A program made the translations under genes and the position numbers. Source: Cerasicoccus sp. TK19100 (GTDB lineage: Bacteria > Verrucomicrobiota > Verrucomicrobiia > Opitutales > Cerasicoccaceae). From it: a DNA stretch of 64,000 nucleotides. This document shows positions 1 through 64,000 of this stretch, piece by piece. Under the pieces are notes generated by a model. That model saw nothing but the letters and a program-made list of their open reading frames with translations, ran no database searches and was not told the DNA's origin. The first letter of the stretch is position 1. Each line of letters starts with the position of its first letter. The stretch spans positions 372,001-436,000 of the forward strand of contig NZ_JAPWDU010000004.1 of NCBI RefSeq assembly GCF_027257155.1, given 5' to 3'.

Positions 1-185
1 ATCTGAACGCCACTCGCGCGGGCGGCACCGCAGTCACGAGCAGTGAGACCATTATCGAGGCCACCTACAGCGTGGCCCTCGCGCAGTGGTGCTCCCTCCA
101 GCCCGATCTGCAATACATCATCAATCCGCACTACAGCCACGACAACGCCCTCGTCCTGGGGGCCCGCTGCGCCATCGTTTTTTAA
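1..185 (+). CDS. OprB-like porin, C-terminal fragment
   Basis: The window opens inside a reading frame (first full codon at base 3) that ends at the TAA at 183-185. The visible 60 residues contain LQPDLQYIINP and end in ARCAIVF. An alternating pattern closing on a terminal aromatic residue is the outer-membrane beta-barrel signature, and QPDLQYIINP is characteristic of the last strands of OprB-type (carbohydrate-selective) porins. The next gene starts only 9 bases downstream, so this porin and the metal ABC transporter are probably one operon. That raises the possibility that the porin admits metal ions rather than sugar. The N-terminus lies outside the window. Confidence 0.75.
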   Translation, partial: LNATRAGGTAVTSSETIIEATYSVALAQWCSLQPDLQYIINPHYSHDNALVLGARCAIVF

Positions 186-194
186 ATCTACGCC

Positions 195-1163
195 ATGAGA
201 AAATACATCCTGAAAATTAGCCTACTGTTCGCGGCCTGTTGCGCCGCCCTTACCGCTCAAGCCGAGCCCAAAAGTTACCCGTATGAAATCGTCACCACCG
301 TCGGTATGATCACCGACATCGTGCGCAACGTTGCGGGCGACAAAGCCCGTGTCGAAGGCCTGATCGGCGAAGGCATCGACCCGCACCTCTACAAGCCCAC
401 CCGCGCCGACTTGATCGCCCTCAAGCGCGCCGACATCATCTTTTACAACGGCCTGATGCTCGAAGGCAAAATGGCCGACGTTCTGACCAAGCTCGCCCGC
501 CGCGGCCAGCCGGTTTACGCCGTCACCGAGGGGATCGATGATGACAGCGACTATGTCCTCAGCGACGAATCCGAGCACTACGATCCGCATGTGTGGATGG
601 ACGTGCGGGGCTGGATTTCCGCAACCTTCGTTGTCGCCAAGTCCTTGTCGGAGTTCGACCCAAAGAACGCCAGCTACTACCAGTCCAACGCGCGCACCTA
701 CGCCGCCGAACTGGAGACGCTCGACAACTACGCCCGCGAAGTCATTGCCAGCATCCCCGAGAACCAGCGTTACCTCGTCACCGCGCACGATGCGTTCAAT
801 TACCTGGGCCGCGCCTACGGTATCGAAGTGCGCGGCGTTCAGGGGCTCAGCACCGAGTCCGAAGCGGGCGTGCGCGACATCGAGCTGCTGGTCACCTTTC
901 TCGTGGAGAACCAGATTCCCGCCGTGTTCATCGAGTCGTCAGTAAGCGATAAGAACGTCCGCGCCCTCATCGAAGGTGCCAAAGCCAAAGGCCACACGCT
1001 CAAGATCGGCGGCGAACTTTTCTCCGACGCCATGGGCCCGGCCGGCACTTATGAGGGCACCTACATCGGCATGATCGACCACAACGCGACCACCATCGCC
1101 AACGCCCTCGGCGGCGAAGCCCCCGCCAAGGGCATGAACGGCAAACTCAGCGACGCCCATTGA
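195..1163 (+). CDS. Metal ABC transporter substrate-binding protein (TroA/MntC/ZnuA family)
   Basis: A 322-residue periplasmic binding protein for Mn2+, Zn2+ or Fe2+ that delivers metal to the permeases downstream. Residues 1-23 are a signal peptide ending AQA. Metal ligands typical of cluster A-I proteins are visible: His64 in IDPHLYKP, His132 in DPHVWMD, His198 in TAHDAF, and an acidic ligand towards the C-terminus (Asp295 in IDHN, or Glu247). There is no long His-rich loop between the first two histidines, which leans towards Mn/Fe rather than ZnuA-type zinc binding, but the metal cannot be fixed from sequence. It is the first of four ABC genes reading the same way. No separate promoter fits in the 9-bp gap after the porin. 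Confidence 0.92.
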   Translation: MRKYILKISLLFAACCAALTAQAEPKSYPYEIVTTVGMITDIVRNVAGDKARVEGLIGEGIDPHLYKPTRADLIALKRADIIFYNGLMLEGKMADVLTKLARRGQPVYAVTEGIDDDSDYVLSDESEHYDPHVWMDVRGWISATFVVAKSLSEFDPKNASYYQSNARTYAAELETLDNYAREVIASIPENQRYLVTAHDAFNYLGRAYGIEVRGVQGLSTESEAGVRDIELLVTFLVENQIPAVFIESSVSDKNVRALIEGAKAKGHTLKIGGELFSDAMGPAGTYEGTYIGMIDHNATTIANALGGEAPAKGMNGKLSDAH

Positions 1164-1191
1164 ATGGAGCGGAAAATGCTATAAATTATAA

Positions 1192-2025
1192 ATGACCATG
1201 CCCGACTTGATTTTTCATAAAAAGCCGAAGACGACGCTCCCGCTCCGCGAGGACGACCATTCGCCGCGGGCGCCGCTCTCCATCCACGACCTCACCGTGG
1301 CCTACCACCGCAAGCCGGTCCTGTGGGACATCGACCTCGACATCCCCGAAGGCAAGCTCGTCGGCATCGTCGGCCCCAATGGTGCCGGCAAGAGCACCCT
1401 CATCAAGGCATGCCTCGACCTGACACCCAAGGCATCGGGCGTGGTTCAAATTTACGGCCAACCCTACAAGCGCCAGCGCAGCGTGGTGGGCTACGTGCCG
1501 CAACGCGAAAGCGTCGACTGGGACTTCCCCGTCAGCGCGCTGGACGTCGTCACTATGGGCCTTTACCGCGACATCGGTTGGTTTAAAACCGTCCGCAAGC
1601 AGCACAAGGACATCGCCCGCGCCGCCCTGGAGCGCGTCGGCGTAGCACACTTGGCCGACCGTCAGATCAACCAGCTTTCCGGCGGCCAGCAGCAGCGCGT
1701 TTTCCTCGCCCGTGCACTGGCGCAGGACGCGACCTTGTATTTCATGGACGAGCCCTTTGCAGCCGTCGACGCCGCCACCGAGCGCGCCATCGTCACCTTG
1801 CTCAAGGATCTGAAAACACAGGGCAAGACGACGCTCGTCGTGCACCACGACCTGGCAACTGTCACACAATACTTCGACTACGTCATCCTGCTCAACATGC
1901 GCGTGGTCGCCGCAGGACCGACGGAAGAAGTCTTCACTGCGGAGAACCTCCACCGCACCTACGGCGGCAAGCTGACCCTGCTCGCCGAGGCTGGCCATGC
2001 CCTGAGCCAGATTAAGCGCGGATGA
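1192..2025 (+). CDS. Metal ABC transporter ATP-binding protein
   Basis: A 277-residue ATPase that powers the Mn/Zn/Fe importer from the cytoplasmic side. All ABC motifs are present in order: Walker A GPNGAGKST (about residues 61-69), Q-loop VPQRESVDWDFP, signature LSGGQQQR, Walker B TLYFMDEP and switch histidine TTLVVHHD. The QRESVDWDFP stretch is typical of the TroB/MntB/SitB branch. An N-terminal extension of about 28 residues precedes the nucleotide-binding fold. The start could be the ATG at 1192 or the one at 1198. It lies 28 bases after the binding protein and 13 bases before the first permease, consistent with a single transcript. Confidence 0.93.
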   Translation: MTMPDLIFHKKPKTTLPLREDDHSPRAPLSIHDLTVAYHRKPVLWDIDLDIPEGKLVGIVGPNGAGKSTLIKACLDLTPKASGVVQIYGQPYKRQRSVVGYVPQRESVDWDFPVSALDVVTMGLYRDIGWFKTVRKQHKDIARAALERVGVAHLADRQINQLSGGQQQRVFLARALAQDATLYFMDEPFAAVDAATERAIVTLLKDLKTQGKTTLVVHHDLATVTQYFDYVILLNMRVVAAGPTEEVFTAENLHRTYGGKLTLLAEAGHALSQIKRG

Positions 2026-2038
2026 CCTCGCCCGCTCA

Positions 2039-3445
2039 ATGATCCCCTTTCCGCTAGCCGAACTTTCCGGCCTCCACGACACTGGCTTCGATTGGCCGAC
2101 GTGGGAGGTGCTCTGGCGCGTGCTCACCGTGCAGGACCACAACACGCGCATCGTCGTGGTCAGCACCATGATCCTTGGCCTCGCCTCGGGGCTGGTCGGG
2201 TGCTTCCTGCTGTTGCGCAAACGCTCGCTCATGGGCGATGCGCTCTCCCACGCCTGCCTGCCCGGCATTGGCATCGCCTTCATCGTGCTCACCGCCATGG
2301 GCCTGCCGGGCAAGAGTCTGCCCGCACTCCTCCTCGGGGCGACTGTTACCGGGGTGCTCGGCGTCGTGCTCGTGCTGATGATCCGCAACACCTCCCGCAT
2401 CAAGGACGACGCCGCAATGGGCATCGTGCTGAGCGTGTTCTTTGGCCTGGGTGCCGTCTTCCTGCAAATGGCGCAGGAAGTCCCGGGCTACAGCGCCGCC
2501 GGCTTGGAATCGTTCATCTACGGCAAGACCGCCTCCATGGGCGCGCAGGACGCGTGGCTGCTCGGCGGCGTGGCGGCCGTCGCGCTGCTGTGCTCGCTGC
2601 TGCTTTTAAAAGAGCTCACCCTGCTCTGCTTCGATGAAGGCTTTGGCCGTAGCCAAGGCTGGCCCATCCACGGGCTCGACGTGATTCTGCTTGCGCTGGT
2701 CACACTGGTCACCGTCGTCGGGCTGCAGGCCGTCGGGCTGATCCTGATCATTGCCTTTTTAATCACACCCGCGGCGGCGGCGCGCTTTTGGACGAATGAT
2801 CTGCGCACGATGCTGATTCTGTCCGCCGTCATTGGCGGCGTTAGCGGCTGGTGTGGTGCCACGCTGAGTGCCCTGCTGCCGCGCCTGCCGGCCGGCGCGG
2901 TGATCGTGCTGGTCGCGGCGGCGATCTTTGTCGTGAGCATGTTCTTTGGCAGCGCACGCGGCGTCACCCGGCGCTGGCTTTCCATGTATCGGCTCAAGCG
3001 AAAGATTGGCAGACAGCATCTGCTCCGCGCCGTGTATGAAATCCAGGAATCACTCTGCCTCCAGGAAAGTAAAGAGCCGAGCAACGTCGCCATCCCGATA
3101 GAAACGCTCATCCAGCACCGCACCTGGTCGCCCAAAGACGTGCGCAGGCTCCTGCGCCAAGCCGACCGCGAAGACCACATCGACCAACTAGGCGGCCAAA
3201 CGATCCGCCTGTCCGAGGCCGGCTTTGGCGAGGCCGCGCGCATCACCCGCAACCACCGGCTGTGGGAAATTTTCCTGATCACCCATGCTGACATCGCCGC
3301 GAGCCACGTGGACCGCGACGCCGATTCCGTCGAGCATGTGCTGAGCCCAGACATGGTTCGCGAACTCGAGGAAAGACTCGACCTGCTCGGCATCCCCGAG
3401 AGCCCCCACCACATTGCCCAGCCCGAAACCGGAGGCCCCGCATGA
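2039..3445 (+). CDS. Metal ABC permease fused to a DtxR/MntR-type metalloregulator domain
   Basis: A 468-residue fusion. Residues to about 315 are an ABC-3 family permease with eight or so membrane segments and the family stretches MGDALSHACLPG and AVGLILIIAFLITPAAAA. The remainder is cytoplasmic. It begins with a winged-helix-like part (about 330-395, including WSPKDVRRLLRQADRE and IRLSEAGFGEAA), followed by the DtxR/MntR metal-binding and dimerisation helices: NHRLWEIFL, HVDRDAD, SVEHVLS. These keep the H/E/H ligand pattern of MntR-type proteins, and a PHH near the end matches the CPHG of DtxR. The fusion may let intracellular metal gate import, or may be a membrane-tethered regulator; neither is shown. 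The gene overlaps the next by 4 bp (ATGA). Permease call certain; DtxR call strong. Confidence 0.9.
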   Translation: MIPFPLAELSGLHDTGFDWPTWEVLWRVLTVQDHNTRIVVVSTMILGLASGLVGCFLLLRKRSLMGDALSHACLPGIGIAFIVLTAMGLPGKSLPALLLGATVTGVLGVVLVLMIRNTSRIKDDAAMGIVLSVFFGLGAVFLQMAQEVPGYSAAGLESFIYGKTASMGAQDAWLLGGVAAVALLCSLLLLKELTLLCFDEGFGRSQGWPIHGLDVILLALVTLVTVVGLQAVGLILIIAFLITPAAAARFWTNDLRTMLILSAVIGGVSGWCGATLSALLPRLPAGAVIVLVAAAIFVVSMFFGSARGVTRRWLSMYRLKRKIGRQHLLRAVYEIQESLCLQESKEPSNVAIPIETLIQHRTWSPKDVRRLLRQADREDHIDQLGGQTIRLSEAGFGEAARITRNHRLWEIFLITHADIAASHVDRDADSVEHVLSPDMVRELEERLDLLGIPESPHHIAQPETGGPA

Positions 3446-4389
3446 CCTGGATTATCGATGACACCTGGATGGTCATTATCGGCGCACTGGCGGCGATTGC
3501 CTGCGCATTGCCAGGCTGCTTCCTGCTGCTGCGCGGCATGAGCATGATGGGCGACGCGATCAGCCACGCCGTCCTGCCCGGCCTCGCGGTCGCGTTCCTC
3601 GTCACCGGTGCCCGGGCGAGCTTTACAATGTTTATCGGTGCAGCGGTGGTCGGGGTATTAACTGCGGTCTTCACGCAGTGGATCAGTACCCTCGGCAAAG
3701 TCGACCGGGGTGCCTCCATGGGCATCGTGTTCACGACGCTTTTTGCCATGGGCTTACTCCTCATCGTGCAAGCCGCCGACCACGTGGACCTCGATCCGAG
3801 CTGCGTACTCTATGGCAACATCGAGTGGACCACACTCGACGTCGCGTGGGAGTTCACCCTCGGCGAGACCCTGATCGAAGTACCCCGCGCCGCTGTCGTG
3901 CTGGGAGCCGTGACCTTGCTGAACCTGCTGATCACCATTGCCTTTTTCAAGGAGCTGAAGATCAGCTCTTTCGACCCGGAGCTGGCTACCACACAGGGCA
4001 TCAACGCGCAGCTGATGCACTACCTGCTGATGACCCAGGTGGCCATTACCACCGTCGCGGCGTTTGAAGTCGTGGGCAGCATCATCGTGATCGCGATGTT
4101 GATCACCCCCGCCGCCACCGCACACCTGCTCACCGACCGGCTCGGCCTCATGCTGCTGCTCAGCGCAATCATTGGGGCCTTGTCTGCTGGGATTGGTCAC
4201 CTGCTGGCCATCGTCCTGCCGCCGTTGATGGGCTACAGCGCCACGACCACCTCGGGCATGATGGCGGTCACCACCGGGCTGTTCTTCATCGCTGCCTGGC
4301 TCTTCGCGCCACGCTACGGCTGGATCACCCGCCTGCTCCAGCGCAAGGAAGTCGCCTCACCGTTCTCGGGTTCGCTGCCGAGTGATTAA
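3442..4389 (+). CDS. Metal ABC transporter permease, second subunit
   Basis: A 315-residue ABC-3 family integral membrane protein, the second channel half of the Mn/Zn/Fe importer. The family stretches MMGDAISHAVLPGLAVAF (near residue 35) and EVVGSIIVIAMLITPAATA (near 215) are clear, and the rest is hydrophobic helices. Unlike its partner it stops after the membrane domain with only a short tail, so it has no DtxR extension. Its ATG at 3442 overlaps the TGA of the fused permease, implying translational coupling and a fixed subunit ratio. It closes the operon; the downstream region has small hairpins but no obvious U-tract terminator. Confidence 0.92.
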   Translation: MTWIIDDTWMVIIGALAAIACALPGCFLLLRGMSMMGDAISHAVLPGLAVAFLVTGARASFTMFIGAAVVGVLTAVFTQWISTLGKVDRGASMGIVFTTLFAMGLLLIVQAADHVDLDPSCVLYGNIEWTTLDVAWEFTLGETLIEVPRAAVVLGAVTLLNLLITIAFFKELKISSFDPELATTQGINAQLMHYLLMTQVAITTVAAFEVVGSIIVIAMLITPAATAHLLTDRLGLMLLLSAIIGALSAGIGHLLAIVLPPLMGYSATTTSGMMAVTTGLFFIAAWLFAPRYGWITRLLQRKEVASPFSGSLPSD

Positions 4390-4805
4390 TTGCGAAAAAC
4401 GCGGTTAATTTTCACGCCAAAGCCTTGCCCCGTAGCCCGGAATCTGGCAGGATTCTCACCGAAGAACTAACTTCGTTAGCAAGGCCCTGATGCCTTGGGT
4501 TTCACCTTAAACATACCAACTTCCGGCGCATCAAGTATCGCCGACTGCGGCCCCAAGCGTCGCCGACTGTCACTCGAAGTGTCGCCGACACTCCCATGAA
4601 GCGTCGCCGACGCTTCGGCAGACAATACCGGGGGTTAACATCACGAAACCTCCGGGCTTACGCTCTGTTTCCCCAGAGGGATTGTGCGTGAATGCCCGTG
4701 CCTAAACGCATGCAACAGCGGTTGAGGCATGAGCATTTCCCATAGGCTACCTGAGGCCAACCGACCTTCAAGTGAATTGAAGTGCCGCTGCCGCCCTACT
4801 TCGAA
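4390..4805. other. Non-coding gap with hairpins and a repeat array
   Basis: No convincing gene in 416 bases. The left part has three small perfect stems: GAATC/GATTC (4440-4455), CTAAC/GTTAG (4467-4479) and AAGGC/GCCTT (4481-4496). CGAAG/CTTCG (4460-4475) competes with the middle stem, so two folds are possible. The right part holds the 22-bp array annotated separately. The gap separates the end of the metal operon from the 3' end of a convergent PEP-CTERM gene, so the stems could simply be the operon's 3' structure; none is followed by a T-run. Confidence 0.6.
4533..4620. repeat. Four tandem 22-bp repeats (iteron-like array)
   Basis: The core TCGCCGAC recurs at 4538, 4560, 4582 and 4604, an exact 22-bp period. 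Each unit begins AAGYRTCGCCGAC (13 bp) and continues with 9 variable bases. In units 3 and 4 the variable part is complementary to the conserved part: AGTGTC-GCC-GACACT and AAGCGTC-GCC-GACGCTT form perfect stems. Units 1 and 2 do not. Twenty-two bp is close to two helical turns, so the cores face one side of the DNA, as in arrays of protein-binding sites. The repeat is seen directly; any function is unknown. Confidence 0.85.
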
Positions 4806-5435
4806 TCAACGGCAAATCGCCGTAGCCTTGGAACGCTGGCAGTTGATTTTGCGCCGTCGCCAGATGAACACACCTAACGCTGCGAAACCAAACATTGCCA
4901 AGTAAGTCGAGGTTTCCGGAATGGCGGAGGACGACGTAACACTCAAGCTTTGCCCCGGGCCAGCCCCCCATGAAAGCCCACTGAATGGCAAAACATTCAT
5001 CGTGGTGAGATCGACGTTGGGAAGCACCACAAGACTATTGATCGGCCCGGAAGTAAAGCCATCTGGTACAAAGATAGTAGTCTGAGATAGCGCCTGCTCA
5101 TAAAAATAAAAGAAAGAATCACTGATACCAGCAGTTCCAACATAACTATAATTATCAACAAATGAAAAGATCGGCAGTGCTATTGGCAAAGTATAGTAAT
5201 CATCTCCTGGACGGGCCATACCAGCTGCTTGAGCCTCTGCAATGGAATTTGTAAATGCACCAGTAGGCGAGCCGCCATAGTTGTCATCGACGAGCGTCAA
5301 TCCGGTCACGTCAAGCGTGCCAGTAGCGGTGATGTGAACATCCGGCCCAACTTGGGAAAAGTCCAAGGTAAGCGCCCCGAATGCGCATGTTGAAAAGGAA
5401 GTGATGCCCAGAGTGAGTAGTAATAGCTTCTTCAT
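4806..5435 (-). CDS. PEP-CTERM sorting domain protein
   Basis: A 209-residue exported protein of unknown function. The start has a signal peptide (MKKLLLLTLGITSFSTCAFG) and the C-terminus has an exosortase sorting signal: IPETSTY, a hydrophobic helix, then WRRRK. The motif reads PET rather than the usual PEP. About 13 residues (INCQRSKATAICR) follow the basic cluster, longer than normal, which suggests the original stop has been lost. The middle is rich in Ser, Thr, Asp and Gly and shows no recognisable enzyme motif. The start has AAGGAG about 10 bases upstream. No exosortase gene is in this window. Confidence 0.85.
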   Translation of the reverse strand: MKKLLLLTLGITSFSTCAFGALTLDFSQVGPDVHITATGTLDVTGLTLVDDNYGGSPTGAFTNSIAEAQAAGMARPGDDYYTLPIALPIFSFVDNYSYVGTAGISDSFFYFYEQALSQTTIFVPDGFTSGPINSLVVLPNVDLTTMNVLPFSGLSWGAGPGQSLSVTSSSAIPETSTYLAMFGFAALGVFIWRRRKINCQRSKATAICR

Positions 5436-5705
5436 CGTGTTTTGATCCTAAGGAGCAAAAAGCAGGCCCAAAGACTTCCAGTCAATGAATTAATATACTC
5501 TCTCGTCGCAAAGCATTAGAACCTACGCCAACCACCGCCAAATGGATATGATTCACCGACTTCTCAAATGACCGTCGCCCGTGAAACACCTGCCCCGCGT
5601 CGCAACTTGCCCACTTCGGCGTCACCAACACCCCATTAACCGCATCCCTGGAGAACCCACAAGACGGTGTTGCATTCCTGGCCTGATGGTGCCTCAGTAG
5701 GCGGC

Positions 5706-6290
5706 ATGCGTATCGGTCTCTTTGGCGGCAGTTTTGATCCCATCCATCATGGGCACCTGCTGCATGCCCAGGATGCGCTGGACCTCGCCCAACTGGACCG
5801 CATCGCATTTGTGCCCGCCGCGCAGGCACCGCTCAAGTCCAACGGTGCCCCCGGAGCCAATGCAGCAGACCGCCTGAAAATGATCGAGCTCGCCATCGCC
5901 GCGCAACCAGCGTTTGCCGTCCTGGGCGACGAGATCGAGCGCGGCGGTGTCAGCTACACCATCGACACCGTGCGCCGGCTAAAAGCACGTTGGCCTGACG
6001 ACCAGCTATTTTGGATCATCGGTGCCGATCAGGTTGCGCAGCTCGATCAATGGCGCGACATCGACGAGCTGCTTTCGCTGGCGACATTTCTTTGCTTGCG
6101 GCGCCCCGGTTTTAACGCCGAAATCCCCGCCAGCATCCCCACCGACGCCATCCAATGGATCAGCGCCCGTCAACTGGAGCTGAGCTCGACCGAAATACGC
6201 GAACGCGCCGCCTCCGGAGCCTCGGTTGACTTTTTCTTGCCGCCCGCGGTGGCAGATTATATGACTACCAAACAACTTTATTGCCGATAA
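5706..6290 (+). CDS. nadD: Nicotinate-nucleotide adenylyltransferase
   Basis: Transfers AMP from ATP to nicotinate mononucleotide to give deamido-NAD in NAD biosynthesis. The 194-residue product starts MRIGLFGGSFDPIHHGHL, which contains the nucleotidyltransferase signature GGSFDP.H.GH. Further family features are FVPAAQAPLKS, the FWIIGADQ strand and a C-terminal SSTEIRERAA (the ISSTxIR motif). An in-frame start 39 bases upstream would put 13 extra residues before the family start, so ATG 5706 is preferred. rsfS follows almost without a gap, the common bacterial nadD-rsfS arrangement. Confidence 0.95.
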   Translation: MRIGLFGGSFDPIHHGHLLHAQDALDLAQLDRIAFVPAAQAPLKSNGAPGANAADRLKMIELAIAAQPAFAVLGDEIERGGVSYTIDTVRRLKARWPDDQLFWIIGADQVAQLDQWRDIDELLSLATFLCLRRPGFNAEIPASIPTDAIQWISARQLELSSTEIRERAASGASVDFFLPPAVADYMTTKQLYCR

Positions 6291-6301
6291 AACGAAAATT
6301 T

Positions 6302-6712
6302 ATGCCGACCACCGATACGACGAAGCAGAAGCCTGAACCACGCGCCCTGATGGCGCTTTGCTGTGAGGCCCTGGACGACAAAAAAGCCATCGACCTGAAA
6401 ATCCTCGACGTGCGCGGCATCTCGACGGTCACCGACTACCTGGTGCTGGCTTCCGGCAATTCCCAGCCACACCTGAAGGCCTTGCGCGGCGCAGTCGAGC
6501 GCACCCTGAAGGACGCCAAAAGCCACGTGGTTGGTGCCGAAACCGGCGATGACAGCGGCTGGCAGGTCGTCGACGCCTTCGACTTCATGGTCCACATTTT
6601 CACGCCCGAAATGCGCGATAACTACCGCCTGGAACAGCTCTGGAAGGACTCCGTCAAGATCGACCCCGCCGAGCTCAATCAGCCCGAGCAACCAGCGGCC
6701 GACTCTCAATAA
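6302..6712 (+). CDS. rsfS: Ribosome silencing factor RsfS
   Basis: A 136-residue RsfS/RsfA (DUF143, plant IOJAP) protein that binds L14 on the large ribosomal subunit and blocks subunit joining under nutrient limitation. Visible family stretches are LKILDVRGIS, DYLVLASGNSQPHLKAL, and GWQVVDAFDFMVHIFTPEMRDNYRLEQLW. The C-terminus adds a short polar tail. A TTG at 6281 is in frame but overlaps the end of nadD; the ATG at 6302 is preferred. The gene is 12 bases behind nadD and presumably in its transcript. Confidence 0.94.
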   Translation: MPTTDTTKQKPEPRALMALCCEALDDKKAIDLKILDVRGISTVTDYLVLASGNSQPHLKALRGAVERTLKDAKSHVVGAETGDDSGWQVVDAFDFMVHIFTPEMRDNYRLEQLWKDSVKIDPAELNQPEQPAADSQ

Positions 6713-6742
6713 ATTTTCTAAGCGCAAAGCCATTTTTTGCCC

Positions 6743-6773
6743 TTGACGATTGCTCCGCCTCCGTCATTTTTAT
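6743..6773 (+). promoter_or_regulatory. Possible promoter of tRNA-Ala
   Basis: TTGACG at 6743-6748 and TTTTAT at 6768-6773 lie upstream of the tRNA (start 6787). The spacing of 19 is long for a sigma-70-type promoter, so this is a weak call. The alternative is read-through from nadD-rsfS. Confidence 0.3.
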
Positions 6774-6786
6774 GCGCTTTGCTTAA

Positions 6787-6862
6787 GGGGCCGTAGCTCA
6801 GTTGGAAGAGCGCTTGCATGGCATGCAAGAGGTCGTCGGTTCGATCCCGATCGGCTCCACCA
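6787..6862 (+). tRNA. tRNA-Ala (GGC anticodon)
   Basis: A complete 76-base tRNA with encoded CCA. The acceptor stem GGGGCCG pairs with CGGCTCC and contains the G3:U70 wobble that identifies alanine tRNAs. The anticodon arm is CTTGC / AT-GGC-AT / GCAAG, giving anticodon GGC. The T arm contains GGTTCGATCCC. An 18-base copy of the 3' end with one mismatch recurs at 15029-15046, marking this tRNA as a likely integration site. Confidence 0.97.
6842..6859 (+). repeat. Candidate attL: 3' end of tRNA-Ala
   Basis: CGATCCCGATCGGCTCCA, the T-arm and acceptor 3' half of the tRNA, is repeated as CGATCCCGATCGGTTCCA at 15029-15046. Integrases of the tyrosine family typically use exactly this part of a tRNA, leaving the tRNA intact at one end. 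Confidence 0.45.
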
Positions 6863-6880
6863 TTTTAAGCCACTGATTAC

Positions 6881-6909
6881 GGATAAAATTTAATGTGTTG
6901 TTTTTATCC
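6881..6909. repeat. Inverted repeat after tRNA-Ala
   Basis: GGATAAAA (6881-6888) and TTTTATCC (6902-6909) form an 8-bp stem with a 13-base loop. There is no T-run after it, so it is a poor intrinsic terminator; it may be an RNA 3' structure or a trace of the integration junction. Confidence 0.4.
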
Positions 6910-7060
6910 AAAAATTCAATGCCTGGCGCTGAGGTAAGAGCTCTAACGCTACGCAACATCTGATTCAGGTGAGCGATTTAACCTCATGTCGCGATTTTGG
7001 TTGTGAAAGCCAATCATTGGCCTTTCACTAAACCATGACATTATTTATTAAAGGGCGTGT

Positions 7061-7381
7061 TTGAGCGCCCGCATTGGTCGACAAAGGATCGCTTCCCAGG
7101 GAAACTATCTGCCGTGGATGTGTGGCATTGAGACCTTTAGCCGCAGCCATTATCGGTCAATCGCAAACGCCTTGCCCAAAGCCGATTGCTGCGTCGGCGC
7201 AGTTACGGAGAAAACTCCTAGCGATGACTACACGGATGAGGTTCGTTTTCAGATTCAAGAAAAAGACCTTCGCGCCTATCGTCGAACCGCAGACTTACTG
7301 AATATCAGAAACACAGATGTTCTTTGCGTTCAGCACGGATTGGGAATCCGGCAAGGAGCAATTTCGGATCTGTGTATCTAA
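7061..7381 (+). pseudogene. Glycosyltransferase (GT4-type) N-terminal remnant
   Basis: The 106-codon open stretch matches the start of a family of large glycosyltransferases: the usual pattern is (Y/L)PxxCGIATF near the start, followed by EVRFxIxxxDxxSYRRAADFLN and VDVLCLQHEFGIFGG. Here these appear as LPWMCGIETFSRS, DEVRFQIQEKDLRAYRRTADLLNIR and TDVLCVQHGLGIRQG. The frame then stops, so the whole catalytic part is missing, and it begins on a TTG without a clear ribosome site. It lies right behind the tRNA in the accessory block and is best read as a decayed fragment. Confidence 0.7.
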
Positions 7382-7527
7382 TCCTAGGTGTGACGCATCC
7401 CAACCCCTTGGCCAGTGATGGCGAATGCAACCGACTCGAATAAATCACCTTAACGGAAAAAAGTAGCCAATCCATTTTCGGTTCGAGGATTAACCTTGGA
7501 ACCATAAATCCAAAAATCACTGTAGAC

Positions 7528-7662
7528 ATGGGCGATAAATCACCAAAATCAAAACAGAAGAATCAAAACCAAAAGCAGGGCAAAGATGCGGCTATTGCCA
7601 AAGAAAAACAGCGTATCATCGATAGCAAAAAAGCCCCTGCGATTACCCCAAAAAAGAAATAA
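7528..7662 (+). CDS. Small lysine-rich MGDKSPKSK protein
   Basis: A 44-residue protein starting MGDKSPKSKQKNQNQ and ending PAITPKKK. It is composed largely of Lys, Gln, Ala and Ser and is expected to be disordered and strongly basic. Short proteins with the same MGDKSPKSK start are common in Opitutae-type and some proteobacterial genomes, with no assigned function. The ATG at 7528 and TAA at 7660-7662 are clear. Its basic nature would suit nucleic-acid binding, but that is a guess. Confidence 0.7.
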   Translation: MGDKSPKSKQKNQNQKQGKDAAIAKEKQRIIDSKKAPAITPKKK

Positions 7663-7668
7663 TGGAAA

Positions 7669-8649
7669 CTAGACGCCATCCTGCCGGTATCCGAAACCAT
7701 AATTGATATCCTGATTGTACGTCATCGTTTTTGCGGGCCGACGAATCTCATCGGTCCCGCATAACCGCTTGGTTAGATCGATCGGGTCACCTACTTTAAC
7801 TTGGCTTGGATCAATCTGGTATGACCAGACATTAAACTGCGTCAGGTTGACGGCACCATACAACGTAGAGAACGCGCAGTTGACCGCATCGTATCCCGCA
7901 CAAATTCGCACACGGCCCGTACGCGGCCCAAGGAAACGGGCATCAAAGGTCTGCCAGCGTCCTCCCATATACACTTCCAGATAGGCATGGAAGTCCATTG
8001 GCGTGCCTGGGTCGATGCAGCCAATATCCGGCACAAAGCCGCTAACATATCGGGCGGGCAAATTAAAAGTGCGGCAGAGCGCCACTGCGCAATGCGCCAA
8101 GTCGCGGCACACGCCGAAGCCACGCTGGATGACGTCGTATGCCGATATATTCGGACTGCCAGAGCCGGTTCGATATTCGATATTCTGGTTGATCCAATAA
8201 CAGATTGCATTGATGCGGGCGAGCCCGTGCGGCACATGTCCAAACTGCTGCCATGCAAAATTCATTAGCTTGTCCGAATCACAATAGCGGCTCGGCATCG
8301 TGTAGCGTAAGACTGAAGCTGGAAGAAGATGCGGGGGATAGGGATCATCGACCCAGGCAAAATCTTCACGAAAACCAGGAACGGTGGCGATTGCATCATA
8401 ACGGAGCGTATTGGTGCCCGGTTGTAAGATGATGCGATAGACAATGTTCTCATGGTCGTCTTCAAATTCAGTGGCTTGCAGGATTGGTTCGAAAGTCGTG
8501 CTTTCCTGGCGAATCGCCTGGTGCGCAGCTTGGCGTGGTTTTATCGTGATCAGCGCCGGAGTCGGAACGCTGGCTTCGTAGACGATTTCGCAACCGATAC
8601 GAACCGATAAATCGAGATCGGGCCGATGAATGCTTGGTAATATTTCCAT
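7669..8649 (-). CDS. Transglutaminase-like cysteine protease family protein
   Basis: A 326-residue protein with an N-terminal beta domain (to about 120) and a transglutaminase-like core. The catalytic triad is visible: Cys181 in GFGVCRDLAH, His221 in DFHAYLEVY and Asp236 in TFDAR. The stretch NLPARYVSGF between Cys and His is typical of bacterial transglutaminase-like proteins. No signal peptide is apparent, so it is probably cytoplasmic. Such proteins hydrolyse or cross-link peptides, but the substrate is unknown. It converges on the small basic gene, only 6 bases away. A dead relative lies at about 12980-13570, so the block once held two. Confidence 0.88.
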   Translation of the reverse strand: MEILPSIHRPDLDLSVRIGCEIVYEASVPTPALITIKPRQAAHQAIRQESTTFEPILQATEFEDDHENIVYRIILQPGTNTLRYDAIATVPGFREDFAWVDDPYPPHLLPASVLRYTMPSRYCDSDKLMNFAWQQFGHVPHGLARINAICYWINQNIEYRTGSGSPNISAYDVIQRGFGVCRDLAHCAVALCRTFNLPARYVSGFVPDIGCIDPGTPMDFHAYLEVYMGGRWQTFDARFLGPRTGRVRICAGYDAVNCAFSTLYGAVNLTQFNVWSYQIDPSQVKVGDPIDLTKRLCGTDEIRRPAKTMTYNQDINYGFGYRQDGV

Positions 8650-8756
8650 GTGCTAAGAGGATTGTGAATATGTCATCCTCTTGAAACGACATGGGTGATT
8701 TCCCTGCGACCCGGATTAGCGTCGACTGCCTGTTGCGTTCGGATAAAAGATATGGA

Positions 8757-9992
8757 ATGAGCGTGACAGCATTCAGGACAGCAAGCGAGCGGCATTTAGC
8801 CGAGACACTGGAATTTCTTCGACGAATGATGGACATCAACAGTCTCACAACGAATATTTCTGGCGTGCAAGCAGTCGGCGAATGCATGGCTGAACACTTT
8901 ACAACGTTCGGCTTCATTCCAGAATTTATCCCAACAAAGAATCCTGAGCATGGGAGTCATCTGGTGCTACGGCGTCCAGTGGCTCCACAGGCACCCACCA
9001 TCGCGTTGCTTACCCATTTGGATACCGTGTTTTCAGAATCTGAAGAGCGGGAAAATAACTTTTCCTGGCGCGTGGAAGGAGACCGGATTTACGGACCCGG
9101 AGCGAATGATATCAAGGGAGGTACGGCGGCTATTTATCTGCTACTGAAAGTCCTGCGCGAGGAGGCAGCATCATTGTTCGAAAGCGTTAACTGGATGGTT
9201 CTCGCCAATGCCTGTGAAGAAGTGGACTCCGATGATTTCGGCGAAACGTGTCAAAGACTCCTGCCAGCGAATACGCGCGCCTGCTTGATTTTTGAGGCTG
9301 ACGGCGGCTCACCCGCGCAGCCACTACTAGTGGACGCGCGAAAAGGACGCGCGGTCATTCGTATCGATGTTGAAGGCCGTAGTGCACACGCCGGCTCCGC
9401 GCATCAACAGGGAGCAAACGCTATTGTTGCCCTTGCCGAGATCGTTCAGGAAGTGTCCCAACTGACTAATTATGCCGCCAACTTAACGGTGAATGTTGGC
9501 GTGATCGAAGGCGGCACAGTCACCAATCGAGTGCCACACCATGCGAGCGCACAGTTGGAAATACGCGCCTTTGAAAATGACATCTTTGATGAGGCATTAG
9601 CCAAGATTCTTGCTTTGGAAAGTACTCGTGATGGAAGCCGTATTTCCACACACTTACTGAGCGTAGATCCGCCTTGGCCGCCCAATCCGAAGTCGCAGGA
9701 ATTGCTTAAGGTTTGGCAGACAGCAGGGGCTGAGCTTGGAGTGCCAGTTGCGTCCATGACACGGGGCGGATTAAGCGACGGCAATGTTCTCTGGCAACAT
9801 TTTCCGACGCTTGATGGCCTCGGACCATGTGGCGAAAATTGTCATTGCTCCGTTCGCTCGTCTGATGGCGAGAAAGACCAAGAGTGGGTAGATGCTAAAT
9901 CATTCGTCTCCAAGACTGCACTCAATGCACTGGCGCTATCAAACCTAGTAGCAGTAGGATTTCGTTCTGAAATGACCAAGACTCAAGTCTAA
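8757..9992 (+). CDS. M20 family metallopeptidase (carboxypeptidase G2-like)
   Basis: A 411-residue zinc peptidase of the M20/CPDG2 type. Metal-site residues appear in order: His87 in THLDTVF, Asp118 in GANDIKGG, the Glu154-Glu155 pair in ACEEVD and an acid in FEADGG. The lid/dimerisation domain contains GRSAHAGSAHQQGANAI, typical of this clade. The usual C-terminal histidine is most likely in NCHCSVRSS. It probably removes a C-terminal residue (often Glu) from small peptides or folate-like compounds. ATG 8757 is preferred because homologous sequence begins there; an in-frame ATG at 8691 would add 22 unsupported residues and reach almost to the divergent transglutaminase gene. Confidence 0.87.
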   Translation: MSVTAFRTASERHLAETLEFLRRMMDINSLTTNISGVQAVGECMAEHFTTFGFIPEFIPTKNPEHGSHLVLRRPVAPQAPTIALLTHLDTVFSESEERENNFSWRVEGDRIYGPGANDIKGGTAAIYLLLKVLREEAASLFESVNWMVLANACEEVDSDDFGETCQRLLPANTRACLIFEADGGSPAQPLLVDARKGRAVIRIDVEGRSAHAGSAHQQGANAIVALAEIVQEVSQLTNYAANLTVNVGVIEGGTVTNRVPHHASAQLEIRAFENDIFDEALAKILALESTRDGSRISTHLLSVDPPWPPNPKSQELLKVWQTAGAELGVPVASMTRGGLSDGNVLWQHFPTLDGLGPCGENCHCSVRSSDGEKDQEWVDAKSFVSKTALNALALSNLVAVGFRSEMTKTQV

Positions 9993-10017
9993 GGTGAGGT
10001 TCTTTTCCAGACACTAC

Positions 10018-11403
10018 CTAGGACAAAGAAACGGTGTCTCGGCCTTCGATCAGAGACTTTTCCATCGTGCCCTGAAAATTCATTTTTTGGGCAATGGTAA
10101 TGTATATGCCCGCAGAAATCCTGGAGTAGGCGTTGAGGATATCATCAGCGTTCCCGGTATTGGGCGTGATGCGGAAACCATGCGCCATGTTGTTGCGAAA
10201 ATCATGGGAACTGCGCCAGACATCTGCAAAGCAGTTATTCCAATCGAGGCCAATTGCGACGATGGCCGCTTGCCACCCCTCCGCTGTCCCCAATTTCGGT
10301 GATCCATCTCCCCATGTTTGTCCGCTGTATGGAGCAAGTAAACCTTCCAGGATGCTGCATAAACTGAGAATGCTCACTTCGTGCGCCATGTTTTCCCGAC
10401 ATGCTTCTCGCATTAGCCATAGTGCACGCGAACAGGCTTGAGCATCCTCTGAGTCGGAGGAGAAGAATTCTACGGCACAGTTAAAAAGATGTCGACCATC
10501 TTCCAGGCGGTGCAGGCGTCCACTCGACATGGGTGCCAAGGGGTTTCTGTTGAGTTCGCCACGGGGCGCGCACCAACGCTCCACCAATCTTCCCTCAATG
10601 CGTTCTTGTCGATAAAAGAGATGTGGATGGCACCCATGGGTGAATGCAATTGCGTCAAGGATACCATCGAAGACTTTGCCGGGCACCGGATCGCCTTCCC
10701 GTATACACTTTCGATAATACACCCATAGATCTTCATCTTTGGCTTCGAGGCAAAATTCCCCACCAAGGAGCTCGCCAGTAAAGCAATTGAGGACGCCGTG
10801 ACTGAGCTCTCCCCGAAAGGGATGCGTGGTTACGGTATCAACGCCACGATTAGCAATTTTAAGTTTCACCCTTGGTAGAATTCCAAAGAGCACGTGCTCG
10901 CCTCTGAGGCCCCTTTCCTCTTCAGATGACTCTATGCCAGAAACGTCTTCATCATTAGCATGGCGGCGCATCTGGTTGATTTGCTGATATGTCTGATCGT
11001 CAAAGCCAGTTGGAAGTACGTTTATCCGCTTAAAACGTAGACGAAGCGTACTCGTAAAGGTGTTCGTGGTCCTTTCCGAGGGCAATGGCACAATGCCGTC
11101 CAGTTGAAGCTCCAGCCCATCATCAGTGATGGCCTTTGCCCAGATGATATCAGTTTGGGCTAATCTGACAGGAGTTCCCTCACGGCTTTGGAATAGATCA
11201 TCGATTTCCGGCGGAAGAGCGTTCCCCTGGCGCTGGTAGACCTTGAGGTAGATGCCTGCATTTCCGATCTCGATGGTTGATGCCATATTCATGGCAATTT
11301 GTGAGCCTGAGCCGACATGAATCTCCAAATCGTGCAGATTCAATTCAGCAGAATCGTTTCGGATCTTCGATAGAAGCTCTTCGATAAATTGATTCTCAAT
11401 CAT
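10018..11403 (-). CDS. Unknown protein with C-terminal HEPN-type RNxxxH motif
   Basis: A 461-residue soluble protein I cannot assign to a named family. The N-terminal two thirds look mixed alpha/beta, with FRGELSHGVLNCFTGELLGGEF and HGCHPHLFYRQERI. The last 140 residues are helical: CSILEGLLAPYSG, then SSHDFRNNMAHGF. This contains R403-N-N-M-A-H408, the R-N-x(3)-H active motif of HEPN ribonuclease domains, placed near the C-terminus as in ApeA-type proteins. HEPN proteins often act in RNA cleavage during phage defence or stress, but no toxin-antitoxin partner is adjacent. It is convergent with the M20 peptidase (25 bases apart). Confidence 0.6.
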   Translation of the reverse strand: MIENQFIEELLSKIRNDSAELNLHDLEIHVGSGSQIAMNMASTIEIGNAGIYLKVYQRQGNALPPEIDDLFQSREGTPVRLAQTDIIWAKAITDDGLELQLDGIVPLPSERTTNTFTSTLRLRFKRINVLPTGFDDQTYQQINQMRRHANDEDVSGIESSEEERGLRGEHVLFGILPRVKLKIANRGVDTVTTHPFRGELSHGVLNCFTGELLGGEFCLEAKDEDLWVYYRKCIREGDPVPGKVFDGILDAIAFTHGCHPHLFYRQERIEGRLVERWCAPRGELNRNPLAPMSSGRLHRLEDGRHLFNCAVEFFSSDSEDAQACSRALWLMREACRENMAHEVSILSLCSILEGLLAPYSGQTWGDGSPKLGTAEGWQAAIVAIGLDWNNCFADVWRSSHDFRNNMAHGFRITPNTGNADDILNAYSRISAGIYITIAQKMNFQGTMEKSLIEGRDTVSLS

Positions 11404-11431
11404 TGCATGCCTGCGCTTGCTCTATACGAGT

Positions 11432-12475
11432 TTAGGCTGGGATCATGCGTTGGCCTTCGACATCCCAGACAGTAAGGCGAAGACAGGACCAAATATCGAA
11501 CGGACGAAGACTTGAGCTTTTAGGATTTCGAAGTTCCGGAATTGCGCGCATTGCTTCGGGCAATCGATAGAAAGGAATCCTGGAGTTCAAGTGATGAATA
11601 TGGTGGTAGCCGATGTTGGCGGTAAACCAATGCATGATCATAGGCATTCTCAGAAAGCTGGACGAATCCAAGGCGGCTCCCTCGTAGGTCCAGCCTTTCG
11701 AATCACGAAAAATCACTCCCGGGAAATTATGCTGCACGTAAAATAGATAGGTGCCTAAAGCCATAGCCAAAGAGTAAGGTAGAAGCAGAGTAAAGAATAG
11801 CGCGGAAAAGCCGCCGAAAATGTATAAAGTCGCTGCAAATGCAAGATGCAGCACCACTGCCAAAAACCCATCCAGATTCTTTCTTGGATTCTCCATGAAG
11901 GATGAAACTGACATGCCAATTAAGAACACGGTTATATAGCCAAACATCATGGTCAGCGGGTGCCGCATGAATCGATACTTAAACCGTACAGAGAAACTGG
12001 CTTTCGCGTAATGCTGACGCGTCATGATGGGAAAAGAGCCAATCCGGGCACAAAGCAGCTTGGAGTTATGGTTATGGTGGTAGTTGTGCGAGCTTTTCCA
12101 GATGCTGCTTGGAGTCAGCGCCAGGATGCCAATGAAACGCATCAGAAAATCTGCGATAAATGAGTTATCCAAAATCGCGTGATGTTGGTGATCGTGAAAG
12201 ATGACAAACGTGCGCACCATCAGCAAACTGCATAAGATGCTGCAAGCCAGCCGCAGAGGCCATACCCACGGAGCTAAAGTCCCCAGGAAGGCGACGCCAA
12301 ATAAAGCAAGCGTGAATAACACTTCCCACCAGCTGCGCACGCGGTTTTCGCACGCGAATGCCTTGGTCGCCAATATCAGTTCTTTGCCAGTGCGTGGCGA
12401 TTCCTCAAGACCGCCACCGGAACATTCCGGTGACGGCTTCGAAGTGTTTTCTCTTTGCGGGTTAGTAGCGATCAC
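11432..12475 (-). CDS. Membrane fatty acid desaturase
   Basis: An integral membrane di-iron desaturase introducing double bonds into acyl chains. All three histidine boxes are present: HDHQHH, HNYHHNH and HHIHH (in GYHHIHHLNSR), spaced as in the family with two pairs of hydrophobic segments between. The open frame runs back to an ATG at 12547, but that would overlap the RNA-binding gene by 86 bp. The GTG at 12475 has GGAGGAGGA about 10 bases upstream and leaves a 14-bp overlap, so it is preferred, giving 347 residues. The pairing with an RRM cold-shock-type protein suggests membrane and RNA adjustment to cold as a joint theme, which is inference. Confidence 0.88.
   Translation of the reverse strand: MIATNPQRENTSKPSPECSGGGLEESPRTGKELILATKAFACENRVRSWWEVLFTLALFGVAFLGTLAPWVWPLRLACSILCSLLMVRTFVIFHDHQHHAILDNSFIADFLMRFIGILALTPSSIWKSSHNYHHNHNSKLLCARIGSFPIMTRQHYAKASFSVRFKYRFMRHPLTMMFGYITVFLIGMSVSSFMENPRKNLDGFLAVVLHLAFAATLYIFGGFSALFFTLLLPYSLAMALGTYLFYVQHNFPGVIFRDSKGWTYEGAALDSSSFLRMPMIMHWFTANIGYHHIHHLNSRIPFYRLPEAMRAIPELRNPKSSSLRPFDIWSCLRLTVWDVEGQRMIPA
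12411..12436 (-). terminator. Strong hairpin after the RRM gene, inside the desaturase frame
   Basis: CCGCCACCGGAA (12411-12422) and TTCCGGTGACGG (12425-12436) pair almost perfectly, beginning about 25 bases past the RRM stop. There is no T-run. As mRNA it could attenuate or stabilise, reducing desaturase output relative to the RRM protein. Confidence 0.4.
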
Positions 12476-12785
12476 GACCGCGATGTCCTCCTCCGCCGCT
12501 ATTACGGCTGAAGTTGCCACCGCCTTGACGTGGGCCTTGGGATTCACGTTCTCGCGCTTGGTTAACCTTCATCTCACGACCGCCGAGTTCCTGCCCATCC
12601 AGTGCCTTAATGGCGGCCTGCGCTTCATTGAAATCGTCCATAGTGACAAATGCGATGCCGCGCGATCGGCCAGTGTCACGGTCGAGCACAAGCTTGACCC
12701 TGCTAACACCGCCATGAGCAGCAAATGCCTCTTCAATAGCGCTTTCATTTACTTCATAAGACAGATTGCCTACGAAAATATCCAT
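12462..12785 (-). CDS. RRM-domain RNA-binding protein
   Basis: A 107-residue single-RRM protein of the glycine-rich, cold-inducible bacterial/plant-like type. RNP2 is IFVGNLSY (residues 3-10) and RNP1 is RGIAFVTM (about 43-50). The stretch KALDGQELGGREMKVNQA completes the fold. The tail (about 80-107) is Gly/Arg/Asn-rich, ending GGGGHRGRDRY. It binds single-stranded RNA and may act as an RNA chaperone. It probably shares a transcript with the desaturase, whose start overlaps its stop. About 190 bases of leader upstream include a hairpin (TTATCCG/CGGATAA, 12907-12923). Confidence 0.93.
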   Translation of the reverse strand: MDIFVGNLSYEVNESAIEEAFAAHGGVSRVKLVLDRDTGRSRGIAFVTMDDFNEAQAAIKALDGQELGGREMKVNQARERESQGPRQGGGNFSRNSGGGGHRGRDRY

Positions 12786-12976
12786 TATCTCTTACTTTCT
12801 GTGTCATTTGTTACTGATACGACATAACCAGGCCAAATGACAGAATGCCCGGGTTTGTTTTCCAGAGGAAAGTTGATCCTCGGGCTTAAAAATTTACCTC
12901 ACAAGGTTATCCGATCCCGGATAAGCCGGCGTGAGTGAAGTTACATATTAGATGGCATTTTGCCGTGTTCGATGAG

Positions 12977-13700
12977 CTAGATTACCCTGGCAAAACTTTC
13001 ATCGATTCTAGGCCGGTCAGGGATGGTTACCGCACATTTTCTTATTGACCGGCTTCCTGCAGTATTCACTGCGTTACAGTTAATAGCCTTGCAGGGATAG
13101 ACCAGAAAGCAAGCAATTAGTTCCTGCTGTTCTAAGCATATATCCCACGGGTCGGGCCTAAGCCCCTCCATCCGGCTCGTGGAAAACCTGCTCTCAAGCG
13201 TGCATATCTCCCGATGAAGATCCATCAACGGAGGATTCAAAAGAATAGCCGCTGACAAAGCGTAACACCAGTCCCAGCGTGCGCGCGCATTCCGCTATGA
13301 ACACTGCATAATCCAGGCAATGCCTGAGCTCAAACCAATGGTTGTCAGCGAGAGCAATACACCCGGGTCATCTCGACGCTGATAGTGGAGAGACCAGTAA
13401 ATGCTTGGCTAAGTCCCATTAACCAGCGAACGCGATCTTGTGACTGATTGGTGTGTCGTTGATCAATCCAATTGCGGATGGCGTTCTGTAAAGGCAGTCC
13501 CGGAGAGGTTTGGAATATTGACAGTTTAAAGCGATAAAGCAGTTCATAGGTAAAAAGTAAAAGACCTAGCCGTAGCGCGACTGAGAAAGCCGAATGATGG
13601 GCTATCGGCTGTGGTCGCGAGATAGTCCGAGCGGATATCCAAGCATGCTGAGGCGACAGAATATTGGGCGCACTCTGGCAGGTCATCAAAGTCATCTTCC
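12977..13700 (-). pseudogene. Decayed transglutaminase-like gene
   Basis: Read on the minus strand, 13325-13205 gives HCLDYAVFIAECARTLGLVLRFVSGY and then DMHA. This matches the core of transglutaminase-like proteins: catalytic Cys, the LGLxARFVSGY strand, and the catalytic His as HAW. After DMHA this frame hits a stop; the continuation is in another frame as RMEGLRPDPWDICLEQQ, resembling the WRGLDPTxGxxxxxxH end of the fold. Upstream, IRNWIDQ may be the helix before the active site. At least one frameshift and several stops rule out a working gene. The ends are approximate. Confidence 0.55.
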
Positions 13701-13798
13701 ATTTATCTACCAGCCCACCGGAAGGAGCTGGGTAGATGACGGTTTTACCTCCTCAGGAGAAACACCATTCCTAGCCTAAACCGGCATCGAGAATCTCG

Positions 13799-14311
13799 TT
13801 AAAGTTTCACCCAAGTGTATGAAAACTCACGACAAGCGTTCTCGTCTGGGTTAAACACGATATTCCAATAGAGTGCTTCACTTTCTCTTGGCCCATGCAC
13901 GGTATCCACCTTCCAATCAGGATGTTCTTCAACCGGAAAGAAATTACACCAAATCACCCGCCTGTCGCCATAACCCACACCTTGGAATTGTACGGCAAAC
14001 TCATCCATGTGCTCCTTAATATACTTAACTTTCATCGCATTCGAAAACCGAACGCTCGCCATTGGCTCTTCCAAACTAGCATCGAGATATTCGTATATGG
14101 CAACCAACGCTAAATCCGTTTGTTCTTCACTCGGAGTCCAAGTCGGTCGATTGTAAACACTGCTGCTAAGAATTACCTGCCTGCTCTTGGGAATAGGTTC
14201 GCTGCTTGGGGCCGTTTGAGCCACTAACCCGTTAAAAGTTACGCACAACAGTAATGCAACTAGACGAACTTTGCTGCTTTTCAGAAAACTAGGGAAATTG
14301 GAGCTAATCAT
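13799..14311 (-). CDS. Secreted protein of unknown function
   Basis: A 170-residue product with a signal peptide (MISSNFPSFLKSSKVRLVALLLC...GLVAQ). The mature part is acidic and soluble-looking and contains WTPSEEQTDLALVAIYEYLD and VIWCNFFPVEEHPDW. I do not recognise the family. ATG 14311 is chosen because GGGGAGGAAGT sits five bases upstream and because it overlaps the stop of the upstream gene by 8 bp; the open frame itself reaches 14326. Coupled translation with the 90-residue neighbour suggests a shared role. Confidence 0.6.
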   Translation of the reverse strand: MISSNFPSFLKSSKVRLVALLLCVTFNGLVAQTAPSSEPIPKSRQVILSSSVYNRPTWTPSEEQTDLALVAIYEYLDASLEEPMASVRFSNAMKVKYIKEHMDEFAVQFQGVGYGDRRVIWCNFFPVEEHPDWKVDTVHGPRESEALYWNIVFNPDENACREFSYTWVKL

Positions 14312-14576
14312 ACTTCCTCCCCTCAAGGTAGGCAGTGATTTTCACCTTCAACTGATCTAAATTCAGATCAGATAATCTCGGCTTGGCGGATCCCGAGTGT
14401 GATTCATAATACCGATAATCGGCTCCTGAGCCAATGGCTATCCAGCCCGCATTTCTTATGGTACTCCGTTTCCTCAATTTCTTGAAAAAGCCTCGGGAAG
14501 GAAGAATATCCAGAGCCACAATAACCTTTATGTACCTCCCGAGGGACAACGATGAGGCCTGTTCAAAATTAATCAT
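14304..14576 (-). CDS. Small unknown protein coupled to a secreted partner
   Basis: A 90-residue basic protein, MINFEQASSL to EGRKYD, with no recognised motif and no signal peptide. Residues 25-40 are rich in Lys and Arg (FFKKLRKR). The last 8 bases overlap the start of the next gene on the same strand, the usual sign of a real coupled pair. It could also be the surviving 3' end of a longer gene, since it sits near the end of the accessory block. Confidence 0.45.
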   Translation of the reverse strand: MINFEQASSLSLGRYIKVIVALDILPSRGFFKKLRKRSTIRNAGWIAIGSGADYRYYESHSGSAKPRLSDLNLDQLKVKITAYLEGRKYD

Positions 14577-15229
14577 TTCACAATATAATTGTGCACCCTT
14601 ATCTGGGTACGGATGTCATTGTGTTAATACAGCAAATTAGAACAATGACTTGTGAAATCTAATCGACTAAAAGTGGGTTACTAATTTTTAGATGTTTGCC
14701 TCTTTATTCACTGTATATTTGAAGGAATCGCCATTGTCGAAGTAATTCGACGAAAGACTCAAACCCCCAGGCCTGCTGCAATTGGTAGAATAGATTCAAC
14801 TTTCGAGAGTTGCTCGATGGCTTTACCCCATGCCTACAGTGCCATAATGTGCCTGTCCGGTAATGATAGAGCGGCTGGATCTCGGTTTCTGTGGATTACC
14901 AACTGGACCTAAATGTTGAGCATTGGGGATTAGTTTGGTAATTCCGAGCCGCTGACCACCAATATCGGGAAAAACGCTTACAAAACAAAAAATACATCCC
15001 ATAAGCCATTGACCTACAATCAGTCTCGCGATCCCGATCGGTTCCAGCAGAACTTTTCTAAGCCATCCCAGTTGGGAGGACTTTATTGACGACTAAATTT
15101 TATTCGATCTGCGACGTTAGGCACACTCAGGAAGAAGTTGATCTGCAATCAAGGTCAATCGGATGCAGCGGGAAGTTTTCAAATTTCCATTACCCGTGCC
15201 ATTCCAGCCGGTATCTGTATGTGTGAAAC
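14577..15229. other. Gene-free end of the accessory block
   Basis: About 650 AT-richer bases with stops in every frame and no convincing gene. The one notable element is the tRNA-Ala 3' end copy at 15029-15046. The rest may be worn-out island DNA. Confidence 0.6.
15029..15046 (+). repeat. Candidate attR: imperfect copy of the tRNA-Ala 3' end
   Basis: CGATCCCGATCGGTTCCA matches tRNA positions 6842-6859 at 17 of 18 bases, with 13 identical in a row, in the same orientation. No tRNA is folded around it. A direct repeat of a tRNA 3' end some 8 kb downstream is the usual mark of an integrated element. Confidence 0.5.
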
Positions 15230-15952
15230 CTAAAAGCTCCACGCTAAATTAAACCGGAAAGATACATCGGCGCTCGCACTGGAAACTCCGAATAGGACGC
15301 CAGAATCCACTTTCCAGTGGTCATTTATCTTCAACTCTACAAGCGGCCCGATCTGGTGCTGGCTGGAATCAAAATTCCGAAAAAGTGTGATGTTATTGTG
15401 ACCGCCAAAGTAATCCAAACTAAGGTCTATACGAGGCGAGATTTTACGTCTAATTTGAGTCCGAACACCGGGAAAAAGCCCAGATTGCTGATTTGCGCCA
15501 AATTCCTTTTTAATGAGAGCATTTAATCGAAATTGCCAATTCTCATCTATATTATAAAGCCCTGACCAAGCTACCCCGGCTCGATATGCTGAGACATCGT
15601 CTTCGGGAATTTGCAACGAGAACCTCATCGCACTTGCCCATCCCTCAACGTCCTCTTCAAAGAACTGCCACATGGCCTCTAATCGCACGTACTGAAAGTT
15701 AAACTTAGATTGCTCATTCCTATTGGCTTGAATAAGTCCTTTGAGGAGCAAGCTGTCAGTAAGGCCATATTGGTACTGCAAGCGCTGAGCATACGAGTTA
15801 CCTTCAGGTTGGTAGCCATATCGATACTCAATAGAGTTCAACCCACGGTCTACTACCGGGCTAAAAACCATACCCATATTCTGAGCAGACACCGAGCATA
15901 TCATTGAAGAACAAACGCCCAGTACTGCAAGTATACGGTATCGTAGCAACAT
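15230..15952 (-). CDS. Outer-membrane beta-barrel protein, unknown function
   Basis: A 240-residue protein with a signal peptide ending SVSAQ and a mature part of alternating amphipathic strands (IEYRYGYQPEG, QRLQYQYGLTDSLLLKGLI, HWKVDSGVLFGVSS). The C-terminus FRFNLAWSF ends in Phe, the recognition signal for barrel assembly. Roughly ten to twelve strands are predicted by eye. It follows the HAD and sulfatase genes on the same strand with a 52-base gap and could be co-expressed; whether it transports a product of those enzymes is unknown. Confidence 0.75.
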   Translation of the reverse strand: MLLRYRILAVLGVCSSMICSVSAQNMGMVFSPVVDRGLNSIEYRYGYQPEGNSYAQRLQYQYGLTDSLLLKGLIQANRNEQSKFNFQYVRLEAMWQFFEEDVEGWASAMRFSLQIPEDDVSAYRAGVAWSGLYNIDENWQFRLNALIKKEFGANQQSGLFPGVRTQIRRKISPRIDLSLDYFGGHNNITLFRNFDSSQHQIGPLVELKINDHWKVDSGVLFGVSSASADVSFRFNLAWSF

Positions 15953-16004
15953 GACGGATATCCCGATGACTACATTGGAGCCCCAAAGGCCTTCATCCTG
16001 AAAT

Positions 16005-17021
16005 CTAATGCATGGAAGCAGTTATTGGATAAATCCTTGCCCAATCATTCTTCATGCTCACGACGAGCCAACTGTTTGTGGAAGCGATATCGAGACCTTT
16101 ATCGAGGGCACCGAAATGAGATTTGCGATCATAGGCAAACTCGCGGGTCGCATCATCATGATGAACGAATAATGCGAAACGAACAGACTCGTCGTCTTCG
16201 TTTCGAGGAATCGTGGTGTATTGCAGCATTTCAATATCCCCATCGGAGTTGCCGGCTGCAAAAACGGGACGGCGACCGATGTGCTGATAAATCCCGACAG
16301 GCTTGCCGGTCTTGTCATCGATGTAATCGATCTTCGGATTCTTGAGGATCACCGGGACACCGTTCTGCATCTCGAACTTAACCTCCAACTCACTGCCGAT
16401 AACTTGTTCTGCTGGGACTCCGTAAACTTCTTCGGCAAAGACGCGCATAAAATCAACGCCGCCACCCGAAACAATAAACGTTTTATACCCCTCTGCCCGA
16501 AGATAGGCGAGTAGCTCCAGCATAGGTTGAAAAACCATGTCAGTGTAAGGAAGGTCTGTCTTCGGATGCCTCGCGGTTTTCATCCACTCGCGAACTTCGC
16601 TGGCATATTGCTCACCAGTCATGCCGCTGGAGCTTGCGTAGACCAATTCCATAATAGACTGGTCTCCGCCTGCCAGGGCATTTGCGTAGTCACCCTTCAA
16701 TACCGACGCGAATGGCTCTTTGGTTTGCCACTCAGGATGTTGGGGTGCCAGTTTTTTCACCCGATCAAAAATGAAGAACAGCTGAAAATACATCGGCTGC
16801 TCGGACCATAACGTACCGTCGTTGTCAAAAACGGCTATCCGACTAGATGGTGGCACGTAAGCAGGTGAGTTCGCATCCGTTGTTTTCTCAACGAACTCAA
16901 TGATGCTGCGCTTCGCGTCAGTCTCGTTCCACGATGGAAGCGGATCAGAGAATAGCGCCGGGCTGACCAAAATTACGGCGAGCATTGCCAGCAAAGGCTT
17001 GGTTATGGCTTTCATCATCAT
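16005..17021 (-). CDS. Secreted HAD-family phosphatase
   Basis: A 338-residue haloacid-dehalogenase superfamily hydrolase with an N-terminal signal peptide (ending PALFS). Motif I is VFDNDGTLW with the nucleophile Asp66 and acid Asp68; motif II is FIVSGGG; the motif IV acids are in AAGNSDGDIEML. The cap between motif I and II is helical. Secretion is unusual for HAD enzymes but is found in marine bacteria, where such proteins release phosphate outside the cytoplasm. It lies 72 bases behind the sulfatase on the same strand. Several Met codons at the start make the exact first residue uncertain. Confidence 0.87.
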   Translation of the reverse strand: MMMKAITKPLLAMLAVILVSPALFSDPLPSWNETDAKRSIIEFVEKTTDANSPAYVPPSSRIAVFDNDGTLWSEQPMYFQLFFIFDRVKKLAPQHPEWQTKEPFASVLKGDYANALAGGDQSIMELVYASSSGMTGEQYASEVREWMKTARHPKTDLPYTDMVFQPMLELLAYLRAEGYKTFIVSGGGVDFMRVFAEEVYGVPAEQVIGSELEVKFEMQNGVPVILKNPKIDYIDDKTGKPVGIYQHIGRRPVFAAGNSDGDIEMLQYTTIPRNEDDESVRFALFVHHDDATREFAYDRKSHFGALDKGLDIASTNSWLVVSMKNDWARIYPITASMH

Positions 17022-17093
17022 GCTTCAGGATGAGCTAAAAATGGGCCGTCCCACTCCCCTGGACGACCCACTTTGTAGCTGCTTTTGCGTTAG

Positions 17094-18755
17094 TTAGTTC
17101 CCCGTTGGCATCGGCAGTGATATCCCATCCTTCTTCAAGGAATCGCGGATATGCTGAAATTTGAAGTAGTTCGATAGGGTGACCGGACCCGCATAAGATT
17201 CACTTTGAACCGGGCGCGGCGGATAATCCACATAGGTCTTCATGAGCTTTTCGTTGGCGATTGCGAAGGCTGGCAAAGCCCAAGTCCGCTCAGTCCAATT
17301 CGTCATAAAGAGGTCGTAACGTTCCTGTGGGTCCTGCAAGAGGTCAAAAATCTGCGGAACGGTCGCAACGTATTTCTCAGCACCCTTCCAGCCGAGGTTG
17401 GTATCCACGGCCAATCCACCGGTCTGAGCGCCGTCATCACCACGGATGTTGAACAGTGCCTTGAGATTACCCACACGAGTCGCGCCGGGGCTGAGCTCGT
17501 TCTCCGAGAAGTAGAACCAGGTGTCACGCGGGCTCTTGCCTTTGCCCATGAGGACCGGAGTCATGTCGTAGCTGTCGAAAACGATTGGCTTACCGTCACG
17601 ATCTTCCTTGGGGAGACTGTGCCCAGCAAGCGAAGCAAAGGTCGCCATCAAATCAGTTCCGCCAACGATCTCGTGGTTGCGAACGCCTTCAGGAACCTTT
17701 CCAGGCCAAAGCGCAATCGCCGGTACACGGTTGCCGCCTTCACGAAGCGTTCCCTTGGTGCTGCGGAATGGCGTGTAGCCGCTGTCGGGATAAACATCCT
17801 GCCAGGCACCATTGTCGACTGTGTAGAAAACGAGTGTGTTCTTGTCGAGGCCGAGCTCCTTGAGCTTCGCGAGGACGTTGCCAATACGGGTGTCTAGCTC
17901 GAGCACGGAATCAGCATACTTCGTCTTCGAGATCGACTTGTGCTCAAAGTCCGGGTGCGGAAGGTTTGGCTGGTGATTCTTCATGAAGTTGATGTTGATG
18001 AAGAACGGTTGCTGCGGGTTCTTGGCTGCTTGCTCAAGGAAAGAGATGCCGGCCTTCTCAACGTATTCGTCGAGGTAGGGAATGCCTACTACGCCCTTGT
18101 CCGGGGTGTTCACATACTCGCCCGACACGCTAAAGACTTCCTTCGCCTCCTCACCGGCCTTACCGCTGAGTGCGCCCTTGGTCACCTTCTTGAACATATC
18201 GCGAAGCTCTGATGGCATGTCCGGGAACCAGCTCGGGTCCGTGTAGGTGTAAGCATTGAGGTGGTAGAGGAAGCAGTATTCCATCACGTCGTAGCCCTGT
18301 GCATTCGGTAGCGCATAGTCTGACTCGCCGAGGTGCCACTTACCCGTGAAGTAGGTTTGGTAGCCTGCTTCTTTCAACATAGAACCCAAAGTCCATTCAG
18401 CAGCGGGGAGTCCGCCGCCTTGCCCCTGGAAGGCCACGGTAGTCATGCCACTGCGGTTCGGGAAGCGACCGGTTTGGATTGCGGCGCGGCCCGGCGTGCA
18501 GCTCGGTTGGCCATAGAATGAGAAAAAGGTCATGCCGTTATCCGCCATGGAGTCGAGCGTGGCGGTTGGCATACCGCGGCCTTCGCCGCCCCCATACACG
18601 CCGGGGTCACCCCAACCAGTGTCATCGGAGACGATCAAAAGAATGTTGGGCTTTTCAGCCTTGGCCGACTCTCCCGTTGAGGTTTGCGCGACAAGGGATG
18701 TTCCCCAAAAGGTGCACCCAAGGGAAGCGACCAGAGCTAGTAGTTTTCTATTCAT
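17094..18755 (-). CDS. Arylsulfatase family sulfatase
   Basis: A 553-residue exported type I sulfatase. After a signal peptide (residues 1-23) come the metal-binding DDTGWGD (Asp44, Asp45) and the formylglycine signature SCTPGRAAIQTGR, in which Cys86 is converted to the catalytic residue by a sulfatase-modifying enzyme. Further family features are TGKWHLGE and VFYTVDNGAWQDVYPDSG. It hydrolyses sulfate esters; the substrate could be a sulfated algal polysaccharide or a small aryl sulfate. The long LNAYTYTDPSW insert and the length favour the arylsulfatase-A-like group. It precedes the HAD phosphatase and the barrel protein on one strand. Confidence 0.93.
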   Translation of the reverse strand: MNRKLLALVASLGCTFWGTSLVAQTSTGESAKAEKPNILLIVSDDTGWGDPGVYGGGEGRGMPTATLDSMADNGMTFFSFYGQPSCTPGRAAIQTGRFPNRSGMTTVAFQGQGGGLPAAEWTLGSMLKEAGYQTYFTGKWHLGESDYALPNAQGYDVMEYCFLYHLNAYTYTDPSWFPDMPSELRDMFKKVTKGALSGKAGEEAKEVFSVSGEYVNTPDKGVVGIPYLDEYVEKAGISFLEQAAKNPQQPFFININFMKNHQPNLPHPDFEHKSISKTKYADSVLELDTRIGNVLAKLKELGLDKNTLVFYTVDNGAWQDVYPDSGYTPFRSTKGTLREGGNRVPAIALWPGKVPEGVRNHEIVGGTDLMATFASLAGHSLPKEDRDGKPIVFDSYDMTPVLMGKGKSPRDTWFYFSENELSPGATRVGNLKALFNIRGDDGAQTGGLAVDTNLGWKGAEKYVATVPQIFDLLQDPQERYDLFMTNWTERTWALPAFAIANEKLMKTYVDYPPRPVQSESYAGPVTLSNYFKFQHIRDSLKKDGISLPMPTGN

Positions 18756-18965
18756 GCGATTATAGTGTGTATGCTTTAGACGTAAATCGCTGAATTTACC
18801 ATGTGAAGGGCATTAAAACTATAGGGCTAAAGAGTATTAGCCTTTGCACCAAAGGGCAAAAAATCTCCCGGCAAAGATACATCACCTTCCGTGCATCGAA
18901 TCATGCCGGATCTTTTCGAGCGACTTATGGGAGCTGCCAAAAGAAACAGAAAAGCCTGCCGCCAA

Positions 18966-19595
18966 CTACTCCAGCCCAGCCTCGAAATGGAAACGAACGA
19001 GATCGGCGGTGCAATTTGCACCGAGCTTCTTCGACAAGCTTGCACGGTGAAGTTTCACCGTGCGCTCGGCGTTGCCAACCTGATCTGCGATCGCCTTATT
19101 GGGAAGCCCTTCGACAACCAACTTCAGGATTGTCTTCTCAGTGGGAGTCAGTTGCTGGAAACGCTTTTGCAGTTCCGCACGCTGTTCGAACACCTTACCC
19201 GAGGATTCCGAATGCGCCAGCGCGTTGCCCACAGCCTCCAGCAAGCGTTTCTTTTCGACTGGCTTGGTTAGAAAGTCAAAAGCACCCCGCTTGATCGCGC
19301 TTACGGCCGTTGGCACGTCTCCGTGTCCCGTTAAAAAGATAACCGGCAAGCCGATATTTTCTCGCCGCAGGTGCTCGAATAGCTCCATCCCATCGGGGCC
19401 AGGCATGCGGATGTCCAGCAGGACGCAACCGCGTTTGCTTGGGGAGAACTGGATCAGAAAATCTCCCACCGACGCAAAGTCCCGGGTATCAAACTCCGAG
19501 AGCCTAAGCAGGCGGGCAATAGATTTCCGGAACGATTCATCGTCGTCCACCAGGTAAACGATGCCCATGGCTGCGTTGTCTTCCTTGAAACTCAT
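18966..19595 (-). CDS. FixJ-type response regulator
   Basis: A 209-residue transcription factor with a receiver domain and a LuxR-type helix-turn-helix. The receiver has YLVDDDE, phosphoacceptor Asp61 in LLDIRMPGPDG, and FLTKP. The C-terminal part has LTPTEKTILKLVVEGLPNKAIA and VKLHRASLSKKLGA. The start at 19595 makes a 4-bp ATGA overlap with the sensor kinase upstream, so the two are coupled. Its targets are unknown; the sulfatase gene begins 210 bases downstream on the same strand and is a reasonable candidate. Confidence 0.93.
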   Translation of the reverse strand: MSFKEDNAAMGIVYLVDDDESFRKSIARLLRLSEFDTRDFASVGDFLIQFSPSKRGCVLLDIRMPGPDGMELFEHLRRENIGLPVIFLTGHGDVPTAVSAIKRGAFDFLTKPVEKKRLLEAVGNALAHSESSGKVFEQRAELQKRFQQLTPTEKTILKLVVEGLPNKAIADQVGNAERTVKLHRASLSKKLGANCTADLVRFHFEAGLE

Positions 19596-21841
19596 GATGC
19601 ATTCTTGCAAAGAGGAAGCCGCACGCGAAAACACGCCCCTCCACTCTGTCGATTTTCCACGGTAAGCGCGCCTTTGTGCTCATCAATGATAAAACGGGAT
19701 ATTGCCAGGCCGACTCCCATTCCTTCAGCCTTCGTGGTATAATAGTAATTGAAGATGGAATCCATTCTATCGGCTGGCACCCCGGGCCCCTCATCGCTGA
19801 CCTCGATTTCTAATTCGCCGCGATCTTCCCAAATGCGTCCCCCAACCGAGACTAGCCTGCCGGACAGAGGCTGCACGGCCACCGCATCCATTGCGTTGAA
19901 GATTAGATTTAACAAGACCTGCATGAGCAGCACCCGATCCCCATGAACGCAAGCTTCCCCGAGTTCGGATAAATCCAGCCGGAGGTCGACTCCCTGCCGC
20001 GTCGCTTGGGGCATTGCCATGCGCATCACTTCTTCCAAATACTCGGAAACCGACAATACGCGCATGTCAGCAGAGCTTTTCCCCAGCATCTTTCGGATTT
20101 GCTCAACCACCCGGGAAGCCCGACGTTCTTCAGACCGGATGTCCTTGAGAATTTCCTCAAGCTCAGCGCGGCTATCTGGCCCCTTGGACAAACAGATGAG
20201 GGCTGCCTCGGCATTGCTCAATATGGCCCCCAAAGGCTGATTGATTTCATGGGCGATCCAGGCGGATATTTGCCCAAGCTGGGCCAGTCGGTTGTCGCGT
20301 GCGAGATTGTTGCGAAGTCGATCAGCCTCGGCTCGGTCGCTCATATCGATGGTCGTCACAATCTGCAGTCGCGTGCCGTTTTTTTCGACGGCATTGCTAT
20401 AAATCGCAACATTCAGCAGATCGCCACCTCCAGTCCGGATCTGCCTTTCGTAGCCACTTAAACTGTTACTTCTATCTATAAAGTCTTCATAATGGCTGCG
20501 GTCTTGTTCATCGGGCAGGATGCCCAGTTCTACAGGACTTCTTCCGATTACTTCATCCCGCTTAAATCCATAAAGCGCTTCCCAGGCCGGGTTGATGTCC
20601 CGTAACAATCCGCTGGGCGCTTCGATTACTGCCATCGGATTCGGGCTTTCCCGAAAAACGGTTGAAAAATAGCGCTCCATTTCCGAGGCCTGCTGCTCGG
20701 CGCGTTTTTTCCGGTATCGGGTCCACAACAGCGCCGCGATGAGAGACGCCTGCACTAGAATGGTTACGACCGCTACGGTGAAAGCGACCGGATGCGCTTG
20801 AATGAGGCTGGGCTGTTCGAAAAATATCTCTACTTCGTCTGGCACCGCGCCGGGGTCCATCCCGTAGCGCCGCATCGCCCGCGCATCGAAGAGATATCGC
20901 GGTGCGGACGCCGAAACCAAGCCTATCTCTGATGGCGTCTCCCCTTGGGCAATTCGCTCCAGCACACTCCCAAGACTGCGGCCTTGCTCATCGAATGGCG
21001 TGGCGGCAATACCTGTCGCGCCAGAGCCAAGCATCGTATCGAAGAGGGCAAAAATCGGGACCGCAGAGTCTTTGCTAATGCGCTCGAGCACGCGCTTGGG
21101 TATATAGGTAACACCCGCAGAATCTTTAAAGAACGTTGTGTAAAGCACGATGGTCTCTGGACTCAATTGGGACAACTCAGCAGCAATGGCATCGGGGCTG
21201 GCGGCGATAATCTCACGGATCTCCCATGGGAAAGCTTCCTGGATATTCTGACGAGCCACCCTCATCAGCGCGCGATCATAAGGCGCACTGCCTCCCACCA
21301 GCACTATCTCTTTGGTTGCGGGCAACATGGAGGAAGCTACCTCCAGCAATGGGACGACCTGCACGACATTGAGCACTCCAACGAACGGCTTGTTCTGCTC
21401 GACAGCCATCAGCTGATCTTCTCGAACTGCGGCAAATATCTCGATCGCCTCTGGAATTACGTTTGCCATCCAATGGCTGGAAAAGTCCAATGCCTGCCCC
21501 CCAACGGAGACTACGACATCGGGCTTCAGGTCCGCATAGCGTTCTCGCAAATAACTCACCATGATCGGCTCGTCATCCTCCAGCGGCAAGCGATGTATCT
21601 CCAGATATTCTTCGAATAACTCAATCCGGTGAGTATTAATCGCTCCCTCGAGCGAAGCCCATAATCCATTCTGGAAGTCTTGATTAGCGGGAAGCGTGCG
21701 CTGATTGGAATACAGAACGAGGACGCGTAACGGGGGAGATTGCGTCTGGTTCGAGTTGGTTTCCACGCTGGGCACTTCCGCCTGCATGTGCACCGACGTC
21801 AGCCAGCAAAAAACTGCCATGAGCAGGAAAAAACGCATCAT
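19592..21841 (-). CDS. Sensor histidine kinase with periplasmic binding-protein domain
   Basis: A 749-residue membrane kinase. Order of parts: signal/first membrane segment (1-22); a periplasmic region of about 320 residues resembling ABC-type substrate-binding proteins (RVLVLYSNQ, DVVVSVGGQALDF, EIVLVGGSAPYDR); a membrane helix (about 358-378); a PAS domain (FRESPNPMAVIEAPSG); and the kinase core with His531 in AHEINQPLGAIL. The ATP-binding part has NLIFNAMDAV, DEGPGVP and GMGVGLAISRF. The HEINQPLG box is typical of FixL/DctS-like kinases. It is expected to sense a small extracellular ligand and phosphorylate the FixJ-type regulator that overlaps its 3' end. Confidence 0.92.
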   Translation of the reverse strand: MMRFFLLMAVFCWLTSVHMQAEVPSVETNSNQTQSPPLRVLVLYSNQRTLPANQDFQNGLWASLEGAINTHRIELFEEYLEIHRLPLEDDEPIMVSYLRERYADLKPDVVVSVGGQALDFSSHWMANVIPEAIEIFAAVREDQLMAVEQNKPFVGVLNVVQVVPLLEVASSMLPATKEIVLVGGSAPYDRALMRVARQNIQEAFPWEIREIIAASPDAIAAELSQLSPETIVLYTTFFKDSAGVTYIPKRVLERISKDSAVPIFALFDTMLGSGATGIAATPFDEQGRSLGSVLERIAQGETPSEIGLVSASAPRYLFDARAMRRYGMDPGAVPDEVEIFFEQPSLIQAHPVAFTVAVVTILVQASLIAALLWTRYRKKRAEQQASEMERYFSTVFRESPNPMAVIEAPSGLLRDINPAWEALYGFKRDEVIGRSPVELGILPDEQDRSHYEDFIDRSNSLSGYERQIRTGGGDLLNVAIYSNAVEKNGTRLQIVTTIDMSDRAEADRLRNNLARDNRLAQLGQISAWIAHEINQPLGAILSNAEAALICLSKGPDSRAELEEILKDIRSEERRASRVVEQIRKMLGKSSADMRVLSVSEYLEEVMRMAMPQATRQGVDLRLDLSELGEACVHGDRVLLMQVLLNLIFNAMDAVAVQPLSGRLVSVGGRIWEDRGELEIEVSDEGPGVPADRMDSIFNYYYTTKAEGMGVGLAISRFIIDEHKGALTVENRQSGGACFRVRLPLCKNAS

Positions 21842-22002
21842 CAGAATAATTGTGGGACAGGGACCATCGTTACATTCCCGAAGACTTCCCGGGAATACCA
21901 GTCAGCCTCAGACGCAAAGTAAAAACAAGCAATTCGCAAATATCCAACCTTCCACTGAACTGGCGTCGAATTGCGTTCATTCACCAACATTAAGAACAGC
22001 GA

Positions 22003-22044
22003 AGAAAAAAATTGCTCCTGCCAGGAATCGGACCCGGCAGGAGC
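22003..22044 (-). terminator. Intrinsic terminator of dabBA
   Basis: On the minus strand the stem GCTCCTGCC / GGCAGGAGC (22044-22036 with 22022-22014) is followed by a run of T (22011-22005). It sits about 60 bases after the dabA stop. Confidence 0.85.
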
Positions 22045-22105
22045 TTTATGAAAATCCTTTTCTGCTCTCGCGGATCAGGACAGCCTCTTATCTGTATCGA
22101 CAGAT

Positions 22106-24532
22106 TCAAGCCATGGTGAACTGAATCGGGACTGAGCGTCCCGGTGCATTAGACTCTTTCCATTCGCCGTTTGATTGGCGCTGAATAAACCGTTCGCCTT
22201 CGGTCCCTAGGGCATAGAGGTGGAGCCATTGGTTGTCGAGAAGTTGCTTGAGCATGGGTTGACGCTCAAGGATAGCATCGAGAGTCGCGGTGTCGGCCGC
22301 CACAATAGCATGGAGCCGAACGGGTTCATGAACGAGTTTTTTGCCATCATGCACAGATTGCAGGGGCAGACCGGGCCGCAGGTCGTTCTCGTTGCCAAGG
22401 GCGACGCCGATTCCACCAACAACGTTATGTATCGCTTTATGACCGCTGCCGTAGTGCGCGTTGTCCACCGACGAGGCATAATACTGCAAGTTGATCCAAC
22501 TACCGACCACGAGCGGCCCAGCAAGAATGCCTTCCAGCAAGCTGCCTTCGGGATCTGCTGCCGGATCATACTCGTGCAGAAATGCCTTGCCGCCGAGATC
22601 GCTCGCACGTGTCCAACTTCTCGGGGCAACGATAAATCCAGCATTGCCCGCCAAGCCCCACTCGGGCCGCACCTGTGACCAGTCGGCACTCCGCGACTTG
22701 ACCGCGGCAACACTATCGGCATCCGTCACGCCGAGAGATTTTGCCCGAATGGCCGCAGTCCAGAGCCCAGCCTGCGCGAGCCCTTGCTGAAGCTTTGTTA
22801 GTTCATCCCGATGCGAAGACGGCAGACTTTCCAAGTCGAATAAGGTGACCTCATCGGTGGTGGTATTGTGAAGCCCAGCAATGAAGTGTGCTTGTGGCGG
22901 AAGATCAATACCTGCCTCGGCCAGTCCCTTCCGAACCTCCGAATCATTGAGGAGCGTTGCGGCAACGCGTGCGTTCGCATCTCCCGGGTGGCCACCGCAG
23001 GCACCGCAGTCCAGGCCTGAGGCGTAAGGGTTGTTGCTTGTCGCACTACCATGACCGCAGAGCAGGATGAGTTTACCACATTGCTTTGTCAGACTGAGCC
23101 CATGAACGATTCCTTTGGCCAGGTTAACCTTGGCTTCCAAATCAAGTGCATCGGCCAGGGAAGGTTGGCCTGCGAGGCCTTGTTTTTTACCAAGTCCCAT
23201 AGCGCTTTGCATCAGCTTCCAAGTGTAGGACAAGCCGAAGGTTTCGACAAAGCTAAAGCAAGACGCTGCACCGTCTTTAAACTGCCGCCAACTTCTGGCT
23301 GAGCGGTGAGGTTCTGCATCGTGATCGTGCTCATGGCCACATTCGCAGCTCTTGACCGGAGGGGCCAAGAGCGCCGGGCAACGTGCCTGCTCGCTTTGCT
23401 GCCCCAGTGGCAGGTGCGCCAGTGGCACGCCAAAGAAACCGGCGAAACCAATGGTCTGAATTTCGGGTAGGGCTGTCTCCAAATTCCGCCGGAATAGCTC
23501 CGACCGCACGTCGATGCAGAAGGCCGCCTGCACGTCAGGCTGCTCCCCTGCCCCTGCAATTGCCTTGGGTTGTATGGAGTGCTTGAGCGTTTGCTCCACT
23601 TTGTACTCGAGGGCGCTTTGCCAAACGAGCCGCTGAGCCAATGCTAAGGGCATAAGCTCATTAGCGGTTTCCACCGGCTCCTCCATCAGCATCCGCTTCC
23701 AGCCGAGCATGCAATCTTCGTCCCCGGAATAAGCCGCGTGGAGCACCTTTTCATAGTTGAGAAGGATCGCCAACAACTGAATGAGCTCACCGCCACTACC
23801 GCCCCTTAACTCCTGCTCACGGTCCAAGTAACGCAGGTGTCCGGCCCAACCCGGAAGAGACAGGAGCACCCGGTAAAGCCATTCCGATATCAGTTCGGCT
23901 GGGATGTCCATCGCTTCGATAGCATCTTTGATTGCAGACTCAGGGGAGTCCGGCATCGCAGCTAGCATTTGATGAGCGCCCTTGAGCCCCATGCAGGCCA
24001 ATGTCCGGTCATGCTTCACCGTTTGCAGCCAAGCTTGATAAAAGCCCTCGCTCTTACCCGGTAGCATCCAGAGCGCTTGCCCCTTATCATAATACGCGGC
24101 ACACCACTTGGCGGCCTCCTCACCAAAAGCCCGGTGCCAGTGAGTGTCCTGCCGCGCATCGAGGTAGGTGCTGAAGGTGCCAGGCCGGTAGCAAGGTTCT
24201 TCGCCATCTTCCGGCTGCAACGTGGCCTGAATTAAGGCCGCTGCGGTCAGAGGCGCGTCAGCTTCCTTAAAGGCTTTCAACACTTCCTCGGAGGCCCGGC
24301 TGATGGCGGCCTCCAGATCACATTCGGAGATGGCTCCATCGGCAAACTGTTCTCCGTAGTATTTGAGCGGCATGGCCAAATTGGCGTCCTGCACTTGCGC
24401 GAGGTAGTGGGCCGTCTGCGCGAATGGTTTGTGTGCAAATCCCAAGTAAGGATTCACGGCGACAAAGTTGGCCAAAGGCCACAATGGCGCGACCTGCTGA
24501 CAGGCTTTTTCAATGGATTCTGTTGAGTGCAT
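22106..24532 (-). CDS. dabA: Inorganic carbon transporter subunit DabA (DUF2309/UPF0753)
   Basis: An 808-residue cytoplasmic-side subunit of the DAB system, a membrane-coupled one-way carbonic-anhydrase-like machine that traps CO2 as bicarbonate. The start PLWPLANFVAVNPYLGF is diagnostic. The zinc-site residues are visible: Cys and Asp in AFCIDVRSELFRR, His in CGHGSATSNN, and Cys in GLDCGACGGHPGDANAR. The length matches DabA (about 800). It lies 33 bases behind dabB on the same strand. In a heterotroph it would feed anaplerotic and biosynthetic carboxylations, or act in pH homeostasis. Confidence 0.93.
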   Translation of the reverse strand: MHSTESIEKACQQVAPLWPLANFVAVNPYLGFAHKPFAQTAHYLAQVQDANLAMPLKYYGEQFADGAISECDLEAAISRASEEVLKAFKEADAPLTAAALIQATLQPEDGEEPCYRPGTFSTYLDARQDTHWHRAFGEEAAKWCAAYYDKGQALWMLPGKSEGFYQAWLQTVKHDRTLACMGLKGAHQMLAAMPDSPESAIKDAIEAMDIPAELISEWLYRVLLSLPGWAGHLRYLDREQELRGGSGGELIQLLAILLNYEKVLHAAYSGDEDCMLGWKRMLMEEPVETANELMPLALAQRLVWQSALEYKVEQTLKHSIQPKAIAGAGEQPDVQAAFCIDVRSELFRRNLETALPEIQTIGFAGFFGVPLAHLPLGQQSEQARCPALLAPPVKSCECGHEHDHDAEPHRSARSWRQFKDGAASCFSFVETFGLSYTWKLMQSAMGLGKKQGLAGQPSLADALDLEAKVNLAKGIVHGLSLTKQCGKLILLCGHGSATSNNPYASGLDCGACGGHPGDANARVAATLLNDSEVRKGLAEAGIDLPPQAHFIAGLHNTTTDEVTLFDLESLPSSHRDELTKLQQGLAQAGLWTAAIRAKSLGVTDADSVAAVKSRSADWSQVRPEWGLAGNAGFIVAPRSWTRASDLGGKAFLHEYDPAADPEGSLLEGILAGPLVVGSWINLQYYASSVDNAHYGSGHKAIHNVVGGIGVALGNENDLRPGLPLQSVHDGKKLVHEPVRLHAIVAADTATLDAILERQPMLKQLLDNQWLHLYALGTEGERFIQRQSNGEWKESNAPGRSVPIQFTMA

Positions 24533-24565
24533 TTTCTAAATATTATTGATGTTAAGTTCGAAGTG

Positions 24566-26134
24566 TTAGCGTCCGGCAGGCACGAGTCCGATCGCGCGCG
24601 ATAGCCGGTTCGCTATCGTGTTCAGGTAAAACCCGTTTAAAGCATGAACGTAGAGGGCGCGCGCCAATCCCGACCGGCCAAGGCTCTGGTTTTGCGCCAG
24701 AATGCTCAGAATGAAAACCGCAACGAGTCCGCATGTAAGGGTCGCTTGGAAAGCCAGACCGCCAATTGGTGCCAGCGGAAGCGTGCCTTGGAAGTAATTC
24801 AAGGTCACCTCGGTTAGGCCAAGATACAGGGCGACAAATCCACTGGCCAGCGCGAGCGGTTTGACCAAAGTTTGGCCAACAGAATGATGGCGCACCCAAG
24901 CAATCAGGAACTGGCTTACCGCCATGGTAAGAACGGCAAGGAAGACAAGCAGGCCAGGCTTGTTGACCGGATTTAACCCAAATAGCCAGGCGAAGGCACT
25001 GACCAGCCCGAGACTCAGCAAGCCCAGCCCAAGCAATGCGGATTTCTCAACTGGAGCCTGCGACTTAACCTCCAGCTGCTTCAGAGTCGCCACGGTCGAA
25101 CCAGAGGAAAGGAACGCATGCGCTTTGTAGAGTGAGTGAGCGACCAAGTGCAGAGCCGCCAGTGAGAAGGCACCAAGACCACACTGCAGCATCATGAAGC
25201 CCATTTGCGCGATGGTCGAAAAGGCCAACGAGCGCTTGATGCTATTCTGGGTTAACATAATGAGCGAGGCAAACGCCAAGGTGACCGCTCCGATAATGGC
25301 AAGAAAGCTGAGTGCGCTGGGCGTATATACAATTAGCGAACTCAGGCGAATAACCAAGAAACCACCCGCGTTGATAATGCCTGCGTGCATGAGCGCGGAT
25401 ACCGGGGTGGGCGTGCCCATGGTGTCCGGCAGCCAAGTATGAAAGGGAAACTGGGCGGACTTCATTAATGCTCCGAAAACTACCAGCCAGCCAATCCAAG
25501 CCTGACCGGCGATCAGTCCGGGATTACTTTGAGCGAGCGCAAAAAGTTCGCTGAAGTTCTGCGTGCCGAAGGTCTGATAGATTCCCGTGAAGGCAATTAT
25601 CAAGCAGAGATCGCCCAGCCGACTGACGACAAACTTCTTGCGCGCTGACAGCAAAGTCCCGAGCCGATCTGGGAAATAAACCAGCAGGTGGTGCAGCCCC
25701 ATGCTACATACGACCCAACTTAGCCAGAACTGCACCAGCCCGGGTGCCAGGGCGAGAGACATGACGGCACCAAGCGTGACGAGCATCCACTTGAACAAAT
25801 TGCCCTGCCCCGCGTCACCACTCAAGTAGTTCCGCGAAAAACGCAGGATAACACCTCCCAAGAAACAAATCAGGCAAAGAATGGGCAGCGAGAGCGCATC
25901 GAGCCTGAGACCAATGAGGCCTGCATCAGTAAGGGTCGTACTGACAATCACTTGCCCCGTCAGCAACCAAATCAGGTAAGCGCCACCTGAGCAAAGCGTG
26001 GCAGCCCAGGCCAAGCGTTCGGCAAGCTTGCCCAGCTTAACAGGCTCGGCGTTTAGCCAAGCGCTTTTGCTGCAGATAAAAGCCAGAAATGCGAGCGGCA
26101 TCCAGCCAACCATCGTAGTCAATATCCAGTTCAT
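24566..26134 (-). CDS. dabB: Inorganic carbon transporter membrane subunit DabB (NuoL/MrpA-like)
   Basis: A 522-residue membrane protein of the proton-translocating Complex I subunit L / Mrp antiporter family, with about 13 or more helices. Family hallmarks are FPFHTWLPDTMGTPTPVSALMHAGIINAGGF and LAFSTIAQMGFMM. Next to dabA it is DabB, the partner thought to couple proton flow to DabA. It is the promoter-proximal gene of the pair and faces a LysR gene across 70 AT-rich bases, the arrangement used by CO2-responsive LysR regulators. Confidence 0.92.
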   Translation of the reverse strand: MNWILTTMVGWMPLAFLAFICSKSAWLNAEPVKLGKLAERLAWAATLCSGGAYLIWLLTGQVIVSTTLTDAGLIGLRLDALSLPILCLICFLGGVILRFSRNYLSGDAGQGNLFKWMLVTLGAVMSLALAPGLVQFWLSWVVCSMGLHHLLVYFPDRLGTLLSARKKFVVSRLGDLCLIIAFTGIYQTFGTQNFSELFALAQSNPGLIAGQAWIGWLVVFGALMKSAQFPFHTWLPDTMGTPTPVSALMHAGIINAGGFLVIRLSSLIVYTPSALSFLAIIGAVTLAFASLIMLTQNSIKRSLAFSTIAQMGFMMLQCGLGAFSLAALHLVAHSLYKAHAFLSSGSTVATLKQLEVKSQAPVEKSALLGLGLLSLGLVSAFAWLFGLNPVNKPGLLVFLAVLTMAVSQFLIAWVRHHSVGQTLVKPLALASGFVALYLGLTEVTLNYFQGTLPLAPIGGLAFQATLTCGLVAVFILSILAQNQSLGRSGLARALYVHALNGFYLNTIANRLSRAIGLVPAGR

Positions 26135-26204
26135 GACCGGATAGTAACAAATTTACTTGAATCTATCCAATATAAGAAAAATATACATTCGTTCTATTTT
26201 ATAT
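26135..26204. promoter_or_regulatory. Divergent promoter region dabB / LysR gene
   Basis: This 70-bp, very AT-rich gap must hold both promoters. It contains an imperfect inverted repeat (ATATAAGAAAAATA against TCTATTTTATATAT, about 10 of 14 positions) that could bind the LysR protein. The exact operator cannot be defined by eye. Confidence 0.4.
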
Positions 26205-27080
26205 ATGCAACAAATCAACTACCATCATCTGAGGTACTTTTACGCTATCGTGCGCGAGGGCACCTTGACGGCCGCAGCTGCTCGAATGAATGTTTCGCAG
26301 TCTTCGCTAAGCGTTCAGCTCAAACAACTGGAGGAGAATCTGCAGTGTGCCCTTTTCAACCGCATGCACAAGTCACTCCAACTGACAGAAGAAGGGCGCA
26401 TGGTTTTTGACTATGCGGAAACGATTTTTCGCACTGGCGACGAGATGCTGGCGACACTTCAGAACCGCAGCGGAAAGTATAAAGAAGTGCTTCGCGTTGG
26501 TGCAGTGGCAACGCTTTCAAGAAACTTTCAACTTTCGTTTCTGAGGCCCGTCATTGATAATGAATCGGTTGAGGTAGTCATTACCTCCGCCAGCATGAGT
26601 GAGCTGCTCGGGCAATTGAATGCCCATACAATCGACTTGGTTTTATCGAACCGAGCAGTCAAACGCGACGGCGGCAATGCATGGCAGAGTAGACTCGTTG
26701 CTGAGCAGGTGATTAGCCTCATTGGTGGTAAGCAATATCGTAAGCGTCGTCGCTTTCGCTTTCCTGAAGACCTCAAGGATGTCCCCATGGTGCTTCCCAC
26801 AACCGAAAGTGAAATACGCAACCACTTTGATATTTTGATGACACAGCACGGTGTACGGCCATTGATTGCGGCTGAAGCCGATGACATGGCAATGTTGCGA
26901 CTACTCTCACGCGAGATCGACGGCATCTCGCTATTACCTCCTGTGGTTGTCCAAGATGAGCTGGAACAAGGTCTATTATTCGACCTCCATCAGCTTCCGA
27001 CGCTAAGCGAGCACTTCTACGCAATTACGATTGAACGCAAATACCCAAATCCACTTCTTCAACTGCTACTGAACGACTAG
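26205..27080 (+). CDS. LysR-family regulator, probably of dabBA
   Basis: A 291-residue LysR-type regulator. The N-terminal winged helix is MQQINYHHLRYFYAIVREG and AAARMNVSQSSLSVQLKQLEE, and the effector-binding domain covers about 90-290. The start NYHHLRYFxxIVREGTLT resembles the NhaR/CmpR-like subgroup with a YHHL instead of a FxxL start. A TTG at 26157 is in frame but would place 16 extra residues inside the dabB promoter, so ATG 26205 is preferred. Its divergent position strongly suggests control of dabBA in response to inorganic carbon, Na+ or pH; the signal is not visible. Confidence 0.88.
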   Translation: MQQINYHHLRYFYAIVREGTLTAAAARMNVSQSSLSVQLKQLEENLQCALFNRMHKSLQLTEEGRMVFDYAETIFRTGDEMLATLQNRSGKYKEVLRVGAVATLSRNFQLSFLRPVIDNESVEVVITSASMSELLGQLNAHTIDLVLSNRAVKRDGGNAWQSRLVAEQVISLIGGKQYRKRRRFRFPEDLKDVPMVLPTTESEIRNHFDILMTQHGVRPLIAAEADDMAMLRLLSREIDGISLLPPVVVQDELEQGLLFDLHQLPTLSEHFYAITIERKYPNPLLQLLLND

Positions 27081-27108
27081 CACGGAGCCCTTAAAAACCA
27101 GTCACCAG

Positions 27109-27390
27109 TTGATACGAAATTCGATTTATCATTGGGCGACGATGGATGCGGCGAAATATCAATCGGCCGAGCGCTGGCTCCCCCCGACCCCCGAGTGTGC
27201 GGACTTCATTCGTAAGGTGCTCGCGCGTATGGAACGTGATCCCGGCATGAGTACGCAAGCGGTGATCCGCCAGGCCGGAACCTTTCGCAGTTGTCGCCTG
27301 CGCGATGGGTTCATTGATTTTCAGACCTTCCGAAAGACCCCACAGTATGAGATGTATTTTAAACAGGGCGGGATCACTGACCGGATCTAG
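27109..27390 (+). CDS. Doubtful small gene
   Basis: A 93-codon frame with a normal-looking composition (a likely start is ATG 27142, MDAAKYQSAERW) but no recognised motif. It ends immediately before a broken PEP-CTERM gene. It may be a fragment of a larger lost gene or chance coding on the strand opposite an equally long open frame. Confidence 0.25.
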   Translation: MIRNSIYHWATMDAAKYQSAERWLPPTPECADFIRKVLARMERDPGMSTQAVIRQAGTFRSCRLRDGFIDFQTFRKTPQYEMYFKQGGITDRI

Positions 27391-27744
27391 TGCGTGTTTC
27401 CGGTCAACCAGGATGCCGAATCCCTGTTTTTTCGATCGGCACATACTGCGCAACCGATTTGCCCGGGGGCAACGGCGGTGGCGGAGGAGAGGGTTCCTTT
27501 TCACTCAATGGAGGTGATGGCGGAGCGGGAGCTGCGGGTCGCGCCGGTTCCACCGCCACCGCCGATTCAATCGACTCGATTCGAATTATATCAAAGGCAA
27601 ACGGATGACAGGGCATTTGATAACATCGTGATCGCCACTGAATACAGTGATTTAATCAACGCCGTTCCCGAACCATCGACTTATGCGGCCATATTCGGGA
27701 TCTGCACTTTGACCTTGGTCTCCATTTGTCGTCGTCGCGCTTAG
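27390..27744 (+). pseudogene. PEP-CTERM protein remnant with frameshift
   Basis: The upstream frame reads a glycine-rich segment (LPGGNGGGGG and GGDGGAGAAG, ending SIRIISKANG) and stops at 27608. The frame starting from 27394 then supplies DDRAFDNIVIATEYSDLINAVPEPSTY, a hydrophobic helix and CRRRA, the standard end of a PEP-CTERM protein. A single indel near 27600 would join them. No signal peptide is found upstream, so the 5' part is lost too. Confidence 0.7.
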
Positions 27745-28043
27745 CGGTTTCATCGCGATTCCGGCACCCACTCTACATCACCTTTTGGTAATTACGACAT
27801 GGAATTAAGATGCCCGCTCAGAGCGTAATCGATACAAATCCAGAAATTAACGCCAATGGCCGAGATGGAAGAATTTTCATGATTCAATCGTTTTATCATT
27901 CCAATTCCTCTGATCATATGTATGTTAATCTACAATAACCCGGTGAAATGATCAGATGAAGTAACTTTTCATTTCCAATTCATTACATCCAAAGAAAACG
28001 CGAAATTACTCACCACCAAATACTAACTCAAAATCCCCTCACT
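27745..28043. other. AT-rich upstream region of a PEP-CTERM gene, with inverted repeat
   Basis: No gene is seen. CTGATCAT (27910-27917) and ATGATCAG (27948-27955) form an 8-bp perfect inverted repeat with a 30-base spacer, about 90-130 bases ahead of the next start, placing it where an operator might lie. Confidence 0.35.
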
Positions 28044-28760
28044 ATGGTTAATACCCGTAAAATATTACTCTCCACACTTGTGCTCGCGCCAGCACTGCTG
28101 AGCGCACAAACGGTTCTCGTCGATTTCGGCGACGAAATCTATCAAACCACCGGTCAACCGGAAACGTGGAACAATGCTCACCTTGGCATTGTGCCCGGAG
28201 GGCAGACTGGTGAACTTTTCGCTGATATGCTGGACACCACAAACAATGGCACCGGCATCACTCTCACCATTACGAATGCATTTGGAGGTAGAAATGCTGG
28301 CGGCACCCAAGACGCCTCAGCGCCCTATCCCGTATCCGCAGTGCGAGACAGCTTTTACACAGCGACTGCCAGTGCTGGGGTGACCCCAGGCGATGGCTTA
28401 GGAGTGTTAGTGTTTTCGGGTCTCGACATAAGCAAGACATACGATTTCACGATGTTTGCCTCGCGTGGCGCATCTAGCGCTAGCGATAACCGCGAAACCG
28501 AATACGCTTTTGTTGGCGGCAACAACGCCACCGTTTACCTTGATGCAGCTGACAATGTAACCAGCACAGTCACTGCCTTTGGCATCAGCCCCAACGCCTC
28601 CGGTGAAATCACACTCACGGTTCAAAAGGGCCCCAACAATACAAGCGATTATTCATACCTCGGCTCACTGCAAATGACTGTGATCCCCGAGCCTAGCTCC
28701 ATGGCATTGCTCGTAGGCGCCATGGCCACTGGTTTCGTCATGTGGCGCCGTCGCCGCTAA
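28044..28760 (+). CDS. PEP-CTERM sorting domain protein
   Basis: A 238-residue exported protein. The signal peptide runs to about residue 21 (PALLSA). The body is one beta-rich domain (VLVDFGDE, GLDISKTYDFTMFASRG, DNRETEYAF). The C-terminal sorting signal is IPEPSSM, a hydrophobic helix and MWRRRR. The body is clearly related to the central domain of the SGNH hydrolase encoded next: both have DNRETxY, VxLDAAxNVxS, and an ASG/ATG then TVxKGxNNT series. Function unknown, likely surface or matrix binding. A strong terminator follows. Confidence 0.9.
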   Translation: MVNTRKILLSTLVLAPALLSAQTVLVDFGDEIYQTTGQPETWNNAHLGIVPGGQTGELFADMLDTTNNGTGITLTITNAFGGRNAGGTQDASAPYPVSAVRDSFYTATASAGVTPGDGLGVLVFSGLDISKTYDFTMFASRGASSASDNRETEYAFVGGNNATVYLDAADNVTSTVTAFGISPNASGEITLTVQKGPNNTSDYSYLGSLQMTVIPEPSSMALLVGAMATGFVMWRRRR

Positions 28761-28786
28761 AGCCCCACCAAAAGAATAGTTTTTCC

Positions 28787-28820
28787 AATGGTGGGTCTAA
28801 CTATAGACCCACCATTTTCG
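28787..28820 (+). terminator. Intrinsic terminator
   Basis: Perfect 13-bp stem AATGGTGGGTCTA / TAGACCCACCATT with a 4-base loop (28800-28803), followed by TTCGTTT. It ends the transcript of the PEP-CTERM gene. Confidence 0.9.
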
Positions 28821-28951
28821 TTTATGGCCTTTGAGGGCCACTAGCCAGCTTCCGGCTAGCATTCATTAAGGAAGACTACGACCAGGCCACGCGGCCACTT
28901 AACTCGATGAATCTGCCTAAGAGCAGATCGATTGCTTATCCCCCCTTTGAC

Positions 28952-30886
28952 ATGACTGCATTCCCTAAGTGCTTCATCATAAATCTTTTGGTTTTCCTAA
29001 CCCTGGCAAACCTGGCTAACGCAGAGAACAAAGTGTTGTTCCTAGGCAATAGCTTCACGCATGGCTCCGGCGGGGCGAAGAGTGTCCCAGTCATCTTTGA
29101 CGCCCTCGCGCGCGGAGCAGGCCAAGAGGATCCAACGACGGTCATGGCCGCTGTCAGCGGCAAGGATTATGAATATCACTACGAGAATCATCAGGCTGAA
29201 ATCGCTTCACAGCCGTGGACTCATGTAGTGATGCAAAATTATTCCACTGAGCCCACCCACATTGGCAGTGTTACTGACCATATGACTTACGGCACACTGC
29301 TGTATGGCTCCATCATGGCCAACAATCCCGACACGCAGGTCCATCTTTACCAAACCTGGGCGCGTTCAGCAACCCACTCCCTGATCACCGGGACCTCCAC
29401 CCCCACCTCCTTCGAGTCCACGGATGAAATGCTCGGCGAATTGGTCACGAATTACCAGGCGCTTGCGGACTCGCTCAACGCCGACCATCCGGATAACCCT
29501 CCAGTAAAAGTCGACCCGGTCGGCCAAGCATGGAATAATGCAGGTGGCAACCTTCACCCTAGCGACCCCAACTATATCGATCTTTTTGCGGGCGACGAAT
29601 ATCATGGCAACTCGCTGGGCTATTACCTCTCCGCCTGCGTCCACTACGCGGCGATTTATCAAGCTAGTCCGGTGGGGCTCTACAGCACATCAGAGGTCAT
29701 CGCTCTGGGCTTAAACCTCAATGCAACTGAAGCCGCTTTCGTCGAAAACATCGCTTGGCAAACGGTTGTCGCCGCAGGCTTGGTCCAAACTCCGCCTGAT
29801 ACCACTCCACCCGTCTGGACAGGCCTGACTCAATCAGATGCCAGTACACTGGTTCTCCAGTTCGACGATGTACTCGACGAAGCTACAGCCCTCGACCCAA
29901 GCAACTACACCATCATCAACCGTGGCAATCGCGTGGCGGTTGACAGCGTGTCAATTAACGGCATGGGCAATAGCATAACACTTACAACCACCATCGAAGT
30001 CGTTGGCAATGTCTTGGTGGAAATCACGACCGGCCTCCAGGATGACGCAGGTAATCCATTGGCCGAAGCCACACGCATGACCCTACAAGCTGGGCAGGTG
30101 CACAACCTTATTTACCTCGACTTCGGGGGCGGCAACACTGTCACCGGCACCAGCGAGACCTGGAACATGGTCGCGGTCGATAGTACGATCCGAAATGCTG
30201 TCGGCAACGGAACCGGCACGCCCGCAGAACTCGTCGGCGATTTACTTAATGCAAGTGGGCAGTCCACCGGCATCTCACTGACAATGACTGACACCGTTGG
30301 CGGCAGCAATCAGAATGGCACAACCGCCGGCCCCTACCCTAGCGGCGCAACTTCGGATAGCCTATATGGCCAAAACGGAACCTGGAGCAGCTTCACGGAT
30401 AATGGTCAGGCTGTGTTCATCTTTTCCAACCTCGATCCCGCCACCTCCTACAGCTTTACCTTCTACGCTTCCCGAACCTCGGTTTCGGATAATCGCGAAA
30501 CTCAGTATACGCTAACCGGCAGCAGCAGCCGCTCAGTCACCCTCGATGCGGCCAACAATGTTTCCTCCACCGCTCAAATTAACGACATGCAGCCCAATGC
30601 TACGGGAGACATGATACTCACCGTCAGTAAGGGTGCCAATAATACGAACAGCAATGGCTTCTTCTATATCGGTGCCGTCATCATCGACAACCAACAGGCC
30701 AACTCTCCTGAGCTATACAAACCGGTCTCCCTGGGCAATAACATCATTATCGACTGGAGTGGTGCCGGACAACTGTGGGTCAGCGACAATCTAAGCAATT
30801 GGTCACTAGTCACGCCGCAACCCACGCCGCCATTTACCGACACCATTTCATCCGAAGGGCAACGTTTCTATCGGATCGAGTATTAG
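28952..30886 (+). CDS. Secreted SGNH/GDSL-type hydrolase with extra beta domains
   Basis: A 644-residue exported esterase-like enzyme. After the signal peptide (LLVFLTLANLANA) comes block I as FLGNSFTHG, giving the nucleophile Ser. VVMQNYS is in place of the usual block III region, and a His follows in GDEYHGNSLGYYLSA. About residue 285 onwards is an Ig-like unit (DTTPPVWTGLTQSDASTLVLQF), then the domain shared with the PEP-CTERM protein upstream, then a short sandwich ending GQRFYRIEY typical of verrucomicrobial secreted proteins. It may deacetylate a polysaccharide. ATG 28952 gives a standard signal peptide; ATG 28907 would add 15 residues. Confidence 0.82.
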   Translation: MTAFPKCFIINLLVFLTLANLANAENKVLFLGNSFTHGSGGAKSVPVIFDALARGAGQEDPTTVMAAVSGKDYEYHYENHQAEIASQPWTHVVMQNYSTEPTHIGSVTDHMTYGTLLYGSIMANNPDTQVHLYQTWARSATHSLITGTSTPTSFESTDEMLGELVTNYQALADSLNADHPDNPPVKVDPVGQAWNNAGGNLHPSDPNYIDLFAGDEYHGNSLGYYLSACVHYAAIYQASPVGLYSTSEVIALGLNLNATEAAFVENIAWQTVVAAGLVQTPPDTTPPVWTGLTQSDASTLVLQFDDVLDEATALDPSNYTIINRGNRVAVDSVSINGMGNSITLTTTIEVVGNVLVEITTGLQDDAGNPLAEATRMTLQAGQVHNLIYLDFGGGNTVTGTSETWNMVAVDSTIRNAVGNGTGTPAELVGDLLNASGQSTGISLTMTDTVGGSNQNGTTAGPYPSGATSDSLYGQNGTWSSFTDNGQAVFIFSNLDPATSYSFTFYASRTSVSDNRETQYTLTGSSSRSVTLDAANNVSSTAQINDMQPNATGDMILTVSKGANNTNSNGFFYIGAVIIDNQQANSPELYKPVSLGNNIIIDWSGAGQLWVSDNLSNWSLVTPQPTPPFTDTISSEGQRFYRIEY

Positions 30887-30928
30887 CCTCAAAGCAGACG
30901 ATATCTGAGCAGACGTTGTTAAAACTGA

Positions 30929-31408
30929 AAGTGCCCCATATTCATCGGTGGGCATTCCGCCGGGGCATACATCGCCTCAATGCTTGCGTTGGACCCTCAA
31001 TACCTGGCTGATGCCGGCGTGGACGTATCGGCCATCGGCGGGTTCATTCCAGTCAGTGGGCAAGTGATGACACACTTTACCGTGGCAAAGGAAAAAGGCA
31101 TTAAGCGCCCGGCAATCTACGCAGACGCCGCGGCACCCATCTACCACATTCAAAAAGAGACACCCCCGATACTGATTATTATCGGAGGGGATGACTGGCC
31201 CGCCCGCTTGGAGGAAAATCGCTATTTCGTGGCGGCAATGCGCAAAGTCGCCCAAAATGAAAGCATAAGCTTAGTTGAAGTCCCTGAGCGAAACCATGGA
31301 GGAATCCTCAAAGAGATGGCATCGCCCGATGATCCAGCGGCAGTCGCCTCCATGCATTTCATGCGAACCGGAGAGCTACCGGCAGACCAGTTAATAAAGG
31401 ATTACTGA
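30929..31408 (+). pseudogene. Alpha/beta hydrolase, C-terminal remnant
   Basis: The open frame starts directly after a stop at 30926-30928 with no start codon and runs IFIGGHSAGAYIASM, the nucleophile elbow GxSxG. Later come IIGGDDWPAR (catalytic acid region) and PERNHGG (catalytic His). This is the C-terminal half of a BD-FAE/esterase-like hydrolase; the oxyanion HGGG part that should precede it is gone. An internal Met (30980) could start a shorter protein, but it would lack the catalytic serine. Confidence 0.75.
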
Positions 31409-31534
31409 GAATAAACTCAGCAGTCATTTGTTGAAAGGTGCGCCTCCCCTTGCTGCGCATCTTCGACTGGATTATCCAATCGGCGCTGCACGCTTTCTAG
31501 TCCGCGAAGAGCCACATTGCTTATGACCTTCATA

Positions 31535-31675
31535 GGCATGACCTACGCCGACAAACTTTTCGATGCCTTCCAAAGGCTGCACACAGTTGACGAGTTTGAG
31601 AGCTCCGGCATTGGCCTGCCCACTGTTAAGCGAGCGATTCTCCTCCAAGGGGGGTTTGGTTTCGGCAATCGGTAA
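31535..31675 (+). pseudogene. Histidine kinase C-terminal remnant
   Basis: The frame reads [21 protein letters not shown], then [19 protein letters not shown], stopping at 31673-31675. This matches the G1-to-G2 end of the ATPase domain of phytochrome-like kinases (DKLFxxFQRLHxxxEFxGTGIGLAxVxRIIxRHGG). Upstream sequence in the frame has no kinase features. The fragment lies about 120 bases before an Rcp1-type response regulator, its natural partner. Confidence 0.7.
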
Positions 31676-31798
31676 GCTAAACGAGGGTGCTACTTTCTGC
31701 TTCTCACTCACAGATTAATCTATTAGCATCAAATTAACATATCAATAACCAAATATCACTAAGCACCCCGCCCTTCATCGACGACAACAGGAGACACG

Positions 31799-32257
31799 AT
31801 GTACAACCTCGAAGCGAATACCACGATACTGTTGGTAGAAGACAACCCCGACGACGTAATCCTCACCCTTCGCGCATTCAAAAAAAATGGAATCTCGAAT
31901 GAAATCATCGTGGCTAACGATGGCGTCGAGGCGCTGGACTATCTTTTCGCCGAGGGGGAATACGCTGGCCGTGATTCCAGTGTCATGCCCGGCTTGATTC
32001 TCTTGGATTTAAAGCTGCCGAAAATCGATGGCCATGCTGTTTTGCGGCAGCTACGCGCGAATGAAAAGACGAAATACCTGCCGGTGGTTATCTTAACGTC
32101 ATCCGCGGAGGAGAGCGATCTGATCCAGAGCTACGCCAGCGGCTGCAACAGCTACATTCAAAAGCCCGTTGATTTCGTCCAATTCGCGGAAGCGATCCAA
32201 CAGCTTGGCCTATATTGGGTAGTGCTCAATCGTAGGCCAATGTTCGAGCAGCAATAG
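31799..32257 (+). CDS. Single-domain response regulator (Rcp1-like)
   Basis: A 152-residue stand-alone receiver. Acidic pocket in LLVEDNPDD, phosphoacceptor Asp70 in [12 protein letters not shown], Thr/Ser in [10 protein letters not shown], Lys in YIQKPVDF. There is no output domain. This type usually works with phytochrome-like kinases. CAGGAG lies 8 bases before the ATG. The kinase remnant just upstream suggests the original partner has been lost; the hybrid kinase 46 bases downstream may now be the partner. Confidence 0.93.
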
Positions 32258-32303
32258 GACAACCCGAAAAGAACCTTTAAATTTCAAACGCGACCACCCT
32301 CAG

Positions 32304-34652
32304 ATGAAACTAAAAGCACTCATTGTTGAAGACTCTGAAGCGGATGCGCTGATGGTTGTCCGCAAACTGAAGCAAGGTGGCTACCAACTGCAATGGCGTC
32401 GTGTACAAACCCGGGATGACTTTTTGGCCGCTCTCGACTCCGAGGACTGGGATATCATTTTATCCGATTACAACATACCGAATTTCGGAGCGCCATACGC
32501 CCTGGCAATTATCCGAGAACAAAATCGAGACTTACCCTTCATTGCCATATCCGGTGCCGTAGGAGAGGAAAAAGCGGTCGAGCTAATGAAAGCTGGAGCC
32601 CACGATTTTCTTCTCAAAGATTCACTGGCTCGTCTCGCACCTGCCGTCCAACGGGAGCTAAAGGAAGTTGAAAACCGCCGCCTACGACAATTCGCCGAAG
32701 AACAGGCCAAATTCGCCGCCGCAAAGCTTCAACAAACCCAAAATTTGCTCGCTGAATCACAGCGGGTCGCCGGAATTGGTAGTTGGCATTGGTCGCTCTC
32801 AGATCAAAAGACAACTTGGACTGATGCCATGTTTCCCATCTTCGGCGTCGAGCCGCAAGCGATCACCTACGACTTGATCAAAAGCCTCATCCACTCGGAT
32901 CAAGTTGACTGGTGGGAAGATTATCTGGCAGAAAAAATCGAGAACGCTGACCAACCATTTGACATCGATTTCCGCATTGTGAAGCCAGATGGGTCCATTG
33001 CGTGGATTCACAACGAAGCCTCAGTAATCCGCGATGAAGACGGCAAGGCAATAAGCATGATTGGCACCAGCCAGGATTTCACCGAGCGCAAGCTGTTCGA
33101 AATGGAGTTGGAGACGCAGAAAGAAATGTTCGAATTGGTCATCAACTCCGTACCGATCAACATTTTTTGGAAAGACCTGAACTCCGTCTACATGGGCTGT
33201 AATAGAACCTTTGCGAAATCAGCAGGCGGTCTAAAGGTAAGACAGATTACCGGCATGCGAGATGAAGAGCTCACGTGGCACCGGCAAGCGGCAAAGTTTG
33301 TTGAAATCGACCGGGCTGTGCTAACGACTGGCAAACCCAAGCTTGGCTTTGAGGAAAGTTTCACCACCGAAGACGGTGCGACCAGATGGTGGCATACTAG
33401 CAAGCTTCCGCTCAAGAATCGCAGCGGAGAAGTGATCGGGCTGCTCGGCGTATCGGAAGACATCACTGAGAGCCGTAAAGTCGAGGAACACCTCCGCCAG
33501 ACGCAGAAGCTCGAAGCGGTAGGACAACTTGCCGGCGGCGTGGCGCACGACCTGAACAACATGCTGATGGGGATCATCGGCTACACTGACCTTTGCCGGG
33601 CAAAGCTGGAAGAGACACACCCCATCTCTCCCTGGCTTCAACAGGTCAGCAAGGCCGCCGAGCGCTCGGAAGGCGTGGTGCAGCAGTTGTTGGCGTTTTC
33701 CCGCAAGCAAACGATCAAGCCCAAGGTGCTTGATCTCAACGACACCGTCGCCAACATGCTGAAGATGTTGCACCGCCTGATTGGCGAAGACATCGAACTG
33801 CTTTGGCACCCTGGAAAAGACTTGCTCCCGTTAAAAATCGACCCAGTTCAAGTCGACCAGATCCTGGCCAACCTGTGCGTCAACTCCCGTGATGCCATCG
33901 GCGGCGTAGGCCAAATTGTCATTGATACCGCCAACGCATCGCTGGACGAAGAATTCTGCGCCGCCAACCCCGAACTCAATCCCGGAACTTATGTCATGCT
34001 CTCCGTTCAGGACGACGGCTGCGGCATAGACGAAAAAATACTTGCGAACATTTTCGAACCTTTTTTCACGACCAAAGAAGAGGGAAAAGGCACTGGCCTC
34101 GGTCTCGCAACCGTCTATGGAATCGTGAAACAGAACATGGGAGTCATCCGCGTCGAAAGCACGCCAGGCAACGGCTCAACATTTCGCATTTATTTCCCAG
34201 CGGCGACGGACGCCATAGAGCACTCAGGGTCCAAGAAGCAAACAAAGGATATGCCCCGCGGTTCGGAAACCGTGTTACTCGTTGAAGACGAAGATACCGT
34301 CCGCGATACAACCAGGATATTCCTCAAAGAGCTCGGCTACACCGTGATCTGCGCCAAGATACCAGCCGAGGCTTTTGAGCTCATCAATTATCGACTCGGC
34401 ACTATCGATCTGCTCATCACTGATGTGGTCATGCCCGGCATGAACGGCCGGGAACTCGCGCTGCGACTCCTATCGAAGCATCCGAAGTTGAAGGTGCTCT
34501 ATATGTCCGGATATACAGCGGATGTAATCGCCAACCGTGGAGTCATCGAGGATGGTGTCGAATTTCTCTCGAAGCCTTTTCGGCAAGAAGTCCTAGCCCG
34601 CAAGCTACGTAGCATGCTTGATGTCGGTGTGAGCGCTACCAATCACCAGTAA
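32304..34652 (+). CDS. Hybrid sensor kinase REC-PAS-PAS-HisKA-HATPase-REC
   Basis: A 782-residue soluble phosphorelay protein without membrane helices. In order: receiver (1-120, Asp55 in IILSDYNIP); a coiled linker; PAS (about 155-260); PAS (about 270-390); HisKA with His415 in [14 protein letters not shown]; ATPase with [17 protein letters not shown] and [15 protein letters not shown]; and a second receiver (about 655-775, [13 protein letters not shown]). It receives a signal through the N-terminal receiver or the PAS domains and can auto-transfer to its own C-terminal receiver. Paired with the Rcp1-like regulator upstream, probably in one transcript. The input is unknown. Confidence 0.93.
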
Positions 34653-35269
34653 ACCCTGGCTGGGCTCGCCTACTCCCCTCGGCGAATCGACACGATCGCA
34701 TCGGCACGCAAACTCTCAAACTCCGCCCGCTACTACCGCGCCGGAGTCATTTATCGCGCCATTTTGCTTCCATACCCCGTCCATCAGAAGCCAATTGGGG
34801 ATACGCAGCGGTCAGCGCCATTCCATCCGCGCGACAGGTGCAAATTTCGCGCTCAACCTAATGCAACCCGCTGACGAGGAAAGTGGATCGTACAGACACG
34901 AACAAGTCAGCGACGCGCCACATCAGAAAAGAACAGAGAACTTGTCAGGAATCGTTTGCAGGAATAAGCCGTGAATATGCTATTATTGGACTAAACACAG
35001 CTGCAAAGACGCTTTTCACAACATAACCCCATCTTGTTTACCTCAACCAAAGAATATTCCAGGTCAGATTTCACCTAGTGCTAGACTGCCCAATAGCAAG
35101 AGACACACGGCACACAGCCACGATGCTCGCGGTGGTCTCGAGATGCTTCTATTCATGGCCTGAAGCCCCAATAGAATAACCCATGATATTAGGCATACCT
35201 TACAAACATAACGCCAAGTATCTGTTTACCAAACGTATGACCATCCGATTTAATTAACAAATCCCCAGT
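34653..35269. other. 617-base non-coding gap
   Basis: Stops in all frames and no RNA gene, repeat or convincing terminator seen. The last 100 bases are AT-rich and probably hold the promoter of the pilin-like operon. Confidence 0.5.
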
Positions 35270-38200
35270 ATGAAACAGCCAAACAGTCACAAAAAGCGCA
35301 GCTCAGGCTTTGCCCTCGTGATCAGCCTGACGCTCATGGCTTTCATGATTGTTTTGATTCTATCTCTTGCCACTCTCTTGAGAATCGAAACGAATCTGGC
35401 CGCCACCGAAAAAATCCAAATGGAGGCACGCCAGAACGCACTTTTGGGCATGCAGATTGCCCTCGCAGAGCTGCAGGTATTTGCCGGCCCCGATCAACGG
35501 ATCACCGCTCGGTCCGACCTGGAACTCGGGCCCGACGCAGCCAACCCATACTGGGTAGGCGTTTATGGCAATGCGATCAAGCCCGACTACGGCAAAGATC
35601 CGGTCCAAATTGCAACCGAGCTCACCAATGTCGACACCGACCGCTCACCCAACACCGTAAATGACAATGGCTCCTCCGCCATGCTGCTCAACTGGCTCGT
35701 CAGCGGCAATGAGGTAAATCCGTTTCTCTCCACAGTCAATATCGGCAACGACGGTAATGTCATCCAGAAAGTGGACCCCGACAGTATTCCCTACAAGCCC
35801 GGCATGGCTGTTGACGGTTTGACCCAAGTTACGCCAGCCACAGATACTAGCCTGACCGTCGGCGGCCAACCGGCCCGTGTCATGGTTGGCCCCGGCTCCG
35901 CGGCAAAAATACGAGACTATGTCGTCGCGCCCGTCGTCGAAGTAACCACAACCGACAGCAATGGCGGCTACGCCTGGTGGATCGGCGATGAAGGTGTCAA
36001 AGCATCGGCGAATCTCCCACTGGAAACCAATGACTCGGATAAAATTTACGCGTTCACCAATGCCAAACGCTCGGCGATCGAACTGATGGCCGATGGGTTC
36101 GAGGACGAGGAAGACCTAGCCGCCTCAACCATCAGTGACCGCTACGATCCGAATAGCAGCGAACTGAGCAAATTGACCAATCCAATGGAGTTGGCCGTCA
36201 TTTCGACAGATCCCAATCAAATGTCCGCGATTCTTAAAAATCGCTACCATGACATCAGCCCACAGACACAGTCCGTGCTGTCCGACACCTACGCGGGCGG
36301 CCTGAAGCGCGACTTGAGCATTCTGCTCGACGAATCGTATATCGTTGGCAGCACCGACCCCACCGCAGACCAAAATCGGATGTGGACGCCTCACAGCGGA
36401 GACGTCCATGGCTACACCGAAGGGTTTGGCATTCCTACCTGGAAGCACCTCAGGTCTTTCTATCAAACACGCGTCCCCACCAGTGGCAGCGGTGCCTATG
36501 AGCTGGAAACAATCATGCCTGCGCATGACAAAGATGGCTTTGATGACCATGTTGGCGTCGAGCCAGTCCTCACCTACTTCTCGATTGGATTTCGCGCCGC
36601 GCCTACAGCAGAACCCGCCGCAGATGTACCGATTCACATAAACCTCTACCCGCTGGTCGTTCTGTGGAATCCCTACAATTTCACACTCAAAGGCAAAGAG
36701 CTGGAGGTAGGCTTTTATCCGACTTACAACGTGAAGGTCAGTCTGGATGTTTTCCGCGAAGCCCCCGACGCTGACCCCGAGTGGACCAGCATTGGTTACG
36801 TCGATTTCCAGCAGGAGTCTGATGGCCTGGACAACAACCATACTGAATACATTCGCTTCCGCCTCGATTGCCCAGACATTCCACCAGGGCAGAGCCTGAT
36901 CTTCAGCCTGCCGCACACCTCCTCTGGCGAGAGCTACAATCAGCAGAACGTCCTGAAAAACATCGAACCCGAACCCAGCGCCTATGTGCACTTCCCGATC
37001 AAGCAAGACGGCGCAGTTGTGAAAATCCAGCCCGGTGAAGAGCTTCTTGATTATCGCTTGGTCGGCCGCAGCAACTCCAGCAGTTTCAACCGAGGTGGCG
37101 GCGGCGAAGCAAATATCTACCTCGGCGATCCGGTAAGCAGCCGCGTCAGCACAGGTGGCGGTACCCTGGATCAATCCGACGAAAAGATGAACCCATCGGC
37201 GTCATTCCGCCGTTGGCATAATGCCCACCAAAGAATTGGATGGGACAGCATCGTGGTGGATCAGGTGACCGATTCTGACGGCACCAAGCGAAGCGTTCAA
37301 CAAGCAGCAGGCCCGCTCGTCTTCGATGTCGAAGGCTCAGAACCTTCCTTCGTCTTTTTAGCGCAAGCTCTGTTTGGCGGCTACGGGCAGAATGCACAGC
37401 TCAACACAAACCAGCACATGTTCACCACTCGCTGGATTGCCCAGGGCAATATGCGAGCCGTGCGTTCCGGCAGAACACGCCGCGACAGAAACTATAACCC
37501 GTTGTTCACGGCTACGGCTGGATCCCCCGATGTAAATACCCCTTGGCAAAAGTTCAATAGCGGTGATGGCACGAACAGCAACCGGGTTTCCGCTGGCCTC
37601 GGGCATGACTGGATTAACAACGAACCGGTCGACGCCATTTTGTTTGAGTTCCCTTACGAGGACCAGCGCCTCATGTCCATTGGGCAACTCCAGCACGCAA
37701 ATCTGTCCTTTGTGGGTGCCTATCCGAGCTATCCGATCGGCAATAGTCTGGCCGACTATCGCCTGCACGATGCACCGGTAAAGATGTATCCAACGGCTCC
37801 TCCCGGCTACCAACTCGTGCGTATCGACCACGCCCAAGACAGCTTCGGCGGGCTCAAAGAATTGGGCCGTGATCTCTTTGGCTATTACGACATCTCCTAT
37901 TTGCTCAATCGCACGCTCTGGGACCAATACTACTTCTCAACCATCGATCCCGGAGAGCTCAGTAGCGGATACAGCGATCTGAAAAACCCGCGCATGCATG
38001 TTTATAATGCAACCCCGGATCACAATGACCCCGATCAAACTGCGGCGGCGCTCATGGTCGATGGCGGCTTCAATATTAACTCCACTTCAGAGCAAGCATG
38101 GCGGGCCATTCTTGGCGGTGCGAATCAGTTGGAATACGATCCCGAAAATCCCAACTCATCCAACCCGGATACGCTTAAGTCGGCCTTTTCGCGTTTCAGT

Positions 38201-38908
38201 CGCCCCAGCTCCGATAGCGATCCCAATGTCGCCTTCCAAGGTTTCCGCGAACTGGACGATGAGCAGATTGCCCAACTGGCGCGCAATATCGTGGAAGAAG
38301 TTCGCAACCGCGGGCCTTTCACTTCGCTGTCAGACTTCGTGAACCGCCGCCTGGTTGACAACCCGAACACTGTCGACGACGTCGACCACGAACCATGGGA
38401 GCACGAATACCTGCGTGGCACGATCCAAGCCGCAATTGATCGTAGTAGGTCCAGCAGCAATGATGGCGAGTATCCCGCTAACGATGATCAGTTGGAATTC
38501 TGGGAGAGTGATGAAATCACCAATAAGATTCAACAGACACAATTCACCGAAGGTGCCTATGACCGGACACAGCTCCTGGGCGGTGAAAAGGCATATAAGC
38601 CAATCAGCAACCGATCTGCTTTCGCCCCGAATTACCTAACCCAAGCGGATGTCTTATCGACGATTGGTGCCAACCTCTCAGCCCGCTCTGACACCTTTGT
38701 CATTCGTGCCTATGGCGAGGTCAGCAATCGCTTCAATACAGGCGAGCCGATGGCCCAAGTTTGGTGTGAAGCTGTCGTGCAGCGCACCCCGGAATACGTG
38801 GACTCCAGCGAGGATGCTCACGACGATCCAATTAATCCTGAAAATCGAAACTTCAATCGACGTTTCAAAATCATTGCTTTCCGATGGCTTACGCCCGACC
38901 AAGTTTAA
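35270..38908 (+). CDS. Very large pilin-like protein (Verru_Chthon cassette A type)
   Basis: A 1,212-residue protein with a type IV pilin-like leader: a short basic start (MKQPNSHKKRSSG), then FALVISLTLMAFMIVLILSLATLL as the hydrophobic helix and ARQNALLGMQIALAELQ. Prepilin peptidase would cut after the Gly at 13. The rest is an enormous extracellular region rich in Asn, Asp, Tyr and Trp. Its size and start match Verru_Chthon cassette protein A, a pseudopilin-like family of Verrucomicrobiota, usually with B, C and D partners that are absent here. FTSLSDFVNRRL near 1020 resembles PilX/GspK-type helix-hairpin segments. It overlaps the next gene by 25 bp. Confidence 0.72.
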   Translation: MKQPNSHKKRSSGFALVISLTLMAFMIVLILSLATLLRIETNLAATEKIQMEARQNALLGMQIALAELQVFAGPDQRITARSDLELGPDAANPYWVGVYGNAIKPDYGKDPVQIATELTNVDTDRSPNTVNDNGSSAMLLNWLVSGNEVNPFLSTVNIGNDGNVIQKVDPDSIPYKPGMAVDGLTQVTPATDTSLTVGGQPARVMVGPGSAAKIRDYVVAPVVEVTTTDSNGGYAWWIGDEGVKASANLPLETNDSDKIYAFTNAKRSAIELMADGFEDEEDLAASTISDRYDPNSSELSKLTNPMELAVISTDPNQMSAILKNRYHDISPQTQSVLSDTYAGGLKRDLSILLDESYIVGSTDPTADQNRMWTPHSGDVHGYTEGFGIPTWKHLRSFYQTRVPTSGSGAYELETIMPAHDKDGFDDHVGVEPVLTYFSIGFRAAPTAEPAADVPIHINLYPLVVLWNPYNFTLKGKELEVGFYPTYNVKVSLDVFREAPDADPEWTSIGYVDFQQESDGLDNNHTEYIRFRLDCPDIPPGQSLIFSLPHTSSGESYNQQNVLKNIEPEPSAYVHFPIKQDGAVVKIQPGEELLDYRLVGRSNSSSFNRGGGGEANIYLGDPVSSRVSTGGGTLDQSDEKMNPSASFRRWHNAHQRIGWDSIVVDQVTDSDGTKRSVQQAAGPLVFDVEGSEPSFVFLAQALFGGYGQNAQLNTNQHMFTTRWIAQGNMRAVRSGRTRRDRNYNPLFTATAGSPDVNTPWQKFNSGDGTNSNRVSAGLGHDWINNEPVDAILFEFPYEDQRLMSIGQLQHANLSFVGAYPSYPIGNSLADYRLHDAPVKMYPTAPPGYQLVRIDHAQDSFGGLKELGRDLFGYYDISYLLNRTLWDQYYFSTIDPGELSSGYSDLKNPRMHVYNATPDHNDPDQTAAALMVDGGFNINSTSEQAWRAILGGANQLEYDPENPNSSNPDTLKSAFSRFSRPSSDSDPNVAFQGFRELDDEQIAQLARNIVEEVRNRGPFTSLSDFVNRRLVDNPNTVDDVDHEPWEHEYLRGTIQAAIDRSRSSSNDGEYPANDDQLEFWESDEITNKIQQTQFTEGAYDRTQLLGGEKAYKPISNRSAFAPNYLTQADVLSTIGANLSARSDTFVIRAYGEVSNRFNTGEPMAQVWCEAVVQRTPEYVDSSEDAHDDPINPENRNFNRRFKIIAFRWLTPDQV

Positions 38909-39624
38909 TCTTCATACTCACGCTCTTACTCTGCACCACAAAGTCATTTGCGCAGCAGAACAACCAGGCAGAAACGGCTCCACCGCAGTTTCGCGTCGTC
39001 TGCCTGACCGATGCACTCCAAGCCATGTATGATAATGGCAAGGATGACGAGGCGCACATCAACATCTCCATGAGCAATCTTTCGCGGCTCTATACCGCGT
39101 ATGATCGGCGCGTCACGTTTTATCAGGAAGTAGAGAATCCAGACCCCACGAAGCCCCCTTTACGCCAGACCATTGCGCAGGTCACCTTGCCCAACGGCCC
39201 CGGGCCATTCCTTGTGTTGATGCAAAGAGCGCAACCTGGCTCCGAGATTCCCTACGAGACCATGGTGATCGATCATTCGCTCGAACAGCACCAGGCAAAC
39301 TCCTATCGCTTGTTCAACTTCAGCCACCGCAATTTAGCCGTGTCGCTGGCCGATAAGCAGTTTCTCCTCCAGCCCAGAGAGGCTGAATACGTAGTCTATC
39401 CCGACAAGCGCAAGGCATGGCTAAAGGTTGCCGTCGACAGCGAAGATAACGGCTGGATCGTCGCCCAGAGCTCACCCCATGTCGTCGGACAGGATACGCG
39501 GACAATGATTTTTCTCTGCGACATCCCGCCCACGGAGCGCGACCCGAACCCGCTCGGGATCGCAGTGCGCAAGTTCCGCGAACGCATTACCACCGACGAG
39601 TTCGGCGTGCAGCATATTCGCTAG
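38884..39624 (+). CDS. Secreted protein of unknown function, coupled to the pilin-like gene
   Basis: A 246-residue protein with a signal peptide (LIFILTLLLCTTKSFAQ). The mature part is beta-rich (RRVTFYQEVENP, NSYRLFNFSHRNLAVSLADKQFLLQPREAEYVVYP) and ends AVRKFRERITTDEFGVQHIR. I know no family for it. It starts inside the end of the 1,212-residue gene in another frame, so the two are almost certainly translated from one mRNA, and it may be a periplasmic helper or a subunit of the same surface structure. Confidence 0.72.
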   Translation: MAYARPSLIFILTLLLCTTKSFAQQNNQAETAPPQFRVVCLTDALQAMYDNGKDDEAHINISMSNLSRLYTAYDRRVTFYQEVENPDPTKPPLRQTIAQVTLPNGPGPFLVLMQRAQPGSEIPYETMVIDHSLEQHQANSYRLFNFSHRNLAVSLADKQFLLQPREAEYVVYPDKRKAWLKVAVDSEDNGWIVAQSSPHVVGQDTRTMIFLCDIPPTERDPNPLGIAVRKFRERITTDEFGVQHIR

Positions 39625-39991
39625 GCAGTGTTCGAATAGGCAAAGCTGATTCAAGCATCAGGCTCATCATCGGGGCAGCAAGCGATCTTCAAGACTTCCG
39701 CCCTAACAACACGAGCGGTGTTCTCTGGAGTCTAGCACGACAGCATGCCTTGAATTTCCGTGTGCCTCGGCCTGAATTAGCGCGAGCATCTATTCTGCGC
39801 ATCCCATCATTATTCATCTTTTTTAATGGTTTTTACACAAGACCATTTCATACATCGGCAATGCACAAAGCTTACCTCAGAAGCAGACCTAGCCAGAATT
39901 ACCAACGGATGCTATAGTCCGACTACTATCCAACTACGTTGCTTTGCCAGTCGGAGAACTGACCAAAGCGTTATCCCCAACCCCACATCCC
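39625..39991. other. Gap before a GH16 gene
   Basis: No gene is seen. The region ends with a possible regulatory motif (39912-39931), annotated separately. AT-rich sequence around 39810-39850 could hold a promoter. Confidence 0.45.
39912..39931. promoter_or_regulatory. Possible glucan-regulon site
   Basis: CTATAGTC (39912-39919) and CTATCC (39926-39931) resemble the elements upstream of two other GH16 genes (44694-44735 and 48041-48051). They lie about 60-80 bases before the preferred start. Only short words are shared, so the call is tentative. Confidence 0.3.
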
Positions 39992-42328
39992 ATGAGTAAG
40001 ATCATAACGCCTGCTCGCGTTGCGTACGCATCGCTTGCGCTCGCACTAAACCTCGCGACGAGCTACGCCCAACCCACCCCTCCCCTCCCAGGGAGTTGGA
40101 CTCTCACCTTTGAAGAAAATTTTGATGGTTCCAATCTGGATGGCGACCAATGGAGAGTCGGGCAGCACTACCCCGGCATTGCCGGAAGCGGTGGCACCGA
40201 CCCCGAGCAAATAACGCTCGAGGACGGAGCCCTGAAAATAACCGCAGCGGAAAAGCCAACCGTCTACGGCGGAACCAGCTACAACTACGCATGCGGTGAA
40301 ATCAGCACCTTCAAACTCTTTAAGCAAAAGTATGGTTACTTCGAATGCCGCATGCGCTACCACGCCGTTCAGGGCATGTGGCCAGCGTTTTGGCTGATGC
40401 CGGACCGCGCCGAATACGGCTGGGATGGCAAATACCGTGAGTCATACCTGAAGTTTGACCTGAGCTCGGTTACCGCTGGTTCGGTCAGCAGCGCCGTACT
40501 TAAGCTAACGCCCACCAATGTCGAAAGTTCCGGCGGCCAGCCCAATATTCTGGTTAAGAAATGTGCGGACGACAGTTGGACCGAAACCGGTCTCAATTGG
40601 AACAATCGTCCAACGCCCGATCCGCTCTACATCGACCAACTTTATGGAACCAGCGTGCTGGTGGCCAATACGACCGTTGATGTCGATGTAACCGACTACA
40701 TTAATCAGGAACTCGCCGGTGACGAGACAGCCTCGTTCGCCTTAGTGGATTCCTTCATGCGCAGCAGAACGATCACGCTGGCGAGCCGCGAACACGGCAC
40801 GACCAGCTACCGTCCACAACTCGTCATCGATGGTCAGACGATTTACCCGTCAGCAGACGCCTATGCGTTGAAGTCTGCGCCAACGACCAACTACGGCACG
40901 CAAACGACACTACTTGTATCCGACGCCTATGGCAACTTCGATACAGCGCATACCTTTGGTGATGGCAACGAAGTGGACATTATGGAGTCGCTCGGCCGCT
41001 GGGGCCCCGACCGGACGCAGCATGCCGTGCACTGGGACGGCTACAGTACCAGCCACAAGAGCGTGGACTCAGGCCACATCGCCTATCCCGGTGACGGCGA
41101 CGACTACCACACCTACGGTCTCTACTGGGAAAGCGGTCGCTATGAGTTCTACGTCGATGGCGTGAAAACCTATGAGTGGGTCAACGCCGAGGTGATGGAA
41201 ACTGAAGCATTCATTATCCTGTCGCTACAACTAGGCGGCTGGGATGGCAGCGTCATCGAAGATGTCGATGGCCGCTCACTGGAAGTCGACTACGTTCGCG
41301 CTTGGAGCGGCACGAAGTCTGGCACAGCCACACCCGGCGGCGGCGAAGGCCCGGCCCCGACTTATACCACCGTCAGCGTTGATGAGGATGTTTATGTCCG
41401 CGCCGGCGACTATGCTGACAACAACTACGGCAGCGAAGTCGAGCTACTCTCGAAGACGCTTTCGGACATGGATTACACGCGTCAAACTTACCTCAAATTT
41501 GACGTATCCAGCCTCGATCCACATTCGGAACGCATCGAGCTCGTGCTCGATCCAGTCGTTGGCCCATCACCGATCGAAACGCGAATCTACGTTAAAGAAT
41601 GCGATGTGGATTCGTGGTCCGAATCGACGATCACCTTCAACAACAAACCGGGCTACGTCGCAGACATGGTCAACTCCCGTCGCATGAAGACGACGGACAC
41701 AGACTTCGTCATCGACATCACCAACTACGCCCGCGAGCAGATAAATGGAGACGGCACCATGAGCATCGTGATCCATTCTGAGATCGACGGCTCCTACACC
41801 CGCTTCCACAGCCGGGAATCGACGACGGGCAATGCGCCGTATCTTCGCGCCACCCTGGCACCGGCTGGCTCCAGCAACTACATCGTGCTGAATTTGGGCG
41901 ACATGAGCGGCTACTCCACGCAAGACTCGGGCTCGGGCTCCGTCAGCGGAGACGGCCTATCCGTCACCCTCAGCGGCAACACCTGGAAAAAGTTCCCACT
42001 GTCTTATGCCGTCACCAGTGACACGGTTCTTCAGTTCACGGTAGAGGGCTCCGACGCAGGTGAGATCATTGGTATTGGTCTCGACGAGAATAATGACTAT
42101 CAGGACAACGTTCGAGTGGTCGCTCTCGGCGGCAGCCAAATCTGGACCGGGGCCTACGCCATCGACCCAGCCGACCAATACACCGCCGGCAGCGGCCCGG
42201 TCAGCTACGAGATTCCACTTGGTTCGATCTACACTGGCTCCATGTCGTATCTGGTCTTTGTTGGCGATGATGACGCCAACGCCTCGACTTCAATTACGTT
42301 CTCAAACATCGAGCTAATCGAAGACTGA
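39992..42328 (+). CDS. Secreted GH16 glucanase with a DNRLRE module inserted in the catalytic domain
   Basis: An exported glycoside hydrolase of family 16. Residue numbers here count from ATG 39944; ATG 39992 (residue 17) gives a better signal peptide ending TSYAQ. GH16 features are WTLTFEENFDG, KYGYFECRMRYH and WPAFWLMPDR, then after an insert the catalytic EVDIMES (343-349), AVHWDGY and VDYVRAW. The insert (about 161-336) is a DNRLRE-type beta module whose first strands (DAYALKSAPTTNYG) come at its end, a circular permutation. A second, normally ordered DNRLRE module (about 485-640) and a final beta domain follow. Probable substrate is a beta-1,3(4)-glucan such as laminarin; this is not certain. 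Confidence 0.88.
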   Translation: MSKIITPARVAYASLALALNLATSYAQPTPPLPGSWTLTFEENFDGSNLDGDQWRVGQHYPGIAGSGGTDPEQITLEDGALKITAAEKPTVYGGTSYNYACGEISTFKLFKQKYGYFECRMRYHAVQGMWPAFWLMPDRAEYGWDGKYRESYLKFDLSSVTAGSVSSAVLKLTPTNVESSGGQPNILVKKCADDSWTETGLNWNNRPTPDPLYIDQLYGTSVLVANTTVDVDVTDYINQELAGDETASFALVDSFMRSRTITLASREHGTTSYRPQLVIDGQTIYPSADAYALKSAPTTNYGTQTTLLVSDAYGNFDTAHTFGDGNEVDIMESLGRWGPDRTQHAVHWDGYSTSHKSVDSGHIAYPGDGDDYHTYGLYWESGRYEFYVDGVKTYEWVNAEVMETEAFIILSLQLGGWDGSVIEDVDGRSLEVDYVRAWSGTKSGTATPGGGEGPAPTYTTVSVDEDVYVRAGDYADNNYGSEVELLSKTLSDMDYTRQTYLKFDVSSLDPHSERIELVLDPVVGPSPIETRIYVKECDVDSWSESTITFNNKPGYVADMVNSRRMKTTDTDFVIDITNYAREQINGDGTMSIVIHSEIDGSYTRFHSRESTTGNAPYLRATLAPAGSSNYIVLNLGDMSGYSTQDSGSGSVSGDGLSVTLSGNTWKKFPLSYAVTSDTVLQFTVEGSDAGEIIGIGLDENNDYQDNVRVVALGGSQIWTGAYAIDPADQYTAGSGPVSYEIPLGSIYTGSMSYLVFVGDDDANASTSITFSNIELIED

Positions 42329-42370
42329 ACTAACTAACCAACAAGCGCCGACTGTGCGCTTCCATTACAC

Positions 42371-42402
42371 GATTCCCTGGCCCCGGTCAGGGAATCTTTT
42401 TT
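42371..42402 (+). terminator. Intrinsic terminator of the GH16 gene
   Basis: GATTCCCTG / CAGGGAATC stem with an 8-base loop, followed by six T (42397-42402), 43 bases after the stop codon. Confidence 0.92.
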
Positions 42403-42472
42403 CAAGTCGATTCGTAAAGACGCTCTATGGTGTCGCTTACTTTGCAATACAAAGTTTTAAAGCACCGAAAAC

Positions 42473-44269
42473 CTATCGGGTCAAATCCCCCAAACCGGAC
42501 GAGCGTGGTTGGGAAAGCGGCAGCGGTGAATCAGGCGAAGAAGGCTCCAGTGATGCTCGATACTGCTTCTGGTATTGCCCTGGCGTCATGCCCACTAACT
42601 TCCGAAAAACCTTGGCAAAGTGAACCGGGTCCGAGAAGCCGGACTCATCCGCGGCATCATTAATGTATGTGCCCGGCGTCCTCAACTTCTCCATCGCCAG
42701 ATCAATGCGTGACCGGCGGATGTAATCGCTCAAGTTTCTTCCCGTGTGTTGCTTGAAAGCGCGGCTCAAAAAGTCAGGGTGACACTTCAGATGCGCGGCG
42801 ATGGTTTTAATGTTAAAATTCTCCCGAATATTCTCATCCACATAACGAATTGTTGCCTTGATGATATACGGCTGCGGCGTCTCTGTGGTGTTGATGTATT
42901 GATTCAGGCTCTCGCCGTTGGTCTCGATCAGCTCCTTGTACCAGAAAGCCGAATCCTTGAGCAAGCGACGCTGAGACTCGTAGTCGACATAGACCAAACC
43001 GAATCGGTGCTTGTAGCCCTCTTGCCATTCGAAGTTGTCCATGAACGACCAGTGAAAATAGCCGCGGATATCAATGCCTTCATCGAGCGCTCTCTTTAAA
43101 GAGATCAGATATTCGACAAGGAAATCGATACGGTTGTGATCGTGGACTCCCCCATCGCGGTTAACCTGATCGCCGATAGACAGGCCGTTCTCCGTGATAA
43201 CTATGGGCAGGCCATACATCTCCTGAATCAGACGCGGGCCCCAGTAAAGAGACGCAGGTGCCTGATGCCATTCGTAGAGCGACAGTGGCTGACCGGGTGA
43301 TTGCTTCGCCATAACGGGCGCTCCGTCCGGCCCTGGCTTCACGGGAACGCCCTGAAAGATATTGCACCCAAAGAAATCGATAGGCTGCTTGATAATGTCA
43401 AAATCCGAATCAGGCACCTTTGGCGCATCCTTACCATACACCAGCATGCCATCCTCCGGATAACCACCGAGTATCACCGGGTCCACCCACCAGCGATTGT
43501 TCCAAATCGTACCAGGAAAAATGGCCTTCATTGCTTGTTGCGCGGCTTTGATATCTTCCAGCCGTGGCGTTGCCGGACAGTAGATTGGCCCCGCTGGCGA
43601 CCAGCCGATCTGCGGCGGCTTTTTTGCCTTCTCCCGTATTGCCATCACCGCGCGTCCGTGGGCAAGCAGCACATTGTGTCCCGCCAGCAGCACCTCCTTC
43701 AAACAGCACTTAAGACCCGGCGCATGCTCACCGGTCAAATAGCCTAAGCCAAGAAAGCACTGCGGCTCGTTAATGGTTATCCAGTTGCTCACGCGATCGG
43801 ACAAACGCTCGGTCACCACACCGGCATACCTCGCAAAATGTCCGGCGATATCCGGATTGAGCCAACCGCCCCGCAGATGCAATGCATAGGGCAGCTCCCA
43901 ATGAAAGAGCGTCACCCAAGGCTCAATGCCATGCTCAAGCAAAGTATCAACGAGGCGATCATAGAACGCCAGCCCGTCATTGTTCACCGGGCCAAATCCA
44001 TCGGGCACCACCCGCGGCCACGATACTGAAAACCGATATGCCTTGATGCCCATCTTGGCCATCAGTTCCACATCGTCACGATACCGCTGATAATGATCAC
44101 ACGCGATACGGCCATCGTGGTCGTTCCAAATTTTCCCCTCCTGCTGTGTAAAAGCGTCCCATATGGATGGTCCCTTCCCATCGGCATCGGGCGAGCCTTC
44201 GATTTGGTAGGAGGATGTGGCCACGCCCCAGGTAAAATTATCCGGAAAAGAAGTGGATGTCGTGCTCAT
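42473..44269 (-). CDS. GH1 beta-glucosidase fused to an AraC-type DNA-binding domain
   Basis: A 598-residue cytoplasmic fusion. Residues 1-450 are a complete GH1 enzyme: FPDNFTWGVATSSYQIEG, acid/base Glu168 in TINEP, nucleophile Glu360 in VITENG, and HWSFMDNFEW. Both catalytic residues are intact. Residues 465-571 are an AraC/XylS DNA-binding domain with two helix-turn-helices: NIKTIAAHLKCHPDFLSRAF, then YINDAADESGF and FAKVFRKLVGMTPGQYQ. It could hydrolyse glucosides and report them to promoters. It is divergent from a GH16 gene. No signal peptide. The frame extends to 44428 (ATG) and has an ATG at 44353, but homology starts just after 44269. Confidence 0.9.
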   Translation of the reverse strand: MSTTSTSFPDNFTWGVATSSYQIEGSPDADGKGPSIWDAFTQQEGKIWNDHDGRIACDHYQRYRDDVELMAKMGIKAYRFSVSWPRVVPDGFGPVNNDGLAFYDRLVDTLLEHGIEPWVTLFHWELPYALHLRGGWLNPDIAGHFARYAGVVTERLSDRVSNWITINEPQCFLGLGYLTGEHAPGLKCCLKEVLLAGHNVLLAHGRAVMAIREKAKKPPQIGWSPAGPIYCPATPRLEDIKAAQQAMKAIFPGTIWNNRWWVDPVILGGYPEDGMLVYGKDAPKVPDSDFDIIKQPIDFFGCNIFQGVPVKPGPDGAPVMAKQSPGQPLSLYEWHQAPASLYWGPRLIQEMYGLPIVITENGLSIGDQVNRDGGVHDHNRIDFLVEYLISLKRALDEGIDIRGYFHWSFMDNFEWQEGYKHRFGLVYVDYESQRRLLKDSAFWYKELIETNGESLNQYINTTETPQPYIIKATIRYVDENIRENFNIKTIAAHLKCHPDFLSRAFKQHTGRNLSDYIRRSRIDLAMEKLRTPGTYINDAADESGFSDPVHFAKVFRKLVGMTPGQYQKQYRASLEPSSPDSPLPLSQPRSSGLGDLTR

Positions 44270-44815
44270 CGGTAACGGGAAATTCGGGGGTAATTCAGAA
44301 GATACCTTTGCGGTGATAGGTCGATTTTCAGAAAAGTATCTTTGTAGACTCATAGTCGGCTTGCCACAAAAAAACGGTCGATACCTGACATAGTCCTCCA
44401 CTGGCTTATCGAATGGACTTATCCGCAAATTAAGAGCACTACGGTTAATTTATGGGCTTACCGTGGCCAACCTCATTAGTGTTAGGCATTCACTTCCCCG
44501 CCAGCTCTCGGCAAAGCCAAAACTTGGAACTCGCCCATTTCACACCGCACTAAAGGCTTAAACGAGCTTCTCCAACACTCAACCATCTCGCTAGTTCTCC
44601 GGGGCGTATCCACTACGAACACCACGCCCAGCGATCAAGAATGGCCACCCGTTCGCTTTCGCCGCTCTGAAATTCACCGTAATTCAGATCAGCTATAGAC
44701 TACCCGAAACGCAAGAAAGCGTATATAGTCTATCCATCACCAAGCACAGTGAGACGCCTGCTTCACTGCTGCTTCTCCTTAACCCCCGTACTCCAACATC
44801 CGATACCATTTACAG
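44270..44815. other. Divergent intergenic region GH1-AraC / GH16
   Basis: This region must hold the promoters of both genes. The GH1-AraC frame is open in 44270-44428, but homology does not support translation there. The main feature is the inverted repeat at 44694-44735 near the GH16 start. No RNA gene is seen. Confidence 0.5.
44694..44735. promoter_or_regulatory. Candidate operator between GH1-AraC and GH16
   Basis: ATAGACTA (44695-44702) and TAGTCTAT (44726-44733) are perfect 8-bp inverted arms 23 bases apart, 80-120 bases before the GH16 start. The right arm extended is ATAGTCTATCC, whose complement GGATAGACTAT recurs exactly at 48041-48051 before the third GH16 gene. AraC proteins bind paired half-sites of this size. 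Binding by the GH1-AraC protein is a hypothesis. Confidence 0.45.
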
Positions 44816-46759
44816 ATGCGAAAATTGAATGCATTGTTGCTTCTCGCTTTTAGTATTAGCGGCCTCAACAGCCACGCCGCCGATACCCAAGAAATACTGG
44901 ATCTCGATTCCCCCACGATCACCGAGTCCATCAAACCCAGCTCCTCCCAAGTCACGGTTGAGGAAAGCACGAACGCCAGCGAACCCGGTGTGATCATGAC
45001 CGTCACACCCGGCAGCGAAAATTACCCCGGCATAGAGTTTCAACCAACGACAGGGACTTCCTGGGATTTATCGAACTACGGCCATGTCGCCGTGACCGTC
45101 ACCAACATTGGTAAAGAGTCGATGTCAGTAAGCCTGCGCGTTGACAACGCCTACGAGGCCGGTTCATCCCCATGGAACACCGAGAATACTTACCTGAAAG
45201 AAGGCCAAACCAAAACGATTAAAGTCATTTTCGGCTACGCCAATGGCAACAAGCCCAGCTACAAGCTGGACCCTGCAAAAATCACCCGTATCCTCGTCTT
45301 CACCGGCAAAGTTAAGGACGAGCGCAAGCTGCTGATCCAATCTCTGGTGGCCGGTGGACCGTCCGGTGAGAAGCCGCCTGTCGACCCGAGCAAAATCAAA
45401 GTGGCCCCGCAAAATGGCTACATTCTCGGGCAAGGCATTCCGCTCGATGTGGACAAGCAAGTGAAGGTTGACGGCGATGTCCACGTGCGTCCATCTCCCG
45501 AGGACAAACACGCGCTGCAAATCGCTTTCAGCGATAAAGGCCAATATGCGAAAGTATCACCGCCCCAAGGCAAGTGGCGCCTGATTGACGGAAACCAAGT
45601 CGTCTTCAAGGTTCGCAATATGGGTAGCTCCAGCGTCTCCCCGACGATCAAACTCGATAGCGAGAAAGGCCCCACCAGCGGCAGCCAGCCCAAGAGCCCC
45701 ATCGCACCGGGAGAAACCGGCGAGATCATTGTCTCCTTTATTCCAGAAACTCCATGGCGCGGCATCACTGGGTCCAGCAAGACGAACTGGGATGGAGAGA
45801 AAGGCACCGGCACCCGTTTTGCCAGCGACAAGGTAAAGAACTTCATCGTCTCCGCCGACGCCCAAGGCGGCAAGCAAGTGATCGAAATCATTTCCGCCAA
45901 GCTCGATGCCCCAAGCATCCAGCTTCCCGAGTGGGTTGGCAAGCGTCCACCTGTGGAGGGAGATTGGAAACTGACCTTCGAAGAGGAGTTCAAAGGCGAC
46001 ACCATTGACCTGACAAAGTGGAATATCTACACCGAAAACTACTGGGACAAGCGCACGCACTTTTCCAAAGACAATGTAATCATCGAAGACGGCACAGCCA
46101 TTTTGCGCTACGAGAAAAAGCGCGGTCATCACAACGACGACCCCAATGGCAAAGTCACCGACTATGCATCCGGCTTTCTTGATACCTACGGCAAATGGGT
46201 TCAGCGCTATGGCTACTTCGAGGCACGTATGAAGCTTCCAACCGCGCCCGGCGTTTGGCCCGCGCTTTGGCTCATGCCTGATCGCGGCATCGACGAAGGC
46301 CCCCAATGGAAGCGTGCCGACACCGGACGCGGCGGCATGGAGTTTGACATCATGGAATACCTCAGCGGTTGGGGCCCCTACCGCTACAATATCGCCTTCC
46401 ACTGGGACGGCTATGGCAAGGACCACAAGCAAACCGGCACCGAGCAGATCTATGTCGCCCACGACGAGGATGGCTACATCACCACCGGCCTGCTCTGGCT
46501 GCCTGGCTACGCTGCAATCTACAACAACGGACGTCTGGTCGCCGAATGGGAAACGACGCGCATTTCCGATGTCCCGGCCGACATCATGTTCACCCATGTA
46601 TCTGGTGGCTGGGCCAATGTCCCGCTACAAGACGAGCCGTTACCGGATGATTTCGTGATCGACTACGTCCGGGCCTGGCAGCGCGCCGACTTGGCATCAG
46701 ACGTCGACGGCGTGAAGTCCACCCAGACAACTCCGGCGGCTCCAACCACCAAAGACTAA
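44816..46759 (+). CDS. Secreted GH16 beta-glucanase with two N-terminal CBM-like domains
   Basis: A 647-residue exported enzyme. Signal peptide to about residue 22 (LNSHA). Two related beta-sandwich domains follow (about 25-180 and 195-375), each with a conserved pattern of a VxVTN/FKVRN strand and a glycine-turn GETGEIIV/GQTKTIKV strand, probably carbohydrate-binding. The GH16 domain (about 383-635) has WKLTFEEEFKGD, RYGYFEARMKLP, WPALWLMPDRG and the catalytic EFDIMEY with nucleophile Glu509 and acid/base Glu514, then NIAFHWDGYG and VIDYVRAWQ. It likely cleaves a beta-1,3 or mixed-linkage glucan. It faces the GH1-AraC gene across a shared promoter region. Confidence 0.92.
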   Translation: MRKLNALLLLAFSISGLNSHAADTQEILDLDSPTITESIKPSSSQVTVEESTNASEPGVIMTVTPGSENYPGIEFQPTTGTSWDLSNYGHVAVTVTNIGKESMSVSLRVDNAYEAGSSPWNTENTYLKEGQTKTIKVIFGYANGNKPSYKLDPAKITRILVFTGKVKDERKLLIQSLVAGGPSGEKPPVDPSKIKVAPQNGYILGQGIPLDVDKQVKVDGDVHVRPSPEDKHALQIAFSDKGQYAKVSPPQGKWRLIDGNQVVFKVRNMGSSSVSPTIKLDSEKGPTSGSQPKSPIAPGETGEIIVSFIPETPWRGITGSSKTNWDGEKGTGTRFASDKVKNFIVSADAQGGKQVIEIISAKLDAPSIQLPEWVGKRPPVEGDWKLTFEEEFKGDTIDLTKWNIYTENYWDKRTHFSKDNVIIEDGTAILRYEKKRGHHNDDPNGKVTDYASGFLDTYGKWVQRYGYFEARMKLPTAPGVWPALWLMPDRGIDEGPQWKRADTGRGGMEFDIMEYLSGWGPYRYNIAFHWDGYGKDHKQTGTEQIYVAHDEDGYITTGLLWLPGYAAIYNNGRLVAEWETTRISDVPADIMFTHVSGGWANVPLQDEPLPDDFVIDYVRAWQRADLASDVDGVKSTQTTPAAPTTKD

Positions 46760-47036
46760 CGTCAGAGCACGCCGTCGAAATTGCAGACGGAATCCACAAT
46801 AACCCTCCTATCAAAATACAGTTTTTGACACGGGTGTTCCCTTCCAGTGGTCAGCAATATGCAATTCTGAAAGCAGATACGAACTATCCCCCTCTACGGG
46901 AAACATGTTACTATCTTAACACGTTAATGCCTGTTGCATCAATAAAAGCACTGTAAGCGCTAGATTCAATGTGCATTCGCCACCCCAAAACAACCAATCA
47001 GCGTCGAAATACGGTGCTTGTTAACCATTAAAATCG
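46760..47036. other. 277-base gap before a PEP-CTERM gene
   Basis: No gene or terminator is evident. TTTTTGACA around 46815 could be part of a promoter for the PEP-CTERM gene, but no good -10 could be assigned. Confidence 0.35.
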
Positions 47037-47867
47037 ATGAAAATACAATCCCTCCTAACATCTATTGCCCTGGCTAGCGTTTGCCCGCTTGGAGCCGCAA
47101 CGATTCCTTACACGAACGACTTCAGCGGAGTCGGTGATAACACCGCGTTCCCTGCTGAAAACACGGATGCAGAATGGACAGTCTCGTCCGGTTCCTACCA
47201 GTGGAACTACTCCAGCACAGTCGGTGGCGGCTCCCCGTCCACTGCATCTTTGCCAATCACGAACGCAGGAGGATCGTCGTTCACGTTGGAGACTCAGTTC
47301 ACGCTTTCCAGCCTTGGCAACTTACAAAGCACCGCACAAACGCTCGGCTTCGGTCTCTTTGGTGCCGACAGCGCTTTCAGCGGCTCCGGCTCCAGTGGTG
47401 GCAATGCTTACTACCTTGCAGACTTCAGCTATGCCAATGGCAATGCCTCGTCCACAGAAGGCCTTTTACGCATTCTGCGATTGGGCGATTCCGGCTCCGG
47501 TTTCAGCGTAACCACCACGGGCCTGGCCGATGATAACAGCGGCAGCAGCATCCTGGCGGTGAACCTTGATACCACCTACACCTTACGTCTCGAAACAACC
47601 ATTGCCGGTAGCACGCTCAACATGACCTTGAGCCTCTATGACGCCACTGGCACGTCGCAAATCGGCACCTCAGCCATCGTCAGCGATACCTCACCCTTAA
47701 CCGGTGAAAACTTCGGCTATCGCAACCGTTCGGCGCTGGGCGGCAACTCGACAAGCATCAGCTTCGACAACTTCGAGATGGCCAACATCCCCGAGCCAGG
47801 CACATACGCGCTGTTGATTGGCTCAGCTCTCGGTGCCTTGGCATTCGTTCGCCGACGCCGCGCATAA
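47037..47867 (+). CDS. PEP-CTERM sorting domain protein in the glucan locus
   Basis: A 276-residue exported protein with a signal peptide (to about residue 21, GAA), a beta-rich body of the concanavalin-like type (FSGVGDNTAFP, FTLETQFTLSSLG, YTLRLETTIAGSTLNMTLSLYD) and the end IPEPGTYALL, hydrophobic helix, RRRRA. The body pattern resembles lectin-like domains in other secreted glucan-binding proteins, so it may bind polysaccharide at the surface. A strong terminator follows. Confidence 0.88.
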   Translation: MKIQSLLTSIALASVCPLGAATIPYTNDFSGVGDNTAFPAENTDAEWTVSSGSYQWNYSSTVGGGSPSTASLPITNAGGSSFTLETQFTLSSLGNLQSTAQTLGFGLFGADSAFSGSGSSGGNAYYLADFSYANGNASSTEGLLRILRLGDSGSGFSVTTTGLADDNSGSSILAVNLDTTYTLRLETTIAGSTLNMTLSLYDATGTSQIGTSAIVSDTSPLTGENFGYRNRSALGGNSTSISFDNFEMANIPEPGTYALLIGSALGALAFVRRRRA

Positions 47868-47883
47868 GACCTAGCTTTTTCTC

Positions 47884-47920
47884 AAAGGGCCAGTTCGGTT
47901 GCGGACTGGCCCTTTTCTTT
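47884..47920 (+). terminator. Intrinsic terminator
   Basis: AAAGGGCCAGT / ACTGGCCCTTT stem with a loop of about 10 bases, followed by a T-rich tail (TTCTTT), 16 bases after the PEP-CTERM stop. Confidence 0.9.
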
Positions 47921-48223
47921 GCCCAACCAACAACCCAACACCGACTCAGTCGATCGCCTTGATCGTCGTTTAGAGCGCACGCCATCAGAATCAGCGAGTG
48001 CAGGATCAGCACGATCAGAAATTTACAGAGGCCAAGGCAGGGATAGACTATCGGCCAATCAATATCCGTGCTAGAATGATTTCATTAGCGGCATTAACGC
48101 CATGTGCTTTGCACGCATTTCACTGCGGTTAGCCGAACGGTAATCGTAGATATGGTGAGTCAGAAAAATCGCCATTGCACTGGCACTCACAGTGTAAGCC
48201 AGATAAAAATAAACATACCAAAC
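47921..48223. other. Leader of the third GH16 gene
   Basis: About 300 bases. An in-frame ATG at 48104 exists, but the signal peptide begins at 48224, so most of this is probably leader. The shared word GGATAGACTAT lies at 48041-48051. Confidence 0.5.
48041..48051 (+). promoter_or_regulatory. Shared GGATAGACTAT word before the third GH16 gene
   Basis: An exact 11-base match to the reverse complement of 44725-44735, where it is one arm of an inverted repeat before the second GH16 gene. It is 173 bases before the preferred start here. Confidence 0.4.
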
Positions 48224-49579
48224 ATGAGACCCCCATCCATTTTCAAACTAGCCACCCTGAACTGTGCCTTGCTCCTGCTGGCACCATTCACCTCGTTTGC
48301 TGACCAGCCAATCACCACCAAAGAGGCTCAGGAACTGCGCGCTAGTGTTGAAGCGATCCAGGCAGAGCTCGTACGCATCAATGAACGACTCGACACGGTG
48401 CTAGGCGCACAAACAGAAAGCGTCACCGAAGTAGACCTCTACGACAACGGGAAAAAATACCCCCCGGCTGCCAAAGTGCGCATTGAAAGTTTTGATGTGC
48501 CGGTGAACGCCTCGGTCGTCCACGTGCCAGTCACCATGGACAAGCCCAGCCCCAACACCGTCATTGCCTATGTCCGCGTTTACAACGGCGAAGGTGGCCG
48601 CGCAAATCCCGATGCGACCAAGCCAGTCATTTTCCGCCCGGGTGACCCGCTGACCAAGACCGTCAGCTTCGATGTTCGCGACATGAAGGCGGGCAACAAC
48701 CTTAAGGCCGTCCAACCTTCCGTGCCCGATGGCGCGTATCGATCCGGTGGCGGCATCCTCATCACCGCGAAGGAAGGCGCGATCAATGAACCCATTGAAG
48801 GCGGCAGTGAGCCAATTACGTTCAAGCCCTACGGCAAGCTTTGCTATGAAGCCACGGGCGAAACAATCCAGTATGATGACAAGGGCGGCCCAGGCGTTTT
48901 CTCCACCTCCCTTTCCCACGGCCGCACCCAAGTAGGCAATGGCGAAACCGGATACTACGGCACTGTCGACATGGGCGGTCTCATAAGAACGCCGGAAGGT
49001 TTAGTGTTGTCCACCCGGCGCCTGGATACCCCGGTGGAAGTCGGCTCTCCGGCAACTGCTTATCCATTTCTCGCCGTGATGTTGTCGGGTCATAAAACAC
49101 CAGACACTTACTTCAAATATGGCAGCGTCGAATGGGTCGCAAAAATGCCGAACCGCTTTGGCTCGTGGCCTGCGCTATGGCTCTTGCCGACGGGAGGATG
49201 GCCGCCGGAGATCGACGTTTACGAAGGCTTTGGCTACAACGGCTCCTGGAAGTTTTCGTCGGACCTCTCCACCAATCTTCACGGCGGGGATAATCTATCG
49301 CGCACTTTTACACGCCCAGCAATGCGCATGAAGATGAGTACATTTGGCCTGCCCAACACGCTTGATACCGAATTCCACAAGTTCGCCGTAACGGTGGACC
49401 CCGAGTGGATCATCATGTTCGTGGATGACATCGAGACCATGCGCTACGCGAACCCGTTTCAGGGCGAAACTTGGTACCCCTTGACCAACGTCGCCGTTAA
49501 GGCCAAGGTGGATTCACCTTACGATGCAGGATCCGGCGACATGGTTCTCCAATCACTGAAAGTCTGGCGGGCCGAATAA
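48224..49579 (+). CDS. Secreted GH16-family protein with N-terminal coiled coil
   Basis: A 451-residue exported protein. Signal peptide MRPPSIFKLATLNCALLLL to TSFA. A short predicted coiled coil follows (ITTKEAQELRASVEAI to RINERLDTVL, about 27-58), then a beta domain (about 70-190, SVVHVPVTMDKPS) and a GH16-like fold: FKYGSVEWVAKMPN, SWPALWLLPTGGW and catalytic PEIDVYEG with Glu329, Asp331 and Glu334 of the ExDxxE motif. GH16 proteins with EIDVYE are divergent from typical laminarinases, so the substrate may differ. ATG 48224 is preferred over 48104 because the signal peptide starts there. Confidence 0.85.
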   Translation: MRPPSIFKLATLNCALLLLAPFTSFADQPITTKEAQELRASVEAIQAELVRINERLDTVLGAQTESVTEVDLYDNGKKYPPAAKVRIESFDVPVNASVVHVPVTMDKPSPNTVIAYVRVYNGEGGRANPDATKPVIFRPGDPLTKTVSFDVRDMKAGNNLKAVQPSVPDGAYRSGGGILITAKEGAINEPIEGGSEPITFKPYGKLCYEATGETIQYDDKGGPGVFSTSLSHGRTQVGNGETGYYGTVDMGGLIRTPEGLVLSTRRLDTPVEVGSPATAYPFLAVMLSGHKTPDTYFKYGSVEWVAKMPNRFGSWPALWLLPTGGWPPEIDVYEGFGYNGSWKFSSDLSTNLHGGDNLSRTFTRPAMRMKMSTFGLPNTLDTEFHKFAVTVDPEWIIMFVDDIETMRYANPFQGETWYPLTNVAVKAKVDSPYDAGSGDMVLQSLKVWRAE

Positions 49580-49958
49580 GCCTGCTGACTGTCGCTCGCA
49601 CTGCCCTGAATGTCAGGAGCCGTACACTAACCAAGTGTACGCTCATAAACTGGTCGTGAACCATCGTCGGTAGCGGAATCTGGACTACGTGAACGCCAGC
49701 CTCATGGCCTGGTCTTCACGCAAAATTTAGCAAACAAATCGAAGACCGCAACGAGGCTTCATTGTATATTACAAAGGTTGCATGGCGGCGTTATTACAAT
49801 CGAAAAACCGATATCGGCGATGTGCAAATTATGGATCGGCTTTCGACTAACCGTATCGCTCAGCATCCATTACTATAGCGGCATAGAAGTCAGCCAGCGC
49901 TCTCGTAATAAATTTGAGACACATACTTTGGCACCGCAACAAGCATAGTCGATATGCC
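49580..49958. other. 379-base gap with an inverted repeat
   Basis: No gene is seen. CGTACACT (49621-49628) and AGTGTACG (49634-49641) form a perfect 8-bp stem around five bases, 41 bases after the GH16 stop. Without a T-run it is a doubtful terminator. The last 100 bases are AT-rich and probably contain the GH5 promoter. Confidence 0.5.
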
Positions 49959-51038
49959 ATGATTCAAACTACAGTTCCATTTCTGCGCGCCGAACGCTTT
50001 CGTCGTGGCATCAATCTGAGCCATTGGTTTTCTCAGGTGTACACAGAGCGCGGTTACAGCTTCGAGCATTTTGATACCCACACCAATCGAGACGACATCG
50101 ACCTCATTGCATCGCTGGGCTTTGATCATGTGCGCTTACCTATCGCCTGCGAGCCCATTCTGGCCATGGGGTCTCCGGGCGAGTTGCCCCTCCAGTATTT
50201 GCAACGAATCGGCAGAGCGATTAGTCAGATACATGATGCAGGTATGGCCGTCATGGTGGACATCCATCCGGAGACAGCCTTTAAAGATGAGCTCGCTCGC
50301 TCCGATGAAGCTGTTGACACCTTTATCGCATTTTGGCGGACGTTTGCATCTTACCTTAGTGCATTCGACCCAGAGAAAACATTACTCGAAATTTTGAATG
50401 AACCCTGTGTTTGGAACCCGCCTCGCTGGTCTCAGATTCAACAGCGATGCGCCAAGGCGATCCGCGAACACGCACCGGACCACACTCTCGTCGTTTGCGG
50501 CGATCAATGGTCGCAATTACCGCAGCTGTTGGAGATCGAAATACCGGATGATTCCAATCAGATCATCAATTTCCACATGTATGAGCCCTCTTCGTTCACC
50601 CATCAGGGAGCGGGCTGGGGAAACCCCTGGATGCAACATACAATCGGCTTGACCTATCCCGCCGAACAGTCGAACGCACCAACACTTCTATGCGGCCAAA
50701 CCGATCAGGACGCCATTAAACAGCTACAGGAATATATCGAAACGGATTGGAACTCGCAGCGATATCGAGAATACCTCTCACCCGCGGTTGCCCTCGGAGA
50801 GCGACTACAGCTTCCTGTCATCTGCAATGAGTTCGGCGTCTATAAAGAATTTTGCGACCGCAATTCGCGCTTAGCGTGGATTCATGATGTGATCGAAAGT
50901 TTTGAGCGTGCCGGGATCGGCTGGACCATGTGGGACTACGCTGGCGACTTCTCGATCTTGAATTCCAAGGGAAGCACACGATCGCCAGACTACGAATTAT
51001 TGAAAATGATGGGCCTTCCGGTTAATAGCCACGTTTAA
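49959..51038 (+). CDS. Cytoplasmic GH5-family glucanase/glucosidase
   Basis: A 359-residue TIM-barrel glycoside hydrolase of family 5. The acid/base is Glu148 in LEILNEP and the nucleophile Glu291 in VICNEFGVY; other family stretches are RRGINLSHWF, FDHVRLPI and VMVDIHPE. There is no signal peptide, so it acts on oligosaccharides taken into the cell, or is exported some other way. It resembles exo-beta-1,3-glucanase or cellulase-like GH5 members; the substrate is not certain. ATG 49959 starts directly before the conserved N-terminus; a TTG-type extension to 49914 is unsupported. Confidence 0.87.
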   Translation: MIQTTVPFLRAERFRRGINLSHWFSQVYTERGYSFEHFDTHTNRDDIDLIASLGFDHVRLPIACEPILAMGSPGELPLQYLQRIGRAISQIHDAGMAVMVDIHPETAFKDELARSDEAVDTFIAFWRTFASYLSAFDPEKTLLEILNEPCVWNPPRWSQIQQRCAKAIREHAPDHTLVVCGDQWSQLPQLLEIEIPDDSNQIINFHMYEPSSFTHQGAGWGNPWMQHTIGLTYPAEQSNAPTLLCGQTDQDAIKQLQEYIETDWNSQRYREYLSPAVALGERLQLPVICNEFGVYKEFCDRNSRLAWIHDVIESFERAGIGWTMWDYAGDFSILNSKGSTRSPDYELLKMMGLPVNSHV

Positions 51039-51298
51039 CGCTGTAGCGTCCATTCAAGCGAGGCCATGGATCGAATGCAGCCTGAGGCGGCAGGGCTGGA
51101 GTGGGCTGGCCTAAGTTGTCGAAGCAAAGGCAGTGATCGGAATGCCAACGCAGCATCTTACGATCTGGCCCCAAGCGCCAAACCGACCGTTTTACCGTCC
51201 TGATGAGCAGGATTGACCTCTCGTTTACAAGCTCCGCCTGCGGCTACCTAGAGCAGCATTCGTTGACGCGCACAAAAGATTGCCAACGCGCTGTTCGG

Positions 51299-52582
51299 CT
51301 AAGCGCTTTTACGGTAGGCAATAACCGCACGAGCCCCGCCGAATCCCATCGCAGTTTTCAAGTGCGTCCGATGCTTTAGTGCAGTGGTTTCCCTGGATAA
51401 CTTCAACGGTATCTCCGGATCGACCTCCGTTAGCTGCGGATTGCCCGGCAGATAATCTCCATGCATACTCAGGATGCCGCCAATAATCTCCAGCACCGAG
51501 GTGGCACCCCCGGAGTGTCCCATAAAGCCCTTGAGCGCCATAACCGCTGGCAGTTGATCACCGAAAACTTGCACTAATGCCCGCGCCTCCGTCAGGTCGT
51601 TATACTGGGTTCCCGTGCCATGCGCATTATACACATCGATCGACTCCGGCGAGCAATCGCCCATACGCAAAACCGCGCGGATCGAATCGGCCAGTTGCCC
51701 CCCGCTCGTATCGGGAGAAGTGAAGTTAACGCTGGGGGCGGTGTCGGCGTCAAAGTGATCGTGGCGCTCATCAAACCCCAGGATTTCCGCCAGCGGTTGT
51801 GCGCCACGTTTCAAGGCGTCGCTCTTGCGCTCTAGGACGAGCACTCCCGCCCCCTCGGCCGGGCCAAAGCCGTTTCGCTTGGCATCAAAGGGGCGTGAAA
51901 TTCCCTCCGGGCTCATCGCGCGAGCGGCAAGAAAACTAGCCGACACAAAATCCGTTAGCGATGCCTCTGTCCCGCCAGCCAAGATAAATTTCGGGCCACC
52001 TGGTCGATTGAGCTGCAGAATATCACATGCTCGGATGATCGCCGTGAGCGAAGACGCGCAAGCCGTGTTCACTGTAAACGGCGTGCCTTGAAAATTGAAA
52101 TAGGTGCTAATGGCTGATGCCGACGCATTCGTCATATACATCGGCACGGCAAAAGGGGAAACTTTCTTGTCGTCCACGAAATCCCGATGCAAACGGTCGT
52201 AGCTTTCCACGCCATTGAGCGCGATGCCCATAATCACCGCGCTTTCAGCAAACGAAGGATCCTTCAGCAAGTCGTCATCGCCGATTAATCCGGCTTGCTC
52301 AGCGGCCAGTTTGGCAGCGATCAGCGCATACTGTGACATGCGATCAAGTCGCTTCGGTCGCACTGTGCTGCGGTATTTGGCTTCGGCCGGAAAGTGCAAA
52401 TAGTCCTCTGCATTGTGATTAGCAACTGGGCAGCCTTCCATTAGCTTATATTTTAAACTTTTCGTAAGACTTGAAATATTCTTATAGCCATGATTGCTTT
52501 GCTTAAGACTTTTGTCCATCGCATCGTTTCCAATTCCAATCGGGGAGACACCTCCCACACCGGTTATAACTATAGATTCCAT
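51299..52582 (-). CDS. Beta-ketoacyl-ACP synthase (KAS II-like)
   Basis: A 427-residue thiolase-fold condensing enzyme. The Cys-His-His triad is complete: Cys175 in NTACASSLTA, His321 in NAHGTGTQYND and His356 in GFMGHSGGATS. It elongates an acyl chain by malonyl condensation. The N-terminus MESIVITGVGGVSPIG starts where the family starts. It is divergent from an FabZ-like dehydratase and not near other fab genes, suggesting a specialised lipid or polyene pathway rather than housekeeping fatty acid synthesis. No acyl carrier protein gene is seen nearby. Its ATG shares two bases with the divergent gene's ATG. Confidence 0.92.
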   Translation of the reverse strand: MESIVITGVGGVSPIGIGNDAMDKSLKQSNHGYKNISSLTKSLKYKLMEGCPVANHNAEDYLHFPAEAKYRSTVRPKRLDRMSQYALIAAKLAAEQAGLIGDDDLLKDPSFAESAVIMGIALNGVESYDRLHRDFVDDKKVSPFAVPMYMTNASASAISTYFNFQGTPFTVNTACASSLTAIIRACDILQLNRPGGPKFILAGGTEASLTDFVSASFLAARAMSPEGISRPFDAKRNGFGPAEGAGVLVLERKSDALKRGAQPLAEILGFDERHDHFDADTAPSVNFTSPDTSGGQLADSIRAVLRMGDCSPESIDVYNAHGTGTQYNDLTEARALVQVFGDQLPAVMALKGFMGHSGGATSVLEIIGGILSMHGDYLPGNPQLTEVDPEIPLKLSRETTALKHRTHLKTAMGFGGARAVIAYRKSA

Positions 52583-53141
52583 GATTAAGTTTTTTAATAC
52601 TGCGTCTGCATTAGATTACGCAATCGAAAAAGAACAAGCGCTCGAAGAACCTCAAATTCGTGACTGCGAAACGGGGGGTTTATTCGGCCCTGAGTTTGGT
52701 AAACTCCCCAATGGCCGGTTCCTTCTGATCAATCGTGCCTACTTTCAGAAATACGAAAAAAATGAGGATGGCGTGTATGGTCGCGCCGTTGCGGAGTTCG
52801 ACTACACACCGGAAACCTGGTTCTTCAAAAACCACTTTCACGAAGACCCCGTCATGCCCGGCACCCTTCAAATCGAAGCCGTGCTGCAACTGGCGGGTCT
52901 GTATCTGGCATGGGCCGGAATCCCCGGCGTCGGTCGTGCGCGTGAAGTTGGCCGCACCGTGTTTTATGACGAAGTGCGGCCGGACACCGGTAGTAAATTC
53001 TGCTTCGAGCTATTGGTGACAAAGATTCAGGGTCGGGGGAAACTTTCCTTCCTCGCAGGTAACGCTCTAGGCTGCCTGGAGAACGGAGTCCGCGTCATGG
53101 CCATGGAGGGGATCAAGCTGATCAAAGCGATCAGAAGTTAA
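52581..53141 (+). CDS. FabA/FabZ-like 3-hydroxyacyl-ACP dehydratase
   Basis: A 186-residue hotdog-fold protein. The active-site region is FFKNHFHEDPVMPGTLQIEAVLQLAGLY, with the catalytic His in NHF and Glu in QIEA (as in FabZ; FabA has Asp). VGRTVFYDEVRPDTGSKFCFEL is the following strand pair. The first 50 residues (to KLPNGRFLLINRA) are longer than in FabZ. ATG 52581 is used because no other start lies before the conserved part; an extension to 52494 would run through the divergent ketosynthase. Together with that enzyme it could make a modified acyl chain. Confidence 0.85.
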   Translation: MIKFFNTASALDYAIEKEQALEEPQIRDCETGGLFGPEFGKLPNGRFLLINRAYFQKYEKNEDGVYGRAVAEFDYTPETWFFKNHFHEDPVMPGTLQIEAVLQLAGLYLAWAGIPGVGRAREVGRTVFYDEVRPDTGSKFCFELLVTKIQGRGKLSFLAGNALGCLENGVRVMAMEGIKLIKAIRS

Positions 53142-53241
53142 ATTTCTATGGATTAAGCCATCAGCACTGATTTTCATAAACAGCTGATTAGCATAGCTTA
53201 AAGCTCCTTCAAGGAATCTGATCTGCTTCTTCGCGCATTTT

Positions 53242-53259
53242 TCAAATAATCATTTGAAA
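53242..53259. promoter_or_regulatory. Candidate TetR operator
   Basis: TTCAAAT-AATC-ATTTGAA is a perfect 7+7 inverted repeat centred 38 bases before the tetR start. Size and place fit an autoregulatory TetR-family operator controlling the efflux operon. Confidence 0.6.
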
Positions 53260-53287
53260 CTTTTGTTTTATATGTTTGTTTGAATAA

Positions 53288-53938
53288 ATGATGCAGATCA
53301 GAACCAAAAAGTCGGAAGTAACCCGCGAGCGCATACTGAGTGTCGCCGCTGAGCACTTCGCCGCGCACGGCTACCACCAAGCGCGGGTAGCCGACATCTG
53401 CCGAAAAGCAGAAGCTAATCAAGCGGCGGTCAGCTATCATTTCGGCGGCAAGTACGAGCTCTACGAAGAAAGCCTGCGCTACGCGCTTGAGCTCGCCAAC
53501 GCCAAGTATCCACTGCCGGTAGATCAGTCGATTCAAGCCGAGGAGCGATTGAAACTTTTTCTGACGGCCGTCTGCCAGCGCATTTTCGATGAGAGCGAAG
53601 GCAGCCTTTTTCCCCGGATGATGGTGAAAGAGATGGCCGATCCCACCGAAGCACTCGAAACGATTTTGCGAGATTTGGTGGCAAACGAGCGCGACACCGT
53701 TATCGGCATCGTTCGTGAAATCCTCGGCCCCAAGGCAACGGAGGAAGACATTATTCTGAGCCATCTATCCATCGTGGCGCTATTCCAGTTTTTCAACTTC
53801 AGCCGCTCGATCCGCCAGTTGCTGCAACGCAAAATGCGCAGACTGCCACCCAATGTTGAGAACGTGATCGACCACACCATCGGCTTTGCGCTTGCGGGTA
53901 TTCACCACAAACAAGCGGAGATCGCCGCCCGTGCTTAA
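53288..53938 (+). CDS. TetR-family regulator of the efflux operon (CecR-like)
   Basis: A 216-residue TetR-type repressor. The N-terminal DNA-binding part is TRERILSVAAEHFAAHGY and DICRKAEANQAAVSYHFGGKYELYEESL. The C-terminal part (MMVKEMADPTEALETIL and DIILSHLSIVALFQFFNFSR) matches the CecR/YbiH (DUF1956) ligand domain. It probably controls the four transport genes downstream through the 18-bp palindrome in its own leader. Its stop overlaps the start of the next gene by 8 bp. Ligand unknown. Confidence 0.92.
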   Translation: MMQIRTKKSEVTRERILSVAAEHFAAHGYHQARVADICRKAEANQAAVSYHFGGKYELYEESLRYALELANAKYPLPVDQSIQAEERLKLFLTAVCQRIFDESEGSLFPRMMVKEMADPTEALETILRDLVANERDTVIGIVREILGPKATEEDIILSHLSIVALFQFFNFSRSIRQLLQRKMRRLPPNVENVIDHTIGFALAGIHHKQAEIAARA

Positions 53939-55427
53939 ACGCCTTTCCATTCTCACCGCAGCTCTGTCGCTAGGCGTTTTTACCGGCTGCCAATACAGTG
54001 CGCAGACTCCGGCGCTTACCTCTCCGCAGCCACTGCCGACATCGTATGATTCCATCGCGGCAGACGTCTCCACCGCCGCGAGCAACGACCCGTGGTGGAC
54101 ATCTTTTGAGCGACCGGATTTGGACGCACTCGAAAGTGAAGCGCTGGCCGGCAACCTCAGCCTCGCCGAAGCCTGGGCCCGCCTCCGGGCCGCCCAAGCA
54201 CAGGCAGTGATCTCCGGTGCCGGGCTATTTCCCAGTCTCGGCGGCGAAGGCAGCTGGAGCAAAGGCTACGAAGGCAACCCCTCCCGCACCGGCTCCACCG
54301 AACAGTGGGGCCTCGGCACAGGCATCAGCTACGAAGTCGATCTTTGGGGCCGCATTCGTGCACAGTCCGAAAGCGCACAGGCCCTCGTCGAATTCAGTCA
54401 ATTTGATGTCCAGGCAACGGCGCTAACCTTGAGTGGTGATGTCGCAAGCGCATGGCTAAACATCCTCGCTTTGGCCGACGGCATGCGCCTGCTCCAACAA
54501 CAAGTGAGCACCAACCAAACCCAACTGGAGCTCGTGCTGCTGCGTTTTGGTAACGGCCAGGCCAGCGCCCTCGATGTGTATCAGCAGAAACAGTTGCTAG
54601 CTGCGGCCGAGACAATCGTCCCGCAAGTCGAGCGGCAAATCAGACTTTATCAACACCAGCTCGCGTTGCTCTTGGGGCAACCGGCGGACTGGGAATTCTC
54701 CGTCGGCACTTTGGGCATGCCGACCATGCCGCCGGCTCCGGCAACCTGTGCGCCGAGCGATTTACTCTTGCAGCGCCCCGACGTTCGCGCCGCCTACGAG
54801 ACGCTCAACTCGGCAGAGTGGAACGTTGCCCAAGCGCGCGCCGACCGCTTGCCACGGGTCACTCTGAGCGCCGACGCGACGACCACCGCTGGTGCCTTTG
54901 CCGATTTGTTCGACAGTTGGTCCGCATCATTTCTCGCTGGTTTGGCGCAGCCACTGTTCGACGCCGGCCAACGCCAGGCAGAGGTGCAGCGCCAACTCGC
55001 GCTGGCCAAGCAATCTCTTTTGCAATACCGCACAACGGTTCTCACCGCGTATAAGGAAGTTCGCGACGCGCTCGTTCAGGAGCAGTGGTACTATGCTGAG
55101 CTTGAGGCGATGGATCGCCAGATGGAAGCCGCGCAACAAGAGTTCACCGAGGCGCAGTCACGTTACCTAAGCGGGTTGACGGATTACCTCGACGTGACGT
55201 CGTCTCTCTCATCGCTCCAGACATTACAGCGCCAGCGCATCTCGCTGATTGCGGACCTCCTGCAATCGCGGATCGACCTCCATCTCGCGCTCGGCGGTGA
55301 GCTGCCACTGACCAATCCCGACCCGAGCCCAGTGCTTTCGCCGGAGGACACGATACCACTCGTTCCGGTTTTTGCAGAACTCCTCGAAGAGGACGACAAC
55401 CAAGACTCCACGCTTTCCGAAAACTAA
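53931..55427 (+). CDS. Outer-membrane efflux lipoprotein (OprM/NodT family)
   Basis: A 498-residue TolC-like outer membrane channel. Starting at GTG 53931 it has a lipoprotein signal with lipobox FTGC. Family features are DPWWTSFERPDLDALESEAL, SLAEAWARLRAAQAQ, the two long helical hairpins and LYQHQLALLLGQP. The GTG has GGAG eight bases upstream and overlaps the tetR stop; a longer frame from 53886 would bury the signal peptide. It forms the exit duct for the RND pump encoded downstream. Confidence 0.93.
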   Translation: MLKRLSILTAALSLGVFTGCQYSAQTPALTSPQPLPTSYDSIAADVSTAASNDPWWTSFERPDLDALESEALAGNLSLAEAWARLRAAQAQAVISGAGLFPSLGGEGSWSKGYEGNPSRTGSTEQWGLGTGISYEVDLWGRIRAQSESAQALVEFSQFDVQATALTLSGDVASAWLNILALADGMRLLQQQVSTNQTQLELVLLRFGNGQASALDVYQQKQLLAAAETIVPQVERQIRLYQHQLALLLGQPADWEFSVGTLGMPTMPPAPATCAPSDLLLQRPDVRAAYETLNSAEWNVAQARADRLPRVTLSADATTTAGAFADLFDSWSASFLAGLAQPLFDAGQRQAEVQRQLALAKQSLLQYRTTVLTAYKEVRDALVQEQWYYAELEAMDRQMEAAQQEFTEAQSRYLSGLTDYLDVTSSLSSLQTLQRQRISLIADLLQSRIDLHLALGGELPLTNPDPSPVLSPEDTIPLVPVFAELLEEDDNQDSTLSEN

Positions 55428-55432
55428 TTGCC

Positions 55433-56674
55433 ATGCCTGAGACCACATCAACCCAACGCTTTCCCTGGCGCCGCACCCTGGCGATATTGATCATCATCGC
55501 CGTTTGCGCGGGCATCTGCGCGATGATCATCAAGACAGGTCCAAAGGCCACGCGCCGCCCACCGGCACCGATGCAGGCCAACGTAAAAGTTCGCCCGCTG
55601 GAGCGCACCAACGAGCAAATCGTCGTCAGCGCCATGGGCAGCGTGATCCCGCAGCGTTCGATCTCCCTGACCGCGCAGGTCAACGGCGAGGTGCTTGAAC
55701 TCGGCCCGGATTTCGCCGAGGGCAACCATTTGGCCAAAGGCGATTTCATTCTCAAAATTGACGACCGCGACTACCAAACCGCACTCGCTTCCGCCCAGGC
55801 AACACTCGACCTGGAGCTGAGTGATATGGCGATTGAATCCGGCAACCAAACCATCGCCAAACGCGAGTGGGAGCTGATTCAGGAAGCCAGTGAAATCGCC
55901 GGCGTCGATTCATCCCTTGCATTGCGACAGCCGCAGCTGAAGTCCGCCGAGGCAGAGGTCGCCATGGCGCGCGCCAGCTTGGAGCAGGCAGAAATCAACC
56001 TGCAACGCACGCGCATCGTCGCGCCCTTTAACGCCATCGTGCTCGAGAAAAACGTGGATATCGGCTCCTATGTTTCCACGCAAACGACTGTCGCCAGCCT
56101 TGCGGGAATCGACACCTACTGGGTGCGTGCCGCCGTGCCCAAAACGCAACTCAAGTGGCTCACAATTCCGGGCCCTACCCAATCAGAAGGCAGCGAGGTC
56201 CGCGTGTTTCCCAACGCGAGCCAGGGCACCTATCGCACGGGCAAAATCATTTCCCTACTCGGCGACCTCGACCCCGAAGGCCGGATGGCACGTGTGCTTA
56301 TTGCCGTCGAAGATCCGCTCTCACTGCTTGCCGAAAACGAAGGACAGCCTCCGCTCCTGCTGGGGGATTACGTCAGCGTGGAAATCCTCGGCAAGGAACT
56401 GCAGAATATTTACAGCCTGCCGCGCTTGTCCTTCCGTGATGGTGCCCGCGTCTGGCTCGCCTCGGACAAGGACCAACTGGAAATCCGCCCAATCACCCCG
56501 GTCTGGCAGGGTGATGATTTCGTCATCGTGGACGAAGGATTAGCCGACGGGGAGCGCCTCGTGGTGAGCAACCTTTCCATGCCTACCCCGGGATTGAAAC
56601 TCGTCGTCGCAGACGAAGACGGCAAACTACTCTCGGCTGAGTTACCCCCTGAAAAAACAGGAGGAGACTCATGA
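55433..56674 (+). CDS. RND efflux periplasmic adaptor subunit
   Basis: A 413-residue membrane fusion protein. One N-terminal membrane anchor (TLAILIIIAVCAGICAMII), then barrel and lipoyl segments (ISLTAQVNGEVLELGP, RIVAPFNAIVLEKNVDIGSYVS) around a helical hairpin (about 120-190), and a membrane-proximal domain. It bridges the outer membrane channel and the inner membrane pump. It begins five bases after the channel gene, and its last four bases (ATGA) are shared with the MFS gene. Confidence 0.92.
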   Translation: MPETTSTQRFPWRRTLAILIIIAVCAGICAMIIKTGPKATRRPPAPMQANVKVRPLERTNEQIVVSAMGSVIPQRSISLTAQVNGEVLELGPDFAEGNHLAKGDFILKIDDRDYQTALASAQATLDLELSDMAIESGNQTIAKREWELIQEASEIAGVDSSLALRQPQLKSAEAEVAMARASLEQAEINLQRTRIVAPFNAIVLEKNVDIGSYVSTQTTVASLAGIDTYWVRAAVPKTQLKWLTIPGPTQSEGSEVRVFPNASQGTYRTGKIISLLGDLDPEGRMARVLIAVEDPLSLLAENEGQPPLLLGDYVSVEILGKELQNIYSLPRLSFRDGARVWLASDKDQLEIRPITPVWQGDDFVIVDEGLADGERLVVSNLSMPTPGLKLVVADEDGKLLSAELPPEKTGGDS

Positions 56675-57873
56675 CAAAAACAACCAATGAACCCAGCAAA
56701 GCCCGGGTAATTTTTCTCGCCGCACTTGGTGCCATGCCACCGTTGTCGACCGATATGTATTTGGTCGCGATTCCGCATTTGTCGGAAATTTGGTCGGCCC
56801 CCACGAATATTATTAACCTGTCACTCGTGCTCTGGTTCGTGGCGTTCAGCATTAGTTTGCTGGTCTTCGGCTCATTGTCAGATCGCTGGGGACGGCGGCC
56901 CATCATGCTTGGCGGCCTCGCCTTATTTGCGATCGCCTCGGCATTGTGCGCGACCGCAACCGGGCCGATGCAGCTAATATTCTTCCGCGTTCTGCAAGGC
57001 ATCGCGGCCGCCGCGCCATCGTCCATGACAATGGCCTATTGCCGCGACAGTTACGAGGGTCATGCCCGGCAGAAACTGCTGGCATGGTTGGGCATCATCA
57101 TCATGGTCGCCCCGATGGCGGCACCTTCCGTTGGGGCCTACATTATGCACTACGCACCGTGGCAAACGATCTTCGTCCTCCTGGCGATCTATAGCGGATC
57201 CATGCTCGCGCTATCCTGGTTTCTCTTTGAGGAAAGCTCGGCGACCAAAGAACCCGGCGGTGCCATCAAGGCCCTGAACCGCTATGTCCGGCTGGCGCGC
57301 AACCGAAACTTTCTGTTGGCCAACTTCAGCATGTCGCTCATTGCGGCACCCGTCCTCGGCTATGTCGGCATTGCCAGTCTGGTTTACATGGAGCACTTCC
57401 ATCTGAGCGAGACCACCTTTGCCCTGCTGTTCGCCGCTGTACCATTGAGCTCCATGGTTGGTGCTTTTGTCTGCACACGTATGCTGCGAATTTTCAGCGA
57501 CCGCTCACTGATCATGTATAGTCTGATCGGCTCGGTCTTTGCGAGCATCATACTGCTGTCGATTGGAGCGCTTCACGTGGTGGCTTTCGTGGTCGGCATG
57601 TGTGTCTTCGGATTCTTCACCGGAGTCAGCCGCCCGTTGGCAAATCATTTGGTGCTGGAACAGGTCGACCGCGATATCGGTGCCGCATCTTCCACGATCA
57701 TCTTCACCCAATTCATGGCGGGTGCCATCTGCATGGCCTACACCACGGCCGGTTGGGCGCACCCGATTGCTGCGCTCGGTTTCCTTGTCTTGTTGGTGCC
57801 CGGCCTCGTACTCCTCAGTTGGCCATTCATTCAGCGCAAACTTCAATTCACCCCCGCTCAAACGACTGCGTAA
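56671..57873 (+). CDS. MFS drug-type transporter (Bcr/CflA-like)
   Basis: A 400-residue, 12-helix major facilitator. Motif A GSLSDRWGRRP sits after helix 2, preceded by STDMYLVAIPHLSEIW in helix 1, which is typical of the Bcr/CflA drug:H+ antiporter group. It lies inside an RND operon, overlapping the adaptor gene by four bases and nine bases before the pump gene, so it is expected to be made with the tripartite pump. It may deliver substrates to the periplasm for the RND system to expel. Confidence 0.92.
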   Translation: MTKTTNEPSKARVIFLAALGAMPPLSTDMYLVAIPHLSEIWSAPTNIINLSLVLWFVAFSISLLVFGSLSDRWGRRPIMLGGLALFAIASALCATATGPMQLIFFRVLQGIAAAAPSSMTMAYCRDSYEGHARQKLLAWLGIIIMVAPMAAPSVGAYIMHYAPWQTIFVLLAIYSGSMLALSWFLFEESSATKEPGGAIKALNRYVRLARNRNFLLANFSMSLIAAPVLGYVGIASLVYMEHFHLSETTFALLFAAVPLSSMVGAFVCTRMLRIFSDRSLIMYSLIGSVFASIILLSIGALHVVAFVVGMCVFGFFTGVSRPLANHLVLEQVDRDIGAASSTIIFTQFMAGAICMAYTTAGWAHPIAALGFLVLLVPGLVLLSWPFIQRKLQFTPAQTTA

Positions 57874-57882
57874 ACCTCCTCC

Positions 57883-60800
57883 ATGAGCAACGATCACTCC
57901 AGTTCCGCCAAAGGGCCCATTGCCTGGATGGCAGGTCACTCCGTCACCGCCAACTTAATCATGCTGGTCTTTTTGATCGGCGGTGCCCTCGTCATTTCCA
58001 ACGTCAAACAGGAGGTCTTTCCCGAGTTCTCGCTCGACATGGTCAATGTCAGCGTCAGCTATCCGGGAGCGGCCCCCGAGGAAGTTGAGCAGAGCATCGT
58101 GCTGCCGGTGGAGGAAGCCGTGGAAGGCCTCGACGGCGTGAAAGAAGTCACCTCGACCGCCAACGAAGGCAGCGGCACGGTGACCATCGAACTCGCGGAA
58201 GGCGCAGACCTGCAGCAGCTCGCCAATGAGATTAAAAACGAGATCGACCGCATCACCACCTTTCCCGAAGAAGCGGAAGAGCCCAACGTCGCCATTGCCA
58301 GTCGTCAGCGCAGCGTCGTCACCCTCGCCCTTCATGGTGACCTCGATGAGTGGACCCTACGCAGCGTTGCCGAAACCGTTCGCGACTCCTTGCTCAGTAA
58401 TCCCGGTATCACCCAAGTCGAGTTGGAAGGCGCGCGTGATTACGAGGTCACGATCACCGTGCCCCGCGAATCGCTTCGCCTCTATGGGCTGACCCTGAAT
58501 GACATTGCCAGCATCGTCAGCGCCTCATCGCTCGACCTCGCCGGAGGTGGTGTTAAGACCGCAACGGGCGAAATTTTAGTCCGCGTAAAAGAACGGCGCG
58601 ACTACGCGGCCGAGTTTAACAACATCCCCGTCATAACCACGAACGACGGTGTGCGTGTGCTGCTGGGAGACATCGCCACGATCACCGATGGCTTCGAGGA
58701 AACGAGCGACCTCTATGCACACTTTAACGGCGAACCCGTCGTGCTGCTGGAGGTTTTCCGCATTGGAAACCAAACACCAATCGGCGTATCCGATGCAGCC
58801 ATGGAAGTAGTCGAGGAACTGCGGGCCACCCTCCCCCCAGGCCTGACGTTGGATATCATGTCGGATAACTCAGAAATATACCGCCAGCGCGCCGAGCTAC
58901 TCGTCAAAAATTTACTCATGGGCCTGGTGCTCGTTTTGATCGTGTTGGGCATTTTCCTCGAAACCCGACTGGCTTTCTGGGTGACGCTGGGCATCCCGAT
59001 TTCCTTCCTCGGCGCATTCATGTTTTTCCCGCCACTGGACACGACGATCAACATGATCACGATGTTCGCCTTCATCATCACGCTCGGCATCGTGGTGGAC
59101 GACGCCATCGTCGTGGGCGAAAATATTTACAGCCACCACCAACGCGGCAAAAGCTTTTACGTCGCGGCAATCGACGGTACGCGCGAGGTCGCCATGCCCG
59201 TCGTTTTCAGCGTGCTTACCAACATTGTCGCGTTCATGCCGCTGTTTTTCATCCCTGGGTTTATGGGAAAAATCTTTGGCGTAATCCCGATTGTTGTGAT
59301 CGGCGTTTTCAGCGTCTCTCTGATCGAGTCCCTCTTCATTCTGCCCGCCCACCTGTCGCACCAAAAGGACATTCACCCCAAAGGAATTCGCGGCGCTTTG
59401 CACAATTTCCAGCAACGCTTCAGCAATAAATTCATGGGCTTCGTTCACAATCGCTACGGTCCGGCGCTGCGCCGCGTCTTGCCCTGGCGTTATGTGGTCG
59501 TAGTGATTGGCCTGTCGTTCATGGCGCTGATTTTCTCGTGGGTCGACAGTGGCCGCCTCCACATGATCTTAATGCCGCGCGTTGACTCCGACTATGCCTT
59601 TGCCTCGGTCGAGCTCCCCTATGGCTCCCCGGTTGAAGAGACAGAGAAAATACGTCAGCAAGTTCTCTCCGCTGCTGAGCGAGTTGTGGCGAACAACGGC
59701 GGCGACAAACTTTCCAAGGGCATTTACACGCTGGTGGGAAGTGGCGGAAGTCATGCGGTTCAATTTCGGGTTTTCCTGACGGATGCCAATACGCGCCCAC
59801 TCTCCACCGCTCAATTCACCCAACAGTGGCGGCAGGAAGTCGGTCAACTGTTTGGCGTCGACACCAGCAGCTTCGCCTCTGATCGTGGCGGCCCCGGCTC
59901 CGGGGATTCCATAACCGTGGAACTCAGCCACCGCGACATCGCTACCCTTGAGGCCGCGGCCGAAAGACTCGCCCATGAGCTGATGGAATATCCGCAAACC
60001 AAGGACGTGAACGACGGCTTTCAGCCAGGTAAAGAGCAGTTCAACTTCACCCTGCGCCCGGAGGCACAAAGCCTGGGGCTGACATCGCAAAACGTCGCGC
60101 AGCAAGTCCGTGGCGCGTTTTATGGAGCCGAGGCCAAGCGTCAATTACGCGGACGCCATGAAATAAAAATCATGGCCCGCCTGCCCAAAGATCAACGCAC
60201 CTCGGAAGCCGACGTTGACTCCCTCATCATCATGACGCCAACCGGTGGCGAAATGCCACTGGCCGAAGCCGTGGACATTGATCGTGACCGCGCCTTTACC
60301 AGCATCTCGCGCCGCAATGGCAGACGCGTCCTCAACGTAACGGCGGACACCGATGACCCCGCTGACGCCGGCCCAATCATGACCGACCTGCGCACCAATG
60401 TGCTCCCGCTACTCGCCGCCGAATATCCGGGGCTCAGCTATGGCTTCGAGGGCCGCCAAGCGGATATGGAAGAGAGCGTCCACGCCATGATCCTCGGGCT
60501 ACTGCTCGCGGTTTGCGGCGTCTATGCGCTTCTGGCGATCCCTTTCAATAGCTACTCGCAACCGGCAATCGTGATGGTCGCGATTCCGTTTGGCATCGTG
60601 GGCGCGGTCATTGGCCACATTATCATGGGCTACAATTTGAGCCTGATGAGCCTCTTCGGCATCGTCGCCTTGAGCGGTGTGGTGGTCAATGATTCGCTGG
60701 TCTTGATTGATCGCACCAACAGTTTACGCGCCGAAGGGTTGCCACCCGTTGAAGCCATTGTCCAAGCAGCCATTTCACGCTTCCGCGCCATCATACTGAC

Positions 60801-61035
60801 GACGCTGACGACCTTTGGCGGACTCTTTCCGATGATCATGGAAACATCGCGTCAGGCGCGCTTCATGATCCCCATGGCGATCTCGCTCGGCTTCGGCATT
60901 CTCTTCACGACCTTCATCGTGTTACTGCTCGTACCATGCTTCTACCTGATCTTGGAAGACATCAAAGGCCGCAAGCTGAAGGCAACGAATACCATAACTC
61001 AGCCGCCGCTGACCAACGCAACCGAAACTCTGTAA
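57883..61035 (+). CDS. RND efflux pump, inner membrane subunit (AcrB superfamily)
   Basis: A 1,050-residue pump with 12 membrane helices and two large periplasmic loops. It opens with SVTANLIMLVFLIGGALVIS. The proton relay pair is in GIVVDDAIVVGE; further features are QEVFPEFSLDMVNVSVSYPGAAPEEVE and the second-half SLFGIVALSGVVVNDSLVLIDR. The NxLIMLVFLIGG start and overall pattern place it among the AcrB-like branch used for small hydrophobic compounds; metal-type (CzcA) features are not evident. Last gene of the tetR-OMF-MFP-MFS-RND operon. Confidence 0.94.
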   Translation: MSNDHSSSAKGPIAWMAGHSVTANLIMLVFLIGGALVISNVKQEVFPEFSLDMVNVSVSYPGAAPEEVEQSIVLPVEEAVEGLDGVKEVTSTANEGSGTVTIELAEGADLQQLANEIKNEIDRITTFPEEAEEPNVAIASRQRSVVTLALHGDLDEWTLRSVAETVRDSLLSNPGITQVELEGARDYEVTITVPRESLRLYGLTLNDIASIVSASSLDLAGGGVKTATGEILVRVKERRDYAAEFNNIPVITTNDGVRVLLGDIATITDGFEETSDLYAHFNGEPVVLLEVFRIGNQTPIGVSDAAMEVVEELRATLPPGLTLDIMSDNSEIYRQRAELLVKNLLMGLVLVLIVLGIFLETRLAFWVTLGIPISFLGAFMFFPPLDTTINMITMFAFIITLGIVVDDAIVVGENIYSHHQRGKSFYVAAIDGTREVAMPVVFSVLTNIVAFMPLFFIPGFMGKIFGVIPIVVIGVFSVSLIESLFILPAHLSHQKDIHPKGIRGALHNFQQRFSNKFMGFVHNRYGPALRRVLPWRYVVVVIGLSFMALIFSWVDSGRLHMILMPRVDSDYAFASVELPYGSPVEETEKIRQQVLSAAERVVANNGGDKLSKGIYTLVGSGGSHAVQFRVFLTDANTRPLSTAQFTQQWRQEVGQLFGVDTSSFASDRGGPGSGDSITVELSHRDIATLEAAAERLAHELMEYPQTKDVNDGFQPGKEQFNFTLRPEAQSLGLTSQNVAQQVRGAFYGAEAKRQLRGRHEIKIMARLPKDQRTSEADVDSLIIMTPTGGEMPLAEAVDIDRDRAFTSISRRNGRRVLNVTADTDDPADAGPIMTDLRTNVLPLLAAEYPGLSYGFEGRQADMEESVHAMILGLLLAVCGVYALLAIPFNSYSQPAIVMVAIPFGIVGAVIGHIIMGYNLSLMSLFGIVALSGVVVNDSLVLIDRTNSLRAEGLPPVEAIVQAAISRFRAIILTTLTTFGGLFPMIMETSRQARFMIPMAISLGFGILFTTFIVLLLVPCFYLILEDIKGRKLKATNTITQPPLTNATETL

Positions 61036-61088
61036 CGCAAAGTAGACGCACCGGGGTTTCATTCAATGCCCGATGGCAGCCTTACTCA

Positions 61089-61997
61089 TCAGGTGCCTTT
61101 GCCCAATACCAGCACAATGATTCCAACCAGGATCGTCAGCAATGCGGGTAATTTTCGCAGCCCGTTCTTTTCCTTAAAGAGCCATAATCCACCGGCAAAC
61201 GACACCAGCGCACTGCCGCGACGTAAGCACGACAACACACCGATCAGCACGCCCTCCATCTCCAGTGCGCGGAAGTAAGCGAAGTCCGCAACGAGCAATG
61301 CGATCCCTACGAAGGGGATCGACCAGCGCCAGTGAAACTCACCTCGCGGCCACCAGCGACGTTGCCAACCCCAGACAAACGGGAAAAAGAAAACGACCAA
61401 GTAAATAGCAAACCACGACTGCACCGTCGGCGTTCGATAGCCAAGCACGTTGAGCAAGTATTTATCATAGAGCGAGCTCGCTGCGCCTAATAGCGTCGCG
61501 GCAATGATGAACCAAACCCATCGGTCACGGTGAAAGCGAATACCCTCCTTTTTCCCTGCAACCGAGAGCAGGTAGAACCCTCCCAGCGTAATCAAAATAC
61601 CTGTCCATTGCATCGCATTAAAGCGCTCGCTCAAGAGGAAGTAGGCTCCCAATAATGTCCATACCGGACTCGTCGCGCGGATCGGTGCCACCAGCGATAT
61701 CGGCAAATGCTTGAGTGCAAAATAAGCAAAAATCCAGGATGTGCCCACCAGCGCCGACTTAGCAAAAAGCCGGAAATGCCCTGGTAGATCCAGCGCATCG
61801 ACACGCAGCAACTCGGACGGTATCAAATCCGGATTCACTCGACTAAGGATCACCCAAGGCAACCAAATACACGCCGCACAAACCTGAGCCCAAAACAGAA
61901 CCGGCAGTACAGCATTTTCCCGCACGGCATGCTTTTTGCCGAGATCATACAATCCGAGAACGAGCGCGGATAAAAGACCCAGCGTTATCCAATCCAT
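61089..61997 (-). CDS. EamA/DMT-family transporter
   Basis: A 302-residue membrane protein with ten predicted helices in two EamA repeats. The C-terminal end of each half has the typical LSERFNAMQWTGILITLGGFYLL and LFKEKNGLRKLPALLTILVGIIVL. The start MDWITLGLLSALVLGLYD at 61997 is preferred over the further 12 residues to 62033. Substrate unknown: DMT proteins carry amino acids, nucleotide sugars or drugs. It converges on the RND gene, 53 bases away. Confidence 0.88.
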   Translation of the reverse strand: MDWITLGLLSALVLGLYDLGKKHAVRENAVLPVLFWAQVCAACIWLPWVILSRVNPDLIPSELLRVDALDLPGHFRLFAKSALVGTSWIFAYFALKHLPISLVAPIRATSPVWTLLGAYFLLSERFNAMQWTGILITLGGFYLLSVAGKKEGIRFHRDRWVWFIIAATLLGAASSLYDKYLLNVLGYRTPTVQSWFAIYLVVFFFPFVWGWQRRWWPRGEFHWRWSIPFVGIALLVADFAYFRALEMEGVLIGVLSCLRRGSALVSFAGGLWLFKEKNGLRKLPALLTILVGIIVLVLGKGT

Positions 61998-62125
61998 CCC
62001 GCAACAGACTGGTAAAAGACGCGGTCTGCGCAATGCCGACTTTGAGAATTTGCTGCCTCGAAATCAGCACCCGTGAAAAATGGCGTGCGAAGCATCCCGG
62101 TATCCGTCATTAGAAAACTGAGGGA

Positions 62126-62887
62126 ATGCTAAACATACTGCCCATTCTATTCATCGCGGTTTCCTGCCTTTATTCCATGGCAGGGTTTGGCGGCGGCTCC
62201 ACTTACATTGCGCTCTTAGCAATCAGCGGGCTGCCCCTGGCAATCATCCCCATCATATCCCTAACGTGCAATCTCATCGTCACCTCACAGGGAAGCATTT
62301 TGCTGATCAAACGCGGGCACGCGCAGTGGTCCATTCTCCTCCCTCTCTTGATTGGCTCTATACCGGCCGCATTCTTGGGCGGCGCTTGGCGGCTCCCGCA
62401 AGAGGCATTCCTCGGCATACTAGCCGCAGCATTGACTATTGCCGGCTTGGCAATGCTTGCGCAAAACGTGCTCTACAAACGGAAAACCGAAAAAGTTCAA
62501 CAGCCCAAACCAATCATCCTTGCTGGCGCGGGCGTGGCCCTTGGCTTACTTGCTGGCGTTACCGGAATTGGTGGCGGCATTTACCTGGCCCCTGTCATGC
62601 ATTTATTAGGCTGGGCGCGGGCGCACACCATCGCCACCTGCACATCGCTGTTCATTGCGTTTAACAGCGTTGCCGGGCTCTTGGGCCAGTTGACCAAAGG
62701 CGGGCAATTACTCAGCGAAGCACCACTATGGATTCTGATTGGCTGCCCAATTGCCGTCATCATCGGCGGTCGTCTCGGCAGCTATTTACTAACGAACAAG
62801 CTGCCTCAAGCGCGCGTGCGACTCATCACGGCGATCGTCATACTGATGGTGTCGGTGCGGCTTTGGCTGAAACTGTGGGTCGCTTAA
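62126..62887 (+). CDS. TauE/SafE-family permease
   Basis: A 253-residue membrane protein with about eight helices. The two family repeats are visible: YSMAGFGGGSTYIALLAI near the start and LAGVTGIGGGIYLAPVMHLLG in the second half. Members export sulfite, sulfoacetate or related organic anions, or carry small acids across the membrane. Substrate unknown here. Its last 99 bases overlap the 3' end of the convergent cytochrome c peroxidase gene, which is unusual. Confidence 0.9.
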   Translation: MLNILPILFIAVSCLYSMAGFGGGSTYIALLAISGLPLAIIPIISLTCNLIVTSQGSILLIKRGHAQWSILLPLLIGSIPAAFLGGAWRLPQEAFLGILAAALTIAGLAMLAQNVLYKRKTEKVQQPKPIILAGAGVALGLLAGVTGIGGGIYLAPVMHLLGWARAHTIATCTSLFIAFNSVAGLLGQLTKGGQLLSEAPLWILIGCPIAVIIGGRLGSYLLTNKLPQARVRLITAIVILMVSVRLWLKLWVA

Positions 62888-64000
62888 CGTCTTTAAAAAT
62901 GCCACCAGCGCAGCCTGGTCCTCCGTGCTCAGGTTCAGCCCACCACGCGGATGCTTAGCCAGATTTGGGTCCAGCGTTTCCGATGACTCAACCCCGCTAC
63001 TGTAGTGTTCGATCACTTCCTCCAGAGTCGCGAAGCGCCCATCATGCATGTACGGCGCAGTTAGCGCCACGTTGCGCAACGAAGGCGTCACGAACTTGCC
63101 CACATCCGCCGACTTACCCGTCACCTTGCCGCGACCAGTGTCCCCCCGCAGCAATGCCAGGCCGTTGTTGTGAAATTGATTGTCGCTGAAAAGCGCCCCA
63201 CCGTGGCAGTGAAAACAATCTGCTCCGAACTGTCGCGAGCGCGGCTCAAACTCGGTCATGAAAAGTTCGAAGCCACGCTTTTCAGTGGTGGTCAGTTCCG
63301 CTTCGCCACGCATCGCCTGATCAAATCGCGAGTCGAACGAGGTCAGGGTTAACAAGAAACTTTCCAAGGCCAACCCAAGGTTCCTCTCGCTGATTTCACC
63401 CTCACCGAATGCTTCCTTGAACGCTATACGATAATATTGATCAGCCTTCAGTTCAGCCAGAAGTGCATCCATATCGGACCCCATCTCAACCGGATCGATG
63501 ATCGGATGCAGCACCTGCTCGCGAAGGCCGGTCACGCGGCCATCCCAGAAAAAATGCTCCTTCCATGCCAGGTTAAAGAGCGGCATTGAATGCCTTGCCG
63601 TTCGCTGACGATCAACCCCCATACTCATGACGCGGCGGTCTGCAAAGGCCTCCTCAGGCTGGTGACAGTTGACGCAAGATATACGGTTGCTACGCGAAAG
63701 GCGGTGATCAAAAAAAAGTCTGCGCCCCAACTCTACGCGCTCGACAATCAGCGGGTTGTCCGGAGGCAGTGCCGGCCGTGGAAACCGCCCACTCAAGCGG
63801 AACGGATATGGCTCAAAATGATCCGGCATGTCAATGGGCGTTACCGATGCCACCATCGCACCTGGGTTGTGTTTAACGATACGCGACACCGAAAAGGCGC
63901 TCAATATATTGGTGGCCAGCTTGGCAGCAACTAAGTCCCCTTCCCGCGAGTGCGTTGATACGCCGTCGGCGGCAAAGGCGATCGGCTCAGGCGCATGAAA
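62789..64000 (-). CDS. Di-heme cytochrome c peroxidase family protein (partial, runs off the window)
   Basis: The frame is open from the window's right end to the stop at 62789, over 400 codons. Two c-type heme sites are visible: SCVNCHQPEEAF and DCFHCHGGALFS. Other MauG/CcpA-family features are LGRRLFFDHRLSRS, FNLAWKEHFFWDGR, FVTPSLRNVALTAPYMHDGRFATLEEVIEHY and ALVAFLKTLSDP. It should sit in the periplasm. A TTG at 63904 is only the first possible start in view; coding character (PEPIAFAADG) continues to base 64000, so a further N-terminal domain, perhaps a beta-propeller, lies beyond. The 30 residues after the family end are antisense to the TauE gene. Confidence 0.9.
   Translation of the reverse strand, partial: FHAPEPIAFAADGVSTHSREGDLVAAKLATNILSAFSVSRIVKHNPGAMVASVTPIDMPDHFEPYPFRLSGRFPRPALPPDNPLIVERVELGRRLFFDHRLSRSNRISCVNCHQPEEAFADRRVMSMGVDRQRTARHSMPLFNLAWKEHFFWDGRVTGLREQVLHPIIDPVEMGSDMDALLAELKADQYYRIAFKEAFGEGEISERNLGLALESFLLTLTSFDSRFDQAMRGEAELTTTEKRGFELFMTEFEPRSRQFGADCFHCHGGALFSDNQFHNNGLALLRGDTGRGKVTGKSADVGKFVTPSLRNVALTAPYMHDGRFATLEEVIEHYSSGVESSETLDPNLAKHPRGGLNLSTEDQAALVAFLKTLSDPQFQPKPHRHHQYDDRRDESHARLRQLVR

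Follow-up and report, generated by a model that had tools for sequence, protein, structure and literature searches.

Regulators of the AraC/XylS family, such as AraC, RhaR and MelR, act in sugar-use loci and are characterized by a sensor domain, usually but not universally an N-terminal cupin, followed by a C-terminal double helix-turn-helix (HTH) domain that binds DNA. Beyond this family, enzyme folds have been reused for ligand sensing in several systems, such as: Gal3p; the ROK repressors; and Klotho, which has GH1 domains without normal catalysis. To our knowledge, none of these is a GH1 domain fused to an AraC domain. In the trigger enzyme PutA an enzyme fold and a DNA-binding domain are combined in one chain that is catalytically active, and GH39-AraC proteins exist in Bacillota. 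The protein that we report here has the sensor-then-DNA-binding order, the C-terminal double HTH and the sugar-use locus of AraC, RhaR and MelR; it differs from them in that its sensor would be a GH1 barrel of 450 residues, and from PutA in that its catalysis appears to be impaired. The titles and abstract openings that made up the literature searched, with most subscription papers outside its reach, hold no description of a GH1-AraC protein, in agreement with the original prediction, which knew of none. The parts are themselves known; what is new to that literature is their combination, which would be an AraC regulator whose sensor derives from an enzyme.

The gene lies in a stretch of 64,000 nucleotides from Cerasicoccus sp. 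TK19100 (hereafter the window) and codes for 598 amino acids in a single uninterrupted frame, as originally described (Table 1). Its Glyco_hydro_1 domain (PF00232; E 8e-148, 493 bits versus a cut-off of 22.6) covers the full Pfam profile, and the AraC part is a complete two-HTH unit, matched by HTH_18 (PF12833; E 8e-20, 71 bits versus a cut-off of 33.6) and in two stretches by HTH_AraC (PF00165); both domains are thus as had been proposed. The HTH also matches the AraC, RhaR and MelR models. By Pfam and in the structural model the GH1 domain alone precedes the HTH, and the cupin sensor (AraC_binding) is absent. The AlphaFold2 model (28 sequences; mean pLDDT 89.5 over the whole model, pTM 0.77) places the GH1 barrel before helices 487-574; its top PDB matches are GH1 β-glucosidases, the closest being Ks5A7 (TMt 0.97 in a whole-model comparison, which describes the GH1 part). 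Glu168 (INEPQ) and Glu360 (ITENG) align with the catalytic positions that, according to PDB titles, are mutated in Br2 β-glucosidase (E163Q and E350G); the relevant text of PMC7817009 assigns the acid/base role to the Glu in NEP and that of the nucleophile to the Glu in TENG. Upstream of the ATG the frame stays open to 44428. In the orthologue from Cerasicoccus frondis (locus L040), which is 98% identical, it opens merely 24 bases upstream of the same ATG, and 44269 is therefore the likely start. The N-terminus, MSTTSTSFPDNF, does not have the look of a signal peptide when judged by eye.

Table 1. The GH1-AraC fusion gene, its parts and its neighbours, in window coordinates.
Feature	Coordinates	Strand	Basis
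GH1-AraC fusion gene, 598 aa (P0001)	42473..44269	(-)	Uninterrupted frame, ATG at 44269, stop ending 42473
GH1 domain, residues 6-452, (β/α)8 barrel, proposed sugar sensor	42914..44254	(-)	Pfam, AlphaFold2 model, PDB match
Linker into the AraC domain, residues 453-489	42803..42913	(-)	Pfam, dN/dS, model
AraC/XylS-type double HTH, residues 490-569	42563..42802	(-)	Pfam HTH_18/HTH_AraC, model helices 487-574
Glu168, catalytic acid/base position, present in window copy	43766..43768	(-)	Alignments
Phe305; Tyr in stand-alone GH1s	43355..43357	(-)	Alignments
Glu360, nucleophile position, present in window copy	43190..43192	(-)	Alignments
Divergent intergenic region, fusion/GH16 gene	44270..44815	(.)	Weak motif match, inverted repeat
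GH16 gene divergent from fusion, proposed target	44816..46759	(+)	Pfam; similarity cluster recurs beside fusions
Second GH16 gene with CBM96/DNRLRE modules, convergent with fusion, proposed target	39992..42328	(+)	Domain search
Third GH16 gene, possible target	48104..49579	(+)	Domain search
GH5 gene, possible target	49914..51038	(+)	Domain search

The fusion is old and is conserved in part of the Verrucomicrobiota. Searches of overlapping samples (54 genomes of relatives, 372 of the order, 384 of the class and 387 of the phylum), together with a scan of named genomes, recovered a first set of 28 distinct full-length proteins from 18 genomes. A family search added two more from two further genomes, to give 30 distinct fusions from 20 genomes. 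The named carriers include C. frondis, C. arenae, a Verrucomicrobiia MAG and a Rariglobus MAG. The genome of the window itself carries a second fusion, which is 59% identical to the first and likewise has a member of the window's GH16 cluster next to it. Among the 387 phylum-wide genomes, a sample that includes the window's own class, no fusion was found outside the class at E <= 1e-155; in this sample, as in those of the order and class, up to three candidates were scored per genome, and divergent or extra copies could escape. When 84,980 species were scanned for six short peptide patterns taken from the window protein, an approach that reaches close relatives only, 49 loci were returned, with four full fusions, all verrucomicrobial. 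In a maximum-likelihood tree of the 28 fusions and 40 stand-alone GH1s, from which ten active-site columns were excluded, the fusions form one clade (UFBoot/SH-aLRT 100/99), and a broader, faster tree of 90 rows also groups them (SH-aLRT 99); they have a single origin on the tree. Among the verrucomicrobial GH1s there is also a long branch from a 5.4-kb contig filed under an Oscillospiraceae MAG (L044, 2027-3499), which is possibly a case of erroneous binning or of transfer.

Both the GH1 and the HTH domains are under purifying selection. Between the window and C. frondis proteins dN/dS is 0.015 in the GH1 part, 0.054 in the linker and 0.011 in the HTH, and it is 0.032 and 0.078 in the GH1 part of two further fusion pairs, in which every member carries Asp as the acid/base; saturation of dS in several other pairs leaves some segments with no dN/dS. 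A sequencing or assembly error at the junction, the check that the original prediction had called for, is excluded by the relatives (28 plus 2), by the second fusion in the same genome and by the low dN/dS of the linker.

The fused GH1 domains differ from their stand-alone relatives in the active site. We compared 119 distinct GH1 ORFs, i.e. 28 fusions and 91 stand-alone enzymes, after dropping 10 partial ORFs. Each of the 28 fused domains lacks one or more of ten active-site residues, and in 27 of them Tyr305 is among those missing: this position is Phe in 25 fusions, Ser in two and Tyr in one (L118, where Asn303 is instead replaced by Ser), versus Tyr in all 91 stand-alone enzymes. We take Tyr305 to be the partner of the nucleophile, and the corresponding Y298F mutant of the Agrobacterium enzyme is reportedly crippled. 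The relevant text of PMC8819650 and PMC7817009 contains nothing on this tyrosine. Changes at the other active-site positions are seen in 10 of the 28 fusions. The acid/base Glu168 has become Asp in six, and the nucleophile Glu360 has become Gln or Lys in two, with L117 showing both changes; neither occurs in the 91 stand-alone enzymes. Hence, a catalytic Glu is lost in seven fusions, while both are present in the other 21, including the window copy. The residues that contact the sugar are nearly invariant: Gln22, His123 and Trp415 in 28/28, and Trp407 and Glu414 in 27/28. Exceptions among the stand-alone enzymes are a different residue at Asn303 in six of the 34 more distant ones, the absence of Glu414 and Trp415 from one, and a gap at Gln22 in two rows. 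Relative to the characterized β-glucosidases Br2 (8J3M) and T. maritima BglA (1OD0), the fusion has in common the fold and most active-site residues; it differs in the replacement of Tyr305, Br2 having Tyr at this position, and in the added AraC domain.

When all columns were scanned, 56 proved nearly fixed in the stand-alone GH1s, eight of which are relaxed in the fusions (N167, E168, Y305, Y352, E360, N361, N412 and F413). These comprise four of the ten named active-site positions versus four of the 46 elsewhere (Fisher p = 0.027, a descriptive value, as the active-site positions were chosen with the pattern already in view and the sequences are related to one another). By parsimony on the tree, position 305 requires three changes and positions 168 and 360 two each. 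The loss of the tyrosine is therefore mainly one old, retained event, whereas losses of the glutamates are repeated, and the 27 tyrosine losses in the 28 fusions do not amount to 27 independent facts. A prediction for further fusions was set down beforehand: the named searches gave no new fusion, and the added family searches gave the two later ones, both with Phe305, which is a weak test since each is about 85% identical to L109. Eight further stand-alone GH1s have Tyr305 and the other nine active-site residues (nine partial ORFs were dropped here, and the stand-alone match L180 is the same protein as that of L047). Overall, Tyr305 is missing from 29 of the 30 fusions (27 Phe, two Ser) and kept in 99 of 99 stand-alone enzymes.

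These alignments show a loss of catalytic residues in the fusions together with retention of most of the sugar-contacting ones. As the GH1 domain has been kept while its chemistry has apparently been lost, the best interpretation is that of a binding domain, and the loss of Tyr305 suggests that its main function today is to sense sugars for the control of glucan-digestion genes. We consider it likely that the fusion is a one-component regulator of the AraC kind, in which a former GH1 β-glucosidase has replaced the usual cupin as the sensor. The GH1 barrel would bind a β-glucoside or a short β-glucan in the old active site; members that keep both glutamates might turn the ligand over slowly, and those without the nucleophile would probably not turn it over at all by the normal route. 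The ligand-bound state would in turn alter the activity of the C-terminal double HTH, which is proposed to control its own gene along with nearby genes for GH16, GH1 and other functions in glucan use. As regards ligand binding and the identity of the ligand, DNA binding, the direction of regulation and the target of the window copy, this proposal is one that we infer.

Of the one-piece trigger enzyme that had originally been envisaged, the part that is likely to hold is thus the sensor-regulator in one chain; its other part, ordinary hydrolysis of β-glucosides, is at odds with the tyrosine and glutamate losses, and the description of the window protein as an active hydrolase is probably wrong, to judge from its Phe305 and from the contrast at this position between the fusions and the stand-alone enzymes. 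A true trigger enzyme would hydrolyse β-glucosides at useful rates, with the catalytic cycle or the occupancy of the site setting the activity of the AraC domain. The 21 fusions with both glutamates, the window copy among them, would fit such an enzyme, as would the complete Glyco_hydro_1 profile in all eight fusions scanned with Pfam and the absence of a close stand-alone GH1 from the window genome; we nevertheless regard it as unlikely, in view of the near-general loss of Tyr305, of the other active-site changes and of the purifying selection that persists on the GH1 part in pairs with an altered acid/base, where full catalysis can therefore not be the trait that is retained. The window protein may still have residual or real activity, because both catalytic glutamates are present and because the NCBIfam model TIGR03356, which it matches above the cut-off, calls it a β-glucosidase.

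A further variant, which lies partly inside the sensor-regulator reading and which we put forward tentatively, as a doubtful but specific proposal, is that the signal is covalent: loss of Tyr305 would slow the release of the sugar from the nucleophile, such that the glycosyl-enzyme intermediate builds up and acts as an ‘on’ state that carries its own timer. This could apply to the members that have both glutamates; plain binding would be enough where the nucleophile or the acid/base is lost.

The genomic setting of the fusions is consistent with a role in glucan use. In the window, the fusion is divergent from a GH16 gene in a glucan locus, as had been noted in the original prediction; the locus has three GH16 genes and one GH5 gene. 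In 24 of the 28 loci, an ORF from the similarity cluster of this GH16 gene is found at most about 8.5 kb away from the fusion, with the qualification that in three of these 24 the sole cluster ORF is shorter than 250 residues, and that genes were called mechanically, with Pfam run on some representatives. In the convergent GH16 enzyme (39992-42328, plus strand), two pieces of GH16 match flank a DNRLRE match at residues 148-279; the CBM96/DNRLRE module is apparently inserted inside the catalytic domain. Further upstream, the plus strand codes for a protein of 1212 residues (35270-38908), whose start resembles a type IV pilin by eye, and its partner of 246 residues (38884-39624). Neither has a Pfam or NCBIfam match, and their clusters recur beside fusions in 17 and 12 of the 28 loci, respectively.

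A close stand-alone GH1 shares the locus with the fusion in 17 of the 28 cases, and in at least seven (L031, L042, L109, L110, L117, L119 and L121) it is the next gene, transcribed divergently. This arrangement would suit a GH1 part that acts without any sugar, either through dimerisation or by receiving its signal from contact with the stand-alone GH1 or another protein. Such a role is quite improbable in our estimate: it would not need the near-invariant sugar-contacting residues, and the window genome offers no close stand-alone partner, at the locus or elsewhere, its two other GH1s being 46% and 40% identical. The window genome has 37 AraC-type HTH matches over the cut-off, and the open frame around the match exceeds 420 residues for none but the two fusions.

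The nearest non-fusion HTH among the loci compared is that of a PocR-type AraC regulator (PF10114 plus HTH_18; L047, 6760-7944), which shares 64% identity with the HTH of the L113 fusion across 106 residues; its sensor is a PocR domain instead. A stand-alone GH1 that belongs to the wider group is about 2 kb away from its gene. In this region (L047, 2500-8000) the GH1 is flanked by an AraC-like gene on one side and by the PocR-AraC gene on the other. The fusion may have arisen by the joining of neighbours such as a stand-alone GH1 gene and a PocR-type regulator gene. The same GH1 protein occurs as L180 in genome G609, which also bears the fusion L121; hence, it represents a neighbour family and not the ancestor.

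The notion that the fusion is an artefact or a neutral read-through of two genes with no joint function, for which one could cite the Shine-Dalgarno-like sequences with in-frame starts near the junction of 17 of the 28 fusions, at places that shift from one to the next, has a negligible chance against 30 distinct fusions in 20 genomes, the single clade of the 28 tested and the purifying selection on both domains. A free AraC domain made from an internal start may occur but is not supported: the candidate starts are inconsistent in place and the window copy has none with a Shine-Dalgarno-like sequence near its junction.

One AraC domain binds two boxes about one helical turn apart. An expectation-maximization search of the 350 bases that precede each of the 28 fusion starts yielded an AraC-like motif with two boxes at such a spacing, atntGtCnnTTnCtGAc, with a log-likelihood ratio of 125 versus 58, 62 and 62 in three shuffled controls (150 seeds for the real set, 60 for the controls). 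Scored with a matrix built from 17 of these sites, sequence beyond the training regions (481 kb) has 26 sites of at least 16 bits versus two in one shuffle, and 20 of the 26 fall in the 68 kb (14%) of non-coding or start-proximal sequence, counts to be read with the shared ancestry of related loci in mind; some sites precede GH16, GH1 and sulfatase genes. The motif thus recurs in the clade before fusions and neighbouring genes. Counted genome-wide, a loose form of the pattern does not separate 11 fusion genomes (100 versus 40 in the control) from 10 others (65 versus 36).

The evidence for an operator appears strong in the clade and weak at the window locus. Four of the 28 loci have no site of at least 13 bits: the window, C. 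frondis L040, L113 and L028. The divergent region of the window has a weak match of 10.0 bits at about 44377-44393 (minus strand), and the best score anywhere in the window is 11.4 bits. The second recognition helix starts with Pro in four fusions (window, L040, L041 and L118), with Arg in 23 and with His in one. Hence, it is possible that the window fusion has a changed operator; L041, which also has the Pro, still has motif sites of 15.6 and 15.4 bits. A candidate for a regulatory site in the window is an inverted repeat at 44693-44735, upstream of the GH16 gene, with the halves ATAGACTA and TAGTCTAT. The repeat is unchanged in C. frondis, and one of its halves recurs at 48043-48050, upstream of the third GH16 gene.

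If the sensor-regulator reading is true, a whole glycoside hydrolase has been recast as the sensor of a transcription factor in bacteria, and, if its covalent variant is true as well, that factor would be switched by the trapped catalytic intermediate of a crippled glycosidase. As close stand-alone enzyme relatives often adjoin the fusions, the step from enzyme to sensor is open to study residue by residue. The automatic name ‘β-glucosidase’ given by TIGR03356 would then conceal a regulator, and the fusion is a candidate regulator of glucan use in Verrucomicrobiota.
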